Position numbers and translations under genes: made by a program. This document shows, piece by piece, positions 1-58,362 of a stretch of 58,362 nucleotides of DNA. Each line of letters opens with the position of its first letter. Within the stretch, counting starts at the first letter, position 1. The notes beneath the pieces are model-generated. The model saw only the letters and a program-made list of their open reading frames with translations, was not told the origin of the DNA and made no database searches. The DNA comes from Clostridiales bacterium (GTDB lineage: Bacteria; Bacillota; Clostridia; Caldicoprobacterales; UBA3941): positions 1 to 58,362 of the forward strand of contig JAAYGY010000101.1 in assembly GCA_012735575.1 (NCBI GenBank), given 5' to 3'.

Positions 1-2
1 AG

Positions 3-830
3 TTAGAAGAACAATTAGGAGAACAGTTAGAGGAACAAGTAAAAGAAGAATATCTGGAAGACTTGGAATCAGATATAAGTGTAGAGTCTGTGACTGAATC
101 TGTGCCCCAAGTCCAGGATGAACCTGTACAGGATACAAAAGTGGAATGGGATCCAGGGCTGGAAACAGAAGAATTAGTTGATGATTCTCAAGAGTTGAAA
201 ATGGACAATGAAAAATTAGAATCCCGGGAAGCAGAATCCCAAGAGATACCTGAGCAAGAAGCAGTTAATTATGCAACCCAAGCCATTGAGACAAAGAATG
301 AAGAGGAACCAATAAGGCAGCAGGAATTTTATGGATCTGCTGATGACTTAAAGAAAGCTTATGAGGATAGCTATAGGGGATATCTAAAGGATTTTGCATA
401 TCAGGACAAATATTATCCATACAGGAGTGGTACATACTGGGATAGTGTAAAGGATTATTTCACAGGGCTTTTTAAAGCCTATCAACGGGTATACCCCTTT
501 GGCAATGATCTGAAGGATGCAGAATGGGTCAGGGTACAGCAAGCAGTGCCAAACCCAGGCCTCTACTATGGAGACTCAATATACCGCTATCCATACTATG
601 GCAGCCACTATCCCGACCACTATATAGTTGGGCTTATAAGGGAAAATGAGGAGGTAAAATACGTAGTATATGGTATCCCAAGTATGTACAGCATGATTCC
701 GCCTGTATCCATAACAGGATTTTCCCGCTGGGTACCCGTCAAGGACGGCTATGGCCTGGGATACTGGTTATTATATATAGATGCTATAAGCGGAAGGGTG
801 ATCTATCCCTATGAAAGAGGAATGATTTAA
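3..830 (+). CDS. Hypothetical protein, C-terminal part (5' end outside window)
   Basis: The frame is open from the first bases, so the start lies upstream of the window. The visible N-terminal part is very rich in Glu, Asp and Gln, low in complexity and probably disordered. From about residue 110 the sequence becomes aromatic and Tyr/Pro-rich, with repeated YPYY-like stretches, and it ends in a compact region containing GFSRWVPVKDGYGLGYWLLY. That ending resembles an uncharacterised C-terminal domain found in clostridial hypothetical proteins, often behind a long low-complexity region; I recall this family only loosely. No signal peptide can be judged because the start is missing. A hairpin terminator overlaps the stop codon, so this gene ends its transcription unit before spo0A. 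Function unknown. Confidence 0.75.
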   Translation, partial: LEEQLGEQLEEQVKEEYLEDLESDISVESVTESVPQVQDEPVQDTKVEWDPGLETEELVDDSQELKMDNEKLESREAESQEIPEQEAVNYATQAIETKNEEEPIRQQEFYGSADDLKKAYEDSYRGYLKDFAYQDKYYPYRSGTYWDSVKDYFTGLFKAYQRVYPFGNDLKDAEWVRVQQAVPNPGLYYGDSIYRYPYYGSHYPDHYIVGLIRENEEVKYVVYGIPSMYSMIPPVSITGFSRWVPVKDGYGLGYWLLYIDAISGRVIYPYERGMI

Positions 831-846
831 AGATCATTCCTTTTTT
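818..846 (+). terminator. Rho-independent terminator overlapping the stop codon
   Basis: A 9-bp perfect stem, AGGAATGAT pairing with ATCATTCCT, has a 6-nt loop and is followed directly by a T run. The stop codon of the first gene lies in the loop. Confidence 0.85.
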
Positions 847-856
847 CCTTTATTTT

Positions 857-884
857 TTGGATAAAATATGGTAAAATGTATTAT
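857..884 (+). promoter_or_regulatory. Candidate sigma-A promoter for spo0A
   Basis: TTGGAT (857-862) and TATTAT (879-884) are separated by 16 bp, about 110 bp before the spo0A start and just after the preceding terminator. I searched for, but did not find, a convincing sigma-H promoter of the AGGA-17-GAAT type here, although B. subtilis spo0A has one. Confidence 0.4.
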
Positions 885-995
885 ACAATTACATATATTT
901 CTAATTATGCCAACAAACGACAATTAAACACATAAATAGTCACAAATCGGCATAATTATACAAGCCAATATAAGAATTATGGGGAGGGATATACA

Positions 996-1775
996 ATGAA
1001 ACAAAAGATACGGGTTGCCATAATAGATGACAACTCCAGTATACGGGAGATAGTTGCATCATACATTGAAATGCAGGAGGATATGGAAGTAGTAGGCGCG
1101 GCAAGGGATGGTTTAGAGGGTATAAATATAATTCATGAAACAGCTCCCGACGTAGTTATTTTAGATATGATTATGCCAAGATTGGATGGACTTGGGGTAT
1201 TGGAACACTTTAGCATGTCTGCTGAAGAAGGTAGTCCCTTTTTCATCTGTCTTTCTGCAGTCGGACAGGAGGAGTTAATACGAAAGGCTGTTGGTATGGG
1301 GGCTAAATACTATATGATAAAGCCCTTTGATATGGAAATGCTGGTAAAGAGGATCAGGGAGCTAACCAGGAACAGAAAAGGAATAGCAAAGGTACACCAA
1401 GCTCCAATAAGTAACGACAGGGCAAAGAATCTTGAAGAGAAGATAACCGATATCTTTCTTCTTATTGGAATACCGGCTCATATAAAAGGATATCATTATC
1501 TGAGGGAAGCTATAAAAATGGTAGTAAAGGATGGAGATGTAATAAACCGAATTACCAAGGAACTCTATCCAGGTATTGCTAAAACCTTTAATACAACTCC
1601 CAGCAAGGTAGAAAGGGCCATCCGCCATGCCATTGATGTAGCATGGAATAGGGGTAAGGTAGAGAATATTAATCAGCTCTTTGGCTATGTTGTCTATGAT
1701 GAAAATGACAAACCTACCAATGGGGAGTTTATTGCATTAATAGCCGACAAGCTGAGTATGGACGAATCAGCTTAA
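996..1775 (+). CDS. spo0A: Stage 0 sporulation protein A (Spo0A), sporulation master response regulator
   Basis: Spo0A is the phosphorylated DNA-binding protein that commits the cell to sporulation by activating or repressing genes at 0A boxes. The 259-residue length is normal. Residues 1-125 form the receiver domain, with acidic pocket D11-D12, phosphoacceptor D57 in the motif VVILDMIMP, conserved S87 and K109. A linker leads to the C-terminal Spo0A effector domain (about 145-255), whose recognition helix region reads TPSKVERAIRHAID, nearly identical to known Spo0A proteins. ATG 996 follows a GGGGAGGG ribosome binding site. The gene stands alone between a terminator and a strong promoter. 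The usual spoIVB neighbour is not visible; it could be further left. Confidence 0.98.
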   Translation: MKQKIRVAIIDDNSSIREIVASYIEMQEDMEVVGAARDGLEGINIIHETAPDVVILDMIMPRLDGLGVLEHFSMSAEEGSPFFICLSAVGQEELIRKAVGMGAKYYMIKPFDMEMLVKRIRELTRNRKGIAKVHQAPISNDRAKNLEEKITDIFLLIGIPAHIKGYHYLREAIKMVVKDGDVINRITKELYPGIAKTFNTTPSKVERAIRHAIDVAWNRGKVENINQLFGYVVYDENDKPTNGEFIALIADKLSMDESA

Positions 1776-1787
1776 AACCCTGGATTC

Positions 1788-1816
1788 TTGACAAAAAGAC
1801 ATAATCATAATATAAT
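1788..1816 (+). promoter_or_regulatory. Perfect-consensus sigma-A promoter
   Basis: TTGACA (1788-1793) and TATAAT (1811-1816) match the consensus exactly and are separated by the optimal 17 bp. Transcription would start near 1823, giving a leader of about 35 nt before the ArsR-type gene at 1858. Confidence 0.85.
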
Positions 1817-1857
1817 GATATCTGGATATAATATTATTAAGAAAGTAGGAGACTGCA

Positions 1858-2151
1858 ATGGCAACCAGGTTGGCTGATTATGAAAGGAAGGCAGAAATTC
1901 TAAAGGTTCTAGGACATCCTGTTCGGCTATGCATTGTAAACGGCCTCATTACCAAAGAGTGTAATGTATCAGGGATTCAGGACTGCTTAAAACTTCCTCA
2001 GTCCACCATATCTCAGCATTTGAGTATTTTAAAGGCTCATGGAATTATAAAGGGCAAACGGAATGGTTTAGAGATTACCTATTCTGTTGTGGATGAGGAT
2101 GTAATTCGCTTGGTTAAAGCATTTTTGGAGGAGGCCCAACCTTTTAAGTAA
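1858..2151 (+). CDS. ArsR/SmtB-family winged-helix transcriptional regulator
   Basis: This 97-residue protein has the ArsR fold: an N-terminal helix, LKVLGHPVRLCIVNGL, a helix-turn-helix around residues 38-60 with PQSTISQHLSILKAHG, then a beta-wing (KGKRNGLEITYSV). Such proteins are usually dimeric repressors released by metal ions, or in some branches by sulfur or redox signals. Cysteines are C25, C35 and C43. The classical ELCVCDL metal motif is only partly kept (KECNVSG), so a metal ligand set is uncertain and a thiol or persulfide sensor is possible. The gene is monocistronic behind a perfect sigma-A promoter, with no metal or sulfur gene beside it. The RBS is AGTAGGAG. Family is clear, inducer unknown. 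Confidence 0.9.
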   Translation: MATRLADYERKAEILKVLGHPVRLCIVNGLITKECNVSGIQDCLKLPQSTISQHLSILKAHGIIKGKRNGLEITYSVVDEDVIRLVKAFLEEAQPFK

Positions 2152-2255
2152 GCTAAAGAAAAAAAGGGGCCTCTAAGCCAGTCAAATCCCTCAAAAAAAC
2201 TTAAAACACCAGAAAAATTCCCAGAATGTAGAAAAAGAGGTAAACATAATAATAC

Positions 2256-2361
2256 TGTGGAAAACCATGACATGTATCCACAGACCAAAATCCTTTAAAA
2301 TAGGAATTTGGGGATAAGTCTGTGGACAATGTGGATAAGTCTTTTGTAAACCTGTGGATAA
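2256..2361. promoter_or_regulatory. Cluster of six DnaA-box-like sequences in a gene-free spacer (2152-2482)
   Basis: The 331-bp spacer contains two perfect boxes, TGTGGATAA (reverse of TTATCCACA), at 2330-2338 and 2353-2361. Four more differ by one base: TGTGGAAAA 2256-2264, GTATCCACA 2274-2282, TGGGGATAA 2309-2317 and TGTGGACAA 2321-2329. A weaker seventh lies at 2375-2383. Boxes at 2321 and 2330 abut, and most share one orientation. AT-rich DNA follows (about 2384-2460). No dnaA, dnaN or rpmH is nearby, so this is more likely a DnaA-binding cluster than oriC, but the sequence cannot settle it. I see no gene in the spacer. Confidence 0.75.
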
Positions 2362-2482
2362 CTTCGTCATATTATGTGGAAATTTAGACTTTTTAATTTA
2401 AGAAGGATTTTTGAACCTTATGGCGAATACAATTTTACATATGGGAATAATATATTAAAATTGCTTTCTGGAGGGAGACAAA

Positions 2483-2878
2483 ATGGCGTACAAAAAATGT
2501 CCTAGATGCAGTCTAAATTATATCCAGGACACTGAAGTTCTGTGTAAGATATGTTTAGGTGAAGTAGAAAAAGCAATTCGTGCTAACGGTGAGGACGAAG
2601 AAGAATACGATATTTGCCCAGAATGTGGGGAAAATATTATAAAAGCTGGCGAAGATATGTGCTATCAATGTATGTTAGAACATATTAAAGATGAGGTAGA
2701 TGAGGAGAGCAGGAAAAAGGATGAGTGGGAAGACTTTCTTCCTAAAGGAGAAGATGATGACCTCTTTGTAGAAGATGATCAGGAAGACGACCTCGAAGAG
2801 TTAGAAGAGATAGATTTAGATGAGGAATACGATGATGTGAATATTGATCCTGAGGACGAAGAGGATTTTGATTTATAA
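2483..2878 (+). CDS. Small double zinc-ribbon protein with acidic tail, function unknown
   Basis: The protein has 131 residues. Residues 1-25 hold a first CPRC...CKIC pair and residues 44-67 a second CPEC...CYQC pair, each suited to bind one zinc ion. After a short helix-like segment, the last 55 residues are almost entirely Asp and Glu and are probably disordered. Zinc ribbons plus an acidic tail suggest a protein-, RNA- or polymerase-binding adaptor, but this is inference only. ATG 2483 follows a GGAGGGAG ribosome binding site. It lies alone between the DnaA-box spacer and a terminator. I recognise it only as a hypothetical-type clostridial gene. Confidence 0.85.
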   Translation: MAYKKCPRCSLNYIQDTEVLCKICLGEVEKAIRANGEDEEEYDICPECGENIIKAGEDMCYQCMLEHIKDEVDEESRKKDEWEDFLPKGEDDDLFVEDDQEDDLEELEEIDLDEEYDDVNIDPEDEEDFDL

Positions 2879-2965
2879 ATAATATTTACATATTTTATGT
2901 AAATAGGGAAATAATAACTATATAATAAAAATCATCCTTGCAAAATTCTATTGCTTCATTTTTAG

Positions 2966-2998
2966 AACGCTTGTACCGTTAGGTTACGGCGTTTTTTT
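2966..2998 (+). terminator. Rho-independent terminator
   Basis: AACGC (2966-2970) pairs with GCGTT (2989-2993), with inner pairing of GTACC and GGTTAC, followed by seven Ts. It closes the zinc-ribbon gene unit. Confidence 0.7.
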
Positions 2999-3086
2999 CA
3001 TGTATTTGGCTATTATGGAATTAAAGGAATCTATAGACCCTTTTTTGGGCATCATATAGATAAAAAATTATTTAGGAAGTGATACA

Positions 3087-3344
3087 ATGATTAACTTTGA
3101 AGCACTAGAAAAAATAAAGGAAACTTTAGAGTCAAACATAGGAGAAAGGGTCAGGCTAAAAGCAAATGGAGAGCGCAGGCGTACCTATGTTGATGAAGGG
3201 ATTATTCATGATATATATCCCAGTGTTTTTACAGTGTTGGTTAATCTTGACAAAGAAAGTACCAGGACCTTATGCTACACCTATTCTGATGTATTGACCT
3301 CCAATGTAGAATTAATAGTATGCAAAAATAATCAAAGAATTTAA
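3087..3344 (+). CDS. veg: Veg protein (DUF1021 family)
   Basis: This 85-residue protein matches the Veg family: an N-terminal helix (EALEKIKETLESNIGERVRLKA), a GERR motif around residues 28-31, and a beta-rich SH3-like core ending in LTSNVELIV. In B. subtilis Veg stimulates biofilm gene expression and is very highly expressed; its molecular partner is not settled. ATG 3087 follows AGGAAGTG. As in B. subtilis, it lies upstream of ispE, but here the sipL gene lies between them instead of an sspF-type gene. Confidence 0.9.
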   Translation: MINFEALEKIKETLESNIGERVRLKANGERRRTYVDEGIIHDIYPSVFTVLVNLDKESTRTLCYTYSDVLTSNVELIVCKNNQRI

Positions 3345-3431
3345 CATATTTTTTGATGGCCATCTATATTTATAGATATAGGACATTTATAATTTCATTA
3401 CTGCAAAACATATCTAAGAGGGGGAATAGAA

Positions 3432-5003
3432 TTGGCCATCAACTATGAAAAAGGACTCTTAAAAGTTGATCAGCTGGTAGGGGAAGAGCTGTCCCAGCAT
3501 TTAATAGAGGAGGAGCTAATAATTCCTGAAGATAAGCCAGAGATTGCAAAGATTCTGGATTTGGGTGCCAGGGTTTATGGTACTGGTATAGAAGTTGTAC
3601 AGGACAGGGTAATGATAGAGGGAATTATCTCCTATAATCTCCTTTACATAGCCGTTGGGGACAGCAAAAGGGTAATGCAGGTAGATAGTGAGGCAGGATT
3701 TACCCAGTATGTAGAGGTAGAAGGTGCAAAACCCAGGATGACGGCTGATATTTCCTTTGAGCTTGAGCATGTGGACTACGATATACAGGACAGCAGAAGG
3801 CTTAATATCAGAACCGTATTAAACATAGGATGTAAGGTTCAGCAATTGCTGCAGATAGAGGTGTTAAGGGAATTTGACCAACCAGATACAATACAGGCGC
3901 TTAAGGAACCTCTAAGATTAATATCCTCAGGAGGGGATGGCAGTGGTCAAACTATCATTAGGGAGGATGTAGAAATTCCTGATGACATGCCTTCTGCAGT
4001 AGAGGTTTTAAGAAAGGATGCCAGGGTAAAGGTACTGGAGAAAAAGGTTGCAGATAACAGAGTTATTGCTCATGGGGAGATTGATTTAAGGATACTGTAT
4101 CAAACTCAAGAAGAGCAGGAACCTGTACAGCTTTTACAATATGACATTCCCTTCAGTCATACTGTAGAAGTACAGGGTGCATATCAGGGTATGGACTGCC
4201 ATGTTAATGTGGAGGTCCAGGATATAGACATATCCTTAAGGCAGGATATCGTTGGAGATGTTAGAATTTTCTCTATAGACATGATGCTTTTCATGGAAGG
4301 AAGGGTTTTTGAAAGTCAGGAAGTAGATGTTATAGTAGATGCCTATAGTCCTGGATCTGTTCTGGATTTAACCAAACAAAAAATAGTTCTGTCCCGTTCA
4401 GTAGGAGAAGCACAAGCACAGGCTGTTATCAGAGAAAATGTTGAGATTCCGGAGAGTATACCACCAGTTGATAAAATTTTGTATACAGAAGTCAGGCCAC
4501 TTATTACCGATTATCGCACAAGTGATAATCAGGTGTTAGTGGACGGAGTACTGACAGGTGTAGTACTTTACCGGCCTGAGGATGAGGAGTTGCCAATCTG
4601 TAGCCTAAAGGTGGATATACCTTTTACCCAGAACCTGGAAATAAAAGGCGTTACTGAAGATATGAACTGTTTCTGTGAAGTAGAACTACAGTATCTAAGC
4701 CACACCTTGGTGTCATTCAATGAATTTGAGTTAAAAGCAACAATGCTGGTCAGGGGAGAGGCCACTGAAAGCATTGAGAAGGAAGTATTGCTGGATGTAG
4801 AGGAAAAAGAACAGGAGCAGGTGGAGGATGCCGGAATCTATGTCTATTTTGTGCAGCCCGGGGATACTTTATGGTCTGTAGCAAAGAAATATAATACAAC
4901 TATCGATAGTATATTAAGATACAATGATATAGAAGATCAGGATGATTTAAAAGCAGGCACCCGGCTTATGATCTTTAAAAGATTGGATACCTCCATTGCA
5001 TAG
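3432..5003 (+). CDS. sipL: SipL-like spore coat/cortex morphogenetic protein (DUF3794 repeats + LysM)
   Basis: The 523-residue protein has three successive DUF3794-type segments (about 30-150, 175-300 and 320-440), each starting with a conserved block such as EDVEIPDDMPSAVEVL or ENVEIPESIPPVDKIL. One C-terminal LysM domain (about 474-520) contains YFVQPGDTLWSVAKKYN. This is the layout of Clostridioides SipL, which binds SpoIVA through its LysM domain and ties the coat to the forespore, the role SpoVID has in Bacillus. The start is TTG 3432 after AGAGGGGG. There is no signal peptide, as expected for a mother-cell cytosolic protein. A terminator follows directly, so it is probably monocistronic. 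Confidence 0.9.
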   Translation: MAINYEKGLLKVDQLVGEELSQHLIEEELIIPEDKPEIAKILDLGARVYGTGIEVVQDRVMIEGIISYNLLYIAVGDSKRVMQVDSEAGFTQYVEVEGAKPRMTADISFELEHVDYDIQDSRRLNIRTVLNIGCKVQQLLQIEVLREFDQPDTIQALKEPLRLISSGGDGSGQTIIREDVEIPDDMPSAVEVLRKDARVKVLEKKVADNRVIAHGEIDLRILYQTQEEQEPVQLLQYDIPFSHTVEVQGAYQGMDCHVNVEVQDIDISLRQDIVGDVRIFSIDMMLFMEGRVFESQEVDVIVDAYSPGSVLDLTKQKIVLSRSVGEAQAQAVIRENVEIPESIPPVDKILYTEVRPLITDYRTSDNQVLVDGVLTGVVLYRPEDEELPICSLKVDIPFTQNLEIKGVTEDMNCFCEVELQYLSHTLVSFNEFELKATMLVRGEATESIEKEVLLDVEEKEQEQVEDAGIYVYFVQPGDTLWSVAKKYNTTIDSILRYNDIEDQDDLKAGTRLMIFKRLDTSIA

Positions 5004-5021
5004 GAAGGTGAAAGCTTCATA

Positions 5022-5058
5022 AAACTGCCTTGGCTAAAAGATAGCGGGCAGTTTTTTT
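5022..5058 (+). terminator. Rho-independent terminator after sipL
   Basis: AAACTGCC (5022-5029) pairs with GGCAGTTT (5047-5054) in an 8-bp stem, followed by a run of seven Ts. Confidence 0.9.
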
Positions 5059-5195
5059 GTGGAAATCATCTAATACTTCATATATAATAAGAATAATTTA
5101 GTCATCATCCTAATTAATGTTTTTTTTATAAAGTAGCATAATAATTATCACTTGTATTAGGCTTTTAAAATGTAATAAGCCTTAGTTTTCTGCAA

Positions 5196-5229
5196 ATTAG
5201 TGTGGGAGTCAAGGTTCAATAGTTATTAT
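5196..5229 (-). repeat. Partial copy of the dispersed palindromic element
   Basis: These 34 bases match the reverse complement of the copy at 24811-24858 over the core and one arm. The shared pattern is ATTAGT-TGGGA-T-AAGG, then TTCAATAG, then ATTAT. The other arm is not recognisable, so this copy is truncated or eroded. It lies just before ispE. Confidence 0.6.
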
Positions 5230-5267
5230 TGGATATACTAAAATATATGGAAAAGGAATTAACTATT

Positions 5268-6158
5268 ATGAGGTGTATTTCTATAAAGGCATACGCAAAG
5301 ATAAATTTAACTTTAGATGTGGTGAGCAGGCGGGAAGACGGCTATCACAATGTGGAAATGATAATGCAGTCAGTTGATCTATGGGATCTTATAACAATAA
5401 AGGAGATGGGTGAAGGAATAAGGCTAGATAGCAATATCCCAGGACTGCCTACAGATGAGGGGAATATAGCATGGAGGGCAGCCCAGCTCATAAAGTCAAA
5501 ATTTGATATACCCACAGGGATTCATATAACCATTGACAAGAACATTCCCATAGAAGCGGGACTGGCAGGAGGCAGTGCAGACTGTGCAGCGGTGCTGTCA
5601 GGCCTTAACCAGCTATGGAATCTGAGGATGGATATAAAGGACTTACAGGCTTTGGGCAAAGAGCTGGGGGCCGATGTTCCTTTTTGCCTGTCAGGAGGGA
5701 CAGCCCTGGCTCAAGGTATTGGGGATATGCTCACACCTATTGAATCCAAAGAAGAGATGTGGCTGGTCATAATAAAGCCGGAATTTGAGGTGTCAACAAA
5801 GGAGATATACAGTAGATTAAAGCTGGAGGCCATTGAAAAAAGACCCCATAATCCAAAAGTGATAATGTATCTGGAATCTGGAGACATACAAGGCATAGCC
5901 AGTAGCCTGGTTAATGTTATGGAGGAGATAACCATCCCTATGCATCCTGACATATCCAGGCTAAAGGCAGATCTTAAAGCACAAGGTGCCCTGGGAGCCT
6001 TAATGAGTGGAAGCGGGCCTTCGGTTTACGGTATTTTCCCAAGTGGGGAGGCTGCCAGGGCAGCAGCAAAGCTCCTGAAGGGAAAATACAGCCAGGTATT
6101 TGTCACTAAAACTATGCCTTGGGGCTTGGCCCTGGCTAAGCCAGGCTCTTCTTTATGA
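5268..6158 (+). CDS. ispE: 4-diphosphocytidyl-2-C-methyl-D-erythritol kinase (IspE)
   Basis: IspE phosphorylates CDP-methylerythritol with ATP in the MEP isoprenoid pathway. The sequence shows GHMP-kinase features: an N-terminal AYAKINLTLDV followed by DGYHN (substrate loop), the ATP loop PIEAGLAGGSADCAAVL in the first third, and C-terminal LMSGSGPSVYGIF. I place the start at ATG 5268, which fits homologues starting M-x-I; an upstream TTG at 5229 would add 13 residues without family support, and ATG 5247 is also in frame. The product is 296 residues. The 3' end overlaps the convergent gene on the minus strand by 23 bp. In B. subtilis purR follows ispE; here it lies 47 kb away. Confidence 0.95.
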   Translation: MRCISIKAYAKINLTLDVVSRREDGYHNVEMIMQSVDLWDLITIKEMGEGIRLDSNIPGLPTDEGNIAWRAAQLIKSKFDIPTGIHITIDKNIPIEAGLAGGSADCAAVLSGLNQLWNLRMDIKDLQALGKELGADVPFCLSGGTALAQGIGDMLTPIESKEEMWLVIIKPEFEVSTKEIYSRLKLEAIEKRPHNPKVIMYLESGDIQGIASSLVNVMEEITIPMHPDISRLKADLKAQGALGALMSGSGPSVYGIFPSGEAARAAAKLLKGKYSQVFVTKTMPWGLALAKPGSSL

Positions 6159-7922
6159 TTTTTGCTATCATACCTGTTCTGTTAAAGGGTGTAACCAGGT
6201 AGACTCCATCTACATGTCCCTTTATTTTATTAATTAGTTCAACTGCAATATCTATTCCCACATCTTCTGCCTGCTGCCGGGACATATCAGGTGAAAATCT
6301 TTTAATATATTCCTGTGATATATCTATTCCCGGCACCTCATTATTTAGAAACATGGCGTTTCTATAACTTACCAGAGGGATGATACCCGCCAGTATCTTA
6401 ACATTGTATTGCTCCTTAACTTTCTTTAAGTGTTCAATTACATCATGGTAAAATATTGGCTGGGTCAAGAAGAAACTGGCTCCCTTTTCAGCCTTACGAT
6501 TCATTCTCCTGATTTCTACATCCTTATTTAAGGCATTTAAATTAAGGGCACCACCAAGAAAATAGGGTTCAGAAACAAACACCTCCTGATTCATTTCTGC
6601 AATCATTTCTATCAGTTTGATAGAGTTTAGATTAAAGACGCTCTTTATATCATTTCGTTCAGGACTGGGAATAGGGTCTCCTGTAACTATAAGCAGGTTC
6701 CGTATTCCCTCTGCATGAGCAGCCAGCAGGGAGGACTTAAGGGCAATTATGTTTTTATCTCGGCAGCATATATGGGGCATTGCATCTATGCCTGCTTCCC
6801 TTTTAATTTAGCTGCTATCATAACTGAATCTGCTCTGACTTTAGCCATAGGGGAATCAGCAACGGTTATGATATCTGCTCCCCTGTCCTTAAGTTCTTTG
6901 GCACCCCTTATCATTTTTTCCAAATTTGTACCATAGGGCGGATCTAGTTCTACTGCTATGGTAAATTCATTGTTTTTCAGTTTACTGGCAAAAGGGTTGG
7001 GGTATACAGGGGAGAGGACTTTATCTTTAACTTTAGGCCTGGTTACAATGACAGGTGGGGAGGGCTGTATATCCAGCTTTTCTGCCAGTGTCTTTATATG
7101 CGCAGGGGTGGTACCGCAACATCCTCCTATAATGTTAACGCCCAGGGCCTTTATATCTATCAGCTTCTGGGCAAAATACTCGGGATTTTGCTGATACACG
7201 GTCCTTTCATTTATGACAATGGGATATCCGGAATTGGGCAGTGCTGAGACTATATCCTCTGATAAATCCAGTTTTTTTATAATGTTATATAGATGAGTAG
7301 GACCGATACCACAGTTAAAACCGTATGCATCTACAGCAGTTATTTCTTTTATTTGCCTTTGCACCCGCCTGGCGCTGATCCCTTTTCTCGTATATCCATC
7401 TGTATTCAGGGCAAATTCAACCAGGATAAAAGCCTTGGGGTTTGATGCCTTTATATGTTCAGCTACTTCTTTAATATATTCCGTACTACTAAAGGTTTCA
7501 AAGATAAATACATCTGCGCCAAGAGATAAAAAACTATCAGCCACAAATAAATATTCATCCCGCAAAAGATCCTTTTCCAAGGTTTTACCTTCAACCAGTT
7601 CCGGTATAGGGCCTATACTGGCAGCCACAAAAACATCATGATCCTTTGCAGCTGATTTGGCTATCTCATATCCAGCATTTATTAATTCTTGAATTTCCTT
7701 GCGGCTTTTGCCAAGGGTAAAAGTGTTTGCGGAAAAGGTATTAGTTCGAATAAGCTTGGCTCCTGCCTTAATATACTCTTGGTGAATGCTTTTGATTAAT
7801 TCGGGCCTATCTGTATTAGCCAGCTCCGAGACCGTAGTTTCAGATCCGCTTATATGAGAGTAATAGGTTCCCATGGCTCCATCTGTAATTAGGATATTAT
7901 CTTTTAAGTATTTTTTTATCAT
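6136..7922 (-). pseudogene. yitJ: YitJ-type bifunctional homocysteine S-methyltransferase / methylenetetrahydrofolate reductase, split by a frameshift
   Basis: Two consecutive reading frames together form one protein of about 590 residues. The first (7922-6786) carries the homocysteine S-methyltransferase domain (ITDGAMGTYY, zinc ligands in GFNCG and IGGCCG) and enters the MTHFR domain at FTIAVELDPPYGTN. It ends in KLKGKQA followed by TAG. The next frame (from 6780) resumes with MPHICCRDKNIIALKSSLL and continues the TIM barrel to the end. Restoring one base at the AAAAGGG run (plus strand 6798-6804) gives KLKREAGIDAMPHICC, as family members read. So this is one gene broken by a single-base loss: a mutation, a homopolymer sequencing error or, less likely, recoding. 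If intact it would link folate reduction to methionine synthesis. Its end overlaps ispE. Confidence 0.9.
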
Positions 7923-7951
7923 TAAACTACCCTCTCTTAGATATTTATCAT

Positions 7952-7980
7952 AATATATAGCATAGGCTATATGTAATCAA
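7952..7980 (-). promoter_or_regulatory. Candidate sigma-A promoter for the YitJ-like gene
   Basis: On the minus strand TTGATT (7980-7975) and TATATT (7957-7952) are separated by 17 bp. The spacer contains a perfect palindrome, ATATAGC-CTAT-GCTATAT, which could be an operator. The transcript leader would be only about 20-25 nt, leaving no room for an S-box riboswitch such as precedes B. subtilis yitJ. Confidence 0.5.
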
Positions 7981-8012
7981 CCTTTTGTGCCAGTTCATCT
8001 CATATGAATGAC

Positions 8013-8055
8013 AATGACTATTGAATCTTCACTTCATCACTGATCAATAGCTATT
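8013..8055 (-). repeat. Copy of the dispersed palindromic element
   Basis: Imperfect inverted arms AATGACTATTGA (8013-8024) and TCAATAGCTATT (8044-8055) flank a 19-nt core. Read on the minus strand, the core aligns with the copies at 24811 and 5196 and contains AAGTGAAG, close to the AAGTGAAC in the copies at 27899 and 53247. Confidence 0.75.
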
Positions 8056-8101
8056 ATATGCATAAAGAATTATATGCATAAAGATTTATATGCATAAAGA
8101 T
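8054..8101. repeat. Three tandem 16-bp repeats in the divergent spacer 7923-8314
   Basis: TTATATGCATAAAGA plus one base is repeated three times (8054-8069, 8070-8085, 8086-8101); only the last base varies. Each unit contains the self-complementary TATGCATA, so there are three evenly spaced palindromes at about one and a half helical turns. The rest of the 392-bp spacer holds the YitJ-like promoter, a dispersed element copy and AT-rich DNA; a TATAAT at 8235-8240 without a good -35 could serve the rightward gene. Confidence 0.85.
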
Positions 8102-8314
8102 TAAAAGTATGAACCAGCATGACAGGTTAATTATAATACAGTACTGAATGAATATTAATACATCTTTTGAGGAATGTCAATTTATTGTCAAGACATGAGC
8201 TTTTAAAATTCTTCCTAATATCAGGACAATAAGATATAATAAGAAATAATACTTTAACTGGTTACAGCAAAGGGCCTTGTCAATATTTGTTAAGGGGAAG
8301 AGGGGTAGTAGCAG

Positions 8315-9064
8315 ATGGAAAAAGTTAAGGCTGTGGTACTGGCAGGAGGCAGCTACAAAGATGATTTAGATATAAATAACAAGTCTTTTATTGAAATAGG
8401 CGGGAGATGGATAGTTGAGTATGTAGTAGATGGTCTCAGGGATTCCAATTTGGTAGATGGCATCTCCATAATTGGGCCGGTTGACAGATTAAAAGAACGG
8501 TTACAAGGCAAGGTGGACCACTTTATTCAGGAAGACAAAGACCTTTTGGTAAACCTGCAGAAAGGGTTAACACCTTTTAAGGACCAGGACTTTGTTTTGG
8601 TAGTAACATCTGATATACCCATGATAAATGGACAGGTGGTAACGGATTTTGTGCAAAGATGCTATGACCAGCCTGCTGATCTTTGCTACCCTATAGTGGA
8701 TAAAAGGGTGAATGATAAACTATTCCCTGGGTTTACACGGACCTATGTAAAACTTAGGGAGGGCACCTTTACGGGTGGCAATATATTAGGGCTTAACCCC
8801 AAAGTTGTAGAAGATTGTGAGGACCTGGCCAGAAAAATCATAGATAACAGAAAGAAACCTTGGGATATAGGCAAATTCCTGGGCAGCAAAATTCTAATAT
8901 TACTGGCTACGGGCAAGCTTTCTATCTCCCATTTAGAGAAGCGTTTCTTTGAACTGTTGGGAATAAAGGCTCGAGCTATCATTAGTCCTTATCCGGAACT
9001 GGCTAATGATATAGATAAGCCTGAAGACGTTGAGCTGGTGAAATATTATTTAAAAATGGATTAG
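8315..9064 (+). CDS. MobA-like NTP transferase domain protein
   Basis: The 249-residue protein begins with a nucleotidyltransferase signature, VKAVVLAGGSYKDD, followed by NNKSFIEIGGRWIVEYVVDGL. It has a second motif, VLVVTSDIPMING, in which the Asp of SDIP is the expected metal ligand. This is the GT-A-like fold of MobA, IspD and sugar-nucleotide transferases. The usual GxGxR lysine/arginine loop is replaced by GGSYKDD, so the exact nucleotide and acceptor are unknown. ATG 8315 follows GAGGGG. It starts a rightward unit divergent from the YitJ-like gene. Similar proteins are common hypothetical members in clostridia; a molybdenum cofactor role is not supported, because no moa or mob genes are nearby. 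Confidence 0.85.
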   Translation: MEKVKAVVLAGGSYKDDLDINNKSFIEIGGRWIVEYVVDGLRDSNLVDGISIIGPVDRLKERLQGKVDHFIQEDKDLLVNLQKGLTPFKDQDFVLVVTSDIPMINGQVVTDFVQRCYDQPADLCYPIVDKRVNDKLFPGFTRTYVKLREGTFTGGNILGLNPKVVEDCEDLARKIIDNRKKPWDIGKFLGSKILILLATGKLSISHLEKRFFELLGIKARAIISPYPELANDIDKPEDVELVKYYLKMD

Positions 9065-9114
9065 TAATTAAAGCAATAAAAAATTCTCTTTTATATTAAT
9101 AAATTTGAAGGAAT

Positions 9115-9145
9115 TTGACAAAAAATGCAGAATATTTCCTATATA
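9115..9145 (+). promoter_or_regulatory. Candidate sigma-A promoter for the GGDEF-like gene
   Basis: TTGACA (9115-9120) is followed after 19 bp by TATATA (9140-9145). Transcription from here would begin after the possible ATG at 9125, which supports the downstream start at 9176. Confidence 0.45.
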
Positions 9146-9175
9146 GGACTTGCTAGGGTAGGAGGGGGCATTTCT

Positions 9176-10210
9176 ATGCTAAGACTGGAATGGATGGCCA
9201 GATTATTCGCAATAATAATTACCGTGTTAGTCGGGATATTTTTAGGCCCCTCTTTGTTGGTTTGCTGTCTGTACGCCTTATTTCTATTATTCAAAAAATA
9301 CACCTATCCCTGGACTTTAGGATCTTATTACAATGTCATGATAGAAGCAGTGGAGATCGCGGCACTTTTGTATATACATGCTGCCTCTTCATCGGCCTTG
9401 GTGTCCGTATTGTTTTTATCCTTTATTGTAAGAATGGTTTTGGTATATGATATCAAGGTTTTTCTGCCTGTAAATATATTAATATCAGTCCTTTTTATAC
9501 TGGTGGATTATTATATTACTGGTTCACATCTAGGAACTAATGGAATATATCGAGCTATCTATTGGGTAACAGGATTTGGATTTTTAAACTGGATTTTATG
9601 GGACTTTCATTCATTTGTTAAATATCTGGAGGAGAGCCAGCAAAAGTTAAAGGATACCATAGGCATAAAGGATATTTTGATAAAGGAGCTAAACCAGTCC
9701 AGAAAAGAACTTTTAGAATCCAACGATGAGCTATATATCTGGGCAAATACCGATCCCTTAACCGGTTTATATAATTCCAGATATTTTAACAGATATTGGG
9801 ATAACTTAGCTGAACAGTTTAGTCAGATCAAGCAAAACAATTATCCAGTGGCCCTGGTGCTTATAGACATTCAGGGTCATAGGATATACAACGACGTGTA
9901 CGGACATGCTGCTGGGGATATACTTATACAGGATCTGGTCGCTATAATAAGGGAGTGTGCTGAAGCTGAGGATATTTTAGTAAGGTATAGCGACTATGTG
10001 TTCTCAGTTATTATTCCCGGCCAGCAGGAAGCAGAGGCCATAAAATTTTATCACAGGTTTAAGAACCAAGTTAAAGAATATTCTCAGGCCAACCCCGGCA
10101 TGCGAAACATAGAGGTTTTTATAGGCTGGGCCTGCTGTCATGATATTGTTGAGGAAACTAAAGAAGACCTGATAAACAGGGCTATAAAATCCATGCGAAT
10201 AATAAATTAA
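9176..10210 (+). CDS. Membrane protein with a degenerate GGDEF domain
   Basis: I start at ATG 9176 because AGGAGGGGG lies 7 nt before it; an upstream ATG at 9125 has no such site. The 344-residue protein has about five hydrophobic segments in residues 8-145, a short coiled coil (150-190), then a GGDEF-type domain. The entry motif NTDPLTGLYNSRYFN and the metal-side LIDIQGHRIYNDVYGHAAGD are recognisable. The catalytic GGDEF itself reads SDYVF (residues 272-276), and there is no RxxD inhibitory site before it. Diguanylate cyclase activity is therefore very unlikely; a sensory or nucleotide-binding role is possible. A strong terminator separates it from cheA. Confidence 0.85.
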   Translation: MLRLEWMARLFAIIITVLVGIFLGPSLLVCCLYALFLLFKKYTYPWTLGSYYNVMIEAVEIAALLYIHAASSSALVSVLFLSFIVRMVLVYDIKVFLPVNILISVLFILVDYYITGSHLGTNGIYRAIYWVTGFGFLNWILWDFHSFVKYLEESQQKLKDTIGIKDILIKELNQSRKELLESNDELYIWANTDPLTGLYNSRYFNRYWDNLAEQFSQIKQNNYPVALVLIDIQGHRIYNDVYGHAAGDILIQDLVAIIRECAEAEDILVRYSDYVFSVIIPGQQEAEAIKFYHRFKNQVKEYSQANPGMRNIEVFIGWACCHDIVEETKEDLINRAIKSMRIIN

Positions 10211-10227
10211 AATAACTTGAACCTAAT

Positions 10228-10281
10228 AATCTTCTTTGCATGATATTGATTGAAATAATATTATAGCAAAGAAGATTTTTT
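10228..10281 (+). terminator. Rho-independent terminator
   Basis: AATCTTCTTTGC (10228-10239) pairs perfectly with GCAAAGAAGATT (10266-10277) in a 12-bp stem, followed by a T run. Confidence 0.9.
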
Positions 10282-10441
10282 ATTTTGCCAGTATAAAAAT
10301 AATGGCTACTATACATTACAATTTACTATTTAAAAGTTTTAATTATGTTTTAAGCATATCAATATTGGTTATTTGTTTTTAAAACCTTTATTTTTTCACT
10401 TCTATACCCAGGGCTACTCTCAATAGAAAGGAGGGGTTCAC

Positions 10442-12403
10442 GTGGATGACATACTAAGAGATGCATTTTATGAAGAAGCGGATGAAATGTTTCAAGAGAT
10501 CGAGGATGCTTTACTGGAGATAGACGGCCAGGGCGCTACAAGGGAAAGAATTGACAACTTATTTAGATATATGCATACCTTAAAAGGGTCATCCTCCGCT
10601 ATGGAAATTCACGACATGGCAAAGCTTACACATCATCTGGAGGATATTTTAGGCCAGGCAAGAGAAGGGGAACTTACACTTGGTAGAGATATAATAAATC
10701 TAATGTTTTCATGTCTTGACCAACTAAAGATTAGGGTAGCAAAGCATAAAAAAGATGAAATATATGAAATTGACATTGATAAATATATTTCAACCTTAAA
10801 CAACCTTTTAAATGCTTCTGTCCATGTCCAGGATATGAGTCAAACAGAGGATGAGGGTAAATTATATGAGATTAAAATTAAGCTGGATGAAAATTCTATT
10901 TTTAAAGGCGCCAGACTGTTTATAATAACTGACAGGCTGGGCAAGGAAGGACAGGTAGTTAAAACCAGCTGGGATGGTATAAATATTGAAGCCATAGAGG
11001 GTCAGGAATTTGATATTACATACCGGAGTGAACGTACAGGTCAGGAAATTGAAAAATTAATATACCAAATACCAGATGTTGACAAGGTGCATGTCTCAGA
11101 AATCAGTCAGCAAACCCGTAAACAAAAAGAGCAAACCCGGGACAATAAAGGACAGACCTCAGAAGAAGTCCAATCCGTTATAAGAGTTAGCATAAATAAG
11201 CTGGACAAGCTTTTAAGAATTGTTGAAGAACTGTCAGTAGACAAGGAAAGATTAAAGCAGTTAATGAAGAGGGTTGAAGAGAAATACGGCCATGACAGCG
11301 ATGTAAAAAGTTTAAGTAATCTGGTAAACCAAATAGACTTTATAGGCAACGAAATGCAAGAGTCTGTTATGTCTGCCAGAATGTATACCCTGGACAGTGT
11401 TTTTCGCCGCTTTCCCAGGATGGTAAGGGATCTGGCCCTAAAGCAGGGTAAAGAGATTGAACTGAAAGTAGAAGGTGAAAACACCGAGCTGGACAGGAGT
11501 ATTATTGAAAAAATTGTGGATCCTTTAACCCATGTAATAAGGAATGCTGTTGATCATGGAATAGAAACACCGGAACAAAGGCAAAGGTTTGGCAAGACTC
11601 CCAAAGGCACTATTAAACTATCTGCAGGCCAGGATCAGGGGCATATATACATAAAGGTTGAAGATGACGGTAGAGGAATTGACATAGACAGCTTAAAGGC
11701 CAGTGCTATAAATAAAGGGCTGTTATCTGAGGAAGAGATAGAATCTTTAAGTGAAAAAGAGCTATTGGAAGTTATATTTATGCCGGGATTTTCTACATCA
11801 GAAGAAGTAACTGACGTATCAGGCCGGGGTGTAGGCATGAATGTGGTAAAGGATAATATAGAAAAAATAAACGGGGTTATAGAAATGGAAAACAGACTAG
11901 GTCAGGGATTAACCATAACCTTCAAACTGCCTTTAACCTTGGCCATTATCCAGTCTCTGCTGATTAGATCCCATAAGTACAGGTTTGCCATACCCTTACT
12001 CTCCGTTATAGAGATTATAAGAATAAAAGAGGCGGAGTATGCAAAGAGGGTAAGGTTTGCAAATGGTCATGAGGTCATGAACTGGCGTGGAGAGGTACTC
12101 CCCGTTATAAGGGTACGGGATCTATTCAATGATGTAAATGCAAAGAAACAAAAGACCTTTATAGGAATAGTTATAGGCTTTTCTACCAGCAAAATTATTC
12201 TAGGTGTCGAGGAGATAATTGGACAACAGCAGGTGGTAATTAAATCCCTGGAGAAGTTCACGGGAAAGGACAATGTTTTAGGTGAACTAAGGGGAATATC
12301 GGGAACTGCCATTTTGGGAGACGGAAATTTCGCCTATGTTCTCGATATACAGACCCTTATTAGGGAAATGATCAAGGAAAAAAGGATAAAAAGAGAAGCA
12401 TAA
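10442..12403 (+). CDS. cheA: Chemotaxis histidine kinase CheA
   Basis: CheA autophosphorylates on histidine and passes phosphate to CheY-type regulators under control of chemoreceptors. All core domains are present in 653 residues: the P1/HPt domain (1-105) with phosphoacceptor H45 in YMHTLKGSS, a P2-like segment (about 140-225), the P3 dimerisation helices (about 245-310), the P4 ATPase with N box [15 protein letters not shown]1 VEDDGRGID and G2 GRGVGMN, and the P5 CheW-like domain at the end. The start is GTG 10442 behind AAAGGAGGGG. An MCP and cheW follow in the same orientation. No cheY, cheB, cheR, cheC or cheD lies in the cluster, so partners must be encoded elsewhere. Confidence 0.97.
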
Positions 12404-12420
12404 AACCCAAAATAAAAATC

Positions 12421-14712
12421 TTGGAAGCAAAGAAAAATAATGAAAAGATGTCAGGTATGAGAAGTATAAGATATAAGCTGACTATCATCTTTATTGCTTT
12501 CGTGCTGGTCATATCTATAGCTCTTGGTTATACATCTTTTCTAAATGCACGGAATACGGTTATTGATGAGTTGCACAAAGGAATTCAGGCAGTCACAATG
12601 GGAGGCGCAAAGCTGGTTAGCAGCCGGCTGGATACACAGCTGACCTTTTTAAAAACACTGGCTGAGAGGAGAATACTAACTGATGATACCCCCCTTGAGG
12701 AAAAGCTTAAGACCCTTCAGGCAGAGGCAGACCGCATGGGCTATGATGCAATTGCAATAGTGGATTTAAACGGAGTAGCCAGGAGAAGTGATGGACAAGT
12801 TGTCAATGTATCTGACAGGGAATACTTTATCGAAGCATCTAAGGGTAACCTGTTTGTATCTGATGTACTGGTCAGCAAGAGTACAGGAGAGCTTATATTT
12901 ACCTTGGCTGCACCTATTAAAAGAAATGATAAAGTAGAGGGTGTAATCTATGCTGTATCTGATGCAGAGGAGTTAAGTGAGCTGATTCAGGACCTGGTCT
13001 ATGGTGAAAGTGGCTCCAGCTTTATAGTAAACAGTGAAGGTATTAATATTGCCAATACCGATATAGAGCTGGTTTTAAATCAGTATAACGTTATTGAAGA
13101 TGCAAAGGAAAACCCTGAACTTGCAGCAACAGCTGATATTGTAGAAAACAAGATGCTCAAAGGGGAAACAGGAGTAGGTCAATACTTCTTCAAGGGAAGG
13201 GAGAGGATTGTAGGTTATGCCCCTATTCCCTGGACTGACTGGTCTTTAGGAGTGGAGGCTGATTTAGATGAGGCGCTTCAAGGAGTTTATAGGCTGAGAA
13301 ACTTTTCTATGCTGGTTTCATTAGCCATTGCTGTATTAGGAATTTTAGTAGCCTTTATTGTTGGCGGCTCCTTGGCAAGGCCAATAATCGGTCTGACAGG
13401 TATAATTGAAAGGTTCAGTAATTATGATTTAAGCTATGATGAAGAGGATGCTGCCTTGAATTATCTGAAAAGAAAGGATGAGATAGGCAGGATTACCAAC
13501 GCACTGGTCAAAATGCAAAGGTCCTTGGCAGAGCTTATCAAGAACGCCATGGAGTCGTCAGAGATAGTTGGGGCAACATCCCAGGAGCTAAGTGCAAGTA
13601 TTGAAGAGATAAGCGGCAACACAAATAATCAATCATCCAATATACATCAAATATCCAGCTCTATAGAAGAAATGTCCGCCAATATTAATATTGTCAGCAA
13701 CAATATGCAGATGGCGTCACAGAATGTCAGTGCCATTGCCGAGAGTATGAATCAAATGGAGATTTCTATCAATGACAATACAATATATGTACAAGATATT
13801 AACCATTCAATAGGCGATATATTAAATACCATAGAAGGTACCAATAAGACCATTAACTCTATATCAGATAAATCCAAATCAGCTTCACAAACAGCGGAGA
13901 GTACTGTAGAATTAGCTGCTGAAGGAAAGCACAACCTGGATAGAAGTGTTAGCCAGATGGAGAGTATACAGAGCACTATATCGGATCTTTCCCATGTTAT
14001 TTATGGACTGGGAAAGTCAGCGGACCAGATTGGCGAGATTACCGATCTTATAAAAGACATTGCAGAACAAACCAATTTACTGGCTTTGAATGCATCCATT
14101 GAAGCTGCCAGAGCAGGAGAACATGGCAAAGGTTTTGCAGTTGTAGCCCAGGCCATAGGCAATTTGGCTGAGGAGTCCTCAAATGCTACAAAGGAGATTG
14201 CCAACGTAATAAAAAATATACAGGCCGAGATTAAAACAGCTGTGCAGAGCAGTGACAAGGGTAATGAAGTGGTTGCCAGTGGAACCCGTTTAATACAGGA
14301 CACCAGCCAATCTCTGGAGAAAATATTTGAGGCTATTCAATTAACTTCTCAGGCAATTAATGAAATAACAGAAGAAATGGGCCTGCAATCAAAAGAGGTT
14401 AACAACATCTTTATGGCTGCTAACGATATAAGTGATAGGGTAAGCAATTTAATGGCCTCACTGGAAGAAGGAGCAGCAAGCATTACAGAGATTAAGAACG
14501 ATGTAGATTCTATAAATGAGTTGATGAATGAAATCAGCGCTTCCATGGAAGAACAATCCGCTGCATCTGACCAGATAAGCAGTGCAATAAATGAAAATGC
14601 TGCAGGAATTCAGGAAATATCCCTAAGCAGTAATGAGATAGCCAAAAGTTCAGAAGAGCTGGCTGCAAATGCTCAAAGGTTGGTAGCACAGGTCCAGAGA
14701 TTTAAAATCTAA
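12421..14712 (+). CDS. Methyl-accepting chemotaxis protein (dCache-type sensor)
   Basis: This receptor has the standard layout in 763 residues: a first membrane helix (about 20-42), an extracellular Cache-type sensor domain (about 45-290) with repeated PAS-like blocks ([19 protein letters not shown], then [16 protein letters not shown]), a second membrane helix (about 297-320), HAMP (about 320-375), and a long cytoplasmic coiled-coil signalling domain with the hairpin tip [20 protein letters not shown]. It should bind a small extracellular ligand and control CheA. The TTG start at 12421 lacks a clear ribosome binding site; ATG 12448 or 12457 is also possible. It lies 17 bp after cheA and 26 bp before cheW, so the three probably act as one signalling unit. 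Confidence 0.95.
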
Positions 14713-14738
14713 TCTACAATAACAAGGATGGAGGCAAT

Positions 14739-15185
14739 ATGTACAAGGAAGAGACAACCCAATTTGTTGTGTTTAGGCTGGGACTGGAGGAATATGCAAT
14801 ACCCATATTAAAGATAAATGAGATTATAAGGCTTAAGGGGATAAGTATTGCCGAAGTACCTGACACCCATGAATACGTTTTAGGCATTATCAACCTTAGG
14901 GGTGAAGTTATCCCCCTTATGGATTTGCGCCTAAGGTTTGGTATGCCAAAAAAGGATTTAGACAGTAACCACAGAGTTATTATTGTCAATATACAGGACA
15001 AAAACATAGGCTTGTTGGTGGATTCGGTATCTGAAGTTGCAGAAATTCATCACGAAGACATTGTACAACCGCTGGAAGAGATATCCAATATAAACACTCA
15101 GTATATTACGGGGGTTGCAAAGCATAAGGAAAGAATCTTTGTAATCTTGGATATAGATAACATTATTTCACCTGAAACTATATAG
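14739..15185 (+). CDS. cheW: Chemotaxis coupling protein CheW
   Basis: CheW joins receptors to the P5 domain of CheA in the chemosensory array. The 148-residue protein is a single CheW domain: an N-terminal strand TQFVVFRLGLEEYAIPI, the NEIIRL and VPDTHEYVLGIINLRGEVIPLMDLRLRFG blocks, and GLLVDSVSEV towards the end. ATG 14739 follows GGATGGAGG. It is the last gene of the cheA-MCP-cheW set. The spacer after it (15186-15310) shows no clear terminator. Confidence 0.97.
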   Translation: MYKEETTQFVVFRLGLEEYAIPILKINEIIRLKGISIAEVPDTHEYVLGIINLRGEVIPLMDLRLRFGMPKKDLDSNHRVIIVNIQDKNIGLLVDSVSEVAEIHHEDIVQPLEEISNINTQYITGVAKHKERIFVILDIDNIISPETI

Positions 15186-15310
15186 GGAACAGTCAGTTAA
15201 ATTAAGTATCTTAATAATATATTTTTGTATACTGATTTGTGTATAAAAAATGCGTAATTGTCAATACTCTCCATATAAGCTTATTTTGCTAGTGTATGGG
15301 GGTATTGACA

Positions 15311-15895
15311 ATGTTTTTTAAAAGGATAATTTCCTATATTTTAATTATAATCATATCCCTTATCCTAACTGCCAGCGCGTCATCTTATCCTGGACCAAAG
15401 CAGCAGTTAATACGGTTTCATGTCATAGCCAATAGCGATTCAAAAGAAGATCAGGCAGTTAAATTAAAGGTTAGGGATAGATTGCTTGAGGAATTTGGTC
15501 AGGAGCTAGGTCGATCCCACTCCTTAGAGGAAAGTCGTAAATTGATTCTAGAAAAGATGGATGAAATTGAGAGAACTGCACAGCAGGAGGTAGACAAATA
15601 TCTGGCTGGATATAAGGTACAAGCGGTGCTTGGACATTTTGACTTTCCTACAAAGGCCTATGGCAATATGATTCTGCCTGCAGGCAACTATGAAGCCCTC
15701 CGCATAGTAATTGGTAAGGGGCAGGGCGCCAACTGGTGGTGCGTAATGTTTCCTCCCCTTTGCTTTGTGGATATAACCCACGGTGTAGCCAGTGAAAATA
15801 TAAATCTTGCAGAAGATATGGAAGAAGAAACAAAAATAGTTTACAAATTTAAAATTGTTGAATGGTGGGATAAGCTTATATCCTTGTTTTCTTAG
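15311..15895 (+). CDS. spoIIR: Stage II sporulation protein R (SpoIIR)
   Basis: SpoIIR is made in the forespore under sigma-F and is secreted into the intermembrane space, where it triggers SpoIIGA to process pro-sigma-E in the mother cell. The 194-residue product has an N-terminal membrane/signal segment (RIISYILIIIISLILTASA) followed by the family block QLIRFHVIANSDSKEDQAVKLKVRDRLL and, later, the PAGNYEALRIVIGKGQGANWWCVMFPPLCFVD region. I choose ATG 15311 because GGGGGT lies 7 nt before it; an in-frame ATG 15296 overlaps that site. In B. subtilis spoIIR lies near prfA and ywlC; here it lies before sleB, away from that block. I saw no convincing sigma-F promoter. Confidence 0.95.
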   Translation: MFFKRIISYILIIIISLILTASASSYPGPKQQLIRFHVIANSDSKEDQAVKLKVRDRLLEEFGQELGRSHSLEESRKLILEKMDEIERTAQQEVDKYLAGYKVQAVLGHFDFPTKAYGNMILPAGNYEALRIVIGKGQGANWWCVMFPPLCFVDITHGVASENINLAEDMEEETKIVYKFKIVEWWDKLISLFS

Positions 15896-16009
15896 GAATA
15901 TTTTAACTGGTATAGACTATTTAGGGTTAACAAAAAATATAACAGAAGCTAAGGATAATTTTTCAATTCTAAGATGTTCCAATTCTAGTTTTGTGAAAGG
16001 AAGTATAAG

Positions 16010-16732
16010 ATGAAGGCAAAACAAAGGCTTCTAGTTATATCTGTTTTGTTAACCTTTTTAATATGTATGAGTTTAATAGTACAAAGCTATATTTTTAAAA
16101 AGGATGCTGAGGAAGTTGTAGTTTACTGGGGAATGACTGGAGGAAAAGTGTATGAGATCCAGCAGAAACTAAAGCAATGGGGATATTATGATGGACCTAT
16201 CGATGGAATATATGGTGCAAAAACCTTTGATGCTGTCAAGAAATTTCAGGCTAAAAATGGACTGGCTGTTGATGGCACCGTTGGCAAGCAAACTGCTGCT
16301 GCAATGGGCATTAACCTTGGGACTGCATCTGGAGGAGGCGGAGTTTCTGCACCTTCGAGGGGCGGGGGTGGAGCCAGGGGAGATGGTGATGTGTATCTGC
16401 TGGCAAGAGCAGTTCATGGTGAAGCCAGAGGCGAGCCTTATTTAGGTAAGGTAGCGGTGGCTGCAGTTATACTAAATAGAGTGGCTGATCCCAGATTTCC
16501 CAATACCATCGCAGGAGTCATATATCAGCCAGGAGCATTTACTGCCGTGTCTGATGGTCAGATAAACTTAACTCCTGACGAGGAATCCCTTAGAGCAGCC
16601 AGGGATGCCCTAAACGGCTGGGATCCAACCTATGGAGCAATATATTATTATAATCCTGCCAAGGCAACCAGCAGTTGGATATGGTCCAGACCGGTACATC
16701 TAGTTATCGGCAAGCACCACTTTGCCACTTGA
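16010..16732 (+). CDS. sleB: Spore cortex-lytic enzyme SleB
   Basis: SleB is a lytic transglycosylase stored in the dormant spore that degrades cortex peptidoglycan during germination. The 240-residue protein has an N-terminal membrane or signal segment (about 8-30), a peptidoglycan-binding domain (about 43-98, VYEIQQKLKQWGYYDGPIDG), a Gly-rich linker (105-125), and a Hydrolase_2 catalytic domain (about 128-240). The catalytic glutamate is E138 in AVHGEARGEP. ATG 16010 follows GAAAGGAAG. ypeB follows after 33 bp, the conserved sleB-ypeB pair; YpeB is needed for SleB stability and localisation. Confidence 0.96.
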   Translation: MKAKQRLLVISVLLTFLICMSLIVQSYIFKKDAEEVVVYWGMTGGKVYEIQQKLKQWGYYDGPIDGIYGAKTFDAVKKFQAKNGLAVDGTVGKQTAAAMGINLGTASGGGGVSAPSRGGGGARGDGDVYLLARAVHGEARGEPYLGKVAVAAVILNRVADPRFPNTIAGVIYQPGAFTAVSDGQINLTPDEESLRAARDALNGWDPTYGAIYYYNPAKATSSWIWSRPVHLVIGKHHFAT

Positions 16733-16765
16733 TGAGGAATCTATACATAGAGGAGGAGTAAGGCT

Positions 16766-18088
16766 ATGAGGCCAAGGCTGGGATGGTTTGTTAGCGGTTT
16801 GCTGTTTGTAGCCCTGATTATAACCGGAGTCTGGGGTTATAATCAGCACATGCAAAATATAGATTATAATAACCGTACAAACAATCTGTATGAAAAGTCC
16901 TTTTATGAGCTGGTAGGACATGTTAGCAATATAGAGACGGAATTGTCCAAGATGATGGTAAGCAGTGACCAGGGTCAAAATATTAGAATGCTGTCTGATG
17001 TATGGAGACAGGCGGAGTTTGCCGGTTCTAACCTGGGGCAGCTTCCTTTAAGGCATATGGCACTGGATAAGACCTCGACTTTTTTAAGTCAGTTATCAGA
17101 TTATTGCCGCTATCTGACCATAAAAGCAGGCGAGGGAAAGCCCTTGACCATAGAGGAAATGGAAAATTTAAAGGAACTTTATAATAGCTGTATAAATCTG
17201 GCCAATGAGTTAAAGGTTTTAGAAGATAGTGTTAACAAGGGTACCTTATCCTGGCAGGATATAAGGGATAAAGGGAATGAAAAGCTGGAGGACGTTTCCC
17301 AGGATCTGGTCACAAGGCAGTTTACCAAGATCGAGGAAACTTCTATAGAATATCCTACCCTTATCTACGACGGGCCTTTTTCAGAGACTTTGCTAAAGCC
17401 TAAAAAGCTAAATATTCAGGGTAGTAATATAGATTATAGGGAAGCCGAAAAAATAGCTATTGAGTTTATCGGAAAAGACCGGGTTGAAAAAGCCGGTAAA
17501 GGGGCTGAAACTCAAGGCACTATAGAATCCTGGGGGATAAACTTGGAAACCAATGATGGAGAAGGCCCCTTATATGTATCAGTATCAAAAAAAGGCGGCA
17601 AGGTTATTTCTGTAATAAGTGAAGGAATAGTTCAAAATACACAAATTGACTACAAGGAAGCAGAAAAGCGAGCTAAGGACTTTCTGGAAGAAAAAGGCTA
17701 TAAGGATATGGAGATAACCTATGGCCAGCACCATGATGGTACTGCGGTATTTAATTTTGCTTTTACCCAGGATGATGTAATAATTTATCCGGATCTAATA
17801 AAGGTAAAAGTTTCCTTAGGAACTGGTAATATAATAGGATTTGAGGCCATGAACTATTTGACAGCCCATAGGGACAGAGATTTAAAGGAGCCTAAATTAA
17901 GCCTGGAAGAAGCAAAAAAGCTTGTTAATAATAATTTGGATATAACATCGGAAAGATTAGCTATTATCCCCAACAGGGGTGGCGATGAAATTTTATGTTA
18001 TGAATTTAAAGGAAAATTTGGAGAAGATAACTTTATAGTATACATTAACGCTGATACAGGCAAAGAGGAAAACATATTAAAATATTAA
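16766..18088 (+). CDS. ypeB: Germination protein YpeB
   Basis: YpeB is a spore membrane protein that stabilises and holds SleB inactive until germination. The 440-residue protein has one N-terminal membrane helix (about 5-25), an N-terminal helical region with the motif LYEKSFYELVGHVSNIETELSKM, and C-terminal PepSY-type repeats (about 220-440), each with a YxEAExxA-like start such as DYREAEKIAIEFI and DYKEAEKRAKDFL. Length and layout match the family. ATG 16766 follows GAGGAGGAG, and the gene is co-oriented with sleB upstream. The spacer before the SASP gene holds a palindrome, GGTTATATAACC, but no clear terminator. Confidence 0.95.
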   Translation: MRPRLGWFVSGLLFVALIITGVWGYNQHMQNIDYNNRTNNLYEKSFYELVGHVSNIETELSKMMVSSDQGQNIRMLSDVWRQAEFAGSNLGQLPLRHMALDKTSTFLSQLSDYCRYLTIKAGEGKPLTIEEMENLKELYNSCINLANELKVLEDSVNKGTLSWQDIRDKGNEKLEDVSQDLVTRQFTKIEETSIEYPTLIYDGPFSETLLKPKKLNIQGSNIDYREAEKIAIEFIGKDRVEKAGKGAETQGTIESWGINLETNDGEGPLYVSVSKKGGKVISVISEGIVQNTQIDYKEAEKRAKDFLEEKGYKDMEITYGQHHDGTAVFNFAFTQDDVIIYPDLIKVKVSLGTGNIIGFEAMNYLTAHRDRDLKEPKLSLEEAKKLVNNNLDITSERLAIIPNRGGDEILCYEFKGKFGEDNFIVYINADTGKEENILKY

Positions 18089-18162
18089 ATACAGATAATG
18101 GAACCTTGGTTATATAACCTAGCTAATCCAGTTTTTTTGTAACATATACAAACCTCTTTGGG

Positions 18163-18192
18163 GAAAACTAGAGATGACGACTACTAATACTA
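18163..18192 (+). promoter_or_regulatory. Weak candidate sigma-G promoter for the SASP gene
   Basis: AATACTA (18186-18192) is one base from the sigma-G -10 consensus CATNNTA. A poor -35 match, GAAAA (18163-18167), lies 18 bp upstream. The position fits a forespore gene, but the leader would start almost at the ribosome binding site, so this is tentative. Confidence 0.3.
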
Positions 18193-18215
18193 GGGTCGTT
18201 AAAGGAGGTATTGAT

Positions 18216-18383
18216 ATGGCTAGAAGAAAAGGCTTTATGTCTGAAGAGCTAAAGTATGAAATCGCAAAGGAGCTTGGGGTATATAATACCGTCATGCAAG
18301 AAGGATGGGGTGCAGTTTCCTCACGGGATTGTGGTAATATTGTTAAAAAGGCCATAGAGATGGCTGAGAGGAATCTGAAATAG
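18216..18383 (+). CDS. Small acid-soluble spore protein, alpha/beta type
   Basis: Alpha/beta SASPs coat spore DNA and protect it from damage, then are cleaved by the GPR protease to feed outgrowth. The 55-residue protein has the GPR site region ELKYEIAKELG and the DNA-binding block WGAVSSRDCGNIVKKAIEMAE. ATG 18216 follows AAAGGAGG with 8 nt spacing; the frame is open further up (TTG 18174 and beyond) but without support. It is shorter than the major SspA-type proteins (about 65-70 residues) and resembles the SspF branch. The usual glycine pairs of the second motif are partly replaced, and the single Cys is unusual. A long terminator hairpin follows. Confidence 0.9.
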   Translation: MARRKGFMSEELKYEIAKELGVYNTVMQEGWGAVSSRDCGNIVKKAIEMAERNLK

Positions 18384-18397
18384 CCATAAGTACCTGC

Positions 18398-18441
18398 AAA
18401 AAAAGAGAAACGAAGATTAAAATCTTCGTTTCTCTTTTTTT
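18398..18441. terminator. Strong, symmetric rho-independent terminator
   Basis: A long stem of at least 16 bp (AAAGAGAAACGAAGAT with ATCTTCGTTTCTCTTT) has a very short loop, an A run before and a T run after. It could terminate transcription in both directions. It closes the SASP gene. Confidence 0.92.
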
Positions 18442-18617
18442 ACAACTATATCCATTGTATAATTTTTAATATCGAATAAAATTATTTATTTTGTAATATT
18501 TTTCTATAGATATGCCTGCTCACACCACAAACCCTATTATTTCCACAACCGTGGTGCTTTTAATAAATCCTGGATTATGTTAGAATGTGATAGGTAAATT
18601 ATAAAAGGAGGATGGTC

Positions 18618-19697
18618 ATGGCTAGGCAGAAAGTAGCGGTGTTGTTTGGAGGAAAGTCCGGGGAGCATGAGGTATCCTTAGTATCTGCTACATCCATAAT
18701 AGAAAACATAGATAGAGACAAGTACCAGCTGTACCTTATAGGAATTACCAAAGAGGGGCATTGGCGTTACTATGATGGCGATACTGAAAAGATAAAAACA
18801 GGGGAATGGGAACAGGAATCTAAGAAGGTAGTGTTTCCGGGGGACCCTTCATATAGAGGTTTTTTCCTAATAGAGGACCCCAGCAAAATATACCAGGTTG
18901 ATGCAATATTTCCTGTTATGCACGGTCCCTATGGTGAGGATGGAACTGTACAGGGCTTGTTTGAGCTTGCCCACATACCCTATGTGGGATGTGATGTATT
19001 ATCATCATCCACTGGCATGGACAAGATTATGGCCAAGGCTATATTTGCGTCAGCAGGACTTCCACAGGGTAAATATGTAGGTGTATACAGGCATGAGATA
19101 GAGAGGGATTGGGAAAGAGTAATAGCCAGTATAGAGAATTCCTTCCCCTATCCCGTATTTGTAAAGCCGGCCAATATGGGTTCCAGTGTTGGTATATCAA
19201 AGGCTAAAAACAGGGAAGAACTCGTAAAGGCATTGGATCTTGCAGGCCAGTATGATTATAAGATAATTGTAGAAGAGTTTATAGATGGACGTGAGATTGA
19301 ATGTGCTGTTTTGGGCAATTTTGAACCTAAAGCATCGGTGCTGGGTGAGATTTTGCCATCCAATGAATTTTATGATTATTATGCAAAGTATCAGGATGGA
19401 GGCCAGTCTAAACTCTTGATACCTGCACCTGTTTCCGCTGAAAAAAGCCATGAGATCAGAGAGCTGGCCGTTAAAGCCTATAAAGCACTGGGATGCACTG
19501 GACTATCTCGGGTGGATTTTTTCCTGGAGAGAAATACCGAAAAGGTGTATTTAAACGAGGTCAATACCATGCCCGGTTTTACTCAGATAAGCATGTATCC
19601 TAAATTATGGGAGGCTACAGGTATTTCTTATTCAGATCTAATAGATAAATTGATTCAACTAGCTATAGAGAGATTTAATGAAAAACACGGGAAATGA
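18618..19697 (+). CDS. ddl: D-alanine--D-alanine ligase
   Basis: Ddl makes the D-Ala-D-Ala dipeptide for peptidoglycan precursors using ATP. The 359-residue product shows the ATP-grasp layout: VAVLFGGKSGEHEVSLVSA at the start, MHGPYGEDGTVQGLFE, FVKPANMGSSVGISK in the ATP-binding middle, EEFIDGREIECAVLG, and the C-terminal LNEVNTMPGFT. I start at ATG 18618, 6 nt after GGAGG; ATG 18612 is almost inside that site. murI follows after 15 bp, so two D-amino-acid wall steps sit together. Confidence 0.96.
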   Translation: MARQKVAVLFGGKSGEHEVSLVSATSIIENIDRDKYQLYLIGITKEGHWRYYDGDTEKIKTGEWEQESKKVVFPGDPSYRGFFLIEDPSKIYQVDAIFPVMHGPYGEDGTVQGLFELAHIPYVGCDVLSSSTGMDKIMAKAIFASAGLPQGKYVGVYRHEIERDWERVIASIENSFPYPVFVKPANMGSSVGISKAKNREELVKALDLAGQYDYKIIVEEFIDGREIECAVLGNFEPKASVLGEILPSNEFYDYYAKYQDGGQSKLLIPAPVSAEKSHEIRELAVKAYKALGCTGLSRVDFFLERNTEKVYLNEVNTMPGFTQISMYPKLWEATGISYSDLIDKLIQLAIERFNEKHGK

Positions 19698-19712
19698 GGA
19701 GGACTACTTGCC

Positions 19713-20519
19713 ATGGATAACAGACCCATAGGGGTATTTGATTCAGGCTTAGGAGGGCTCACCGTTGTAAAGGAACTAATGAAAATTTTACCCGGTGAGA
19801 ATCTTGTATACTTTGGGGATACAGCCCGGGTTCCCTATGGTACCAGGTCAAATGAAACTGTAATTAGATATTCAAAGCAATGCATTAGGTTTTTGTTAAG
19901 TCAGGATGTTAAGATGATAGTAATTGCCTGTAACACGGTAAGCTCTATAAGTCTGGATATAGTAAATAAAATCTTTGATATCCCCATTCTTGGTGTAATT
20001 GAGCCAGGTGCCAAGGCAGCAGCACAATCTACAAAAAATAAACGAGTGGGCATAATTGGTACCCAGGCTACTATACGCAGCAAAGCCTATGAAAAGGCTC
20101 TTGCAAAACATGATCCTGAGATTAGCATATTCAGTACTCCCTGCTCTCTTTTTGTGCCTATAGTAGAAGAAGGATGGAGTAATACTCAAATTGCACTGTT
20201 GACAGCTGAAAGATATTTAGATAGTATGAAGGGCAATGAAATAGACACTCTTCTACTGGGCTGTACCCATTTTCCTCTTTTACAGGATACAATAGGAAAA
20301 GTTATGGGTCCTGATGTAACTTTAGTAAACCCTGCAGAAGGAACAGCCCTGGAGGTTGAAAGAATACTTAGATCCAAAAATATTCTCAATCTAGAGGGCA
20401 ATGAGGGGACTTACAACTTTTTTGTCAGCGATTTAGGGGAGAAGTTTGAGGATATAGGGGGGCAGTTTTTAGGCCGAGAAATTAAATGCATACAAAAAAT
20501 TGATATAGAAAGATATTGA
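19713..20519 (+). CDS. murI: Glutamate racemase
   Basis: MurI converts L-Glu to D-Glu for peptidoglycan. The two catalytic cysteines are visible in VIACNTVSS (about residues 71-79) and LLGCTHFPLL (about 183-192), and the N-terminal PIGVFDSGLGGLTVV is typical. The 268-residue length is normal. ATG 19713 lies 16 bp after the ddl stop, with GAGGAGG before it. A DUF1934 gene follows after about 50 bp, so ddl-murI-DUF1934 is probably one transcript ending at the hairpin at 21042. Confidence 0.97.
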   Translation: MDNRPIGVFDSGLGGLTVVKELMKILPGENLVYFGDTARVPYGTRSNETVIRYSKQCIRFLLSQDVKMIVIACNTVSSISLDIVNKIFDIPILGVIEPGAKAAAQSTKNKRVGIIGTQATIRSKAYEKALAKHDPEISIFSTPCSLFVPIVEEGWSNTQIALLTAERYLDSMKGNEIDTLLLGCTHFPLLQDTIGKVMGPDVTLVNPAEGTALEVERILRSKNILNLEGNEGTYNFFVSDLGEKFEDIGGQFLGREIKCIQKIDIERY

Positions 20520-20568
20520 TTTATAATTGGATTGGTTGTAGAATAGCGTGAGTAGGGGGTTATTAAAG

Positions 20569-21021
20569 ATGCAGGAAGGTAAAAAGGTTATTCTGTCAAT
20601 AAAGGGAACTCAAGTAAACCCTATGGGAGAGGATAACAAGATAGAGCTTATTACAGAAGGCCGTTTGTATAAAAAAGATAATGCATATTATATCGAATAC
20701 GAAGAAAGTACTATATCCGGATTAGAGGATACCAAAACCTTGCTGGTTGTAGAGGATAATAGAGTATCTCTGGAACGCACGGGAGCCCATGAATCTCGAT
20801 TTGTATTTGAAAAGGGCAGAAAATACGTTAGTTATTATGAAACACCTTTTGGCAGCCTGGAAATGGGGGTTTTCCCAACCAAAATCGATTTCAATATGGA
20901 TGAGACACAGGGCAAGGTTGATTTAAAATATCAATTGGACATTTCAGGTAGATATGCAGGATTAAATGAACTTATGGTGAGCTACCAGGAGGATGCTCCC
21001 CAAGGTCTTTTTAAGTTCTAA
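20569..21021 (+). CDS. DUF1934 family protein (YwiB-like beta-barrel)
   Basis: The 150-residue protein is a predicted calycin-like beta-barrel of the DUF1934/YwiB family: KKVILSIKGTQ at the start, a TEGRLYKKDNAYYIEYEES block, and the PTKIDFNMDETQGKVDLKYQLD block near the end. Its function is unknown. I choose ATG 20569, about 9 nt after GTAGGGGG; GTG 20548 upstream lies before that site. Proteins of this family commonly sit near murI or argS in Firmicutes. There is no signal peptide, so it is probably cytosolic. Confidence 0.85.
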   Translation: MQEGKKVILSIKGTQVNPMGEDNKIELITEGRLYKKDNAYYIEYEESTISGLEDTKTLLVVEDNRVSLERTGAHESRFVFEKGRKYVSYYETPFGSLEMGVFPTKIDFNMDETQGKVDLKYQLDISGRYAGLNELMVSYQEDAPQGLFKF

Positions 21022-21041
21022 TGAGAACAGGTCATAAAAGC

Positions 21042-21068
21042 GGCTGCCTATTCATAGGTAGCCCTTTT
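21042..21068 (+). terminator. Rho-independent terminator
   Basis: GGCTGCCTA (21042-21050) pairs with TAGGTAGCC (21055-21063), including one G-U, with a 4-nt loop and CTTTT after. It ends the ddl-murI-DUF1934 unit. Confidence 0.85.
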
Positions 21069-21069
21069 A

Positions 21070-21560
21070 ATGAATACAAAAATCCCTATAAAAAATGTGT
21101 AATATCTTAACATTTTTTTGTGCAAATTAACTTTTTTGATTAATTGATATTGACGTTTTAATAAAAAAGATATACTATATTGAATGGATAACTTTATTCA
21201 ATTGAACAGTTTTCCTTAATATATTGCTCTCCACTATAAACATATTGGGTGGTTTTCTTTTGGTTTCTTTCTCCTAAAGCCTAGTTCCACTTTAACGGTT
21301 TATAAGAAACACGTTAATATTATGTATTAAAACCGTAGACTGTGGCTATACTATGGATTAATATGGTATAGTATCATTCAGTTCGTTTAAATTTACTTTT
21401 AACGTTTATATAATACTTATTAACTCTTGTTTTATAACATATTGGTTTTCTTATGCCTAATGTTGTAAATTTCACATTTTTATGTTCTAAACTAATCAGC
21501 CAGAAATGAGTTGGTTATTGAATTCATATAAAAAAATATAAGGAAAGAGAGGAATGAGAT
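21070..21560 (+). promoter_or_regulatory. Gene-free leader region of rho with candidate promoters and hairpins
   Basis: About 490 bp without a gene precede rho. A candidate promoter is TTGACG (21150-21155) with TACTAT (21173-21178) at 17 bp; another is TTTAAA (21386-21391) with TATAAT (21409-21414), also 17 bp. Between them are two possible hairpins: ACGGTTT with AAACCGT (about 21294-21340) and CTATACTAT with ATGGTATAG. The RNA from the first promoter would have a pyrimidine-rich, weakly structured leader of about 380 nt, suited to Rho loading and autogenous control as described for rho genes. That function is inferred. Confidence 0.5.
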
Positions 21561-23264
21561 TTGGATTTTGAACATATTGATTTAAATAATTTGAATAATA
21601 ACACTATTCTTGAATTGCGAGCTTTTGGCAAAGCAATTGGTGTAAAAAGTGTAACAAGACACAAAAAGCAGAAGTTAATCCAACTTATAGAGGAAAGATT
21701 ACAGGAAGTAGCCGCCGAGCAGCAGGAACAGATGCAACTGGAAGGCAAATTAGACTTAGAATCAGATCAGAAATCAAGTCAGAAAGCACAAGAGGAAGTT
21801 TCGGAAACAGTCAAAGAAACTGAAGAGGATCAGAAAGAGGAAACTGAAAAGCAAGAAGATAGCAAGGTCAAACCTTTCCCTGTTTCAGAACGGCAGACCA
21901 AAACTACACCCAAACCATCCCCCAGGAAAGAAAAGGACGAAGATGATAATCTGGACAAGGTTGAAGAAACATTACAAAGAGAAAAACAAGATGAAGAGGG
22001 ATACGATAGCGATTACGAGAGGAAAGTAGCCTATGCAAGAAAGTACTATAACACATCAAATCCAGCTATTCCTGAGCTATTGAACCAGGAGGACACAAGG
22101 GATGCAGAAGGTGTATTGGAGACCCTGCCTGACGGCTATGGTTTCCTGCGTTCCAACAACTATTTATCCGGAGATAACGATGTATATATTTCTCAATCCC
22201 AGATAAGACGATTCAATTTAAAAACAGGAGATCTGGTATCAGGTAAAACACGTCCCGCCAGAGATGGCGAAAAGTTTCAGGCGCTTCTCTATGTCACCGC
22301 AGTAAATGGTGAAGATCCGGAAAAAGCAACTCAGAGAAAGCCCTTTGATGAACTGGTTCCCATATATCCCGATGAAAGAATCACATTAGAGGATCCGGAT
22401 AATTCCAAGGAACTGGCCACAAGGCTTATAGATATTATATCTCCAATTGGAAAAGGTCAGAGAGGCCTTATTGTATCTCCTCCAAAGGCCGGAAAGACTA
22501 TTCTGTTAAAAAAGATTGCCAACTGTATAGCAAAGAAATATCCTGATATGTATCTTATAGTTCTCTTGATAGATGAGCGTCCCGAAGAGGTTACCGATAT
22601 GCAACGTTCCATCAGAGGCGATGTTGTATACTCTACCTTTGATGAATTGCCTGAACACCATACCAAGGTTGCAGAGATGGTTTTAGAGCGAGCACAAAGA
22701 CTGGTAGAGCATGGTCGAGATGTAGTTGTTTTACTGGATAGTATAACCCGTCTGGCTCGTGCCTATAACCTGACAATTTCTGCTACGGGACGAAGCTTAT
22801 CAGGCGGTCTTGATCCAGGTGCTCTGCACAAACCAAAAAGATTTTTCGGTGCAGCCCGTAATATTGAAAATGGAGGTAGCCTCACCATTATTGCAACCGC
22901 ATTGATTGACACAGGCAGCAGAATGGACGAAGTTATCTACGAAGAGTTTAAGGGAACAGGCAATATGGAGATTCATTTAGATCGTCGTCTATCGGAAAAG
23001 CGTATATTCCCTGCAGTGGATATTTCCAAATCCGGCACACGGCGTGAAGAACTACTCCTTAACCAAAAAGAATTACAGGGTGTTTATGCAATACGCAAAC
23101 ACTTAAGCGATGGACGTCCAGACAGGGTGACAGAGATTATCATAAACGACCTACTGCGTACTAACTCCAACGACGAGTTTTTAGATATAGTTTTGGAACA
23201 TTTCAGTAAAATGGAGAAAGAAGGATATTTGAACGATCGGGACAGTTATTTTGGATTTAGATAG
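21561..23264 (+). CDS. rho: Transcription termination factor Rho
   Basis: Rho is the hexameric RNA helicase that ends transcription of untranslated RNA. Of 567 residues, 1-50 form a Rho_N (SAP-like) domain. Residues 52-170 are a long charged, low-complexity insert rich in Glu, Lys and Gln. The RNA-binding cold-shock domain follows (about 180-250, motif GYGFLRS), then the ATPase with P-loop SPPKAGKTI (306-314), [13 protein letters not shown], the Q loop (ATGRSLSGG) and the R loop (GAARN). The start is TTG 21561 after AGAGAGGAATGAG. The insert makes it longer than E. coli Rho (419 residues). The spacing to ytvI is 18 bp. Confidence 0.96.
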
Positions 23265-23282
23265 AATAGGAGTTAAAGGGGT

Positions 23283-24392
23283 ATGGTTAAACTAAAAGCA
23301 AAAACACAAAGGATATTAAAGTGGCTGGGTTTGGTTCTTCTAATTATTGCTGCCATATTTCTGTTTTTTACTAAACTGATTAAATATGTAGCGCCGTTTT
23401 TGCTGGCCTTTCTTATAATGGTATCTATTGAGAAGCCGGTGGACTTTATACAAAAGAGGTTAAAACTCCCCAGAAGTATTGCTGTAGCTGTTTCACTATT
23501 ATTCTTTGTTGCATTAGTTGGGGGAATCTTGGTATTTACCTTTTATAAACTGATAAATGAGTTATGGAGACTGGCCCTGGAGATTGCCAGAATGGACTTT
23601 AACCCTATAATTGAATATTTTCAATCTCTCTTTGAAAAGGGCCAGGATTTATTTTTCAGCCTTCCCGAAAGTTTAGCGACTACTATAGAGCAGACCTGGG
23701 AGATGAATATACCCAAACTAACTCAACTGGCCAGTGAAATATCATCCCGGCTTATGAATATAGTTATGGGCATGATAGATTTTGTGAAATTTTTGCCCGA
23801 TGTACTGGTGTTTATTATAGTGATGATGGTATCAGCTTATTTTATGAGCAGAGATCGTCGTCAAATATCGGAGTATCTGTCAGAACGCATCCCTGATAAA
23901 TGGTTTAATAAGATAAGAAACCTAAGGGATGATATGATAGGTGCTTTTGCAGGGTTTATAAAAGCCCAGATTTTATTGATGGGTATTACTTTTTTGGAGC
24001 TTTTAATAGGTTACCAGATTCTGGGGGTAGAGTATGCATTTTTCTTTGCCCTGATTACTGCTATTATAGACATACTACCCATATTGGGGACAGGTACCGT
24101 TTTAATACCTACGGCCATTGTTCATATGGTTACTGGGAATATACCCAGAGGTTTAGGTTTTTTGTGTCTCTACTTTATCATATTTGTCATAAGGCAGATT
24201 TTAGAGCCCAGGGTAGTAGGACAGTCTATAGGGCTGCATCCTCTGGTTACCCTAATGAGCATGTATATAGGATTGAGGATTTTAGGGGTAGCCGGCATGT
24301 TTTTAGGGCCAATAATAGTAATTCTCATCAAGGCTTTTAATAAAGCCGACTTACTACCCTCCTGGAAAACAGAAAGTAAAATAAAATCGTGA
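23283..24392 (+). CDS. ytvI: Sporulation integral membrane protein YtvI (AI-2E family)
   Basis: The 369-residue protein has 7-8 hydrophobic segments in the AI-2E/UPF0118 pattern: two N-terminal helices, a central amphipathic region (about 90-165) with few membrane segments, and a helical C-terminal half with the family motifs FIKAQILLMGITFLEL and DILPILGTGTVLIP. Length and motifs fit the sporulation branch YtvI, a membrane protein named for a Bacillus sporulation locus; its transported substrate is unknown. ATG 23283 follows AAAGGGGT. It directly follows rho and may be co-transcribed with it. Confidence 0.85.
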   Translation: MVKLKAKTQRILKWLGLVLLIIAAIFLFFTKLIKYVAPFLLAFLIMVSIEKPVDFIQKRLKLPRSIAVAVSLLFFVALVGGILVFTFYKLINELWRLALEIARMDFNPIIEYFQSLFEKGQDLFFSLPESLATTIEQTWEMNIPKLTQLASEISSRLMNIVMGMIDFVKFLPDVLVFIIVMMVSAYFMSRDRRQISEYLSERIPDKWFNKIRNLRDDMIGAFAGFIKAQILLMGITFLELLIGYQILGVEYAFFFALITAIIDILPILGTGTVLIPTAIVHMVTGNIPRGLGFLCLYFIIFVIRQILEPRVVGQSIGLHPLVTLMSMYIGLRILGVAGMFLGPIIVILIKAFNKADLLPSWKTESKIKS

Positions 24393-24501
24393 ATCGGGAG
24401 TCTTGCATTATATTACTTGTGTATGTTATACTAAATGAGTTATTGAATATAATTAATTAAATTAATGTGAAATATGACTCCTATGGAAAGAGGTGAAATC
24501 C

Positions 24502-24714
24502 ATGAAGGAAAACATACATCCCCAATATGGCGAAGCAGTTGTTAGATGTGCTTGTGGCGAAACCTTTGTTACCGGTTCTACCAAGAAGGAACTAAGAGTT
24601 GAGATTTGTTCCAAATGCCACCCCTTCTACACAGGTAAGCAGAAACTGGTTGATACAGGTGGTCGTGTCGAAAGATTTAAGAGAAGATACGGCCTAAGTG
24701 CTAATGAGGGATAA
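24502..24714 (+). CDS. rpmE: 50S ribosomal protein L31, zinc-binding type
   Basis: The 70-residue protein matches bacterial L31: [22 protein letters not shown] at the start, with zinc ligands CAC...[12 protein letters not shown] and [15 protein letters not shown]. Having all four cysteines marks the zinc-containing form (RpmE), not the zinc-free YtiA form. ATG 24502 lies 6 nt after AGAGGTG; an in-frame GTG 24493 overlaps that site. A terminator follows. The rho-rpmE linkage is conserved in Firmicutes. Confidence 0.97.
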
Positions 24715-24725
24715 AACAAAGGCCG

Positions 24726-24762
24726 AATACAGATTGGGGAATTTCCCTAGTCTGTATTTTTT
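24726..24762 (+). terminator. Rho-independent terminator after rpmE
   Basis: AATACAGA (24726-24733) pairs with TCTGTATT (24751-24758), with inner GGG/CCC pairing and a T run. Confidence 0.9.
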
Positions 24763-24810
24763 GTTTTAGGCTGGTATAATGGGTTAAATTAAGTATATAT
24801 AGATTTATCC

Positions 24811-24858
24811 ATAATGGCTATTGAACCTTCATTCCCATACTAATCAATAGTCAATTAT
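24811..24858 (-). repeat. Copy of the dispersed palindromic element
   Basis: The arms are ATAATGGCTATTGA (24811-24824) and TCAATAGTCAATTAT (24844-24858). It lies in the 302-bp spacer between rpmE and yqhQ (24715-25016). Apart from the rpmE terminator and this element, that spacer holds only AT-rich sequence in which I see no other feature. Confidence 0.8.
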
Positions 24859-25016
24859 GTTAATATGTTAATCCTCATATGGAAATAAATACAAGAGTTT
24901 GGATTTTGTTTGAGAAAAATGAATTTGAAAATAAACTATTTACCTTATAAATAAATAATCGGAATAGAATTATAAATATATTAAAATATGTACCTTTTAT
25001 AGAAAGGGGTGCTGGA

Positions 25017-25994
25017 ATGAAAAAGAGTAAAATAGGGGGCCAGGCAGTATTAGAAGGTGTTATGATGAAAGCCCCCAATCGAATAGCTATAGCTGTAAGG
25101 CGGAGCAATGGAAAAATTGAGATTGATAGCAAGAAAATTACTTCTGTTAGGGATAAGTATCCTCTTTTTAAACTGCCAGTCTTAAGAGGTATAGTTACTT
25201 TTGGTGAAACCATGGTCCTGGGTATAAAATCCTTAATGACTTCTGCCGAATTATATGGTGAAGAAGAGGAAGAATACAAGCCTTCCAAGGTAGAGAACTG
25301 GATTTCGGAAAAGACCGGGAAAAAAGCAGAGGATGTTATGGTATTTTCTGCACTTATAATGGCCCTGGGGTTTGCTATCCTTTTGTTTATGATAGCACCT
25401 GCACTCTTGACTAAATTTTTAAGCAGGGCTATAGAAAGCAATCTGATAAAGAGTTTGATAGAGGGAATTATACGTCTAACAGCCTTTATTATATATATAC
25501 TTGCTATAAGTAGAATGAAGGACATAAAAAGGGTGTTTCAGTATCATGGAGCAGAGCATAAAACCATTCACTGCTATGAACATGGGGAGGAATTGACGGT
25601 AGAGAATGCACGGAAATTCACCACCCTTCACCCACGATGTGGTACTGCCTTTCTTCTTATAGTAATGATCATAAGCATAGTTGCTTTTTCCTTTTTAGAA
25701 TGGAATAATATTATAATAAGAATTGCTATAAAGCTGCTCTTATTGCCCTTTGTAGCTGGAATTTCCTACGAGATTATAAAATGGGCCGGCTCCAGTGAGT
25801 CTAAATGGGTCAATATAATAATGTACCCAGGTTTGATGCTGCAAAAGCTGACCACCAAAGAGCCCGATGATGAGCAGCTGGAAGTAGCCATATGCGCTTT
25901 TTTAGCGGCTATGGATACAATTGAAGAGCAGGAGGAAGTTGTTGCCCTTGAATATAATCAAAGCCATGAAAAAAGCCCAAACCCAGTTGGATGA
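25017..25994 (+). CDS. yqhQ: DUF1385 family membrane protein (YqhQ-like)
   Basis: The 325-residue protein starts with the family signature KIGGQAVLEGVMMKAPNRIAIAVR and has about four membrane helices, with the conserved YHGAEHKTIHCYEH and FTTLHPRCGTAFLL motifs in the middle. The clustered His and Cys residues suggest metal binding, but the biochemical role of DUF1385 is unknown. ATG 25017 follows AGAAAGGGG. It overlaps prmC by 53 bp, so the two are translationally linked. The order rpmE-yqhQ-prmC-prfA is usual in clostridia. Confidence 0.92.
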   Translation: MKKSKIGGQAVLEGVMMKAPNRIAIAVRRSNGKIEIDSKKITSVRDKYPLFKLPVLRGIVTFGETMVLGIKSLMTSAELYGEEEEEYKPSKVENWISEKTGKKAEDVMVFSALIMALGFAILLFMIAPALLTKFLSRAIESNLIKSLIEGIIRLTAFIIYILAISRMKDIKRVFQYHGAEHKTIHCYEHGEELTVENARKFTTLHPRCGTAFLLIVMIISIVAFSFLEWNNIIIRIAIKLLLLPFVAGISYEIIKWAGSSESKWVNIIMYPGLMLQKLTTKEPDDEQLEVAICAFLAAMDTIEEQEEVVALEYNQSHEKSPNPVG

Positions 25995-26829
25995 GGCAGG
26001 TATTGAGTCTGGCCAGCTGGAGGCTGGAATGTTGATGGCCCATCTGATGGGTTGTGAAAGAACCTACCTATATCTGGATAGGGAAAGAGTTTTGTCCCCT
26101 CAACAGATCCAAGATTACTTTAACATGGTGAAAATGAGAGTACAGCGCACCCCTATCCATTATATAATAGGTTATAGGGAGTTTATGGGCTTAAAGTTCT
26201 ATGTAAATGAGAATGTACTGATTCCCAGACCAGATACAGAGGTGTTGGTAGAGTATGTTATTAATTACTGTAAGAATGTGGGAGATCACTTCTTTAAAAT
26301 CCTGGATATGGGCACTGGCAGCGGAGCCATAGCTGTCAGTCTGGCTAAATATATTGAGAATTGTAAGGTAACAGCCATAGATATTGATGATCAGGCTCTC
26401 TTGGTGGCCAAGAAAAATGGAACCGCCCATGGAGTAGGTGACAGGATAGAGTTTATTCAAGGAGATCTATTTTACCCCCTAAAGGACAAAGAGGATAATT
26501 TAAAGTTTCATATAATGGTGTCCAATCCCCCCTATATACCAACAGCTGATATAGAGGAGCTAGAAGTTCAGGTCAAGGATTATGAACCCCTTAAGGCTTT
26601 GGATGGGGGTAGAGAAGGCCTGGATTACTACAGAAGATTGGCCAAGGAGGCACCCAAATTTTTGTATGATGATGGTTTGTGGGCGGTAGAAGTGGGCTAT
26701 AACCAGGCCCATCAGGTAGGGGATATCCTAAGAGATCAAGGCTGTTATCATAATATTGAATTTATAAAGGACTTAAGTGGATACAACCGTGTAGTGGTAG
26801 CCAGGATGAAAGGAGTAGAGAAATGTTAG
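25942..26829 (+). CDS. prmC: Peptide chain release factor N5-glutamine methyltransferase
   Basis: PrmC methylates the glutamine of the GGQ motif in release factors, using S-adenosylmethionine. The sequence has the N-terminal helical domain, [24 protein letters not shown], the SAM motif [16 protein letters not shown] and the catalytic [16 protein letters not shown] choose TTG 25942, 6 nt after GGAGG (295 residues); TTG 25948 or ATG 25966 is possible. The start lies inside yqhQ. The stop overlaps the start of its substrate gene prfA by 7 bp. Confidence 0.95.
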
Positions 26830-27893
26830 ATAAATTGGACTTTATTGAGGAAAGATATGAAGAGTTAAATAAAGCTATAGCTGATCCTGAAATTATTAAC
26901 AATCAGCAGGAATGGAAAAAGCTTGTAAAAGAGCATGCTGAGATAGAAGAAATTGTTACTGTGTATAGAGAATACCGCAATATACTGGAGGAAATAGAAG
27001 AAATTCAAGAAATGCTGCAGGATAAGCCGGATCCGGAATTTAAAGAAATGCTGGATCAAGAGTTAGCAGAATTAACTCCCAGGAAAGAGGAACTGGAAGG
27101 ACGGTTAAAGATACTCTTAATACCCAGCGATCCTAATGACAAGAAAAACGTAATTGTAGAAATCAGAAGTGGTGCCGGTGGAGAAGAGGCAGCTCTATTT
27201 GGTGCTGACCTTTATAGAATGTACACCCGGTATGCAGAGCGTCAAGGCTGGAAGGTTGAAGTGCTTAGCGCCAGTTTTACCGATATAGGTGGAGTAAAGG
27301 AACTCTTTTTTATGATAGAAGGAGAGGGTGCCTATAGTCGATTGAAGTTTGAAAGTGGAGTTCACAGGGTTCAGAGGGTACCTACTACTGAATCAGGAGG
27401 CAGAATTCATACCTCCACTGCTACAGTTGCTGTCCTTCCAGAGGCAGAGGAAGTGGATATTGAAATTAATCCCAACGATTTAAGGATTGATGTGTTCAGG
27501 TCTTCAGGTCATGGAGGCCAGAGCGTTAATACCACCGACTCAGCGGTTAGAATTACCCACTTGCCTACAGGTCTTGTAGTTAGCTGTCAGGATGAAAGGT
27601 CCCAGCTTAAGAACAGGGAAAAGGCCATGAAAATCTTAAGTGCAAGGCTTTTGGATATGGCAAGGCAGGAGGAGGAAGCTAAATATACAGAGGCTAGAAA
27701 GAATCAAGTGGGTACTGGTGACAGAAGCGAGCGGATCCGTACCTACAACTTCCCTCAGGGTAGGGTAACTGATCACAGGATTGGATTAACATTATACAAG
27801 CTGGATGAGTTTTTGGACGGGGATCTTGATGAAATGATCGATGCCCTTATTACCACATCCCAGGCTGAAAGCCTAAAGAATACCGATGAGTAA
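26823..27893 (+). CDS. prfA: Peptide chain release factor 1
   Basis: RF1 recognises UAA and UAG and triggers peptide release. The 356-residue protein has the N-terminal coiled-coil domain, the stop-codon recognition loop ([22 protein letters not shown], with the tripeptide position reading PTT), the catalytic [17 protein letters not shown], and a C-terminal [25 protein letters not shown] 26823 overlaps prmC. It ends just before a near-perfect copy of the palindromic element, which may affect the 3' end of the mRNA. Confidence 0.97.
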
Positions 27894-27898
27894 AATGG

Positions 27899-27955
27899 TA
27901 ATGGCTATTGATAAGTGAACAACCTACACTAATAATGAGCTATCAATAGCCATTA
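27899..27955 (+). repeat. Dispersed palindromic element, full-length copy
   Basis: The perfect 15-bp inverted arms TAATGGCTATTGATA (27899-27913) and TATCAATAGCCATTA (27941-27955) enclose a 27-nt core beginning AGTGAAC. It starts 6 bp after the prfA stop codon. There is no T run, so it is not a standard terminator. Confidence 0.85.
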
Positions 27956-28072
27956 TAAAAACATACCTTTGAATCTTTTAGAATATACTCTAATAGTGAA
28001 ATTTTAGTTATAGCAAAGCTTTAGTGAAAGTTTGTCACAGATTTGACAATAGGTGTATTTGGAGGTATGATC

Positions 28073-28816
28073 TTGGCTAATTTTTTGTATAGTTCTCTTG
28101 TGGGTGCAAGTGCAGGGATAGTTGGAACGGGTATTGGTGGGGCCATGGCTTTTATACTGGATAAGCCGGGGAAAAGGTTTTTAAGTGTACTTCTAGGCTT
28201 CTCATCGGGGCTTATGATGGCAGTGGTATGTTTTGACCTTCTGCCGGAAGCCTTTGAGATTGGGAGTTTGTTCCATGGCTTATTAGGTGTAGTGTTAGGA
28301 GTGGCTGCTATTATCTTTTGCGAAGAGCTGATAAGCAGCTACAGAAACAGAAACAGGACAAGATATTCATCCAATAAATATATGCAAACAGGAATTTTGT
28401 TAGGTATTAGTATAGCACTGCACAATCTTCCAGAAGGTTTGGCCATTGGTTCAGGTTTTACTGCCAGAACCTCCTATGGTTGGGAGCTGGCCCTTGTAAT
28501 AGCTCTTCATGATGTGCCTGAAGGAGTGGCCATGGTTACGCCCATGATAATAGGAGGCGCCGGTCCCCTTAAGGCTTTTATAGCAGCTGTTATTGCTGGT
28601 ATTCCTACAGGGATAGGAGCAATGATAGGATATATGCTGGGGGAAATTTCTCCTATACTCATCTCAATATGTTTGGGATTTGCAGGTGGAGCCATGCTAT
28701 ATATTACCTGCAATGAGCTTATACCAGAATCCAGAGAACTGTATCAGGGCAAAATTTCCAGCCTGGGTTTGATTACAGGTGTTATAGCAGGAATTCTTAT
28801 AACATCAACACTTTGA
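28073..28816 (+). CDS. ZIP family divalent metal transporter
   Basis: The 247-residue protein has about eight membrane helices with the ZIP metal-binding motifs HNLPEGLAIGSGF and HDVPEGVAM, two His/Glu sets in neighbouring helices that bind Zn2+ or a related cation. A short His-poor loop (NRNRTRYSSNKY) separates the halves. I choose TTG 28073, 7 nt after GGAGG; a TTG at 28043 lies upstream of that site. It follows prfA and a palindromic element and precedes ywlC. ZIP proteins usually import Zn, Fe or Mn, and the preference cannot be told here. Confidence 0.93.
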   Translation: MANFLYSSLVGASAGIVGTGIGGAMAFILDKPGKRFLSVLLGFSSGLMMAVVCFDLLPEAFEIGSLFHGLLGVVLGVAAIIFCEELISSYRNRNRTRYSSNKYMQTGILLGISIALHNLPEGLAIGSGFTARTSYGWELALVIALHDVPEGVAMVTPMIIGGAGPLKAFIAAVIAGIPTGIGAMIGYMLGEISPILISICLGFAGGAMLYITCNELIPESRELYQGKISSLGLITGVIAGILITSTL

Positions 28817-28849
28817 CATATTTCCGGCAAGTTAAAGGAGTAAGTTACT

Positions 28850-29914
28850 TTGAAAACAAAGGTTTACATAATTGAAGATATACAAAAGGATGATAAAGCA
28901 ATAGAGGAAGCTGCTGCCTTAATAAGACAGGGGCAGTTAGTAGCTTTTCCAACGGAAACCGTATATGGACTTGGTGCAAATGCCTTGGATGGACAAGCAG
29001 TCAATAGAATATTTGAAGCCAAGGGAAGGCCTAATGATAATCCCCTGATAGTACATGTTTCAAAGAAAGAGGATATAGAGCCCTTGGTGTTGGAGGTACC
29101 GGCCAGGGTCTATACCCTGATTGATACTTTTTGGCCGGGTCCTCTTACCATTATATTAAAAAAAGCTCAAATAGTGCCTGACGAAACCACTGCTGGTCTG
29201 TCAACGGTGGCACTTCGTATGCCCAACCATCCCATTGCCCTGGCTCTTATAGATAAGGCCGGTGTGCCTATTGCTGCACCCAGCGCCAATCGTTCGGGCA
29301 AGCCCAGTCCCACCACTGCTCAGCATGTAATAGAAGATTTATCCAATATTATTCCAATGATCCTGGACGGGATAGTTCCCTGTCAGGTGGGTATTGAATC
29401 AACTGTACTGGATATGAGCGGTGAAGTTCCCACGATTTTAAGGCCGGGAGGAATTACCCTGGAGATGTTAAGACCCATTTTAGAGGATGTCAGAGTGGAT
29501 GAAACAGTTTTAAAGCCTTTAACAAAGGGACAGTCGCCTAAATCTCCGGGGATGAAGTACACTCATTATGCACCAAAGGCAAAGGTTATAATTTACAGGG
29601 GTACAAACCTGGATGCCATGGCTGCAGAAATCAATAGACGGGCAGAGGAATATGTTTCTAAAGGAAAAAAAGTGGGTATATTGGCAACAGATGAAACCAT
29701 GGACAAATACAAGAAGGGACATTTAATCAGCCTGGGCAGCCGTAAAGCACCTGCCTCTATAGCCTCAAGTCTTTTTAATTCTTTAAGGGGGTTTGACCAC
29801 ATAGGTGTAGATGTAATTCTAGCTGAGTGGGTAGAGGAAAAAGATGAAGGTTTAGCCGTTATGAATCGGATGATTAGGGCAGCGGGATTTCATGTCATTA
29901 ATGTTAGCAGCTAA
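28850..29914 (+). CDS. ywlC: L-threonylcarbamoyladenylate synthase (YwlC/Sua5)
   Basis: This enzyme makes threonylcarbamoyl-AMP from Thr, bicarbonate and ATP, the first step of the tRNA t6A37 modification. The YrdC domain (about 15-205) shows GQLVAFPTETVYGLGANA, IFEAKGRPNDNPLIVHV, FWPGPLTIIL and PIAAPSANRSGKPSPT. A C-terminal Sua5 domain (about 225-354) follows, making the long 354-residue form. The start is TTG 28850 after AAAGGAG. It is followed by ywlE 21 bp later, as in B. subtilis. Confidence 0.95.
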   Translation: MKTKVYIIEDIQKDDKAIEEAAALIRQGQLVAFPTETVYGLGANALDGQAVNRIFEAKGRPNDNPLIVHVSKKEDIEPLVLEVPARVYTLIDTFWPGPLTIILKKAQIVPDETTAGLSTVALRMPNHPIALALIDKAGVPIAAPSANRSGKPSPTTAQHVIEDLSNIIPMILDGIVPCQVGIESTVLDMSGEVPTILRPGGITLEMLRPILEDVRVDETVLKPLTKGQSPKSPGMKYTHYAPKAKVIIYRGTNLDAMAAEINRRAEEYVSKGKKVGILATDETMDKYKKGHLISLGSRKAPASIASSLFNSLRGFDHIGVDVILAEWVEEKDEGLAVMNRMIRAAGFHVINVSS

Positions 29915-29935
29915 ACTTAATAGGGAGTTGATAAA

Positions 29936-30409
29936 ATGCAAATTCTATTTGTATGTACTGGCAATACTTGCAGAAGCAGCATGGCAGAGGCCTTGTTTAA
30001 GGACATGATAAAAAAGCATTATCCCGATAAACTAAAGGATATAAAGGTTATGTCAGCAGGGGTGGCAGCCAGGGATGGAGACAAGGCAAGCCCCAATGCT
30101 ATTCGGGCTATGGAGGAGCTGGGGATTGACCTGGCCTTTCACAGTGCTACTCAACTTACAGCAGAGCTCATTAGTGAGGCTGATCTCATACTCACCATGA
30201 CCCAAAGGCACAGGGATATGGTTTTAATTATGAATCCCGGAGCCAGGGATAAGGTTTATACCCTGATTGAATACGCCCATGATGGTCAGCAAGATCAGGC
30301 CGGTTTAGACATTGAAGATCCATTCGGAGGCTCTGTTGAAGTATACCGCAAATGTGCCGCTCAAATAAAGAGGGCTTTGGACATTTTAATAGAAAAACTC
30401 GTTAAATAA
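29936..30409 (+). CDS. ywlE: Low-molecular-weight phosphatase, protein-arginine-phosphatase type (YwlE)
   Basis: The 157-residue protein carries the phosphatase loop C7-TGNTC-R13-S and the late acidic loop IEDPFGG, whose Asp is the general acid. A Thr at position 11 of the loop (CTGNTCRS), where tyrosine phosphatases usually have Ile or Leu, is the feature that gives B. subtilis YwlE its preference for phosphoarginine. This suggests it reverses McsB-type arginine phosphorylation; mcsB is not in the window. ATG 29936 follows AGGGAG. Confidence 0.92.
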   Translation: MQILFVCTGNTCRSSMAEALFKDMIKKHYPDKLKDIKVMSAGVAARDGDKASPNAIRAMEELGIDLAFHSATQLTAELISEADLILTMTQRHRDMVLIMNPGARDKVYTLIEYAHDGQQDQAGLDIEDPFGGSVEVYRKCAAQIKRALDILIEKLVK

Positions 30410-30423
30410 TAGACAATAAAACC

Positions 30424-30431
30424 TTGTCGAA
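30424..30431 (+). promoter_or_regulatory. Candidate Spo0A binding site (0A box)
   Basis: TTGTCGAA matches the 0A-box core exactly and ends 5 bp before the -35 element of the promoter in front of rpiA. It lies in the loop region of a small palindrome (AACCTT/AAGGTT). One short match can arise by chance. Confidence 0.35.
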
Positions 30432-30436
30432 TAAGG

Positions 30437-30465
30437 TTGCACAAGCTTTATTTTACGGGTATAAT
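30437..30465 (+). promoter_or_regulatory. Sigma-A promoter for rpiA and probably upp and the ATPase operon
   Basis: TTGCAC (30437-30442) and TATAAT (30460-30465) are separated by exactly 17 bp. The start at TTG 30494 lies about 20 nt after the predicted transcription start. Confidence 0.7.
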
Positions 30466-30493
30466 AGATAAAGATGTTTGGAGGTGAAATTCT

Positions 30494-31842
<1,349 letters not shown>

Positions 31843-31863
31843 ATGTTTAGGCGGTGGTAATAA

Positions 31864-32193
31864 ATGTCTTCCATGGATGTAATTAAGCAGATAAAAGAGG
31901 CTGAGAAAAAAGCCCAGGAGATTCGTGATCAGGCTGTTTTGGAGGCTCGAAATATTGTCAGTAAAGCCCAACAGGAAGCTGAAGAGTTAGCCGGCCAGCT
32001 GCTTAAGGAAACTTTGGATAAGGGAAAGGGGCTAATGGTGGAGGCCCAGGCTCAGGCTGCTAAGGAAATAGAAGCCCTTAAGGAAGAGAACAAGGCCAAA
32101 ATATCAGAACTTAGGGCCAAAGCTCAGAGCAATCTTGATGAAGCGGTATCATTTGTGCTAGGAAGGATTGTGAAAGACTATGGCCGTAATTGA
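31864..32193 (+). CDS. ntpF: V/A-type ATPase peripheral-stalk subunit (NtpF/AtpH, G-like)
   Basis: The 109-residue protein is almost entirely a heptad-rich, Ala/Glu/Lys/Gln helix (IKQIKEAEKKAQEIRDQAVL and on), as expected for the peripheral-stalk partner of subunit E. It is the first gene of a nine-gene V/A-ATPase operon in the common order F-I-K-E-C-G-A-B-D (Enterococcus Ntp names). ATG 31864 follows GGCGGTGG. It overlaps ntpI by 14 bp. Identity rests mainly on position and coiled-coil pattern, since such sequences diverge quickly. Confidence 0.85.
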   Translation: MSSMDVIKQIKEAEKKAQEIRDQAVLEARNIVSKAQQEAEELAGQLLKETLDKGKGLMVEAQAQAAKEIEALKEENKAKISELRAKAQSNLDEAVSFVLGRIVKDYGRN

Positions 32194-34147
32194 TATGAAA
32201 AAGGTCACCTTAATCGGGATTCAGAAGGATAAGGATAATATTCTAAAGACCATTCAATCCCTGGGTAACCTTGAAGTATCCAGCTTTGAGGAGCAGGGTG
32301 GTGCCGAGGGAGAGGACGCCATTTTAGAGCTTGGCAAGAGTCAGGATTTGGCGGCTTTGGAAGAGATACAATCTCAATTATCCCAGGTAGAGTTTGGTCT
32401 GGACCTTATGAATCAATATAACCCGGTAAAATCAGGACTCTTTGACACCAAACCTCAGGTGGATACCCAGGAGCTTGCTCGCGTCTTTGATTCCCGTAAT
32501 GAAATCCTTGCAGTTGTGTCGGAGCTGAGAAGGTTGGAAGATAGTTTAAATGAAATAAGCCTTAATGAGACGAGACTTAATAATACTATAATGCAAATGG
32601 AACCTTGGGAGAAACTGGATATTCCTCTAAGTCAATTAGAGGATACCCTTACCACCCGCGTTCTTGCTGGTACAATCAGTAGCAGTTCAGTTCAAAGATT
32701 TTTAGATGCTATCCATGATATGGGCAATGACCTTATTTTTATCCAGCAGTTAGGTCAGACCAGAGATGAAACCTGTTTCTTTGTAGTATATCACAAATCT
32801 ATTGAAGAAGAAGTGTCCCAGGTATTTAAGGAATTTGCCTTTAGCACATCAAACTTTGCAGGTTTTGAAGATAGACCAAAACAGATAATAAATCAGACAA
32901 AAGAGAAATTAAACAAAGCACAAAAAACCAGGGACCAAATAATCAAAGAAATTACTGACTTATCTAATGTACGACGCGATTTGGAATTATTATACGATGC
33001 TTTACTGGTGGAAATAGACCGGCAACAGGCAGTACATAACCTGATTGAGACCCATCATACCTTTGTACTAAGAGGATGGGTGCCGGCTAAAGAGGCTGAA
33101 AAGTTTAGCCAGACCCTAAGGGATAGGGTAAAGGATATATACATAAAGCTGGAAGACCCTGATCCTGATGAAGATTTCCCTGTAGCCCTGGAAAATCATC
33201 CCTTTATAACACCCTTTGAGATGGTGACGGATCTTTATAGTACGCCCAATCCCAGAGAACTGGATCCCAACACCGTAATGGCACCTTTTTATGCCATGTT
33301 CTTTGGTATAATGATGGGCGATGCTGGATATGGCATAATTATGACTATAGCCGCCTACTTCTTTATTAAAAAGATGAAACCAAAAGGGGATACCAAAAAA
33401 TTAGCTGGTGTAATTTTAATAGGGAGTATCTTTACCTTTATTTGGGGTGCAATATTTGGAGGATGGTTTGGAGATGCAGGTACCCTTTTTGGAATTAATC
33501 CAATATGGTTCAATCCCTCGGAAGAACCTATAAAGATGCTGGCTTTCTGTTTTGCCTGCGGTGTTATTCATGTCTTTGCAGGAATGGGTGTCAAAGCCTA
33601 TGCCAACATTAAAGAAGGGCGCATTTTGGATGCAATCTTTGATCAGGGGCTATGGTATGTATTTTATATAGGTATAATACTATGGCTTATTGGCGGTATG
33701 GCCGGTTTAGGACAAGCCCTTACTCAGGCAGGCAAGATTATGACCATAGCAGGCGCCGTAGGCCTTGTACTTACCCAGGGAAGGGATAAGAAAAATATTT
33801 TTGCTAAATTCTTCTCAGGAGCACTCAGCCTATATGATGTTACCGGATTTTTAAGCGATGTCCTTTCCTATTCAAGGCTCTTTGCCCTAGGGCTTACCAC
33901 CGGGGTTATAGGAACGGTTATGAATCAGCTGGGAGCTATGGTAGGTGCAAAATGGTACGGTTGGATACTTGCAGCAGCTATATTGATAGTAGGACACGGC
34001 TTTAATATAGTTATAAACTTATTAGGTGCTTTTGTACATTCCAGTCGACTCCAATATATTGAATTCTATGGCAAGTTCTTTGAGGGTGGAGGCAAAGCCT
34101 TCAGACCTTTAAGGATAAGAACAAAATATACCGATATTAATAACTAA
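32180..34147 (+). CDS. ntpI: V/A-type ATPase membrane subunit I (a-subunit)
   Basis: Subunit I holds the stator and forms the ion half-channels beside the K ring. The 655-residue protein has a long cytoplasmic coiled-coil half (about 1-340) and a membrane half (about 355-640) with seven or eight helices. Recognisable motifs are PFEMVTDLYSTPNPRELDPN, MFFGIMMGDAGYGIIM and DVLSYSRLFALGLTTGVIGTVMN, where the Arg of YSRLFALGL is the essential channel arginine. Length and layout match NtpI. It overlaps ntpF by 14 bp, and ntpK follows after 41 bp. Confidence 0.95.
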   Translation: MAVIDMKKVTLIGIQKDKDNILKTIQSLGNLEVSSFEEQGGAEGEDAILELGKSQDLAALEEIQSQLSQVEFGLDLMNQYNPVKSGLFDTKPQVDTQELARVFDSRNEILAVVSELRRLEDSLNEISLNETRLNNTIMQMEPWEKLDIPLSQLEDTLTTRVLAGTISSSSVQRFLDAIHDMGNDLIFIQQLGQTRDETCFFVVYHKSIEEEVSQVFKEFAFSTSNFAGFEDRPKQIINQTKEKLNKAQKTRDQIIKEITDLSNVRRDLELLYDALLVEIDRQQAVHNLIETHHTFVLRGWVPAKEAEKFSQTLRDRVKDIYIKLEDPDPDEDFPVALENHPFITPFEMVTDLYSTPNPRELDPNTVMAPFYAMFFGIMMGDAGYGIIMTIAAYFFIKKMKPKGDTKKLAGVILIGSIFTFIWGAIFGGWFGDAGTLFGINPIWFNPSEEPIKMLAFCFACGVIHVFAGMGVKAYANIKEGRILDAIFDQGLWYVFYIGIILWLIGGMAGLGQALTQAGKIMTIAGAVGLVLTQGRDKKNIFAKFFSGALSLYDVTGFLSDVLSYSRLFALGLTTGVIGTVMNQLGAMVGAKWYGWILAAAILIVGHGFNIVINLLGAFVHSSRLQYIEFYGKFFEGGGKAFRPLRIRTKYTDINN

Positions 34148-34188
34148 CATTATATTTAATATCATAAATTTATGAGGAGGTATTTTTC

Positions 34189-34662
34189 ATGGAATTAGGA
34201 CATGTATTAGCAATTTCTGGAGGAGCATTAGCGGTAATTTTAGCAGGAATAGGTTCAGTTTTAGGGGTAGCTACTGCAGGACAAAGTGCAGCAGGGGTTG
34301 TTGCTGAGGATCCCGACAAGTTCGGTTCAGTTCTGTTACTACAGGCACTTCCCGGAACCCAGGGAATTTATGGTATGCTTATTGCCTTTATCCTTATGGG
34401 TAAGATTGGTTTACTGGGCGGTTCACCTGCAGATCTTACAACTGCTCAGGGATGGCAGCTCTTTGCCGCTTGTATGCCTATCGCCATCTTGGGACTTCTT
34501 TCAGCTATCTGGCAGGGTAAGACTGCATCAGCAGCCATTGCTATGGTAGCTAAAAGAGGAGAGACCGCAGGTAAAGGTCTTACCATGACCGTTATGGTAG
34601 AAACCTACGCTGTTTTAGCTCTCCTGGCATCTATTTTGATGATTAACGGAATTCAAATCTAA
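34189..34662 (+). CDS. ntpK: V/A-type ATPase rotor ring subunit K (16-kDa proteolipid), Na+-type signature
   Basis: The 157-residue protein has four membrane helices, a fused double hairpin. The second hairpin carries the ion carboxylate E138 in MVETYAVL; the first has the LPGTQGIYG motif. Residues L54, T57, Q58, Y61, Q109 (in IWQGK) and E138 correspond to the Na+-binding set known from Enterococcus hirae NtpK, which suggests Na+ rather than H+ coupling. ATG 34189 follows GAGGAGG. Confidence 0.95.
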   Translation: MELGHVLAISGGALAVILAGIGSVLGVATAGQSAAGVVAEDPDKFGSVLLLQALPGTQGIYGMLIAFILMGKIGLLGGSPADLTTAQGWQLFAACMPIAILGLLSAIWQGKTASAAIAMVAKRGETAGKGLTMTVMVETYAVLALLASILMINGIQI

Positions 34663-34715
34663 GAGAGAGGTAACAGAGGGTCATTAAAATTTAATTGTAT
34701 TAGGAGTGTGAGCCA

Positions 34716-35321
34716 ATGGATGGAATCGATAGGATTAGTCAGAGAATTTTGGACGATGCACAGGCAGAAGCTGCCCGTATTATTGAAGAGGCAAAACAAA
34801 GGGCTCGCTCTATAAAGGATAAAAGGATTGAAGAGGTAGAGAAGAACAACCAGAAACTTCATGAGGAAAATATGGCAAAGGCTCAGGAGAGAAGGCGCAG
34901 GATGCTAAGTGCTGCTGAGCTGGAAATGAGGAAAGAGATTTTAGCTGCAAAGCAGCATATGATAGATGAGGCTATGGAAAAAGCCAAGCAGGCTATCATG
35001 GATATGCCAAAAGAAGAGTATTGCAAAATAATATTCGGTATGCTGCTGGAATCTGCTCAGGGTCATGAGGAAGTAATCTTTTCTACAGCTGATAAGGACA
35101 GGTTAGATCAAAGCCTTATAGATCAGGTAAACCAAGCTCTTATAGAACAGGGAAAAAGTGGGGAACTTAAGCTATCCCCTGAAAGAGAGAATTTTGAAGG
35201 TGGATTTATACTCAGGTCTGGAGGGATGGAAATCAACAACACCTTTGGTGCAATTCTTAGGATGAGTCGTAACCATCTGGAAGCCAGGCTGGCGGAGATC
35301 TTGTTTGGGAAGGAAGGGTGA
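34716..35321 (+). CDS. ntpE: V/A-type ATPase subunit E (peripheral stalk)
   Basis: The 201-residue protein has a long N-terminal helix rich in Ala, Glu, Arg and Lys (about 1-105; ILDDAQAEAARIIEEAKQRA) and a globular C-terminal domain ending GGMEINNTFGAILRMSRNHLEARLAEILFG, as in subunit E that links the stator to the catalytic head. ATG 34716 follows TTAGGAGTG. ntpC starts 5 bp after its stop. Confidence 0.93.
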   Translation: MDGIDRISQRILDDAQAEAARIIEEAKQRARSIKDKRIEEVEKNNQKLHEENMAKAQERRRRMLSAAELEMRKEILAAKQHMIDEAMEKAKQAIMDMPKEEYCKIIFGMLLESAQGHEEVIFSTADKDRLDQSLIDQVNQALIEQGKSGELKLSPERENFEGGFILRSGGMEINNTFGAILRMSRNHLEARLAEILFGKEG

Positions 35322-35325
35322 TAAA

Positions 35326-36330
35326 ATGCCTAGGCCAAGTACTGCATATGCGGCTGCTCATATTTTTGCCCTGGAGAACAAGCTGCTAAGCCGGGATAGG
35401 GTGGAGCGCATGGTAGAAGCGCCTTCGGCTTCAGAAGCCTTAAAGGTGCTATCAGAAACCGAGTATGCTGCCAGCGTTTCTGAGCTGGACCAGCCCCATG
35501 ACTATGAAAAGATGTTAGCCAAGGAAATACATAGAATGTACGATTTCTTTCAGACCATGTCACCAGATCCAGAGATTACCAACCTGTTCTTTGTAAAATA
35601 TGATTTCCACAACTTAAAAGTGCTGCTAAAAGCACGATATCTGGACAGGGAGGAAGATGAGCCTTTAATAGAAACCGGGGGAACCCTGCCTCTGAATGTA
35701 TTAAAGGAAGCTATCGAGGAAGAGGATTATACCAAGCTTCCAGACTATATTAGAGAAACTATAGAGGAAGTTAACCAGGTCATGACCTTTAGGGTAGATC
35801 CCCAGAAGATAGCCGCAATACTGGATAGGGCAATGTATAGGCATATATTTAATGTTTGCAGAGAAAAGAATAATAATTTTGTCCTTGAATACTTTACTTT
35901 GCAGGCTGACCTTATTAATATTAGAACCTTTTTAAGGGTTAAAAAGATAAACCAGCCCTTTGAATTCTTAAAAGGGCTGTTATTGCCTGGCAGCCAGCTG
36001 GGAGAGGATTTCTTTTTTGAGATGATGGAGGAGCCGGTTGAGCATATTGCAGACAGGTTATCATCACAGAAATATACTAAAGTAGTAGAGCAGGGAGTAG
36101 AGGCTTACCTTAATACAGGATCCCTATCTACATATGAGCGTTTAATGGATGATTTTTTATTAAAGTTTGTAAAGGCTTCTAGGTGGAATCCACTTGGTTT
36201 GGAGCCCATTATTGGTTATCTACTGGCGAAGGAAAATGAGATAAGAATCATCCGGATAATTATGGTAGGAAAAATCAACAACCTACCTTCCCCAATTATA
36301 CGGGAAAGGTTGCGTGATGTATATGTATAA
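35326..36330 (+). CDS. ntpC: V/A-type ATPase subunit C (central-stalk adaptor)
   Basis: The 334-residue protein is helical and matches the C/d subunit that connects the rotor ring to the central shaft: YAAAHIFALENKLLSRDRVERM at the start, FFVKYDFHNLKVLLKARYL, then YFTLQADLINIRTFLRVKKI and the C-terminal PLGLEPIIGYLLAKENEIRIIRIIM. I choose ATG 35326, just after GGAAGGGTG; TTG 35305 inside ntpE is less likely. Position between E and the short F-type subunit is standard. Confidence 0.93.
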   Translation: MPRPSTAYAAAHIFALENKLLSRDRVERMVEAPSASEALKVLSETEYAASVSELDQPHDYEKMLAKEIHRMYDFFQTMSPDPEITNLFFVKYDFHNLKVLLKARYLDREEDEPLIETGGTLPLNVLKEAIEEEDYTKLPDYIRETIEEVNQVMTFRVDPQKIAAILDRAMYRHIFNVCREKNNNFVLEYFTLQADLINIRTFLRVKKINQPFEFLKGLLLPGSQLGEDFFFEMMEEPVEHIADRLSSQKYTKVVEQGVEAYLNTGSLSTYERLMDDFLLKFVKASRWNPLGLEPIIGYLLAKENEIRIIRIIMVGKINNLPSPIIRERLRDVYV

Positions 36331-36643
36331 AATAGGAGTGGTGGGGGACAGGGATTCCATTTTAGGCTTTAAGGCCCTGGGTCTGTCTGTTTTCCCTGTT
36401 ACCCAGCCTGAACAGGCCTCCCGCCTTATCAATAGGCTGGCTAAGGAAAACTTTGCAGTCATATTTTTGACAGAGCAAGTGGCGAGAGAGATTAAAGAAA
36501 CCGTGGACAGGTACAAGAGCGTTCCCTTCCCTGCCATAATACTTATTCCTAGCAATCAGGGCAGTACAGGACTGGGAATACAGGAGATCAAAAAAAGTGT
36601 GGAAAAGGCTTTAGGAGCTGATATCCTGTTTGGGAATGAATGA
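36317..36643 (+). CDS. ntpG: V/A-type ATPase subunit F (NtpG), central stalk
   Basis: The 108-residue protein has the Rossmann-like F subunit pattern: KIGVVGDRDSILGFKALGLSVFPV, then NFAVIFLTEQVAREI and FPAIILIPSNQGSTG. Subunit F binds the rotor shaft D. It overlaps the end of ntpC by 14 bp. ATG 36317 is about 7 nt after GGGAAAGG; GTG 36314 and ATG 36323 are alternatives. Confidence 0.92.
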   Translation: MYMYKIGVVGDRDSILGFKALGLSVFPVTQPEQASRLINRLAKENFAVIFLTEQVAREIKETVDRYKSVPFPAIILIPSNQGSTGLGIQEIKKSVEKALGADILFGNE

Positions 36644-36689
36644 GATATTAAGATATTTAGTCGACTCAAAGAAAGAGGGTAGATAATCG

Positions 36690-38462
36690 ATGCAAGGCAG
36701 GATCGTAAAAGTATCAGGCCCCCTTGTTATCGCTGAAGGTATGGCCGATGCCAAGATGTTTGACGTGGTACGTGTGGGTCATGGGCGTCTCATTGGCGAG
36801 ATCATAGAGCTTCGCGGTGACAGGGCGTCTATTCAGGTATATGAAGAAACTGCTGGCCTTGGACCGGGTGAACCTGTGGAGTCTACTGGTGAACCCTTAA
36901 GCGTTGAACTGGGTCCAGGTCTTATAGAGTCCATATTCGATGGAATTCAGAGGCCTCTGACCTCTATTCGTGAAAGAATAGGGGATCGCATCGCAAGAGG
37001 TGTAGAGGTTCCATCCTTGGATTATGAAAAACTATGGGATTTTGTTCCCAAGGTTAAAGAAGGGGATGCAGTAGCCCCTGGTGATATAATAGGAACGGTA
37101 CAGGAAACTCCTGTTGTAGAGCATAGAATCATGGTTCCTGAAGGGGTAGGGGGAACCGTTGAATGGATACATGAGGGCATGGCCAATATAGTCCAGCCTA
37201 TTGCCCGTATAAAAAATTCCCAGGGACAGGTGATAGAAGTACCCATGATGCAAAAGACCCCTGTCCGTATAGGAAGAAAGTATAAGGAAAAACTGCCGCC
37301 TAATATCCCCCTTATAACGGGACAAAGGGTAATAGATACCTTTTTCCCTGTAGCAAAGGGCGGAGTGGCTGCCATTCCCGGACCTTTTGGCAGCGGCAAG
37401 ACCGTGGTACAGCATCAGCTGGCCAAGTGGGCCGATGCAGATATAGTGGTATATGTGGGCTACGGCGAGCGGGGCAATGAGATGACCGACGTTTTGATGG
37501 AATTTCCTGAACTGGTGGATCCCGTGTCCGGGCGGCCCTTAATGGAGAGGGTAGTATTAATCGCCAATACTTCCGATATGCCTGTTGCTGCCCGTGAGGC
37601 GTCTATATATACAGGTATAACCATAGCTGAGTATTTCAGGGATATGGGCTATAGTGTAGCCATAATGGCTGATTCAACTTCCAGGTGGGCAGAGGCCCTT
37701 CGGGAAATGTCCGGTCGACTGGAAGAAATGCCCGGTGAGGAAGGCTACCCTGCTTACTTAAGTTCCCGACTGGCTGAGTTCTATGAGCGGGCGGGCAGGG
37801 TAATATGCTTAGGTTCTGATGAAAGAGAAGGTGCCATTAGCGCCATAGGTGCTGTTTCACCTCCTGGTGGAGATATTTCCGAGCCTGTTACCCAGGCCAC
37901 CCTTCGTATAGTTAAGGTATTCTGGAGACTGGATGCCCAGCTGGCCTATAGCAGACATTTCCCTGCCATCAACTGGCTGGAGAGCTATTCCCTCTATTTA
38001 GACAGGTTAAGCCAGTGGATGAGGGATGAGATTTCTGAAGAATGGAATCAGCTAAGGGATGAGGCCATGAGACTGCTTCTTGAGGAATCGGAGTTAGAGG
38101 AGATTGTAAGGCTGGTAGGAATCGATGCCCTTTCCTTAAAGGACAGGCTGATTCTGGAAACGGCCAGATCCATAAGGGAAGACTACCTTCACCAGAATGC
38201 CTTCCATGAAGTAGATACCTATACCTCCTTAAATAAGCAGTTCAAGATGCTGAAACTTATTCTGGAGTTCCATCATCTAGGTCAAAGAGCTTTGGATGCC
38301 GGGGCAGAATTTAGTGAGATTATAAACCTGCCCGTCAGGGAGAGAATAGGCCGTGCTAAATATACTTCCGAAGATGAGATAGAAGTTCTGGATGAGATCA
38401 TTAAAGAATTGCGGGAACAGATGTCATCCCTGATATCAGAGGGAGGATTTGAATATGCTTAA
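36690..38462 (+). CDS. ntpA: V/A-type ATPase catalytic subunit A
   Basis: This is the catalytic ATP-hydrolysing or -synthesising subunit. The 590-residue protein carries the P-loop [20 protein letters not shown], the catalytic-glutamate region [44 protein letters not shown], and the non-homologous insertion domain (about 90-190) that separates A subunits from F-type beta. ATG 36690 follows GAAAGAGGG. It overlaps ntpB by 8 bp. Confidence 0.98.
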
Positions 38463-39843
38463 AGAATATAAATCTATAACAGAGGTTGTAGGTCCCTTGA
38501 TCCTTGTTGAAGGGGTAGAGGGCGCTACCTACTATGAACTGGTAGAGATAGAGCAGCAAAACGGTGAAATCCGAATGGGCCGTGTTCTGGAGGTGGACGG
38601 AGATAAGGCAGTGGTTCAGCTTTTTGAAGGAACCCAGGGTCTTCAGATATCCACCAGCAAGGCAAGGTTCCTGGGCAGGAGCATAGAACTGGCTGTATCC
38701 CCTGATATTCTAGGGCGTGTATTTGACGGAATGGGCAGACCCATAGACGGAGGACCAAATATCATTGCTGAAAAAAGGCTGGATATAGAAGGTGAGCCCA
38801 TAAACCCGGCTGCCAGGGACTATCCATCGGAATTTATCCAGACAGGTATATCTGCAATCGACGGACTTAATACCCTGGTCCGTGGACAAAAACTACCTGT
38901 ATTTTCAGGTTCGGGGTTGCCCCACGCTCAGCTGGCGGCTCAGATAGCTCGCCAGGCCAAGGTACTAGGGGGCGAGAGCAGGTTTGCCGTTGTCTTTGCT
39001 GCTATAGGTATTACCTTTGAAGAGGCGGACTTCTTTATCTCCGATTTTAGAAGGACCGGGGCTATTGAGCGGACTGTATTGTTTATGAATCTGGCCAACG
39101 ATCCGGCAATCGAGCGTATTGCCACCCCCCGTATGGCTCTGACAGCTGCCGAATACTTGGCCTTTGATTTGGGAATGCATGTACTGGTTATCTTAACGGA
39201 TATAACCAATTATGCCGAGGCTCTAAGAGAAATCTCTGCAGCGAGGAAGGAAGTCCCAGGCCGGCGCGGATATCCTGGCTACATGTATACCGACCTTGCT
39301 ACCATGTATGAAAGGGCTGGAAGGATAAGAGGGAGAGAGGGTTCCATCACCCAGATTCCTATACTTACCATGCCAGAGGATGATAAAACCCATCCCATCC
39401 CTGACCTGACAGGCTACATTACCGAAGGACAGATTATACTAAGCAGGGAACTTCATGGAAAGGGAATCACACCCCCCATAGATGTTTTGCCCTCCCTGTC
39501 CAGGCTTAAGGATAAGGGAATAGGTGAGGGTAAAACCCGGGAAGATCATGCAGACACCATGAACCAGCTTTTTGCTGCCTATGCCAGGGGTAAAGAGGCC
39601 AAGGAACTGGCTGCAGTTCTCGGAGATGCAGCACTAAGCGATGTAGACAAGCTATATGCCCAGTTTGCCGATGAGTTTGAAAGACGGTATGTTTCCCAGG
39701 GGTATGAAACCAACCGTTCAATAGAAGAAACCCTGGAATTAGGGTGGGAGCTGTTAACCATCCTGCCCAGAGTAGAGCTAAGGCGTATTAGGGATGAGTA
39801 TATTGATAAATATCTGCCCACCAGTCAAGAAGGGGATGAATAG
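38455..39843 (+). CDS. ntpB: V/A-type ATPase regulatory subunit B
   Basis: The non-catalytic partner of subunit A. The 462-residue protein lacks a P-loop (the equivalent region reads [19 protein letters not shown]), as expected, and has [22 protein letters not shown]-type [19 protein letters not shown] and [25 protein letters not shown] choose ATG 38455, 8 nt after GGGAGG; the in-frame TTG 38449 is closer to that site. ntpD follows after 3 bp. Confidence 0.97.
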
Positions 39844-39846
39844 GCC

Positions 39847-40500
39847 ATGGCTGTCATGAGAGTCAATCCCAACCGTATGGAGCTTAGCCGTCTGAAAAAA
39901 CGCTTGGCAATCGCCGTTCGCGGCCATAAGCTCCTTAAGGACAAACGGGATGAGATGGTAAGACGCTTTATTGAACTGGTCAGAAGGAATAAGGAACTGA
40001 GGGAGCAGGTAGAGAAGGAACTTACCCAGGCTTTAGGAGATTTTCTCATGGCCAGGGCGGTCATGTCCACTGAGGTGCTGGAGGAAGCAGTAATGTATCC
40101 CACCCGGCAGGTGGAGTTAAAGGTTAGTAAACAGAATGTTATGAGCGTAGATGTACCCAAAATTGACTATGAGGAGAAGAGTCAAGAAGGCTTATCCCCT
40201 TATCCCTATGGCTTTGCCTCTACTTCTGCAGAGCTGGATGACTCCATAATTACCCTGTCAGGCATTCTGCCTCGTATGCTGGAACTGGCAGAGATAGAAA
40301 AAACCTGTCAGATGTTAGCCGATGAGATAGAAAAGACCAGACGCAGGGTCAATGCTTTGGAACACATTATGATTCCCCAGATGGAGGAAACCATTAAATA
40401 TATAGCCATGAAAATGGATGAAGATGAAAGGGCAAGCCGAACCCGTCTCATGAAGGTTAAAGATATGATAGAAGAAAGAAGTGCAAAAAGCTCGGATTGA
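39847..40500 (+). CDS. ntpD: V/A-type ATPase subunit D (rotor shaft)
   Basis: The 217-residue protein has the paired long helices of the central shaft: [33 protein letters not shown] at the start and [39 protein letters not shown] at the end, the family's most conserved block. It is the last gene of the operon; there is no ntpH or ntpJ. A bidirectional terminator overlaps its stop codon. Confidence 0.97.
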
Positions 40501-40517
40501 TGTTTAATCCGAGCTTT
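40487..40517. terminator. Bidirectional terminator between ntpD and the DUF134 gene
   Basis: AAAGCTCGGATT (40487-40498) pairs perfectly with AATCCGAGCTTT (40506-40517). The hairpin contains parts of both convergent stop codons. On the minus strand it is followed by five Ts; on the plus strand the tail is weaker (TTTGTTG). Confidence 0.88.
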
Positions 40518-41001
40518 GTTGATAGTTATAATTCTGGCAACAATTTCTGCATTTACGGTTTTTACAGTATTTATAGCCTTTTTTATCAAGGCATATAATT
40601 CTATTGGATTTACAGTTGGGACACTTAAAATTACCCCTACCAATCTTTATAAAATTATCATAGCTTTCAAACCAGTTATTGTTACACTCTGTACACAAAA
40701 CCTTTCCAAAATGCAAGTCAAAATTGCCGCCTTCAATGCGTATGGCTTTTCCATTTATCAGGCTGTCAACAATTTTTCTTCTAGCCTCAGAAAGAACCCT
40801 CTGATAGGTCTGGCGGGAAATGTTCATCTTAATAGCACAATTCTCCTGATCCAGGCCTTCGATATCTCGAAGGCGCAGTGCCTCCAATTCTTCGATTTTT
40901 AGTACATTTTCCTTAATCAGGCCTTCTGGAACTTTATGGGGAACAAAGTACCTGATTTTGGGGACAAAGCGAACCCTGCGCTTTTTTCTGGGTCTTGACA
41001 T
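40504..41001 (-). CDS. DUF134 family DNA-binding protein with C-terminal zinc ribbon
   Basis: The 165-residue protein starts with a basic arm (MSRPRKKRRVRFVP), then a sigma-70 region 4-like helix-turn-helix (EELEALRLRDIEGLDQENCAIKMNISRQTYQRVLSEARRKIVD region, about 35-80), which is the DUF134 core. The C-terminal part has several CxxC pairs (CTEC, CPNC, then CKNRKCRNCC), suggesting one or two zinc sites. DUF134 proteins are putative regulators, often beside NifB/dinitrogenase-like or iron-sulfur genes; no such genes are visible here. I start at ATG 41001, 9 nt after AAGGAG; GTG 41007 is also in frame. It is the only minus-strand gene within the conserved block, which suggests later insertion. 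Confidence 0.88.
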   Translation of the reverse strand: MSRPRKKRRVRFVPKIRYFVPHKVPEGLIKENVLKIEELEALRLRDIEGLDQENCAIKMNISRQTYQRVLSEARRKIVDSLINGKAIRIEGGNFDLHFGKVLCTECNNNWFESYDNFIKIGRGNFKCPNCKSNRIICLDKKGYKYCKNRKCRNCCQNYNYQQSSD

Positions 41002-41159
41002 AGGCACTCACTCCTTTAGTTAGTATTCTATCACCAACATTTCCTATATACAATAATTGTTAATTTCTTAACTTATTTCTTGGTTTACAAGGGGTATAGA
41101 ATGATTTTAATCCGGCAATAATCCAGATATGGGGACAATTTAAACTGGAGCTGATAGGG

Positions 41160-41885
41160 ATGGTTATAAATAAAAAGTCTTGGTTTTTTGGAGTTATAGT
41201 TGTATTTTTATGTATATGTCTTTATATCAACAAAGCCCTGGCAGCAAGCTATGAAAAGATGGATATAGATACATTGTTTAAAGCTGCCAAATGCCAATGG
41301 ACTCAGACTCATATTAATGCCTGGACAGTTACAGATTTAGGCAATACAACTATTGATGATTTAAAAAGCATGGGCAAAGAGGCTTGTGAATTTTTTAATT
41401 TGGTAGATTTGGATATATCAACCAATTGTAATTCTCATCTGAAACAGGTAAATATAAGGGCAAGGGACCAAAAATATCTAAAGTATGATATAATTATAAC
41501 TAGCAGCAAACAAACTCATATTGTCATAAATCTTTTTAACGATCAGCATTTTATAGGCACTCAGGAACTTGTAAGTAAAATTAACGATTATTTTTTCAGC
41601 ATTGAGACACTTCCCCATGTTTCGACTACTCATGTAGGAATCTTCGATGGGAGACTGGATACCCAGCAGATAAGATCCATCCTAAATGGACTAGTAACTG
41701 AAATAGATGGAAGGGTTACCCAGACTATGGAAGATGACAGGCTAATAAGCCTGGCCGGACATTCTCCTGTTATAGATATCCCTCCCATTGAAAGTATTAA
41801 TTTTCAGATAGCATCCAGATACAGCGAATACGAAGGAAAGACCTACTTGTGGACAGGTACTCCCCTTATAACAATAGAATATTGA
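41160..41885 (+). CDS. ywmB: YwmB family protein (TATA-box-binding-like fold, secreted)
   Basis: The 241-residue protein has an N-terminal signal or membrane segment (WFFGVIVVFLCICLYINKALA, about 9-28) and a body with alternating helices and strands matching the YwmB/DUF1779 family. Its function is unknown; in B. subtilis it lies between the ATP synthase operon and murAA, exactly as here relative to the V/A-type operon. ATG 41160 follows GGAGCTGATAGGG. The family name refers to a structural resemblance only; a secreted protein is unlikely to bind a promoter. Confidence 0.85.
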   Translation: MVINKKSWFFGVIVVFLCICLYINKALAASYEKMDIDTLFKAAKCQWTQTHINAWTVTDLGNTTIDDLKSMGKEACEFFNLVDLDISTNCNSHLKQVNIRARDQKYLKYDIIITSSKQTHIVINLFNDQHFIGTQELVSKINDYFFSIETLPHVSTTHVGIFDGRLDTQQIRSILNGLVTEIDGRVTQTMEDDRLISLAGHSPVIDIPPIESINFQIASRYSEYEGKTYLWTGTPLITIEY

Positions 41886-41936
41886 TATATTATGCAAAGA
41901 ATTAAAGCAAATCCATAGGACATGAGGTGGATAATT

Positions 41937-43205
41937 GTGTCAAAACTTATAGTTCGCCAAAGCCCGCCCCTGGTAGGAAGGGTAAAAATTGATGGTGCAA
42001 AGAATTCGGTCCTGCCAATTATGGCGGCTTCTTTGCTGACCGAAGAAAGATGTATTTTGGAGGATGTACCCCTATTAGAGGATGTTTATGTTGCCTGTCA
42101 GGTACTTAGGTGTTTTGGATCTCATGTAAAGATTAGCAATAATACCGTAATCATTGATAATAGTAATACCTATAAGGGTGAAGCCCCCTATGAGCTTACA
42201 AGAAAGATGAGGGCTTCTTTTCTGGTTATGGGGCCTTTATTGGCCCGTCATGGTCATGCCAAAATATCCATGCCAGGCGGCTGTGCCATTGGCAGCCGGC
42301 CTATTGACCTTCATCTAAAAGGTTTTTCTGCGCTGGGCGCAGACATTACCTTAGGCTATGGTTATATAGAGGCAAAGGCTGACAAACTGGTGGGCAGCAA
42401 GATATACCTGGATTTTCCCAGTGTGGGTGCAACGGAGAATATAATGATGGCAGCTGCCTTGGCCAGAGGGCAAACCATTATAGAAAACGCTGCAGAAGAG
42501 CCGGAGATAGTGGATCTTTCCAACTTTATAAATGCCATGGGTGGCAATGTAAGGGGTGCAGGGACCGGCACCATTAGAATAGAAGGGGTGGACAGATTAC
42601 ACGGGGCAGTCCATGGGGTTATACCCGATAGAATCGAGGCAGGCACCTTTATGGTGGCCGCTGCTATGACAAAGGGCAATGTACTACTGGAAAATGCCTT
42701 GATAGATCATCTAAAGCCCATTGAAGCCAAGCTAAAGGAAGCTGGAGCTGTCATTATAGATGAAGGGGAGGGTGTCAGGGTAATTGGACCAGATAGAATA
42801 AATCCCATAGATATAAAGACCTTGCCCTATCCTGGTTTTCCTACCGATATGCAGGCTCAAATGATGGCCATGGTTACCACAGCCCCGGGCACCAGTATTA
42901 TTACTGAAACGGTATTTGAAAACAGGTTTATGCATGTAAATGAACTGAAAAGATTAGGTGCCAATATCAAAATTGAAGGAAGAAGCGCCATAGTAGAAGG
43001 GGTGAGCCATCTTACCGGCACCAGCGTTAAAGCCACGGATCTTAGGGCAGGTGCAGCCTTGGTACTGGCAGGTCTTATAGCGCATGGGCAAACTGAAATA
43101 TCCAACATATATCACATAGACAGGGGCTACTATAGGATAGAGGAAAAACTCGCCAAGCTTGGTGCTAACATAAAAAGAATCCATCTAACGGATATTGATA
43201 AGTAA
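41937..43205 (+). CDS. murA: UDP-N-acetylglucosamine 1-carboxyvinyltransferase (MurA)
   Basis: MurA transfers enolpyruvate from PEP to UDP-GlcNAc, the first committed step of peptidoglycan synthesis. The 422-residue product has [16 protein letters not shown] (K22), the catalytic Cys C116 in [15 protein letters not shown] (the fosfomycin target), and [13 protein letters not shown] choose GTG 41937, 6 nt after AGGTGG; ATG 41922 precedes that site. ywmB-murA-spoIID order is conserved in Firmicutes. The Cys form predicts fosfomycin sensitivity at the target level. Confidence 0.96.
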
Positions 43206-43284
43206 ATGACTTATTATACTAAAGGATAAAGGATCAAAAGCCTTATATAATCCGTTAATTCCAGTTCTAAAGCTTAATCCTCCA

Positions 43285-43312
43285 TCATAACCTAAATAAT
43301 GTACCATAAATT
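43285..43312 (+). promoter_or_regulatory. Candidate sigma-E promoter for spoIID
   Basis: TCATAAC (43285-43291) and CATAAATT (43305-43312) resemble the sigma-E elements KMATATT and CATACAAT, with 13 bp between them (14 is usual). B. subtilis spoIID is a well-known sigma-E gene, so the position fits. Confidence 0.35.
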
Positions 43313-43354
43313 TAAGCATTAAGTTTTAGTATGAGATACGGAAGGCGAGATCCT

Positions 43355-44383
43355 ATGAAACGATGGATTGATGTGATTATACTTATTATTTTAATTATAC
43401 TCATTCTACCCTCCCTACTGGTCCTCATATTTTCTAAAAGAAGTCCTGATGCACCCCCGCCTCATGTGAACAGCTATCATGAAGGGGATAGAATAGAGGT
43501 AAAGGAGAGCCACATAAACTACCAGGAACCCACCATAACCTTATATAACCACTATACCAAGACCTTAGAGTCCATGCCAATGGAAGAATATGTTGTGGGG
43601 GTAGTGGCGGCGGAAATGCCCTCCGCCTTTGAAATGGAGGCACTAAAGGCTCAGGCGGTTGCAGCCAGAACTCTAGCTGCCAGAAAGTTGCGCTCAAAGG
43701 GAGGCAGCGGTTGTACTAAGCATAAAGGGGCTGATGTATGCAGCCAGTTTAATCACTGTCAGGCCTGGATTCCTGAATCTCAGCAGAGAAAGAACTGGGG
43801 AGACAAGTATGAAGAGAATAGGAAAAGAATACAGCAGGCGGTACAGGAAACCAGGGGGTATATTATAACCTATGAAGGTAAACCCATAGAGGTATTTTTT
43901 TACTCTACCAGCAATGGTAAGACCGAAGATGTAGCAGAGGTTTTTTCAGCCTCCCTCCCTTATTATAAAGTGGTAGAAAGTCCAGGTGAGGAGGACGCCC
44001 CCCGTTATAGAGAGACCTTTTCCTTTACCTACGATGAATTTATAAGGATTTTCCGTTCAAAATACCCAAATAGCGACCTATCAGCAGCTAATTTAGAAAG
44101 GCAGATAGAGATACTAAGCTGGACTGACAGTGGGAGGGTCAGGGATCTAAGGGTAGGTAATACCAGGATCAAGGCCACAGAGTTTAGAAGCCTCTATGGA
44201 CTTAATTCTACAGATTTTACTTTCCGGTTTGACCAGGGCAAGGTATATATTGACACTACAGGATATGGCCATGGAGTAGGCATGAGCCAGATAGGAGCAA
44301 ATGCCATGGCCAGGGAGGGGAAAGACTACAGGGATATTCTTAAACATTACTATACAGGAGTAGAAATTCAAATATTACCTTAG
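43355..44383 (+). CDS. spoIID: Stage II sporulation protein D (SpoIID), peptidoglycan lytic transglycosylase
   Basis: SpoIID is the mother-cell transglycosylase that, with SpoIIM and SpoIIP, degrades septal peptidoglycan to drive engulfment. The 342-residue protein has one N-terminal membrane helix (about 5-28), then the SpoIID/LytB domain: MPMEEYVVGVVAAEMPSAFEMEALKAQAVAARTLA with the catalytic Glu in AAEMP, FFYSTSNGKTEDVAEV, and the C-terminal GYGHGVGMSQIGANAMA. I choose ATG 43355; ATG 43331 has no ribosome binding site. A terminator follows before spoIIQ. Confidence 0.95.
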   Translation: MKRWIDVIILIILIILILPSLLVLIFSKRSPDAPPPHVNSYHEGDRIEVKESHINYQEPTITLYNHYTKTLESMPMEEYVVGVVAAEMPSAFEMEALKAQAVAARTLAARKLRSKGGSGCTKHKGADVCSQFNHCQAWIPESQQRKNWGDKYEENRKRIQQAVQETRGYIITYEGKPIEVFFYSTSNGKTEDVAEVFSASLPYYKVVESPGEEDAPRYRETFSFTYDEFIRIFRSKYPNSDLSAANLERQIEILSWTDSGRVRDLRVGNTRIKATEFRSLYGLNSTDFTFRFDQGKVYIDTTGYGHGVGMSQIGANAMAREGKDYRDILKHYYTGVEIQILP

Positions 44384-44390
44384 GAAAGCT

Positions 44391-44443
44391 TACAGCCATC
44401 CAGAAAAATTTGGATATTTTCATGGGTTGGCTGTATTTTTTTT
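44391..44443 (+). terminator. Rho-independent terminator after spoIID
   Basis: TACAGCCA (44391-44398) pairs with TGGCTGTA (44428-44435), with inner TCCA/TGGA pairing, followed by eight Ts. Confidence 0.88.
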
Positions 44444-44508
44444 GTTTTTTTGGGGAGAATTATGAATGTTATTTCATATTTTGTAAAGGTTTAGGAGGTA
44501 TCTTGAAC

Positions 44509-45375
44509 ATGAAATCCAATAAATCCAGGGGGAAACTGAGAGAAACTTTTACCAGGGAAAAGATTGTACGTTTTTTGGACAAGCAGGGTTTTTATATCAT
44601 TTTATTTGTGTGTATTGTTATCATAGGAGTTACTGCCTATATGACCAGTGACAGGTATCAACAGCCTCCCAAGGAGCTAGCGGAGAATGAACAAGCTGCC
44701 GAAGAATCCCAAGAACAAAGACAGGTGGCGCAAACAGGCAGCAAGGACAAAGAGCAGAAGGAAGAAAAGGATAAGATTGATATAAGGATAAAGGATAGCG
44801 AGAATCAGGCGGAAAAAGTTGATGAGGCTGAAAAGAGTGAAGAGGAAAAGACCCAGGAAACTCTGGCTTCCAATACACCTAAGAAGGAAGAAGATACAAA
44901 GGCAGAGGATACAAAGAAGGAAGAGGCCTCAAAAAAACAAGAACAGACCAGCAAGGCTGGTAGTACTAAGGCTACTATGGTATACCCGGTGCAGGGCAAT
45001 GTTTTAAAGGAACATACAATGGATGAACTGGTATATTCAAAAACTTTAAAGGAATGGAGAACTCATCCGGGGATAGATATTGAGGCTTCTACAGGAACCG
45101 AAGTCAAAGCAGCCTTAGGCGGCACTGTGGAGGAGATTACAGAAGATCCCCTTATGGGAATCTGCATAACCCTAGACCATGGGAATGGCCTTAAAACCTT
45201 TTATGCAAACCTGTCCACCGGTAATATGGTGACGGTAGGACAAAAGGTGGATAAGGGACAGATAATTAGCGGGGTAGGCAACACAGCCAGTGCAGAGATA
45301 CTGGACGGTCCCCATTTACACTTTGAAGTGCTCCTTAATGATCAAAGCGTGGATCCAAAAAATTATTTAAAATAA
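44509..45375 (+). CDS. spoIIQ: SpoIIQ-like M23/LytM family peptidase
   Basis: The 288-residue protein has a short cytosolic start, one membrane helix (about 24-44), a long charged linker rich in Glu, Lys and Gln (about 50-155) and a C-terminal LytM domain (about 160-288). SpoIIQ is made in the forespore and binds SpoIIIAH across the septal membranes. Unlike B. subtilis SpoIIQ, the metal-site motifs look complete: HPGID (HxxxD) and HLHFEV (HxH), as in clostridial SpoIIQ. I choose ATG 44509, after TTAGGAGG; the frame is open further upstream. The spoIID-spoIIQ-spoIIID order supports the name. Confidence 0.88.
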   Translation: MKSNKSRGKLRETFTREKIVRFLDKQGFYIILFVCIVIIGVTAYMTSDRYQQPPKELAENEQAAEESQEQRQVAQTGSKDKEQKEEKDKIDIRIKDSENQAEKVDEAEKSEEEKTQETLASNTPKKEEDTKAEDTKKEEASKKQEQTSKAGSTKATMVYPVQGNVLKEHTMDELVYSKTLKEWRTHPGIDIEASTGTEVKAALGGTVEEITEDPLMGICITLDHGNGLKTFYANLSTGNMVTVGQKVDKGQIISGVGNTASAEILDGPHLHFEVLLNDQSVDPKNYLK

Positions 45376-45383
45376 CTATGTGA

Positions 45384-45399
45384 ATAATGGCTATTGATA
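45384..45399 (-). repeat. Half copy of the dispersed palindromic element
   Basis: ATAATGGCTATTGATA matches one arm of the 27899 copy (15 of 15 shared bases). The other arm is missing; a terminator hairpin takes its place. On the minus strand AAGTGG precedes the arm, as in the cores of other copies. Confidence 0.65.
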
Positions 45400-45410
45400 T
45401 TACCACTTAG

Positions 45411-45435
45411 AACCGCCCATAAAAAGGCGGTTTTT
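45411..45435 (+). terminator. Rho-independent terminator after spoIIQ
   Basis: AACCGCC (45411-45417) pairs perfectly with GGCGGTT (45426-45432), followed by a T run. Confidence 0.9.
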
Positions 45436-45542
45436 AAATCCAAAAATCCCCTTCTATATCCTTCAAATCCTGCATATTTATCAAATATACCCACTGAAAT
45501 TACTGTAAGTTTTCTGGAAGGATATCTTGAGGGGGGTTAAAG

Positions 45543-45833
45543 TTGAAGGATTATATTGAAGAACGGGTGATTGAGATTTCCAACTATATCATCGAAACAG
45601 GAGCTACAGTCAGGGAAGCCGCCAAGGTGTTTAAAGTCAGCAAAAGTACCGTTCATAAAGACGTGTCCGAAAGGCTTCTCAAGATAAATCCCACTCTCTG
45701 GATGGAGGTTAAAAAGGTTCTGGAACAGAACAAGGCCGAACGCCATATCCGAGGTGGAAGAGCCACAAGAAATAAATACAAGGCAAAGATGATGGAGAAT
45801 CAAACGGAGATTAGCAAAATAAAAGCAGAATAA
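45543..45833 (+). CDS. spoIIID: Stage III sporulation transcriptional regulator SpoIIID
   Basis: SpoIIID is the mother-cell DNA-binding protein that adjusts the sigma-E regulon and promotes sigma-K expression. The 96-residue protein starts MKDYIEERVIEISNYIIETG, has the helix-turn-helix TVREAAKVFKVSKSTVHKDV (about 22-41) and a basic C-terminal helix (RHIRGGRATRNKYK). The start is TTG 45543 after GAGGGGGG. The order spoIIID-mbl-flhO-flhP-fabZ is the same as in B. subtilis. Confidence 0.97.
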   Translation: MKDYIEERVIEISNYIIETGATVREAAKVFKVSKSTVHKDVSERLLKINPTLWMEVKKVLEQNKAERHIRGGRATRNKYKAKMMENQTEISKIKAE

Positions 45834-45953
45834 TTTAATATTTAAAGAGGAATTTGACAGAAAACATAGAATATGTATAATTTAGAGGTAATCCTTGGAT
45901 AAATATGAGATATATAGACAAACTCGAAAAAACCAAAGAAAGGACCGATTAGG

Positions 45954-46985
45954 GTGTTTGGGAGCAGAGACATCGGTATAGATTTAGGAACTTCCAGTGT
46001 TTTGATATACGCACGCGGTAAAGGAGTAGTATTAAGGGAACCATCTGTTGTAGCTATAGATATAAAGGGGAGGAAGATCCTGGCTGTAGGGTCTGAGGCC
46101 AGTAGAATGCTGGGAAGAACACCGGGCAATATTGTAGCTCTTAGGCCGCTTCAGGATGGTGTTATTTCAGATTATGAATTAACAGAGGAGATGCTCAGAT
46201 ATTTTTTAAGAAAAGCTATACCCAAGCGTTTGGGACGTAAACCCCGTGTGGTTGTTTGTGTACCCAGTGGAGTAACAGAGGTTGAAAAAAGAGCAGTTAT
46301 AGATGCCTCCTATGAGGCAGGGGCCAGACGTACCTATATTATAGAGGAGCCAATTGCAGCTGCAATTGGTGCAGGCTTGGATATAAGCAGGCCTTATGGT
46401 AATATGATAGTGGATATTGGAGGAGGCACCACCGATATAGCGGTTATATCCCTAGGTGGTGCCGTAGTTACAGATTCTATAAAAGTAGCTGGAGATGTAT
46501 TTGACGAATCAATTATCCGCTATATGCGCAAGCGATATAATCTACTCATTGGAGACAGGACAGCTGAGGAAATGAAAAAGAGAATAGGCTCAGCATATCC
46601 CAGAAAAGAAGAGATCATCATGGAGGTAACGGGCAGAAACCTTATTTCGGGCCTGCCTAAAACCATTCCGGTCAGCTCCAATGAGATGGCCGAAGCTCTG
46701 CAGGAGCCCTTGGAAACCATAGCCTATACAATTCATTCTGTATTAGAAAAGACGCCACCTGAACTATCCTCAGACATCAGTGAAAATGGCATAACCATGA
46801 CTGGTGGCGGATCCTTACTCTAAGGATTGGACAAGCTCCTTGAAGGAAATCTAAAAATAAAAGTTAACCTAGCCCATGACCCTCTCTCCTGTGTGGCTAT
46901 AGGAACGGGTAAGGCACTGGAGTATATAGATATTTATTCTGAAACATCGGTATTTGACCACAAGAGAGGAACTTTTGCCAACTAA
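45954..46985 (+). pseudogene. mbl: MreB/Mbl-type actin homologue with an in-frame TAA
   Basis: The protein is a cytosolic actin-like filament that guides lateral wall synthesis. Codons 1-289 give a normal MreB/Mbl: DIGIDLGTSSVLIYARGKG (phosphate 1), IVDIGGGTTDIAVISLGG (phosphate 2), EEPIAAAIGAGLD and TMTGGGSLL (adenosine motif). Codon 290 (46821-46823) is TAA where relatives have an amino acid between GGGxLL and GLDKLL. The same frame then continues for 53 codons with family sequence, LAHDPLSCVAIGTGKALEYI, to a second TAA at 46983-46985. So about 15% of the protein is cut off by one base change, or the base is a sequencing error. The start is GTG 45954 after AAAGGA. The product without the last 53 residues would lack part of subdomain IA. 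Confidence 0.88.
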
Positions 46986-47005
46986 TTATTGAAAGGATGT
47001 AAAGA

Positions 47006-47755
47006 ATGATTAGAGGCTTATATACAGCAGCCACTGGTATGATTCACCAGAGAAACAAGCTGGATTCCATAGCTAATAATCTAGCCAATACCAATACAAG
47101 AGGTTATAAAAAGGATGATATAGTAAGCCGATCCTTTAATGATGAGCTTTTGCTGCGCATAAGTAAGAATCAAAGTCCCAGGGCATTAGGTCCTATCAAT
47201 CATGGAGTATATGCAGAAAGAGTGACCACTTTCTTCCAGGATGGTCCCCTGCAACAGACCGGCTTAACTACTGATCTTGCCCTACAGGGTGAAGGATTTT
47301 TCACCATTATAAGGGATGGTCAAGAGCTTTATACTAGAGACGGCACTTTCAAGGTAAACGATGAAGGTATATTAGTTACCATGGAAGGACATGTGGTGGC
47401 TGGAGAGAATGGCCCTATACAGGTGGGGCAGGAGGATTTTGAGATAGACATCCATGGATATATCTGGCAGGGATATAATCTTGTAGACCGTCTCCAGCTG
47501 GTAAACTTTGAAGACAACAATGCCCTGGAAAAGGTAGGGGACAACCTCTTTGCCAACAATAATCCAGGGGAAAACCCTGCTATTGTATTTGATGGACAGG
47601 TTTTTCAGGGATACGCAGAACTGTCCAATGTAGAGCTTGTAGACGAAATTAGCGATATGATTACAGTAGCCCGTACATATGAAGCCAACATGAGAATACT
47701 TCAGATGATGGACAATGTTCTATCAAAGACTGTGAATGAAGTGGGAACTGTATAG
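47006..47755 (+). CDS. flhO: Flagellar basal-body rod protein FlhO (FlgF/FlgG type)
   Basis: The 249-residue protein begins MIRGLYTAATGMIHQRNKLDSIANNLANTNTRGYKKDD, the rod-protein N-terminus, has the middle GLTTDLALQGEGFFTI and ends ELVDEISDMITVARTYEANMRILQMMD. It forms part of the distal or proximal rod. ATG 47006 follows GAAAGGATG. As in B. subtilis, flhO and flhP form a pair after mbl, away from the main flagellar operon. They suggest a flagellated ancestor or cell, alongside the chemotaxis genes. Confidence 0.94.
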   Translation: MIRGLYTAATGMIHQRNKLDSIANNLANTNTRGYKKDDIVSRSFNDELLLRISKNQSPRALGPINHGVYAERVTTFFQDGPLQQTGLTTDLALQGEGFFTIIRDGQELYTRDGTFKVNDEGILVTMEGHVVAGENGPIQVGQEDFEIDIHGYIWQGYNLVDRLQLVNFEDNNALEKVGDNLFANNNPGENPAIVFDGQVFQGYAELSNVELVDEISDMITVARTYEANMRILQMMDNVLSKTVNEVGTV

Positions 47756-47765
47756 GAGGATAGAG

Positions 47766-48545
47766 ATGATTAGATCTTTATATACTGCCACCACCGGCAT
47801 GAGAGTACAGCAGCATAAAATAGATTCAATCGGTAATAATATTGCTAACGTTTCAACCACCGGATACAAAAGCTCAAGGCCGGATTTTAAAGAAACCCTT
47901 TATGATGTAATGGAGATAAGGCCTGCCTATGCTCAGACCAATTTGCTGATAGGCAATGGGGTAAGGGTAGGTTCTGTTCAAAGGATTTTTACCCAGGGGA
48001 GTCTAAAGCAGACCGGCAACAGCCTGGATCTGGCTTTGGAAGGTCTCGGATTTTTTGCCATAGGCGCTGAGGACGATCAGACTCTGTATACCCGGGATGG
48101 AACCTTTAAACTGTCCTATATGCCAGATGGTCAGGCCAGACTGGACAACATGGAAGGCTATCCTATCCTGGATCAGTATGGCCAGCCTATCTACTTTGAC
48201 GGGGATACCCGTGAGGAGAATATAGTTATCAACCAGGATGGAACTATATACCTGACCGATGAATACGGCAGCTATTATCAGGGGACTTTAGGGGTTTACA
48301 GCTTTACAGACCCCAACAGCCTGCAATCTATAAGGGCATCCTACTTTATGGCTACGGAAGGCAGCGGTGAGCCTACACCAGCCTTGGATACCAAGGTAAT
48401 ACAAGGGTATCTGGAGCAGTCCAATGTAGATTTATCACGGGAGATGACAGATCTTATTATGGCTCAAAGAGCTTATCAGCTAAATTCGAGAATGATACAG
48501 ACAGCAGATGAGATGGAAAAACAGGCTAACAATCTCAGGGGTTAG
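47766..48545 (+). CDS. flhP: Flagellar basal-body rod protein FlhP (FlgG type)
   Basis: The 259-residue protein is a second rod protein: MIRSLYTATTGMRVQQHKIDSIGNNIANVSTTGYKSSR at the start, GNSLDLALEGLGFFAIG in the middle and EQSNVDLSREMTDLIMAQRAYQLNSRMIQTADEM at the end, close to FlgG. ATG 47766 lies 6 nt after TAGGAGG at the end of flhO; an open frame extends to 47736 but lacks support. It is likely co-transcribed with flhO. Confidence 0.94.
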   Translation: MIRSLYTATTGMRVQQHKIDSIGNNIANVSTTGYKSSRPDFKETLYDVMEIRPAYAQTNLLIGNGVRVGSVQRIFTQGSLKQTGNSLDLALEGLGFFAIGAEDDQTLYTRDGTFKLSYMPDGQARLDNMEGYPILDQYGQPIYFDGDTREENIVINQDGTIYLTDEYGSYYQGTLGVYSFTDPNSLQSIRASYFMATEGSGEPTPALDTKVIQGYLEQSNVDLSREMTDLIMAQRAYQLNSRMIQTADEMEKQANNLRG

Positions 48546-48592
48546 TTGAGAGTTTAGACTGAAGATGAGTATATAGAGAGGTTAGACTATAG

Positions 48593-49030
48593 ATGGAGAT
48601 AATGAAGGTCAATGAAATAATGAAACGCATACCACACCGATATCCATTTTTACTGGTGGATAGGGTGCTGGAGCTGGAACTAGGTAAAAGAGGAGAGGGC
48701 ATAAAGAATGTGACCATAAATGAACCTTTCTTTCAAGGTCATTTTCCAGGGACACCTGTTATGCCCGGAGTTCTGATAATAGAGGCACTGGCCCAGCTAG
48801 GCGCCGTAATAGTTCTGGGTATGCCGGAAAACAAAGGCAAGCTTGCTTTTCTTACCGGTGTTGATAATGTGCGTTTCAGACGCCAGGTAATACCAGGGGA
48901 TCAGCTGCGCCTTGAGGTAGAGATGACAAGGATGCGGGGGCCCATAGGCAAAGGCAAGGGCAGAGCCCTGGTAGATGGAGAAGTGGCAGCCGAAGGCGGA
49001 ATTATGTTTTATTTAGGCCAGGCCGATTAG
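48593..49030 (+). CDS. fabZ: 3-hydroxyacyl-ACP dehydratase FabZ
   Basis: FabZ removes water from 3-hydroxyacyl-ACP in fatty acid elongation. The 145-residue hot-dog-fold protein shows [13 protein letters not shown], catalytic H50 in [14 protein letters not shown] and E64 in [11 protein letters not shown] start at ATG 48593; ATG 48602 ([16 protein letters not shown]) is also plausible. It follows flhP, as in B. subtilis, and overlaps the convergent TtcA-like gene by 4 bp. Confidence 0.96.
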
Positions 49031-49749
49031 TTCCATAGCTTGCGTACGTGAGTTTTTTTAAGTGCACCTAGAATCTGCTCATGGACATTGGGGATATCCT
49101 CTGATATGTCCTGGAGCAGATTTTTTATATACTGCCTTTTTGTCTCCCCGTTTGCCGGGCAGGGGTTAAAGACTACAGGAATATTGTGGCGATTAACTGC
49201 CCTTTTAATTTCAGGCTCAGGTACATATACAAGGGGTCTAATGAGGGTAATATCCTTTCTGTCCAAATAGGTTACGGGGGAGAAGGTGTTTAGCCGGCCT
49301 TCATAAAAAAGGCTTAGGAACAGAGTTTCAATGACATCCTCTCTGTGATGCCCCAGGGCCACCTTTTTGCATCCCAGCTCCAAGGCTGTATTATGAAGGG
49401 CTCCTCGTCGCAGTTTTGCACATAGGGAACAGGGATTTTTTTCATTACGGATATCAAAAACTATAGTAGCAATTTTGGTGTTCTTAATAGTATAGGGTAC
49501 ACCCAGTTCCTTGCAGTAAGCTTCCACTGCTGACCAGTCAGCATCTTCAAACCCCATATCCAGAGTAATAGCTTCCAAATCATATTTTACCGGGGACATA
49601 AACTGATATAATCTTAAGGCTTTAAGCAAGATTAAGCTGTCTTTGCCGCCGGATACCCCAACGGCAATCCTGTCCCCCTCTTTTATCATATTAAAATCCT
49701 CTACGGCTTTTCTCAGACAGCCTAAAATTTTCTTCACTCTATTTTTCAT
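49027..49749 (-). CDS. TtcA-type tRNA sulfurtransferase (PP-loop ATPase)
   Basis: The 240-residue protein is a PP-loop ATP pyrophosphatase: SGGKDS at residues 33-38, ITLDMGF, a CxxC pair C107-C110 in [28 protein letters not shown], and a later Cys in [14 protein letters not shown]. This matches the TtcA/TtuA group, which adds sulfur to tRNA using an Fe-S cluster. TtcA makes 2-thiocytidine at position 32; Firmicute members are not all assigned, so the target is uncertain. It is convergent with fabZ and not part of that operon. ATG 49749 follows AGAAGGGATG. Confidence 0.9.
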
Positions 49750-49903
49750 CCCTTCTGTTTATTATTCAATTTTGCATATTCTTCTATAGAACTTAATTTA
49801 GATATTTCCCTGTTTTCTTCTTTTGTAGAATATTCATCTGGATATTATATAATATCTAACCTATACATACAATCCATTAATACCATATAAGGACTGAAAT
49901 ATA

Positions 49904-49933
49904 TTGACAAAAAAATTACAAATATGATAGATT
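49904..49933 (+). promoter_or_regulatory. Candidate promoter of the sugar cassette; spacer 49750-50067
   Basis: TTGACA (49904-49909) and TAGATT (49928-49933) are separated by 18 bp. They lie in a 318-bp gene-free spacer. The rest of the spacer is AT-rich, with the 13-bp tandem repeats just before the first dehydrogenase gene. Confidence 0.45.
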
Positions 49934-50003
49934 GAACTTAACCTAAAGGTATCAATCCCTTTGTTAGTCTCTATATAAGCTTAATTTAAAAGGCTGGTTA
50001 TAC

Positions 50004-50042
50004 ATTTTATAGATTCAACTTATAGATTTAACTTATAAATTC
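50004..50042 (+). repeat. 13-bp tandem repeats, array 1
   Basis: Three units in head-to-tail order: ATTTTATAGATTC (50004-50016), AACTTATAGATTT (50017-50029) and AACTTATAAATTC (50030-50042). The array ends 25 bp before the dehydrogenase start. Period and sequence match array 2 at 52081-52153. Confidence 0.8.
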
Positions 50043-50067
50043 AACTAAGCAATGAAGGGGGATAACA

Positions 50068-51087
50068 ATGAAACAGGCCATTATGGTAGCACCTGGACAA
50101 ATTGAGTTTAGGGATGTTCCAGTGCCGGAGGTAAAACCAGATCAAATCAAGGTTAAAATGAAAAAGATTGGTGTGTGCGGATCCGATATCCATGTCTATC
50201 ATGGCAAGCATCCATATACCAGCTATCCTGTTGTACAGGGGCATGAGGTTTCTGCCCAGGTGGTTGAGGTAGGAAGTCGGGTGACCAATGTAGCCCTAGG
50301 GGACAAGGTGACCATTCAGCCCCAGGTTGTTTGCGGTAAATGTTATCCTTGTACCCATGGAATCTATAATGTCTGTGAAGCGCTTAAGGTAATGGGTTTC
50401 CAAACCACAGGTATGGCAAGTGAATACTTTGTTACAGATGCAAAAAAAGCTGTAAAACTGCCCGATGACATGAGCTGGGATCATGGAGCAATGATAGAAC
50501 CTCTGGCAGTAGCGGTACATGCAGTAAGGCTTGCTGGTGATGTGACAGGCAAAAAGGCAGTAGTTTTAGGTGGGGGCCCTATTGGTAATCTAGTAGCCCA
50601 GACAATAAAAGCAATGGGTGGAGAGGATGTTATTCTATCCGAGTTAAGCCAATACAGGCTGGAAACTGCCAAAAAGTGTGGAATAAAGACAGTAGATGTG
50701 AAAGAAGAAGACCTGCTACAGGCCATTGAAGATAATTTTGGCAAGGACAGGGCAGATTTCATATTTGAATGTGTTGGGATCAGTGAAACCATGAATCAGG
50801 CAATCCAATATGCCCGCAAGGGAAGCACCATTGTGGTAGTTGGGGTGTTTGGAGATCTTGGAAGGATAAACATGGGTTATGTACAGGATCGTGAATTAAC
50901 CCTTAAAGGCAGTGCCATGTATCGGGAGGAAGACTATATAAAGGCAATAGAACTGGTTAATAAGGGATTAATAGAGTTTGATGCCCTTATAACCCACCAT
51001 GTGCCCTTTGAGGAATATAAACAGGCTTATGAGATTATTGATGAACAAAAGGATAGGGCAATGAAGGTTATTATAGACATGGATTAG
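50068..51087 (+). CDS. Zinc-dependent medium-chain dehydrogenase, polyol/sorbitol type
   Basis: The 339-residue protein is a medium-chain dehydrogenase: catalytic zinc ligands C37 in GVCGSDIH, His in QGHE (VVQGHEVSAQV) and a Glu later, a structural zinc loop CGKCYPCTHGIYNVC, and the Rossmann motif VVLGGGPIGNLVAQ. It resembles sorbitol/xylitol dehydrogenases more than simple alcohol dehydrogenases. The PfkB kinase starts 4 bp after its stop, so a polyol could be oxidised to a ketose and then phosphorylated. ATG 50068 follows GAAGGGGG. Substrate unknown. Confidence 0.9.
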   Translation: MKQAIMVAPGQIEFRDVPVPEVKPDQIKVKMKKIGVCGSDIHVYHGKHPYTSYPVVQGHEVSAQVVEVGSRVTNVALGDKVTIQPQVVCGKCYPCTHGIYNVCEALKVMGFQTTGMASEYFVTDAKKAVKLPDDMSWDHGAMIEPLAVAVHAVRLAGDVTGKKAVVLGGGPIGNLVAQTIKAMGGEDVILSELSQYRLETAKKCGIKTVDVKEEDLLQAIEDNFGKDRADFIFECVGISETMNQAIQYARKGSTIVVVGVFGDLGRINMGYVQDRELTLKGSAMYREEDYIKAIELVNKGLIEFDALITHHVPFEEYKQAYEIIDEQKDRAMKVIIDMD

Positions 51088-51091
51088 AGAG

Positions 51092-52078
51092 GTGGAGGTT
51101 TTGATAGACAAGGTATTTGATGTAACTGCACTGGGAGAACTCCTTATGGATATGACCCCCTATGGAATTTCCAAGCAGGGAAATAACCTGTTGGAAGCAA
51201 ACCCAGGGGGAGCACCCTGCAATGTTTTGTCCATGGTCAGTAAATTAGGAGGAAAAACAGCCTTTATTGGAAAAGTGGGCAAGGATCAGTTTGGGCACAT
51301 GTTAGAAGAGACTTTAGCAGCCCAAAACATTAATACAGAAGGGCTGATAAAGGATCCTGAGTATCTGACAACATTGGCCTTTGTACATCTGGACTCTAGG
51401 GGCGAGCGTTCCTTTAGCTTTTATAGAAAACCGGGAGCCGATATGATGCTGGAAAAGCAGGAAATCAATCAAGACCTTATAAAGCAGGCAAGGATTTTTC
51501 ATTTTGGAACCCTTTCCATGACCAATGAGCCAGTGTTAAGTGCTACCATGTTTGCCATAGATCTTGCAATGGAAAATGGCTGTATGATTTCCTTTGATCC
51601 CAATATAAGACCGCTATTGTGGGATTCTTTAGAAAATGCAAAGATGCAGATGGAATATGGCTTTAGCAAGTGCCATATTCTAAAGATTTCAGAAGAGGAA
51701 ATCCAGCTGGCAACAGGGATAAGTGATTCCCATAAAGCTGCTCAGGACTTACGGAACAGTTTTCCAAATATTAAGCTGATCTTTGTCACTGCCGGAGAAA
51801 AGGGCAGTACCTTCTACTATAATAATATTAAGCGGAAGGTTGCACCTTTTTTACATGACAAGACCATAGACACTACCGGTGCGGGAGATGCTTTTATGGG
51901 CAGCTGCCTCTATGAATTAGCAAAATCAGGGCTTGATTCTTTGGATGAGGAAAAACTTTATGAAATAACCCGATTTGCCAATGCTGCAGCCTCCCTGGTT
52001 ATTACTAAAAAAGGTGCATTAAAAGTCATGCCTCATCGCCAGGCTGTAGAAGCTTTTATACAAAAGTATGATAGCTGA
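51092..52078 (+). CDS. PfkB-family sugar kinase, fructokinase type
   Basis: The 328-residue protein has the PfkB pattern: ALGELLMDMTPYG at the start, NPGGAPCNVLSMVSKLGGKTAFIGKVG (substrate motif), SFDPNIRPLLW and C-terminal DTTGAGDAFMGSCLYEL, with the catalytic Asp in GAGD. The two motifs resemble ScrK-type fructokinases, so fructose is the most likely substrate. The start is uncertain: GTG 51092 or TTG 51101, beside GGTGGAGG. It is flanked by two dehydrogenases, which fits polyol-to-ketose-to-ketose-phosphate chemistry. No transporter is in the window. Confidence 0.9.
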   Translation: MEVLIDKVFDVTALGELLMDMTPYGISKQGNNLLEANPGGAPCNVLSMVSKLGGKTAFIGKVGKDQFGHMLEETLAAQNINTEGLIKDPEYLTTLAFVHLDSRGERSFSFYRKPGADMMLEKQEINQDLIKQARIFHFGTLSMTNEPVLSATMFAIDLAMENGCMISFDPNIRPLLWDSLENAKMQMEYGFSKCHILKISEEEIQLATGISDSHKAAQDLRNSFPNIKLIFVTAGEKGSTFYYNNIKRKVAPFLHDKTIDTTGAGDAFMGSCLYELAKSGLDSLDEEKLYEITRFANAAASLVITKKGALKVMPHRQAVEAFIQKYDS

Positions 52079-52080
52079 CC

Positions 52081-52153
52081 AATATATAGAATTATAGAAT
52101 TAATATATAAAATCAATATATAAAATCAATTTATGGAACCAATATATGAAATG
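52081..52153 (+). repeat. 13-bp tandem repeats, array 2
   Basis: Units: AATATATAGAATT (52081), a partial ATAGAATT (52094), AATATATAAAATC (52102 and 52115), AATTTATGGAACC (52128) and AATATATGAAATG (52141-52153). The spacing is 13 bp except for the partial unit. It shares a consensus of AA-n-n-TATA-R-A-W-TC with array 1. The last unit overlaps the ribosome binding site of the following dehydrogenase. Confidence 0.8.
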
Positions 52154-52164
52154 GAGTGTTGAGT

Positions 52165-53190
52165 ATGAAGGCAGCAGTTTTTAAGGGTAAGGGCCTTATT
52201 GATACACAAGAGGTGCTCATGCCTGTATGCGGGGATATGGATGTTATAGTTAAAGTCATGGCCTGCGGTATTTGCGGTACTGATGTGCATATATTTAATG
52301 GTGCAGAAGGAGCGGCTGCTACCACACCTCCTGTTATTTTGGGTCATGAGTTCGCAGGTATTGTAGAAGAGGTGGGTGCTAAGGTAAAGGACATTAAAAT
52401 TGGTGACAGGGTTGCAGTTGATCCTAATGATACCTGCGGCAATTGCTATTACTGCAAAAATGGACTGGCTCATTTTTGCCAGAATATGAAAGGTTACGGT
52501 ACTACAACAGACGGAGGATTTGCCCAATACTGTGTAGTTAACTATAAACAGATTTACAAGCTGGCAGATAAGGTTTCCTTTGAAGAGGGTGCTATGTGCG
52601 AGCCCCTTGCCTGTTGTCTTCATGGAATTGATCTTTGTGAGATAAAGCCGGGTTACAGGGTTATGGTCATTGGTGGCGGTACTATTGGCCTTATAATGGT
52701 TCAACTGGCCAAAATGCGCGGAGCAGCAAAAATCATCTTGCTAGAACCAGTTGGGGAGAAAAGAGCCATAGGTGCAAAACTGGGTGCCGACATAGTTATA
52801 GATCCTATTCATGAGGATGTGGAGAAGGTTTTAGCTAAAAATAATATAGAGCAGATTGAAACTGTGATCGAATGTGTGGGACTGAAATCTACCATGTTGG
52901 ATGCCATTAAGTTTGCAGGCAAAAACTCAGTAGCCATGTTATTTGGCCTGGGCAACCCAGATGATGAGATTCCTATAAAACCCTTTGAAATATTTAGAAA
53001 GGAAGTTACCATCAAGGCGTCTTATATAAATCCCTATACCCAGGGCAGAGCTGTAAGCCTTATTAATTCCGGAAAAATAGATGTCAAGAGTTTAATTTCG
53101 GGTACTATCTCCTTGGATGAATTAAGGGATACGCTATCTGATCCATCAAAAAGGCAAAAGGGTAAGGTTATGGTAAATCCATGGTGCTAG
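52165..53190 (+). CDS. Zinc-dependent medium-chain dehydrogenase, second copy
   Basis: The 341-residue protein is a second medium-chain dehydrogenase, with GICGTDVHIF, ILGHEFAGIV, the structural zinc loop CGNCYYCKNGLAHFC and Rossmann motif VIGGGTIGLIMVQ. It is only distantly similar to the one at 50068. ATG 52165 lies 8 nt after GGAG; in-frame GTG 52156 is inside that site. It resembles sorbitol dehydrogenase or L-threonine dehydrogenase-type enzymes. It is the last gene of the sugar cassette; an inverted repeat follows it. Confidence 0.9.
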   Translation: MKAAVFKGKGLIDTQEVLMPVCGDMDVIVKVMACGICGTDVHIFNGAEGAAATTPPVILGHEFAGIVEEVGAKVKDIKIGDRVAVDPNDTCGNCYYCKNGLAHFCQNMKGYGTTTDGGFAQYCVVNYKQIYKLADKVSFEEGAMCEPLACCLHGIDLCEIKPGYRVMVIGGGTIGLIMVQLAKMRGAAKIILLEPVGEKRAIGAKLGADIVIDPIHEDVEKVLAKNNIEQIETVIECVGLKSTMLDAIKFAGKNSVAMLFGLGNPDDEIPIKPFEIFRKEVTIKASYINPYTQGRAVSLINSGKIDVKSLISGTISLDELRDTLSDPSKRQKGKVMVNPWC

Positions 53191-53246
53191 CCATATCCTC
53201 TTTTTCATTAACCTATTGTGCTAGATCAAAGTTATCACTATATGAG

Positions 53247-53289
53247 TATAATTAGCTATTGATAAGTGAACCATCAATAGCTAATTATA
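53247..53289 (+). repeat. Dispersed palindromic element, perfect copy
   Basis: Perfect 17-bp arms TATAATTAGCTATTGAT (53247-53263) and ATCAATAGCTAATTATA (53273-53289) surround a 9-nt loop, AAGTGAACC. Compared with the copy at 27899, two arm positions change on both sides and pairing is kept. Confidence 0.85.
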
Positions 53290-53347
53290 TTGTACTGGTA
53301 CGATAGGTTATTTTTTATGTCTGAATAAAAAGGTAAAAAATTTAAAA

Positions 53348-53381
53348 AACATTCGGTTTTTATATAAAACTATGCTATAAT
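53348..53381 (+). promoter_or_regulatory. Candidate PurBox and promoter upstream of purR
   Basis: On the minus strand 53360-53348 reads AAAACCGAATGTT, 11 of 13 positions of the B. subtilis PurBox. TATAAT lies at 53376-53381, so the box would cover the -35 region. A weaker opposed half site is CTGAAT at 53321-53326. A second TATAAT is at 53386-53391. Negative autoregulation by PurR would fit, but the match is imperfect. Confidence 0.4.
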
Positions 53382-53420
53382 TGGGTATAATGAGGATATA
53401 GGAGTAAAGGGAGTGATTGG

Positions 53421-54239
53421 ATGGGAAAGATAAGGAGGAATGAGCGTATTGGGGCAATGGTAAAGATTCTTAGCAGCCATCCAAACAAGATATTTACGCT
53501 CAATAATTTCAGTGAGCTGTTTCAGACAGCAAAATCCACCATAAGCGACGACCTTGTGATAATCAAGGAGATTTTTGATAAATTCAAGCTGGGTCATATA
53601 GAAACGGTAGTAGGAGCGGCAGGGGGAGTAAGATATATACCTGGACTGTTTGAAGAGGATACCAATTTTATTGAAGATATATGCAACCAACTTTCTGAAG
53701 TCGACAGGATCCTGCCGGGAGGATTTTTATATATGACCGATATACTGTTTACGCCAGAGGTAGTAGAAAGATTCGGCAAGATATTGGCTACTCAGTTCCA
53801 GCACACAAATCCCGATTTTGTAATTACTGTTGAAACCAAGGGTATACCCATTGCTCTTATGACTGCCCGAGCTCTTAACTGCCCTGTAGTAGTGGCAAGA
53901 AGGGAAAGCAAGGTAACCGAGGGCTCTACTGTATCCATTAACTATGTATCAGCCTCCTCAAGACGTATCCAGACCATGTCCCTTGTAAAACGATCGGTAC
54001 AAAAAGGACAAAGAGGCCTTATAGTTGATGATTTTATGAAGGGTGGCGGAACAGCCAGAGGACTTAGGGAGCTGCTCCATGAATTTGAAGCCGAGATAGC
54101 AGGGGTAGGGGTAATTATTTCTACAGCCGATCCAGAGGAGAAACTTGTAAAAGACTATAAATCCCTAATGGTGCTGAAAAAAGTGGATGAAATACAGAGG
54201 GAAGTCATTGTGGAACCATCTTCCTGGATTAGAAAATAG
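53421..54239 (+). CDS. purR: Purine operon repressor PurR
   Basis: PurR represses purine synthesis genes and is released by PRPP. The 272-residue protein has an N-terminal winged helix (IGAMVKILSSHPNKIFTLNNFSELF; 1-75) and a phosphoribosyltransferase-like domain (about 80-270) with VETKGIPIALMTARAL and the PRPP loop RGLIVDDFMKGGGTARGL. ATG 53421 follows AAAGGGAGTG. It heads the conserved purR-spoVG-glmU-prs-pth-mfd cluster; the usual yabJ between purR and spoVG is absent. Confidence 0.96.
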   Translation: MGKIRRNERIGAMVKILSSHPNKIFTLNNFSELFQTAKSTISDDLVIIKEIFDKFKLGHIETVVGAAGGVRYIPGLFEEDTNFIEDICNQLSEVDRILPGGFLYMTDILFTPEVVERFGKILATQFQHTNPDFVITVETKGIPIALMTARALNCPVVVARRESKVTEGSTVSINYVSASSRRIQTMSLVKRSVQKGQRGLIVDDFMKGGGTARGLRELLHEFEAEIAGVGVIISTADPEEKLVKDYKSLMVLKKVDEIQREVIVEPSSWIRK

Positions 54240-54275
54240 TTAAGGTATAAAATTTTCTATTTTTTTAGATTTCAA

Positions 54276-54302
54276 GGAGGACTGTGACTTTTTTTGGCGA
54301 AT
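54276..54302 (+). promoter_or_regulatory. Candidate sigma-H promoter for spoVG
   Basis: AGGA (54278-54281) and GAAT (54299-54302) are separated by 17 bp, the same spacing as in the classical sigma-H promoter of B. subtilis spoVG. The transcription start would be near 54309, about 43 nt before the gene. Confidence 0.7.
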
Positions 54303-54351
54303 TAATATAATATCTACCATTGCTATAGACTCGGAAGGTGGTGAGCTTGAA

Positions 54352-54615
54352 TTGGAAATTACTGATGTAAGGGTCCGAAAAATCGGCGGCGATGGCAAAA
54401 TGAAAGCAGTTGCTTCTGTTACCTTTGACAACTCCTTCGTGGTTCATGACATTAAAGTGATAGAGGGTCAGAATGGCTTGTTCATTGCTATGCCTAGTCG
54501 AAAAACTCCAGATGGGGAGTATAGGGACATTGCCCACCCAATAAATTCAGATATGAGGGGTAGGCTTCAGGGGGTTATTCTAGAACAGTACGAACAGATC
54601 CTAAGCGACGAGTAG
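54352..54615 (+). CDS. spoVG: SpoVG, RNA/DNA-binding regulator
   Basis: SpoVG is a small conserved nucleic-acid-binding protein named for a sporulation defect. The 87-residue protein reads [38 protein letters not shown] and then [23 protein letters not shown], the most conserved part of the family. The start is TTG 54352 behind GGTGGTGAG. A sigma-H-like promoter precedes it and a strong hairpin terminator overlaps its stop, so it is likely made from its own short transcript. Confidence 0.97.
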
Positions 54616-54653
54616 GCTTCAAGGGAGAGCAATCTCCTTTGAAGCCTATTTCT
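54613..54653 (+). terminator. Rho-independent terminator after spoVG
   Basis: TAGGCTTCAAGGGAGA (54613-54628) pairs with TCTCCTTTGAAGCCTA (54633-54648) with one G-U and a 4-nt loop; TTTCTT follows. The stop codon is part of the stem. Confidence 0.88.
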
Positions 54654-54737
54654 TGGCCTTAAATTTACATTGAAATTTACTATAGGATTAGCATATAATA
54701 AACTAGGAAGAATCTTATACTATAGAGGGAGAGTTTT

Positions 54738-56123
54738 ATGGAAAATAGAATAGTTGCAGTTGTAATGGCGGCGGGGGATGATGCCAGAATGAAGTCTTCC
54801 CTGCCTAAAGTCATGCACAAAATTTGCGGGCACCCCATGATCGAGTATGTGGTAAATGCAGTTTTAGGTGTTTCAAACTGTGAGCCCGTTGTTGTACTGG
54901 GAGAAGGAGGAGAGGACATAAAGGAGCTTTTAGGTCCTGATATCAAGTATGCCTACCAGCCCCAGTGTCTGGGGACCGGTCATGCTGTTATGATGGCCAA
55001 AGATTATCTTAAGAATCAGACAGGATATGCCCTGGTACTGGGCGGGAACATACCTTTAATTACTTCCCAAACCTTGCAGAACCTATTGGATTACTGTATA
55101 AATGGTGACTATGATGCTGTGGTACTCTCCGCATTATTTGAAAATCCCCATGATTATGGTAGAATTGTACGGGATATATCTGGAGACTTTGACCGTATTG
55201 TGGAACATAAGGATGCCACCCAGGAGGAAAAGCTAATCAAGGAGGTAAACAGTTCCATTTACTGTTTTAGTATCCCTGAGCTATTAGAGGGTTTAGACAG
55301 GCTTGAAAATAACAACCCTCAAGGAGAATACTATCTAACGGATGTATTGGGAATTTTAAAGGATCAAGGTAAGAAAATAGGAGTTTATACCGTATATGAT
55401 TCTGATGAAATCATGGGAGTCAACACCCGAATCCAACAGGCTGAAGCTACTAAAATTTTAAATCGACGCATTAACTATGGTCATTTGGAAAACGGGGTAA
55501 CCCTGATTGATCCGGACAATACTTATATAGGACCCTACGTAAGAATAGAAAGGGACGTAATTATTTATCCAGGTAATGTCCTGGAAGGGCGCACCACCAT
55601 AGGCGAAGGAACTATTTTATATCCCAACAGTCGTATAGTAGATTCTGTTATAGGAAAAGAAACCCAGATCCAAAGCTCGGTCATACTGGAAAGCCAGATT
55701 GGAAACAGGACCACTGTAGGTCCCTTTGCCTATCTGAGGCCGGGTAGCCAAATAGGCAATAATGTGAGAATTGGTGACTTTGTGGAGATCAAAAATGCAA
55801 AAATAGGAGACGAAACCAAAATTTCCCACCTTACCTATGTGGGAGACGGTGATGTAGGAAGGAATGTTAATTTAGGTTGCGGAGTTGTCTTTGTCAACTA
55901 TGATGGAAAGAAGAAGCATAGAACAATTGTAGAGGACAACGCTTTTGTAGGATGCAATACTAATCTGGTAGCACCTGTCAGGGTAGAAAGGGATTCCTTT
56001 ATAGCAGCAGGATCCACAATAACCGATGATGTACCTCAAAATGCATTAGCTATAGCCAGAGCTCGTCAGATAAACAAGGAAAACTGGGTAATAAAGTATA
56101 AAAATGAAACGGAGGAAAACTAA
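54738..56123 (+). CDS. glmU: GlmU bifunctional enzyme with altered uridyltransferase motifs
   Basis: GlmU makes UDP-GlcNAc: a C-terminal left-handed beta-helix acetylates GlcN-1-P and an N-terminal domain adds uridylate. The 461-residue length is normal. The beta-helix (about 250-450) is intact, with [10 protein letters not shown] (catalytic His) and [10 protein letters not shown]. In the N-terminal domain the nucleotide loop reads [14 protein letters not shown], so the GxGT of the family is replaced by DDA (residues 14-16). The metal-binding Asp of GDxP is Asn (GGNIPLI, N104). [16 protein letters not shown] and GVN are kept. The uridyltransferase may be weak or inactive. ATG 54738 follows AGAGGGAGAG. 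prs overlaps its last base. Confidence 0.92.
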
Positions 56124-57076
56124 TGATAACCCACGGTACAAGTATTAAAATTTTTACAGGCAACTCAAATCCCAAATTAGCAGAGGATATTGCCAAGCAT
56201 GTAGGGATTCCCATGGGGAGTTCCGATGTAGGTACTTTTAGTGATGGAGAAATAAGCGTAAATATATATGAGACTGTAAGAGGTGCTGATGTATTTGTAA
56301 TTCAGTCCACCTGCTCTCCTGTAAATGATAACTTAATGGAGATGCTTATCATGATAGACGCCTTTAAGAGAGCGTCAGCCGGTAGAATTACAGCGGTAAT
56401 ACCCTATTATGGCTATGCCAGACAGGACAGAAAAGCCAAAGCCAGAGATCCAATCACATCCAAGCTTGTAGCAGATCTAATCACCACTGCAGGTGCTGAC
56501 AGGGTACTGACCATGGATCTTCATGCTGCTCAGATTCAGGGATTCTTTTCTATACCTGTAGACCACCTTTTAGGTGTGCCTATTTTGGCTCAGCATTATT
56601 TGGAGAGGGGTTTTGAGGAAGATAATGTGGTAATAGTTTCACCAGATATTGGAAGTGTTACCCGCGCCAGGAACATTGCCAACCGCCTCAATGCTCCTAT
56701 TGCAATTGTAGACAAGCGCAGGCCTAGAGCCAATGTAGCCGAGGTTATGAACATTATCGGAGATGTAAAGGGTAAGATAGCTCTCCTGGTTGATGACATG
56801 ATAGATACAGGAGGAACCCTGGTTCAAGGAGCCCAGGCCCTTATAGACAACGGTGCCAAGGAGGTATATGCCTGTGCTACCCACGGGGTTTTATCAGGAC
56901 CTGCCATTGAGAGAATACAGAATTCCCCCATCAAGGAACTTGTTATAACCGATACTATACCCTTGCCACCCGAGAAACAGATTGATAAGATCCGGATTCT
57001 GTCTGTTGCTCCTGTATTTGCTGAGGCCATAGACAGGATATACGAAGATTTACCAGTAAGTACTCTTTTTGAATAG
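56123..57076 (+). CDS. prs: Ribose-phosphate pyrophosphokinase
   Basis: Prs makes PRPP from ribose-5-P and ATP for purine, pyrimidine, NAD, His and Trp synthesis. The 317-residue protein has [15 protein letters not shown] at the start, the ATP/ribose block [36 protein letters not shown], and the PRPP loop [13 protein letters not shown]. It overlaps glmU by one base (TAATG), a tight coupling that is common in this cluster. It links to PurR, which senses PRPP. Confidence 0.98.
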
Positions 57077-57086
57077 GTGATAACAG

Positions 57087-57647
57087 GTGTATATTATTGC
57101 AGGACTGGGCAATCCAGGGCCAAGATATGCCAATACCCGCCACAATATAGGCTTTATAGCCCTTGATATGCTGGCGGAAAAGCTGGGCATAAAGGTAACC
57201 AAGATAAAACACAAAGCTTTGATAGGGGAAGGTACCCTTGCAGGGGAGAAGATTATTCTAGCCAAACCCCAAACCTATATGAACCTTAGCGGGGAAAGTA
57301 TTCTGGATCTTAAAAGCTGGTACAAGGTAGAGGATTCAAGAATTATTATCATATATGATGACATAGACTTAGATGTAGGGGTGCTTCGTATACGCCCCTC
57401 CGGCAGTGCCGGAACCCACAATGGCATGAGATCAATTATATATCAGTTACAAAGCCAGGATTTTCCCAGGGTACGTTTGGGTATAGGGCGACCGCCTGAA
57501 GGCTGGGATTTAAAGGATTATGTGCTTTCCACCTTTAGAGATGATGAGATTCCAAAGTTAAAAGACGCCTGCCAGAGGGCGGTAGAAGGTGTGGAACTGA
57601 TTATAACTAAAGGGGTTAACTATGCCATGAGCCGGTGTAATGGATGA
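57087..57647 (+). CDS. pth: Peptidyl-tRNA hydrolase
   Basis: Pth recycles peptidyl-tRNA that falls off ribosomes. The 186-residue protein has IAGLGNPGPRYANTRHNIGF with the catalytic His, KPQTYMNLSGESI, YDDIDLDVGVLRIRPSGSAGTHNGMRSI and RLGIGRPP. The start is GTG 57087 after AATAGGTGAT. It lies 10 bp after prs and 20 bp before mfd. No ctc (ribosomal L25) gene lies between prs and pth, unlike in B. subtilis. Confidence 0.97.
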   Translation: MYIIAGLGNPGPRYANTRHNIGFIALDMLAEKLGIKVTKIKHKALIGEGTLAGEKIILAKPQTYMNLSGESILDLKSWYKVEDSRIIIIYDDIDLDVGVLRIRPSGSAGTHNGMRSIIYQLQSQDFPRVRLGIGRPPEGWDLKDYVLSTFRDDEIPKLKDACQRAVEGVELIITKGVNYAMSRCNG

Positions 57648-57667
57648 TTGAAGTAAGAGGTGATTTT

Positions 57668-58362
57668 TTGACTGTAAAGTGGCTGGATCCCATGATAAAA
57701 TGGGATGAATTTACTAGATTGAGGAAGGCCGTCCGTGAAGGGAAAGGCCCTACTTTGGTTTTTGGCCTTTCCGAATCGCAAAAGAACCATGCAGTATCCA
57801 GCCTATTATATCCTCTGGATAGACAATGTCTGTATATAACCCATAGTGATACTCAGGCCAAGAAGATCTATGAGGATTTTGGATTTTATCTGGGGGACAG
57901 GGTTATGTACCTGCCTCCCAGAGATATAGTTTTTTATGATGTTGCGGCCCACAGCACCCAGCTATCGGGCCAGCGCTTAAAGGTGCTGGAATCCCTGGTT
58001 TTAGGGAAACAGCATCTGGTGGTGGCCTCTATAGAGGCCCTTTTATGTATTCAGACCCCGCCTTCCGTTTTTAAAGAGGGACTTATAAACATAGAAGTGG
58101 GCCAGGTAATAGCTATGGAAGAGTTAGCCCGAAAACTTACAGAAATGGGTTATGAAAGAGTGCCCAATGTTGAGGGACCGGGCCAGTTTAGCGTAAGGGG
58201 AGGTATACTGGACGTATACCCCATGACCCAGGATGATCCCTGCAGGATGGAGTTTTTTGGCGATGAAGTGGACTCCATACGCCACTTTGATCTTCTATCA
58301 CAGCGCTCTACGGATAAGCTTGCCAGCTTATCCATATCTCCTGCCAGGGAACTGGTTTTATC
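57668..58362 (+). CDS. mfd: Transcription-repair coupling factor Mfd (N-terminal part, cut by window end)
   Basis: Mfd removes RNA polymerase stalled at DNA lesions and recruits UvrA. The 231 codons visible match the N-terminal UvrB-like region: PTLVFGLSESQKNHAV, LYITHSDTQAKKIYEDF, VMYLPPRDIVFYD and the highly conserved GYERVPNVEGPGQFSVRGGILDVYP. The start is TTG 57668, 5 nt after AGAGGTGAT. The helicase motor and polymerase-binding parts lie beyond the window. The position after pth is the same as in B. subtilis, apart from the missing fin gene. Confidence 0.96.
   Translation, partial: MTVKWLDPMIKWDEFTRLRKAVREGKGPTLVFGLSESQKNHAVSSLLYPLDRQCLYITHSDTQAKKIYEDFGFYLGDRVMYLPPRDIVFYDVAAHSTQLSGQRLKVLESLVLGKQHLVVASIEALLCIQTPPSVFKEGLINIEVGQVIAMEELARKLTEMGYERVPNVEGPGQFSVRGGILDVYPMTQDDPCRMEFFGDEVDSIRHFDLLSQRSTDKLASLSISPARELVL

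Follow-up and report, generated by a model that had tools for sequence, protein, structure and literature searches.

What does a dense group of DnaA boxes do in a spacer downstream of spo0A, on a contig that carries neither dnaA nor dnaN? The locus belongs to a clostridial genome of 2.59 Mb in 105 contigs, and the window analysed here is one of these contigs in full (C82; 58,362 nucleotides). To our knowledge, it is not settled how initiation is limited in Clostridia that are without the DnaA regulators of B. subtilis.

Clustering of DnaA boxes in a single spacer

The window contains six DnaA boxes within 106 bp, none departing from TTATCCACA at more than one position (Table 1). Two of them are perfect (at 2330 and 2353) and two abut (2321 and 2330), as the first-pass annotation had reported and our re-scan confirmed. 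The boxes lie in a 331-bp spacer (2152–2482), and 480 bp separate the stop codon of spo0A from the first box, in agreement with the earlier estimate of about 500 bp. The earlier statement that such a density is unlikely to arise by chance also held: dinucleotide shuffles of the whole window (n = 300) yielded at most two such boxes per 106 bp, and shuffles of the spacer (n = 5000) yielded at most three, a number reached in two shuffles.

Elsewhere in the window, no stretch of 300 bp holds three or more boxes. Genome-wide, perfect copies of TTATCCACA number 51 compared with 41 for the reversed control pattern, which is no clear excess of single boxes. Because perfect boxes are not clearly in excess across the genome, the signal resides in the cluster, and the exceptional feature is the clustering rather than the genome-wide number of boxes. 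Further clusters exist in the genome; the census rests on 100 of 161 TTNTCCACA sites listed and includes at least those around dnaA on contig C49, at C1:33430–33679 and at C97:2180–2267.

The C1 cluster (L003:8431–8680) comprises eight boxes between the glucuronate isomerase and DUF1538 genes, and its geometry differs from that of the array. The C97 cluster (L257:2180–2275), also not an origin, has boxes 12, 9 and 23 bp apart that run in the direction opposite to the array, and sits between the genes of a treble-clef zinc protein and a solute-binding protein. The window itself has a small tandem array of another kind at 8057–8097, composed of three TTATGCATA sites at exact 16-bp intervals (8057, 8073 and 8089).

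Table 1 Features of the spo0A–veg region of the window. Boxes are named by their offset in bp from box 0; f1–f4 are families of the order, f1 being that of the window.
Feature	Position	Strand	Remarks
spo0A, upstream neighbour	996–1775	+	TIGR02875, E 1e-102
ArsR-family regulator	1858–2151	+	Separates spo0A from the array in f1; in some f2 genomes, at a greater distance from the array
Whole array	2252–2365	+	Match to model R1, E 1.3e-23, 84 bits; the window is among the 21 sequences from which R1 was built
Box -53	2256–2264	-	TTTTCCACA; forward box at -52 to -56, at most one mismatch, in 21/23 anchored arrays (not G003, G004)
Box -35	2274–2282	+	Inverted, GTATCCACA; inverted box at -34 to -38 in 23/23 anchored arrays
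Non-box segment	2283–2308		AAAATCC, A+T-rich; conserved between boxes -35 and 0
Core box 0	2309–2317	-	Variant TTATCCCCA
Core box 12	2321–2329	-	TTGTCCACA; 3-bp gap after box 0
Core box 21	2330–2338	-	Perfect TTATCCACA; abuts box 12
Box 44	2353–2361	-	Perfect TTATCCACA; offset 44 at no more than one mismatch in 18/23 anchored arrays
Possible sigma-H-like promoter	2404–2429	+	AGGATTTTT...GGCGAATA; single match in the window (0.01 expected)
Acidic zinc-ribbon protein, downstream neighbour	2483–2878	+	Relatives in 30/30 genomes of the order and 0/31 others
veg	3087–3344	+	PF06257, E 6.1e-25

Conservation and geometry of the array across the order

A sequence-only model of the array, R1, was built from 21 sequences and searched against 30 genomes of the order, Caldicoprobacter included. 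It matched 26 of the 30 at E <= 1e-9, a figure to be taken as a count of presence and not as independent proof, since many of the 26 genomes are in the training set. Those without a match were G008 and G017, which form part of one genus (g7), G027, and G010, whose locus contains runs of N. Loci selected through relatives of the zinc-ribbon protein, that is, without use of the array, displayed it at the same or nearly the same spacings in the upstream spacer in 14 of 30 cases; at the other 16 loci the array lies further off, or there is a contig end or a stretch of N.

Outside the order, among 391 sampled genomes of the class, R1 reached E <= 1e-9 only in G270 (2.1e-12), where the spo0A–array–veg arrangement recurs, and in G179 (9.6e-10), where the match adjoins tsaD. 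In a control set of 23 spo0A loci from 22 genomes of other families (26 of 31 class genomes listed), no more than one box per 111 bp was present within ~1.5 kb. Judged from these comparisons of sequence, the array is a conserved element of the whole order.

The 23 script-anchored arrays share one layout, with a forward box at -52 to -56, an inverted box at -34 to -38, and boxes at 0, 12, 21 and 44. Six boxes with at most one mismatch are found in 12 of the 23, and four or five in the remainder. In G011, G021 and G024 the third core box is at offset 20 instead of 21, so that the step from box 12 measures 8 bp and not 9. Box 0 reads TTATCCCCA in 14 of the 14 loci fetched via the zinc-ribbon protein rather than by the array pattern, while the order genome G021 has TTGTCCCCA instead. 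This constant variant may determine the sequence in which DnaA assembles, or favour ATP-DnaA.

Ungapped identity among the 14 loci is 0.86–0.90 in the core, 0.38–0.58 in the rest of the array and ~0.3 beyond it. The conserved text includes the non-box segment, for which mean pairwise identity over -30 to -1 is 0.52–0.58 (91 pairs), compared with ~0.3 beyond the array. The array is an island of identity inside otherwise diverged spacers.

Genes around the array

Upstream, spo0A is found on the same strand in 24 of the 26 arrays of the order, within ~2.2 kb in 23 of them and at 5.2 kb in G028. The two arrays for which no spo0A was seen are those of G029, on a 7.9-kb contig with none, and G012, for which 1.5 kb upstream was read. 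The interval between spo0A and the array holds the ArsR gene in f1, the ArsR gene and/or a pyridine-nucleotide oxidoreductase with a rhodanese domain in f2 (one genome in full), nothing in f3, and an aldo/keto reductase or no assigned gene in f4. The next gene downstream encodes the zinc ribbon in f1–f3 and phosphoglucomutase in f4; G007 instead has a convergent YibE/F gene there, and the array lies between the ends of spo0A and that gene.

Because the neighbouring gene changes, the array is unlikely to be the operator of only one gene, and it does not have the constant place relative to one gene that characterizes an sda-type DnaA-regulated promoter. The ArsR and zinc-ribbon genes, between which the first-pass annotation had placed the cluster in its title, are incidental neighbours. 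The zinc-ribbon protein had no family match above the cut-off.

Downstream of the array, the possible sigma-H-like promoter includes a 0A-box-like TGGCGAA at 2421–2427. Its assignment relies on the general sigma-H consensus, and is tentative because the strict form of the pattern matches 2 of the 23 arrays; in the alignment, similar promoter-like text was seen in families f1 and f2. A search for RNA elements gave no Rfam match at 1700–3200, and no terminator-like site was found at 1750–3100.

Position relative to the replication origin

The gene dnaA was located on contig C49 in the usual order jag-yidC-rnpA-dnaA-dnaN-recF, away from the window contig, in accord with the earlier observation that neither dnaA nor dnaN is near the boxes. 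Box clusters lie on both sides of dnaA, and the dnaA–dnaN spacer contains a TAG/TAA repeat ending in GGG, which we take to resemble the DnaA trios of B. subtilis. No trio repeat is present on either strand of 2151–2483; the array does not have the make-up of a Bacillota oriC, in which trios and an unwinding region adjoin the boxes beside dnaA. GC skew along C82, calculated in 2-kb windows, is positive throughout except at 6001–8000, where minus-strand genes lie, and it does not switch at the array but is positive on both sides. The suggestion of an unrecognised origin was therefore rejected, given that dnaA, the trios and box clusters are on C49 and that the array has neither trios nor a skew switch.

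The C. oshimai (G009) copy of the array sits on a 1.05-Mb contig, ~33 kb short of one end; 19 of 20 skew samples from this contig are negative, and the dnaA contig changes sign at dnaA. The skew places this array on the origin side, as far as unordered contigs allow. In the closed genome of G008, which has no array, spo0A and the zinc-ribbon gene adjoin ~280 kb from dnaA. These two relatives, the second of them array-less, suggest by indirect evidence that the array may be origin-proximal.

Comparison with known DnaA-box loci outside oriC

We compared the array with the DnaA-box clusters (DBCs) of B. subtilis, with DARS1, DARS2 and datA of E. coli, and with the promoter of sda. The B. subtilis clusters (Okumura et al. 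2012, as described in PMC5295017, PMC13220808 and PMC11019786) are, like the array, dense box groups found apart from dnaA in a spore-forming Gram-positive bacterium, and the array shares two of their traits: several close intergenic boxes above chance expectation, at a place that is not the origin, with dnaA elsewhere. It may also resemble them in location, if it lies in the origin-proximal part of the chromosome; the comparison is one of description. Unlike these clusters, the array lies near spo0A and keeps a near-invariant six-box geometry throughout an order that has no detectable YabA, Sda or SirA.

DARS1 and DARS2 are, like the array, small and intergenic groups of boxes, and they too have a tandem pair at a 12-bp distance. 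The three-box core of DARS (an inverted box, then tandem boxes at +14 and +26) is represented in the array by the tandem pair only, as no inverted box precedes the pair by 14 bp, and there is no relation in gene context. The datA locus is, like the array, a cluster of DnaA boxes outside the origin, but in MG1655 its spacing is different and it has no tandem pair, and the array does not follow a datA-like layout. Membership of either class was rejected on box layout. Boxes 0 and 12 correspond to the "double DnaA box" of E. coli, a same-direction pair with a 3-bp gap, as described in PMC11317965; in the array, unlike the double box, the pair is joined by an abutting third box and flanked by three others at defined distances. 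The boxes of the sda promoter are tied to the sporulation pathway, as those of the array may be to judge by their position; Sda, however, is undetected in the order, and no single gene accompanies the array throughout. Since the array has only the tandem pair of DARS, and datA has neither that pair nor the inverted box, we file the array as a DnaA-box cluster outside oriC, new in place and geometry.

Proposed role and alternatives

We hypothesize that the array is a DnaA-holding control site outside oriC that would limit re-initiation, and we put the probability of this reading at roughly 60%. The parts that we infer, namely DnaA binding, oligomer formation, sequestration and the origin-proximal position, would combine as follows. 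DnaA would load on the tandem core (boxes 0, 12 and 21) with the aid of the flanking boxes (-53, -35 and 44), and the bound DnaA would form a compact oligomer of fixed shape. An origin-proximal array would be duplicated soon after initiation, and the DnaA held there would leave less free DnaA and hinder early re-initiation, as with the B. subtilis clusters. Removal of six clusters outside oriC in that organism resulted in early initiation, according to PMC5295017 and PMC13220808. In E. coli, DnaA favours same-direction box pairs 2–3 bp apart in ChIP-seq (PMC11317965); boxes 0 and 12, 3 bp apart, fit this preference.

The sequestering reading is strengthened by the order-wide conservation, by the changing neighbour genes and by the failure to detect YabA, Sda or SirA (none of the three in any of the 30 order genomes; B. 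subtilis, the control, was positive). The convergent genes of G007 favour it as well, since no downstream promoter is expected there. Counting against it, the array is dispensable because genus g7 (G008 and G017) is without it, a downstream gene lies at promoter distance from the array in most genomes, and the evidence for its distance from the origin is indirect. Such exact spacing may point to a more specific role, as a simple sink needs no fixed geometry. Of the earlier interpretation, the idea of a DnaA-titrating or regulatory cluster fits well, the origin does not, and the sporulation link is one of position.

The main rival is an operator role, in which array-bound DnaA would regulate the adjacent gene and couple replication state to expression, as at sda; its targets would be the zinc ribbon and veg in f1–f3 and phosphoglucomutase in f4. 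Box 0 is 161–283 bp upstream of the zinc-ribbon gene in f1–f3, in f4 the phosphoglucomutase gene begins a short way from the array, the window has a possible sigma-H-like promoter after its array, and DnaA activates sda in B. subtilis (PMC4447404). We nevertheless regard this role as unlikely: the array stays while the downstream gene and spacer text vary among families, it lies between convergent genes in G007, and few arrays carry the strict sigma-H pattern. A zinc-ribbon operator in particular is weakened by the phosphoglucomutase neighbour of f4 and by G007. The fixed spacing and the constant variant box could alternatively suggest more than a sink, namely a catalytic switch in which a complex of fixed geometry promotes nucleotide exchange on DnaA, like DARS, or ATP hydrolysis, like datA. 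The tandem 12-bp pair is indeed common to the DARS1 and DARS2 regions at no more than two mismatches, but the array has no counterpart of the inverted box that both MG1655 DARS regions carry 14 bp before the pair, datA has no such pair, and a 2026 review (PMC13220808) describes B. subtilis as being without DARS or datA loci, all of which makes a switch very improbable. As for a second or former replication origin, the dense boxes do lie near a small A+T-rich stretch (2391–2420, 80% A+T), but with dnaA, its flanking clusters and the trios all on C49, skew positive on both sides of a trio-less array, and the skew of C. oshimai switching at dnaA, we consider it scarcely credible.

The closeness of spo0A had led the first-pass annotation to a link between replication and sporulation. 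The array could work together with spo0A, for instance by altering local DnaA or spo0A transcription after passage of the fork, or through competition with Spo0A at 0A boxes close by. The upstream spo0A gene, in 24 of the 26 arrays and also in G270, is consistent with such coupling, as is an order without detectable Sda and SirA; in B. subtilis, Spo0A binds 0A boxes that overlap DnaA boxes of oriC (PMC5295017). Against it, the array lies on the downstream side of spo0A, from which at least one gene often separates it, spo0A is distant in G028 and unseen on the G029 contig, and the shared position may be plain synteny. From -200 to +350 bp of box 0 in the 23 arrays, TGNCGAA occurs 14 times compared with 4.58 expected from single-base shuffles; 13 of the 14 sites are in f1 genomes, the other being one hit in G023, and several fall within the zinc-ribbon gene or a promoter-like element downstream. 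Competition between Spo0A and DnaA at shared boxes was rejected as an order-wide mechanism for this reason, and coupling with spo0A in general seems to us doubtful. The proximity part of the link stands and the Spo0A boxes are essentially a matter of f1; a sporulation role, suggested by position, is possible. A broader and rather improbable scheme would make the array the order's replication-to-sporulation control element, a substitute for YabA, Sda and SirA: when the fork duplicates the locus, DnaA would assemble beside spo0A into an oligomer of fixed geometry that would tune both re-initiation and entry into sporulation, the three-box core being an ancient portable module (recF, tsaD, dnaD/murC).

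The same core at other loci

An exact scan with a 29-base core pattern, restricted to one genome per species, gave 113 loci. By neighbour homology, 70 of these are at recF, 21 at spo0A/zinc-ribbon/veg, 12 at tsaD and 5 at dnaD/dnaC–murC, with 5 unplaced. At the 70 recF loci (L041, L049, L059 and 67 more), TGGGGATAA-nnn-TGTGGA...-TGTGGATA lies just downstream of recF, near but not at oriC; this group is mostly Pseudonocardiales, by record titles. Just downstream of tsaD, in several cases before lgt/murC, a cluster whose core is identical or similar recurs in Clostridia and in a Symbiobacterium-labelled record (L047, L064, L074, L084, L093, L096, L124, L142, L148 and others; L192, L263). In Lachnospiraceae/Eubacteriales (L037, L048, L058, L078, L146) the core is between murC and a DnaB_2-domain/dnaC-like helicase-loader pair, a placement that suggests control of replication genes by DnaA. 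The literature searched yielded no description of spo0A-, recF- or tsaD-side arrays.

The array of the window, a defined 110-bp element with a geometry kept order-wide near spo0A, offers a concrete target for deletion and functional tests. That four locus types, spread over two phyla, have one 30-bp core suggests a common architecture of DnaA sites outside oriC, which may be searched for in genomes without experiments.

Follow-up and report, generated by a model that had tools for sequence, protein, structure and literature searches.

The stretch of DNA analyzed here (the window, 58,362 nucleotides) belongs, as one contig among 105, to a 2.59-Mb genome (G000), whose nearest relatives are 'Clostridiales bacterium' MAGs. 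The repeats that it carries have ordinary chromosomal neighbors (SipL-like protein, RF-1-domain protein, ZIP transporter, M23 peptidase, MreB, and PurR). An earlier, sequence-only reading had listed related inverted repeats at six places, and all of these are present, in both orientations and in spacers. The copy at 27899, a palindromic short form on the forward strand (27898..27956; arms of 14-15 bp, core of 27-31 nt) without recognizable outer terminal inverted repeats (TIRs), is placed between the gene for a PCRF/RF-1-domain protein (prfA-like) and a ZIP transporter gene. Its perfect 15-bp arms (27899-27913/27941-27955) and the perfect 17-bp arms of the copy at 53247 (53247-53263/53273-53289) are as that reading had described them, at 27899-27955 and 53247-53289. 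In the orthologous 27899 spacer of the sister genome G001 (C64:940-1007), the arms are identical and the core has diverged.

Two complete short elements with outer TIRs, which had gone unnoticed in the earlier reading, lie in the window. The first (53210..53310, forward) has a left TIR at 53210-53227 (AACCTATTGTGCTAGATC), the palindrome at 53247-53289 and a degenerate right TIR ending near 53310, an end judged by eye. The second (7979..8128, reverse) has both TIRs, AACCTTTTGTGCCAGTTC (7979-7996) and GAACCAGCATGACAGGTTAA (to about 8128), additional TATGCATAAAG repeats in its interior, and a palindrome at 8011..8057 (reverse) with a medium core (TCAGTGATGAAGTGAAGAT) and three arm mismatches to the consensus; three tandem TATGCATAAAGA-like repeats occupy 8058-8100 within it. 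All other window copies have lost their ends. The palindromic short form at 24811..24857 (reverse; recognizable outer TIRs absent) has four arm mismatches to the consensus, and its orthologous spacer holds a long form in opposite orientation in G002, a remnant in G001 and no element in G004 or G005. The stretch 5159..5229 (forward) corresponds to the 3' half of a long form that has degenerated; it shows 83% identity to the long form at C26:7137-7423 (over query positions 176-247), and the arm at 5216-5229 is the 3' end of this fragment. A half element with a single arm (45384..45398, forward; matched arm 45384-45397) is absent from the orthologous place in G001; a clear intrinsic terminator (ACCGCCCATAAAAAGGCGGTTTTT) is found downstream of it, at 45413-45438. 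The stretch 43185..43205 (forward; GGATATTGATAAGTAAATGA) is possibly a further remnant, a weak assignment, and at the orthologous spacer G001 has an intact palindrome and G002 the end of an element. The region 49760-53320, which holds a PfkB kinase gene and two genes of the zinc alcohol dehydrogenase-like kind, adjoins the 53247 element at its end and has no alignment at the syntenic place in G001 or G004.

Copies extend well beyond the six of the window. A covariance model of the 44-nt palindrome, ATAATGGCTATTGA-(about 10 nt)-TCAATAGCCATTAT with the consensus ATAATGGCTATTGA-TAAGTGAACG-TCAATAGCCATTAT, found 46 distinct places (70 strand-wise matches) in the 2.59-Mb genome. The pattern GCTATTGA-N5-35-TCAATAG has 32 strand-wise genome matches (17 forward, 15 reverse), whereas the reversed-pattern control has none, and a single arm with at most one mismatch has 93 matches against 10 for its control. 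Several copies share the flank TTCATATGAGATGAACTAGCACAA, which was the clue leading to the outer TIRs (CYGGTTGTGCTAGTTC at both ends; 53 matches at three mismatches or fewer, control 2). The palindrome is thus only the middle of a complete short element of about 115 bp. In a long form of about 275 bp, a pair of nested stems and a pair of hairpins take the place of the core and form a head of about 125 nt. Copies are 115-285 bp in size, contain no transposase ORF and are intergenic in 65 of 66 cases; gene context was taken from longest-ORF calls and these counts are approximate. Contigs C19 and C54 start with an identical 103-bp sequence (L144:1-123, L187:1-111) that has the same outer TIR and another palindromic interior (AAACYCCGGCATATGTTATAC), and a related copy is found on C66 (L331:1455-1575). 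These contig ends were considered as ends of an autonomous IS, which was rejected because they belong to another short palindromic element, and no transposase with the TIRs came to light; they seem to represent a second element that was recently active and shares these ends.

Among the genomes searched, the element is confined to one clostridial family. The palindrome model (R1) found copies in five of 41 related genomes, all of that family. The long form has 33, 22, 28, 20, and 27 matching stretches in the five carrier genomes; the other 25 of the 30 genomes searched for it, namely the sixth family member and 24 from other families of the order, have no match. Plasmid and phage records were searched and yielded no similar DNA; the 26 matches of a degenerate-pattern scan of viral contigs are probably due to chance.

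The ends of the elements carry the signature of transposition. In a set of 33 complete elements from the own and sister genomes, filtered by hand and scored at the expected offsets, flanking target duplications match at seven or more of eight bases in 11 (shuffled mean 3.9, and no shuffle out of 2000 reaching this number), a count that is weakened because most duplications in the own genome have decayed and the targets are AT-rich. The duplications are 8-9 bp long, in TTAAwTTA-like targets, such as TTAATGTA at C9:49767, ATAATTAA at C89:71439, and TATATTAA at C1:10296. Within one genome, long copies from separate loci can be as much as 97% identical, a sign that some insertions are recent, while the arms shared with the sister species in the 27899 spacer indicate that some copies are old. 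Identity between long copies of the own and another genus reaches 95%, and neighboring genes of those genera are 71-80% identical.

REP and MITE families had both been suggested by the sequence-only reading. REP-type elements, moved by a RAYT (Y1 HUH) transposase, are likewise small intergenic palindromes in tens of copies. HUH/REP systems make no target duplications, whereas here the palindrome is internal to longer TIRs with flanking duplications, and the GTAG/CGTC tag is absent at the hairpin foot of the consensus; a REP origin is therefore extremely improbable. The MITE suggestion has held, with TIRs, 8-9-bp target duplications, short dispersed intergenic copies without a transposase ORF, and restriction to one lineage. 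We conclude that the palindromes are very probably internally deleted or decayed copies of a MITE-like, non-autonomous transposable element, which a DDE-type transposase would move in trans. ERIC, RUP, Correia, and BOX are dispersed palindromic intergenic repeats with deletion variants, and to our knowledge they have no sequence relation to the clostridial element and no link to the TwoAYGGAY RNA discussed below. In the features named they resemble the present family (partly PMC10969869). Bacterial MITEs with 7-9-bp direct repeats, such as QMITE2 of Coxiella, have TIRs and AT-rich target duplications of 8-9 bp as well, and the size of about 115-285 bp, intergenic location, lack of an ORF and folding of the whole element are also shared with bacterial MITEs (PMC10969869). 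Unlike these, the present element has a structured RNA head that is conserved across clostridial families with differing terminal repeats.

This head is where pairing is most strongly maintained. Both hairpins have GGA in the loop without exception in 14 long copies, taken from four genomes, and 93.1% of cells pair in the consensus structure. Double changes occur in 12 pairs (5.7 in shuffled alignments, maximum 10 in 2000 shuffles) and, counted by cells, 26 times (9.8 shuffled, maximum 18), an excess that is abolished by sliding the pairing partner by one to three columns; the alignment was made with MAFFT, and the gap in hairpin 1 was placed by hand before pairs were counted. Stem 1 has Watson-Crick pairs in some copies and tandem G-A mismatches in others, and the constraint therefore seems to act on the GGA strand as RNA. 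The features of the head are those of TwoAYGGAY RNA (RF01731), which is listed for human gut, gamma-Proteobacteria, and Clostridiales (Weinberg et al., 2010; PMC2864571). Both have two adjacent GGA-loop hairpins, an AG linker, CGGU after hairpin 2, closing stems and tandem G-A mismatches in a stem, and tandem G-A pairs are already recorded for TwoAYGGAY in PMC4333381. Differences are that the loops here are mostly AGGAY pentaloops instead of AYGGAY hexaloops, and that the head lies inside a TIR element with 20-33 stretches per genome and many headless short forms.

Long forms of the sister genome G005 score 57.3 and 50.5 bits against RF01731 (gathering threshold 43), whereas those of the own genome, at 37.0 and 34.8 bits, fall just below it. 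Reciprocal recognition is a stronger test of identity than these scores. A model built from 11 long forms of the family of the window genome only (R2) recognizes TwoAYGGAY loci of four unrelated clostridial families (f40, f18, f23, f24) with E values of 4e-6 to 4e-14. It gave no match on three syntenic control loci, left copies of G223, G138, G379, G053, and G112 unmatched and did not reach families f28, f29, and f54. The long form is thus a member or close variant of TwoAYGGAY, and for this form the folded RNA element proposed in the sequence-only reading is borne out by covariation and the Rfam match. In the window, neither an Rfam scan at the gathering threshold nor R2 gave a match, and the GGA head is absent from the copies at 27899, 53247, and others. 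These headless copies are not TwoAYGGAY themselves and most likely descend from a TwoAYGGAY long form; since they lack the head, a function of the short forms in the window has no support.

The route from long to short form can be read from the feet of the head, where AAGTGAACG occurs as a direct repeat on both sides. Deletion between these repeats would give rise to the short forms: GATAAGTGAACG and AAGTGAACGTTC, joined with loss of what lies between, yield exactly GATAAGTGAACGTTC, and GATAAGTGAACGTTCAATAG is the exact leftover expected of a AAGTGAACG-AAGTGAACG deletion. To judge from its sequence, GATAAGTGATGAAGTGAACGTTC may be a second deletion product of the same kind. Arm differences between 27899 and 53247 had been taken as compensated and as a sign that pairing is being kept. 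The difference is indeed symmetrical, ATGGC versus ATTAGC in both arms, while across 64 copies base-by-base compensation, at 11 positions against 6.5 in shuffled arms, does not rise significantly above shuffling (p = 0.11). Identical arm pairs are in excess in the same copies (16 versus 10.1 shuffled, p = 0.006), so that compensation in the short arms is weak, and it is the head of the long form that covaries strongly. The sequence-only reading had named two outcomes that would count against it, a lack of further copies and a lack of compensatory changes, and neither was obtained. With arm complementarity only weakly in excess, we regard the short forms as remnants in decay, which quasipalindrome correction may have tidied.

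Such correction by template switching, with arms kept complementary in the absence of selection and copies that are neutral fossils, is as a full account possible and rather unlikely. It would explain the surplus of identical arm pairs, even if short-arm compensation is weak overall, and a pair of orthologous palindromes with perfect arms (C16:35850 and G001:C134:4808; L008 and L306), in which the loop looks inverted between the sister species. However, the orientations of core and outer flank are concordant in 18 copies and discordant in two weak cases, from which it follows that inversion is not common, and loop inversion as a general process was rejected on this count. The invariant GGA loops of the long form are also left unexplained. 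For the short forms, quasipalindrome correction is compatible with the MITE-like explanation.

A different account would have the palindromes act in cis as RNA at transcript ends, as terminator, attenuator or stabilizer of mRNA 3' ends, and be selected in each spacer. The hairpins are stable compared with shuffled sequence (z of -5.9 for 27899 and -3.6 for 53247), arms are kept in the orthologous spacers of 27899 and C16:35850 despite diverged flanks or cores, and the excess of identical arm pairs (p = 0.006) would fit as well. Yet the stem is AT-rich with no U-tract after it, copies present in one sister genome are missing in another, and the spacers are of background type (75% tandem, 12.5% convergent, and 12.5% divergent versus 73, 9, and 18%). 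In 33 of 45 tandem spacers the RNA (GGA) strand runs counter to the flanking genes (p about 0.003 by normal approximation; 66 copies in G000), a bias that depends on crude gene calls and on short-form orientations taken from the core. Given this strand bias and the background spacer types, a cis role at transcript ends, which the sequence-only reading had put forward, is highly unlikely. An intrinsic terminator in particular was rejected in view of the AT-rich stem without a U-run and the spacer types.

The GGA loops also call to mind CsrA. A CsrA-sponge role for TwoAYGGAY was proposed in 2014 (PMC4333381), and the elements might accordingly be copies of a regulatory sRNA that titrates CsrA, dispersed by gene duplication. 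The invariant GGA in both loops, the covarying stems, the RF01731 match and the CsrA motif proposed in that paper agree with this, and GGA-loop hairpins are common to the CsrA-titrating sRNAs of the CsrB/RsmZ class. Those sRNAs, unlike the present mobile repeats, are single loci, and here CsrA is missing from most carriers: CsrA (PF02599) is absent from G000, G001, G002, and G003 (96, 95, 92, and 83% complete), and only G005 is positive among carriers. In addition, the short copies are entirely without the GGA head, and TIRs and target duplications point to transposition. A CsrA sponge was rejected as a general explanation on account of the absence of CsrA from four of five carriers, and dispersed sRNA genes of this kind are improbable. 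Within the family, CsrA is missing from the five genomes G000-G004 and encoded by G005 alone, and the window encodes a CheA-like chemotaxis kinase.

For the MITE-like element, a possible reason for the persistence of the head is that one of its strands serves the element as an RNA, which might bind a protein that recognizes GGA loops or help the host to tolerate element transcripts. We favor element-level selection acting through an RNA copy of the GGA strand, and give it slightly less than even chances. A role of the head as a DNA hairpin in transposition is distinctly less likely, and CsrA or a CsrA-like protein as its partner is less likely still.

In many clostridia, TwoAYGGAY RNA seems to form the core of mobile repeats. 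Of 391 genomes of the class, 37 have RF01731 matches, often with at least seven copies per genome among the matches listed. The TwoAYGGAY copies that were examined are intergenic, multi-copy and palindromic, with long outer inverted repeats that vary from one family to another, and within several genomes they are 87-97% identical. A complete 3.14-Mb genome (G065) has six near-identical copies of about 285 bp with the common end TGYRATTCGTAATAT, whose own flanks are duplicated at 8, 7, 8, 8, 8, and 6 of 8 bases, compared with a mean of 4.9 for mismatched flanks. In genomes of family f23, a second TwoAYGGAY-like copy is found at a distance of a few hundred bases from the first, as if the two were paired (L427:772-909, L428:126-263, L429:756-893, L445:270-406). 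No description of TwoAYGGAY as a mobile element was found in the literature, in a search mostly outside subscription papers. It is a tentative proposal, which we hold to be possible and short of likely, that TwoAYGGAY is not a cis-regulator but the core of widespread clostridial mobile elements, with an RNA or single-stranded DNA hairpin that serves movement or survival and terminal repeats exchanged between lineages.

The link between an Rfam family of the 'cis-regulatory' type and mobile repeats is unexpected, and constitutes the main interest of these results. The short forms illustrate how a structured-RNA element can, through deletion, leave tiny palindromes behind between genes. Rfam types TwoAYGGAY as cis-regulatory, and if it is the core of a mobile repeat the annotation of such matches would change, and its otherwise odd distribution would be accounted for. 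This raises the question why two RNA hairpins with GGA loops are conserved across families, even without CsrA.
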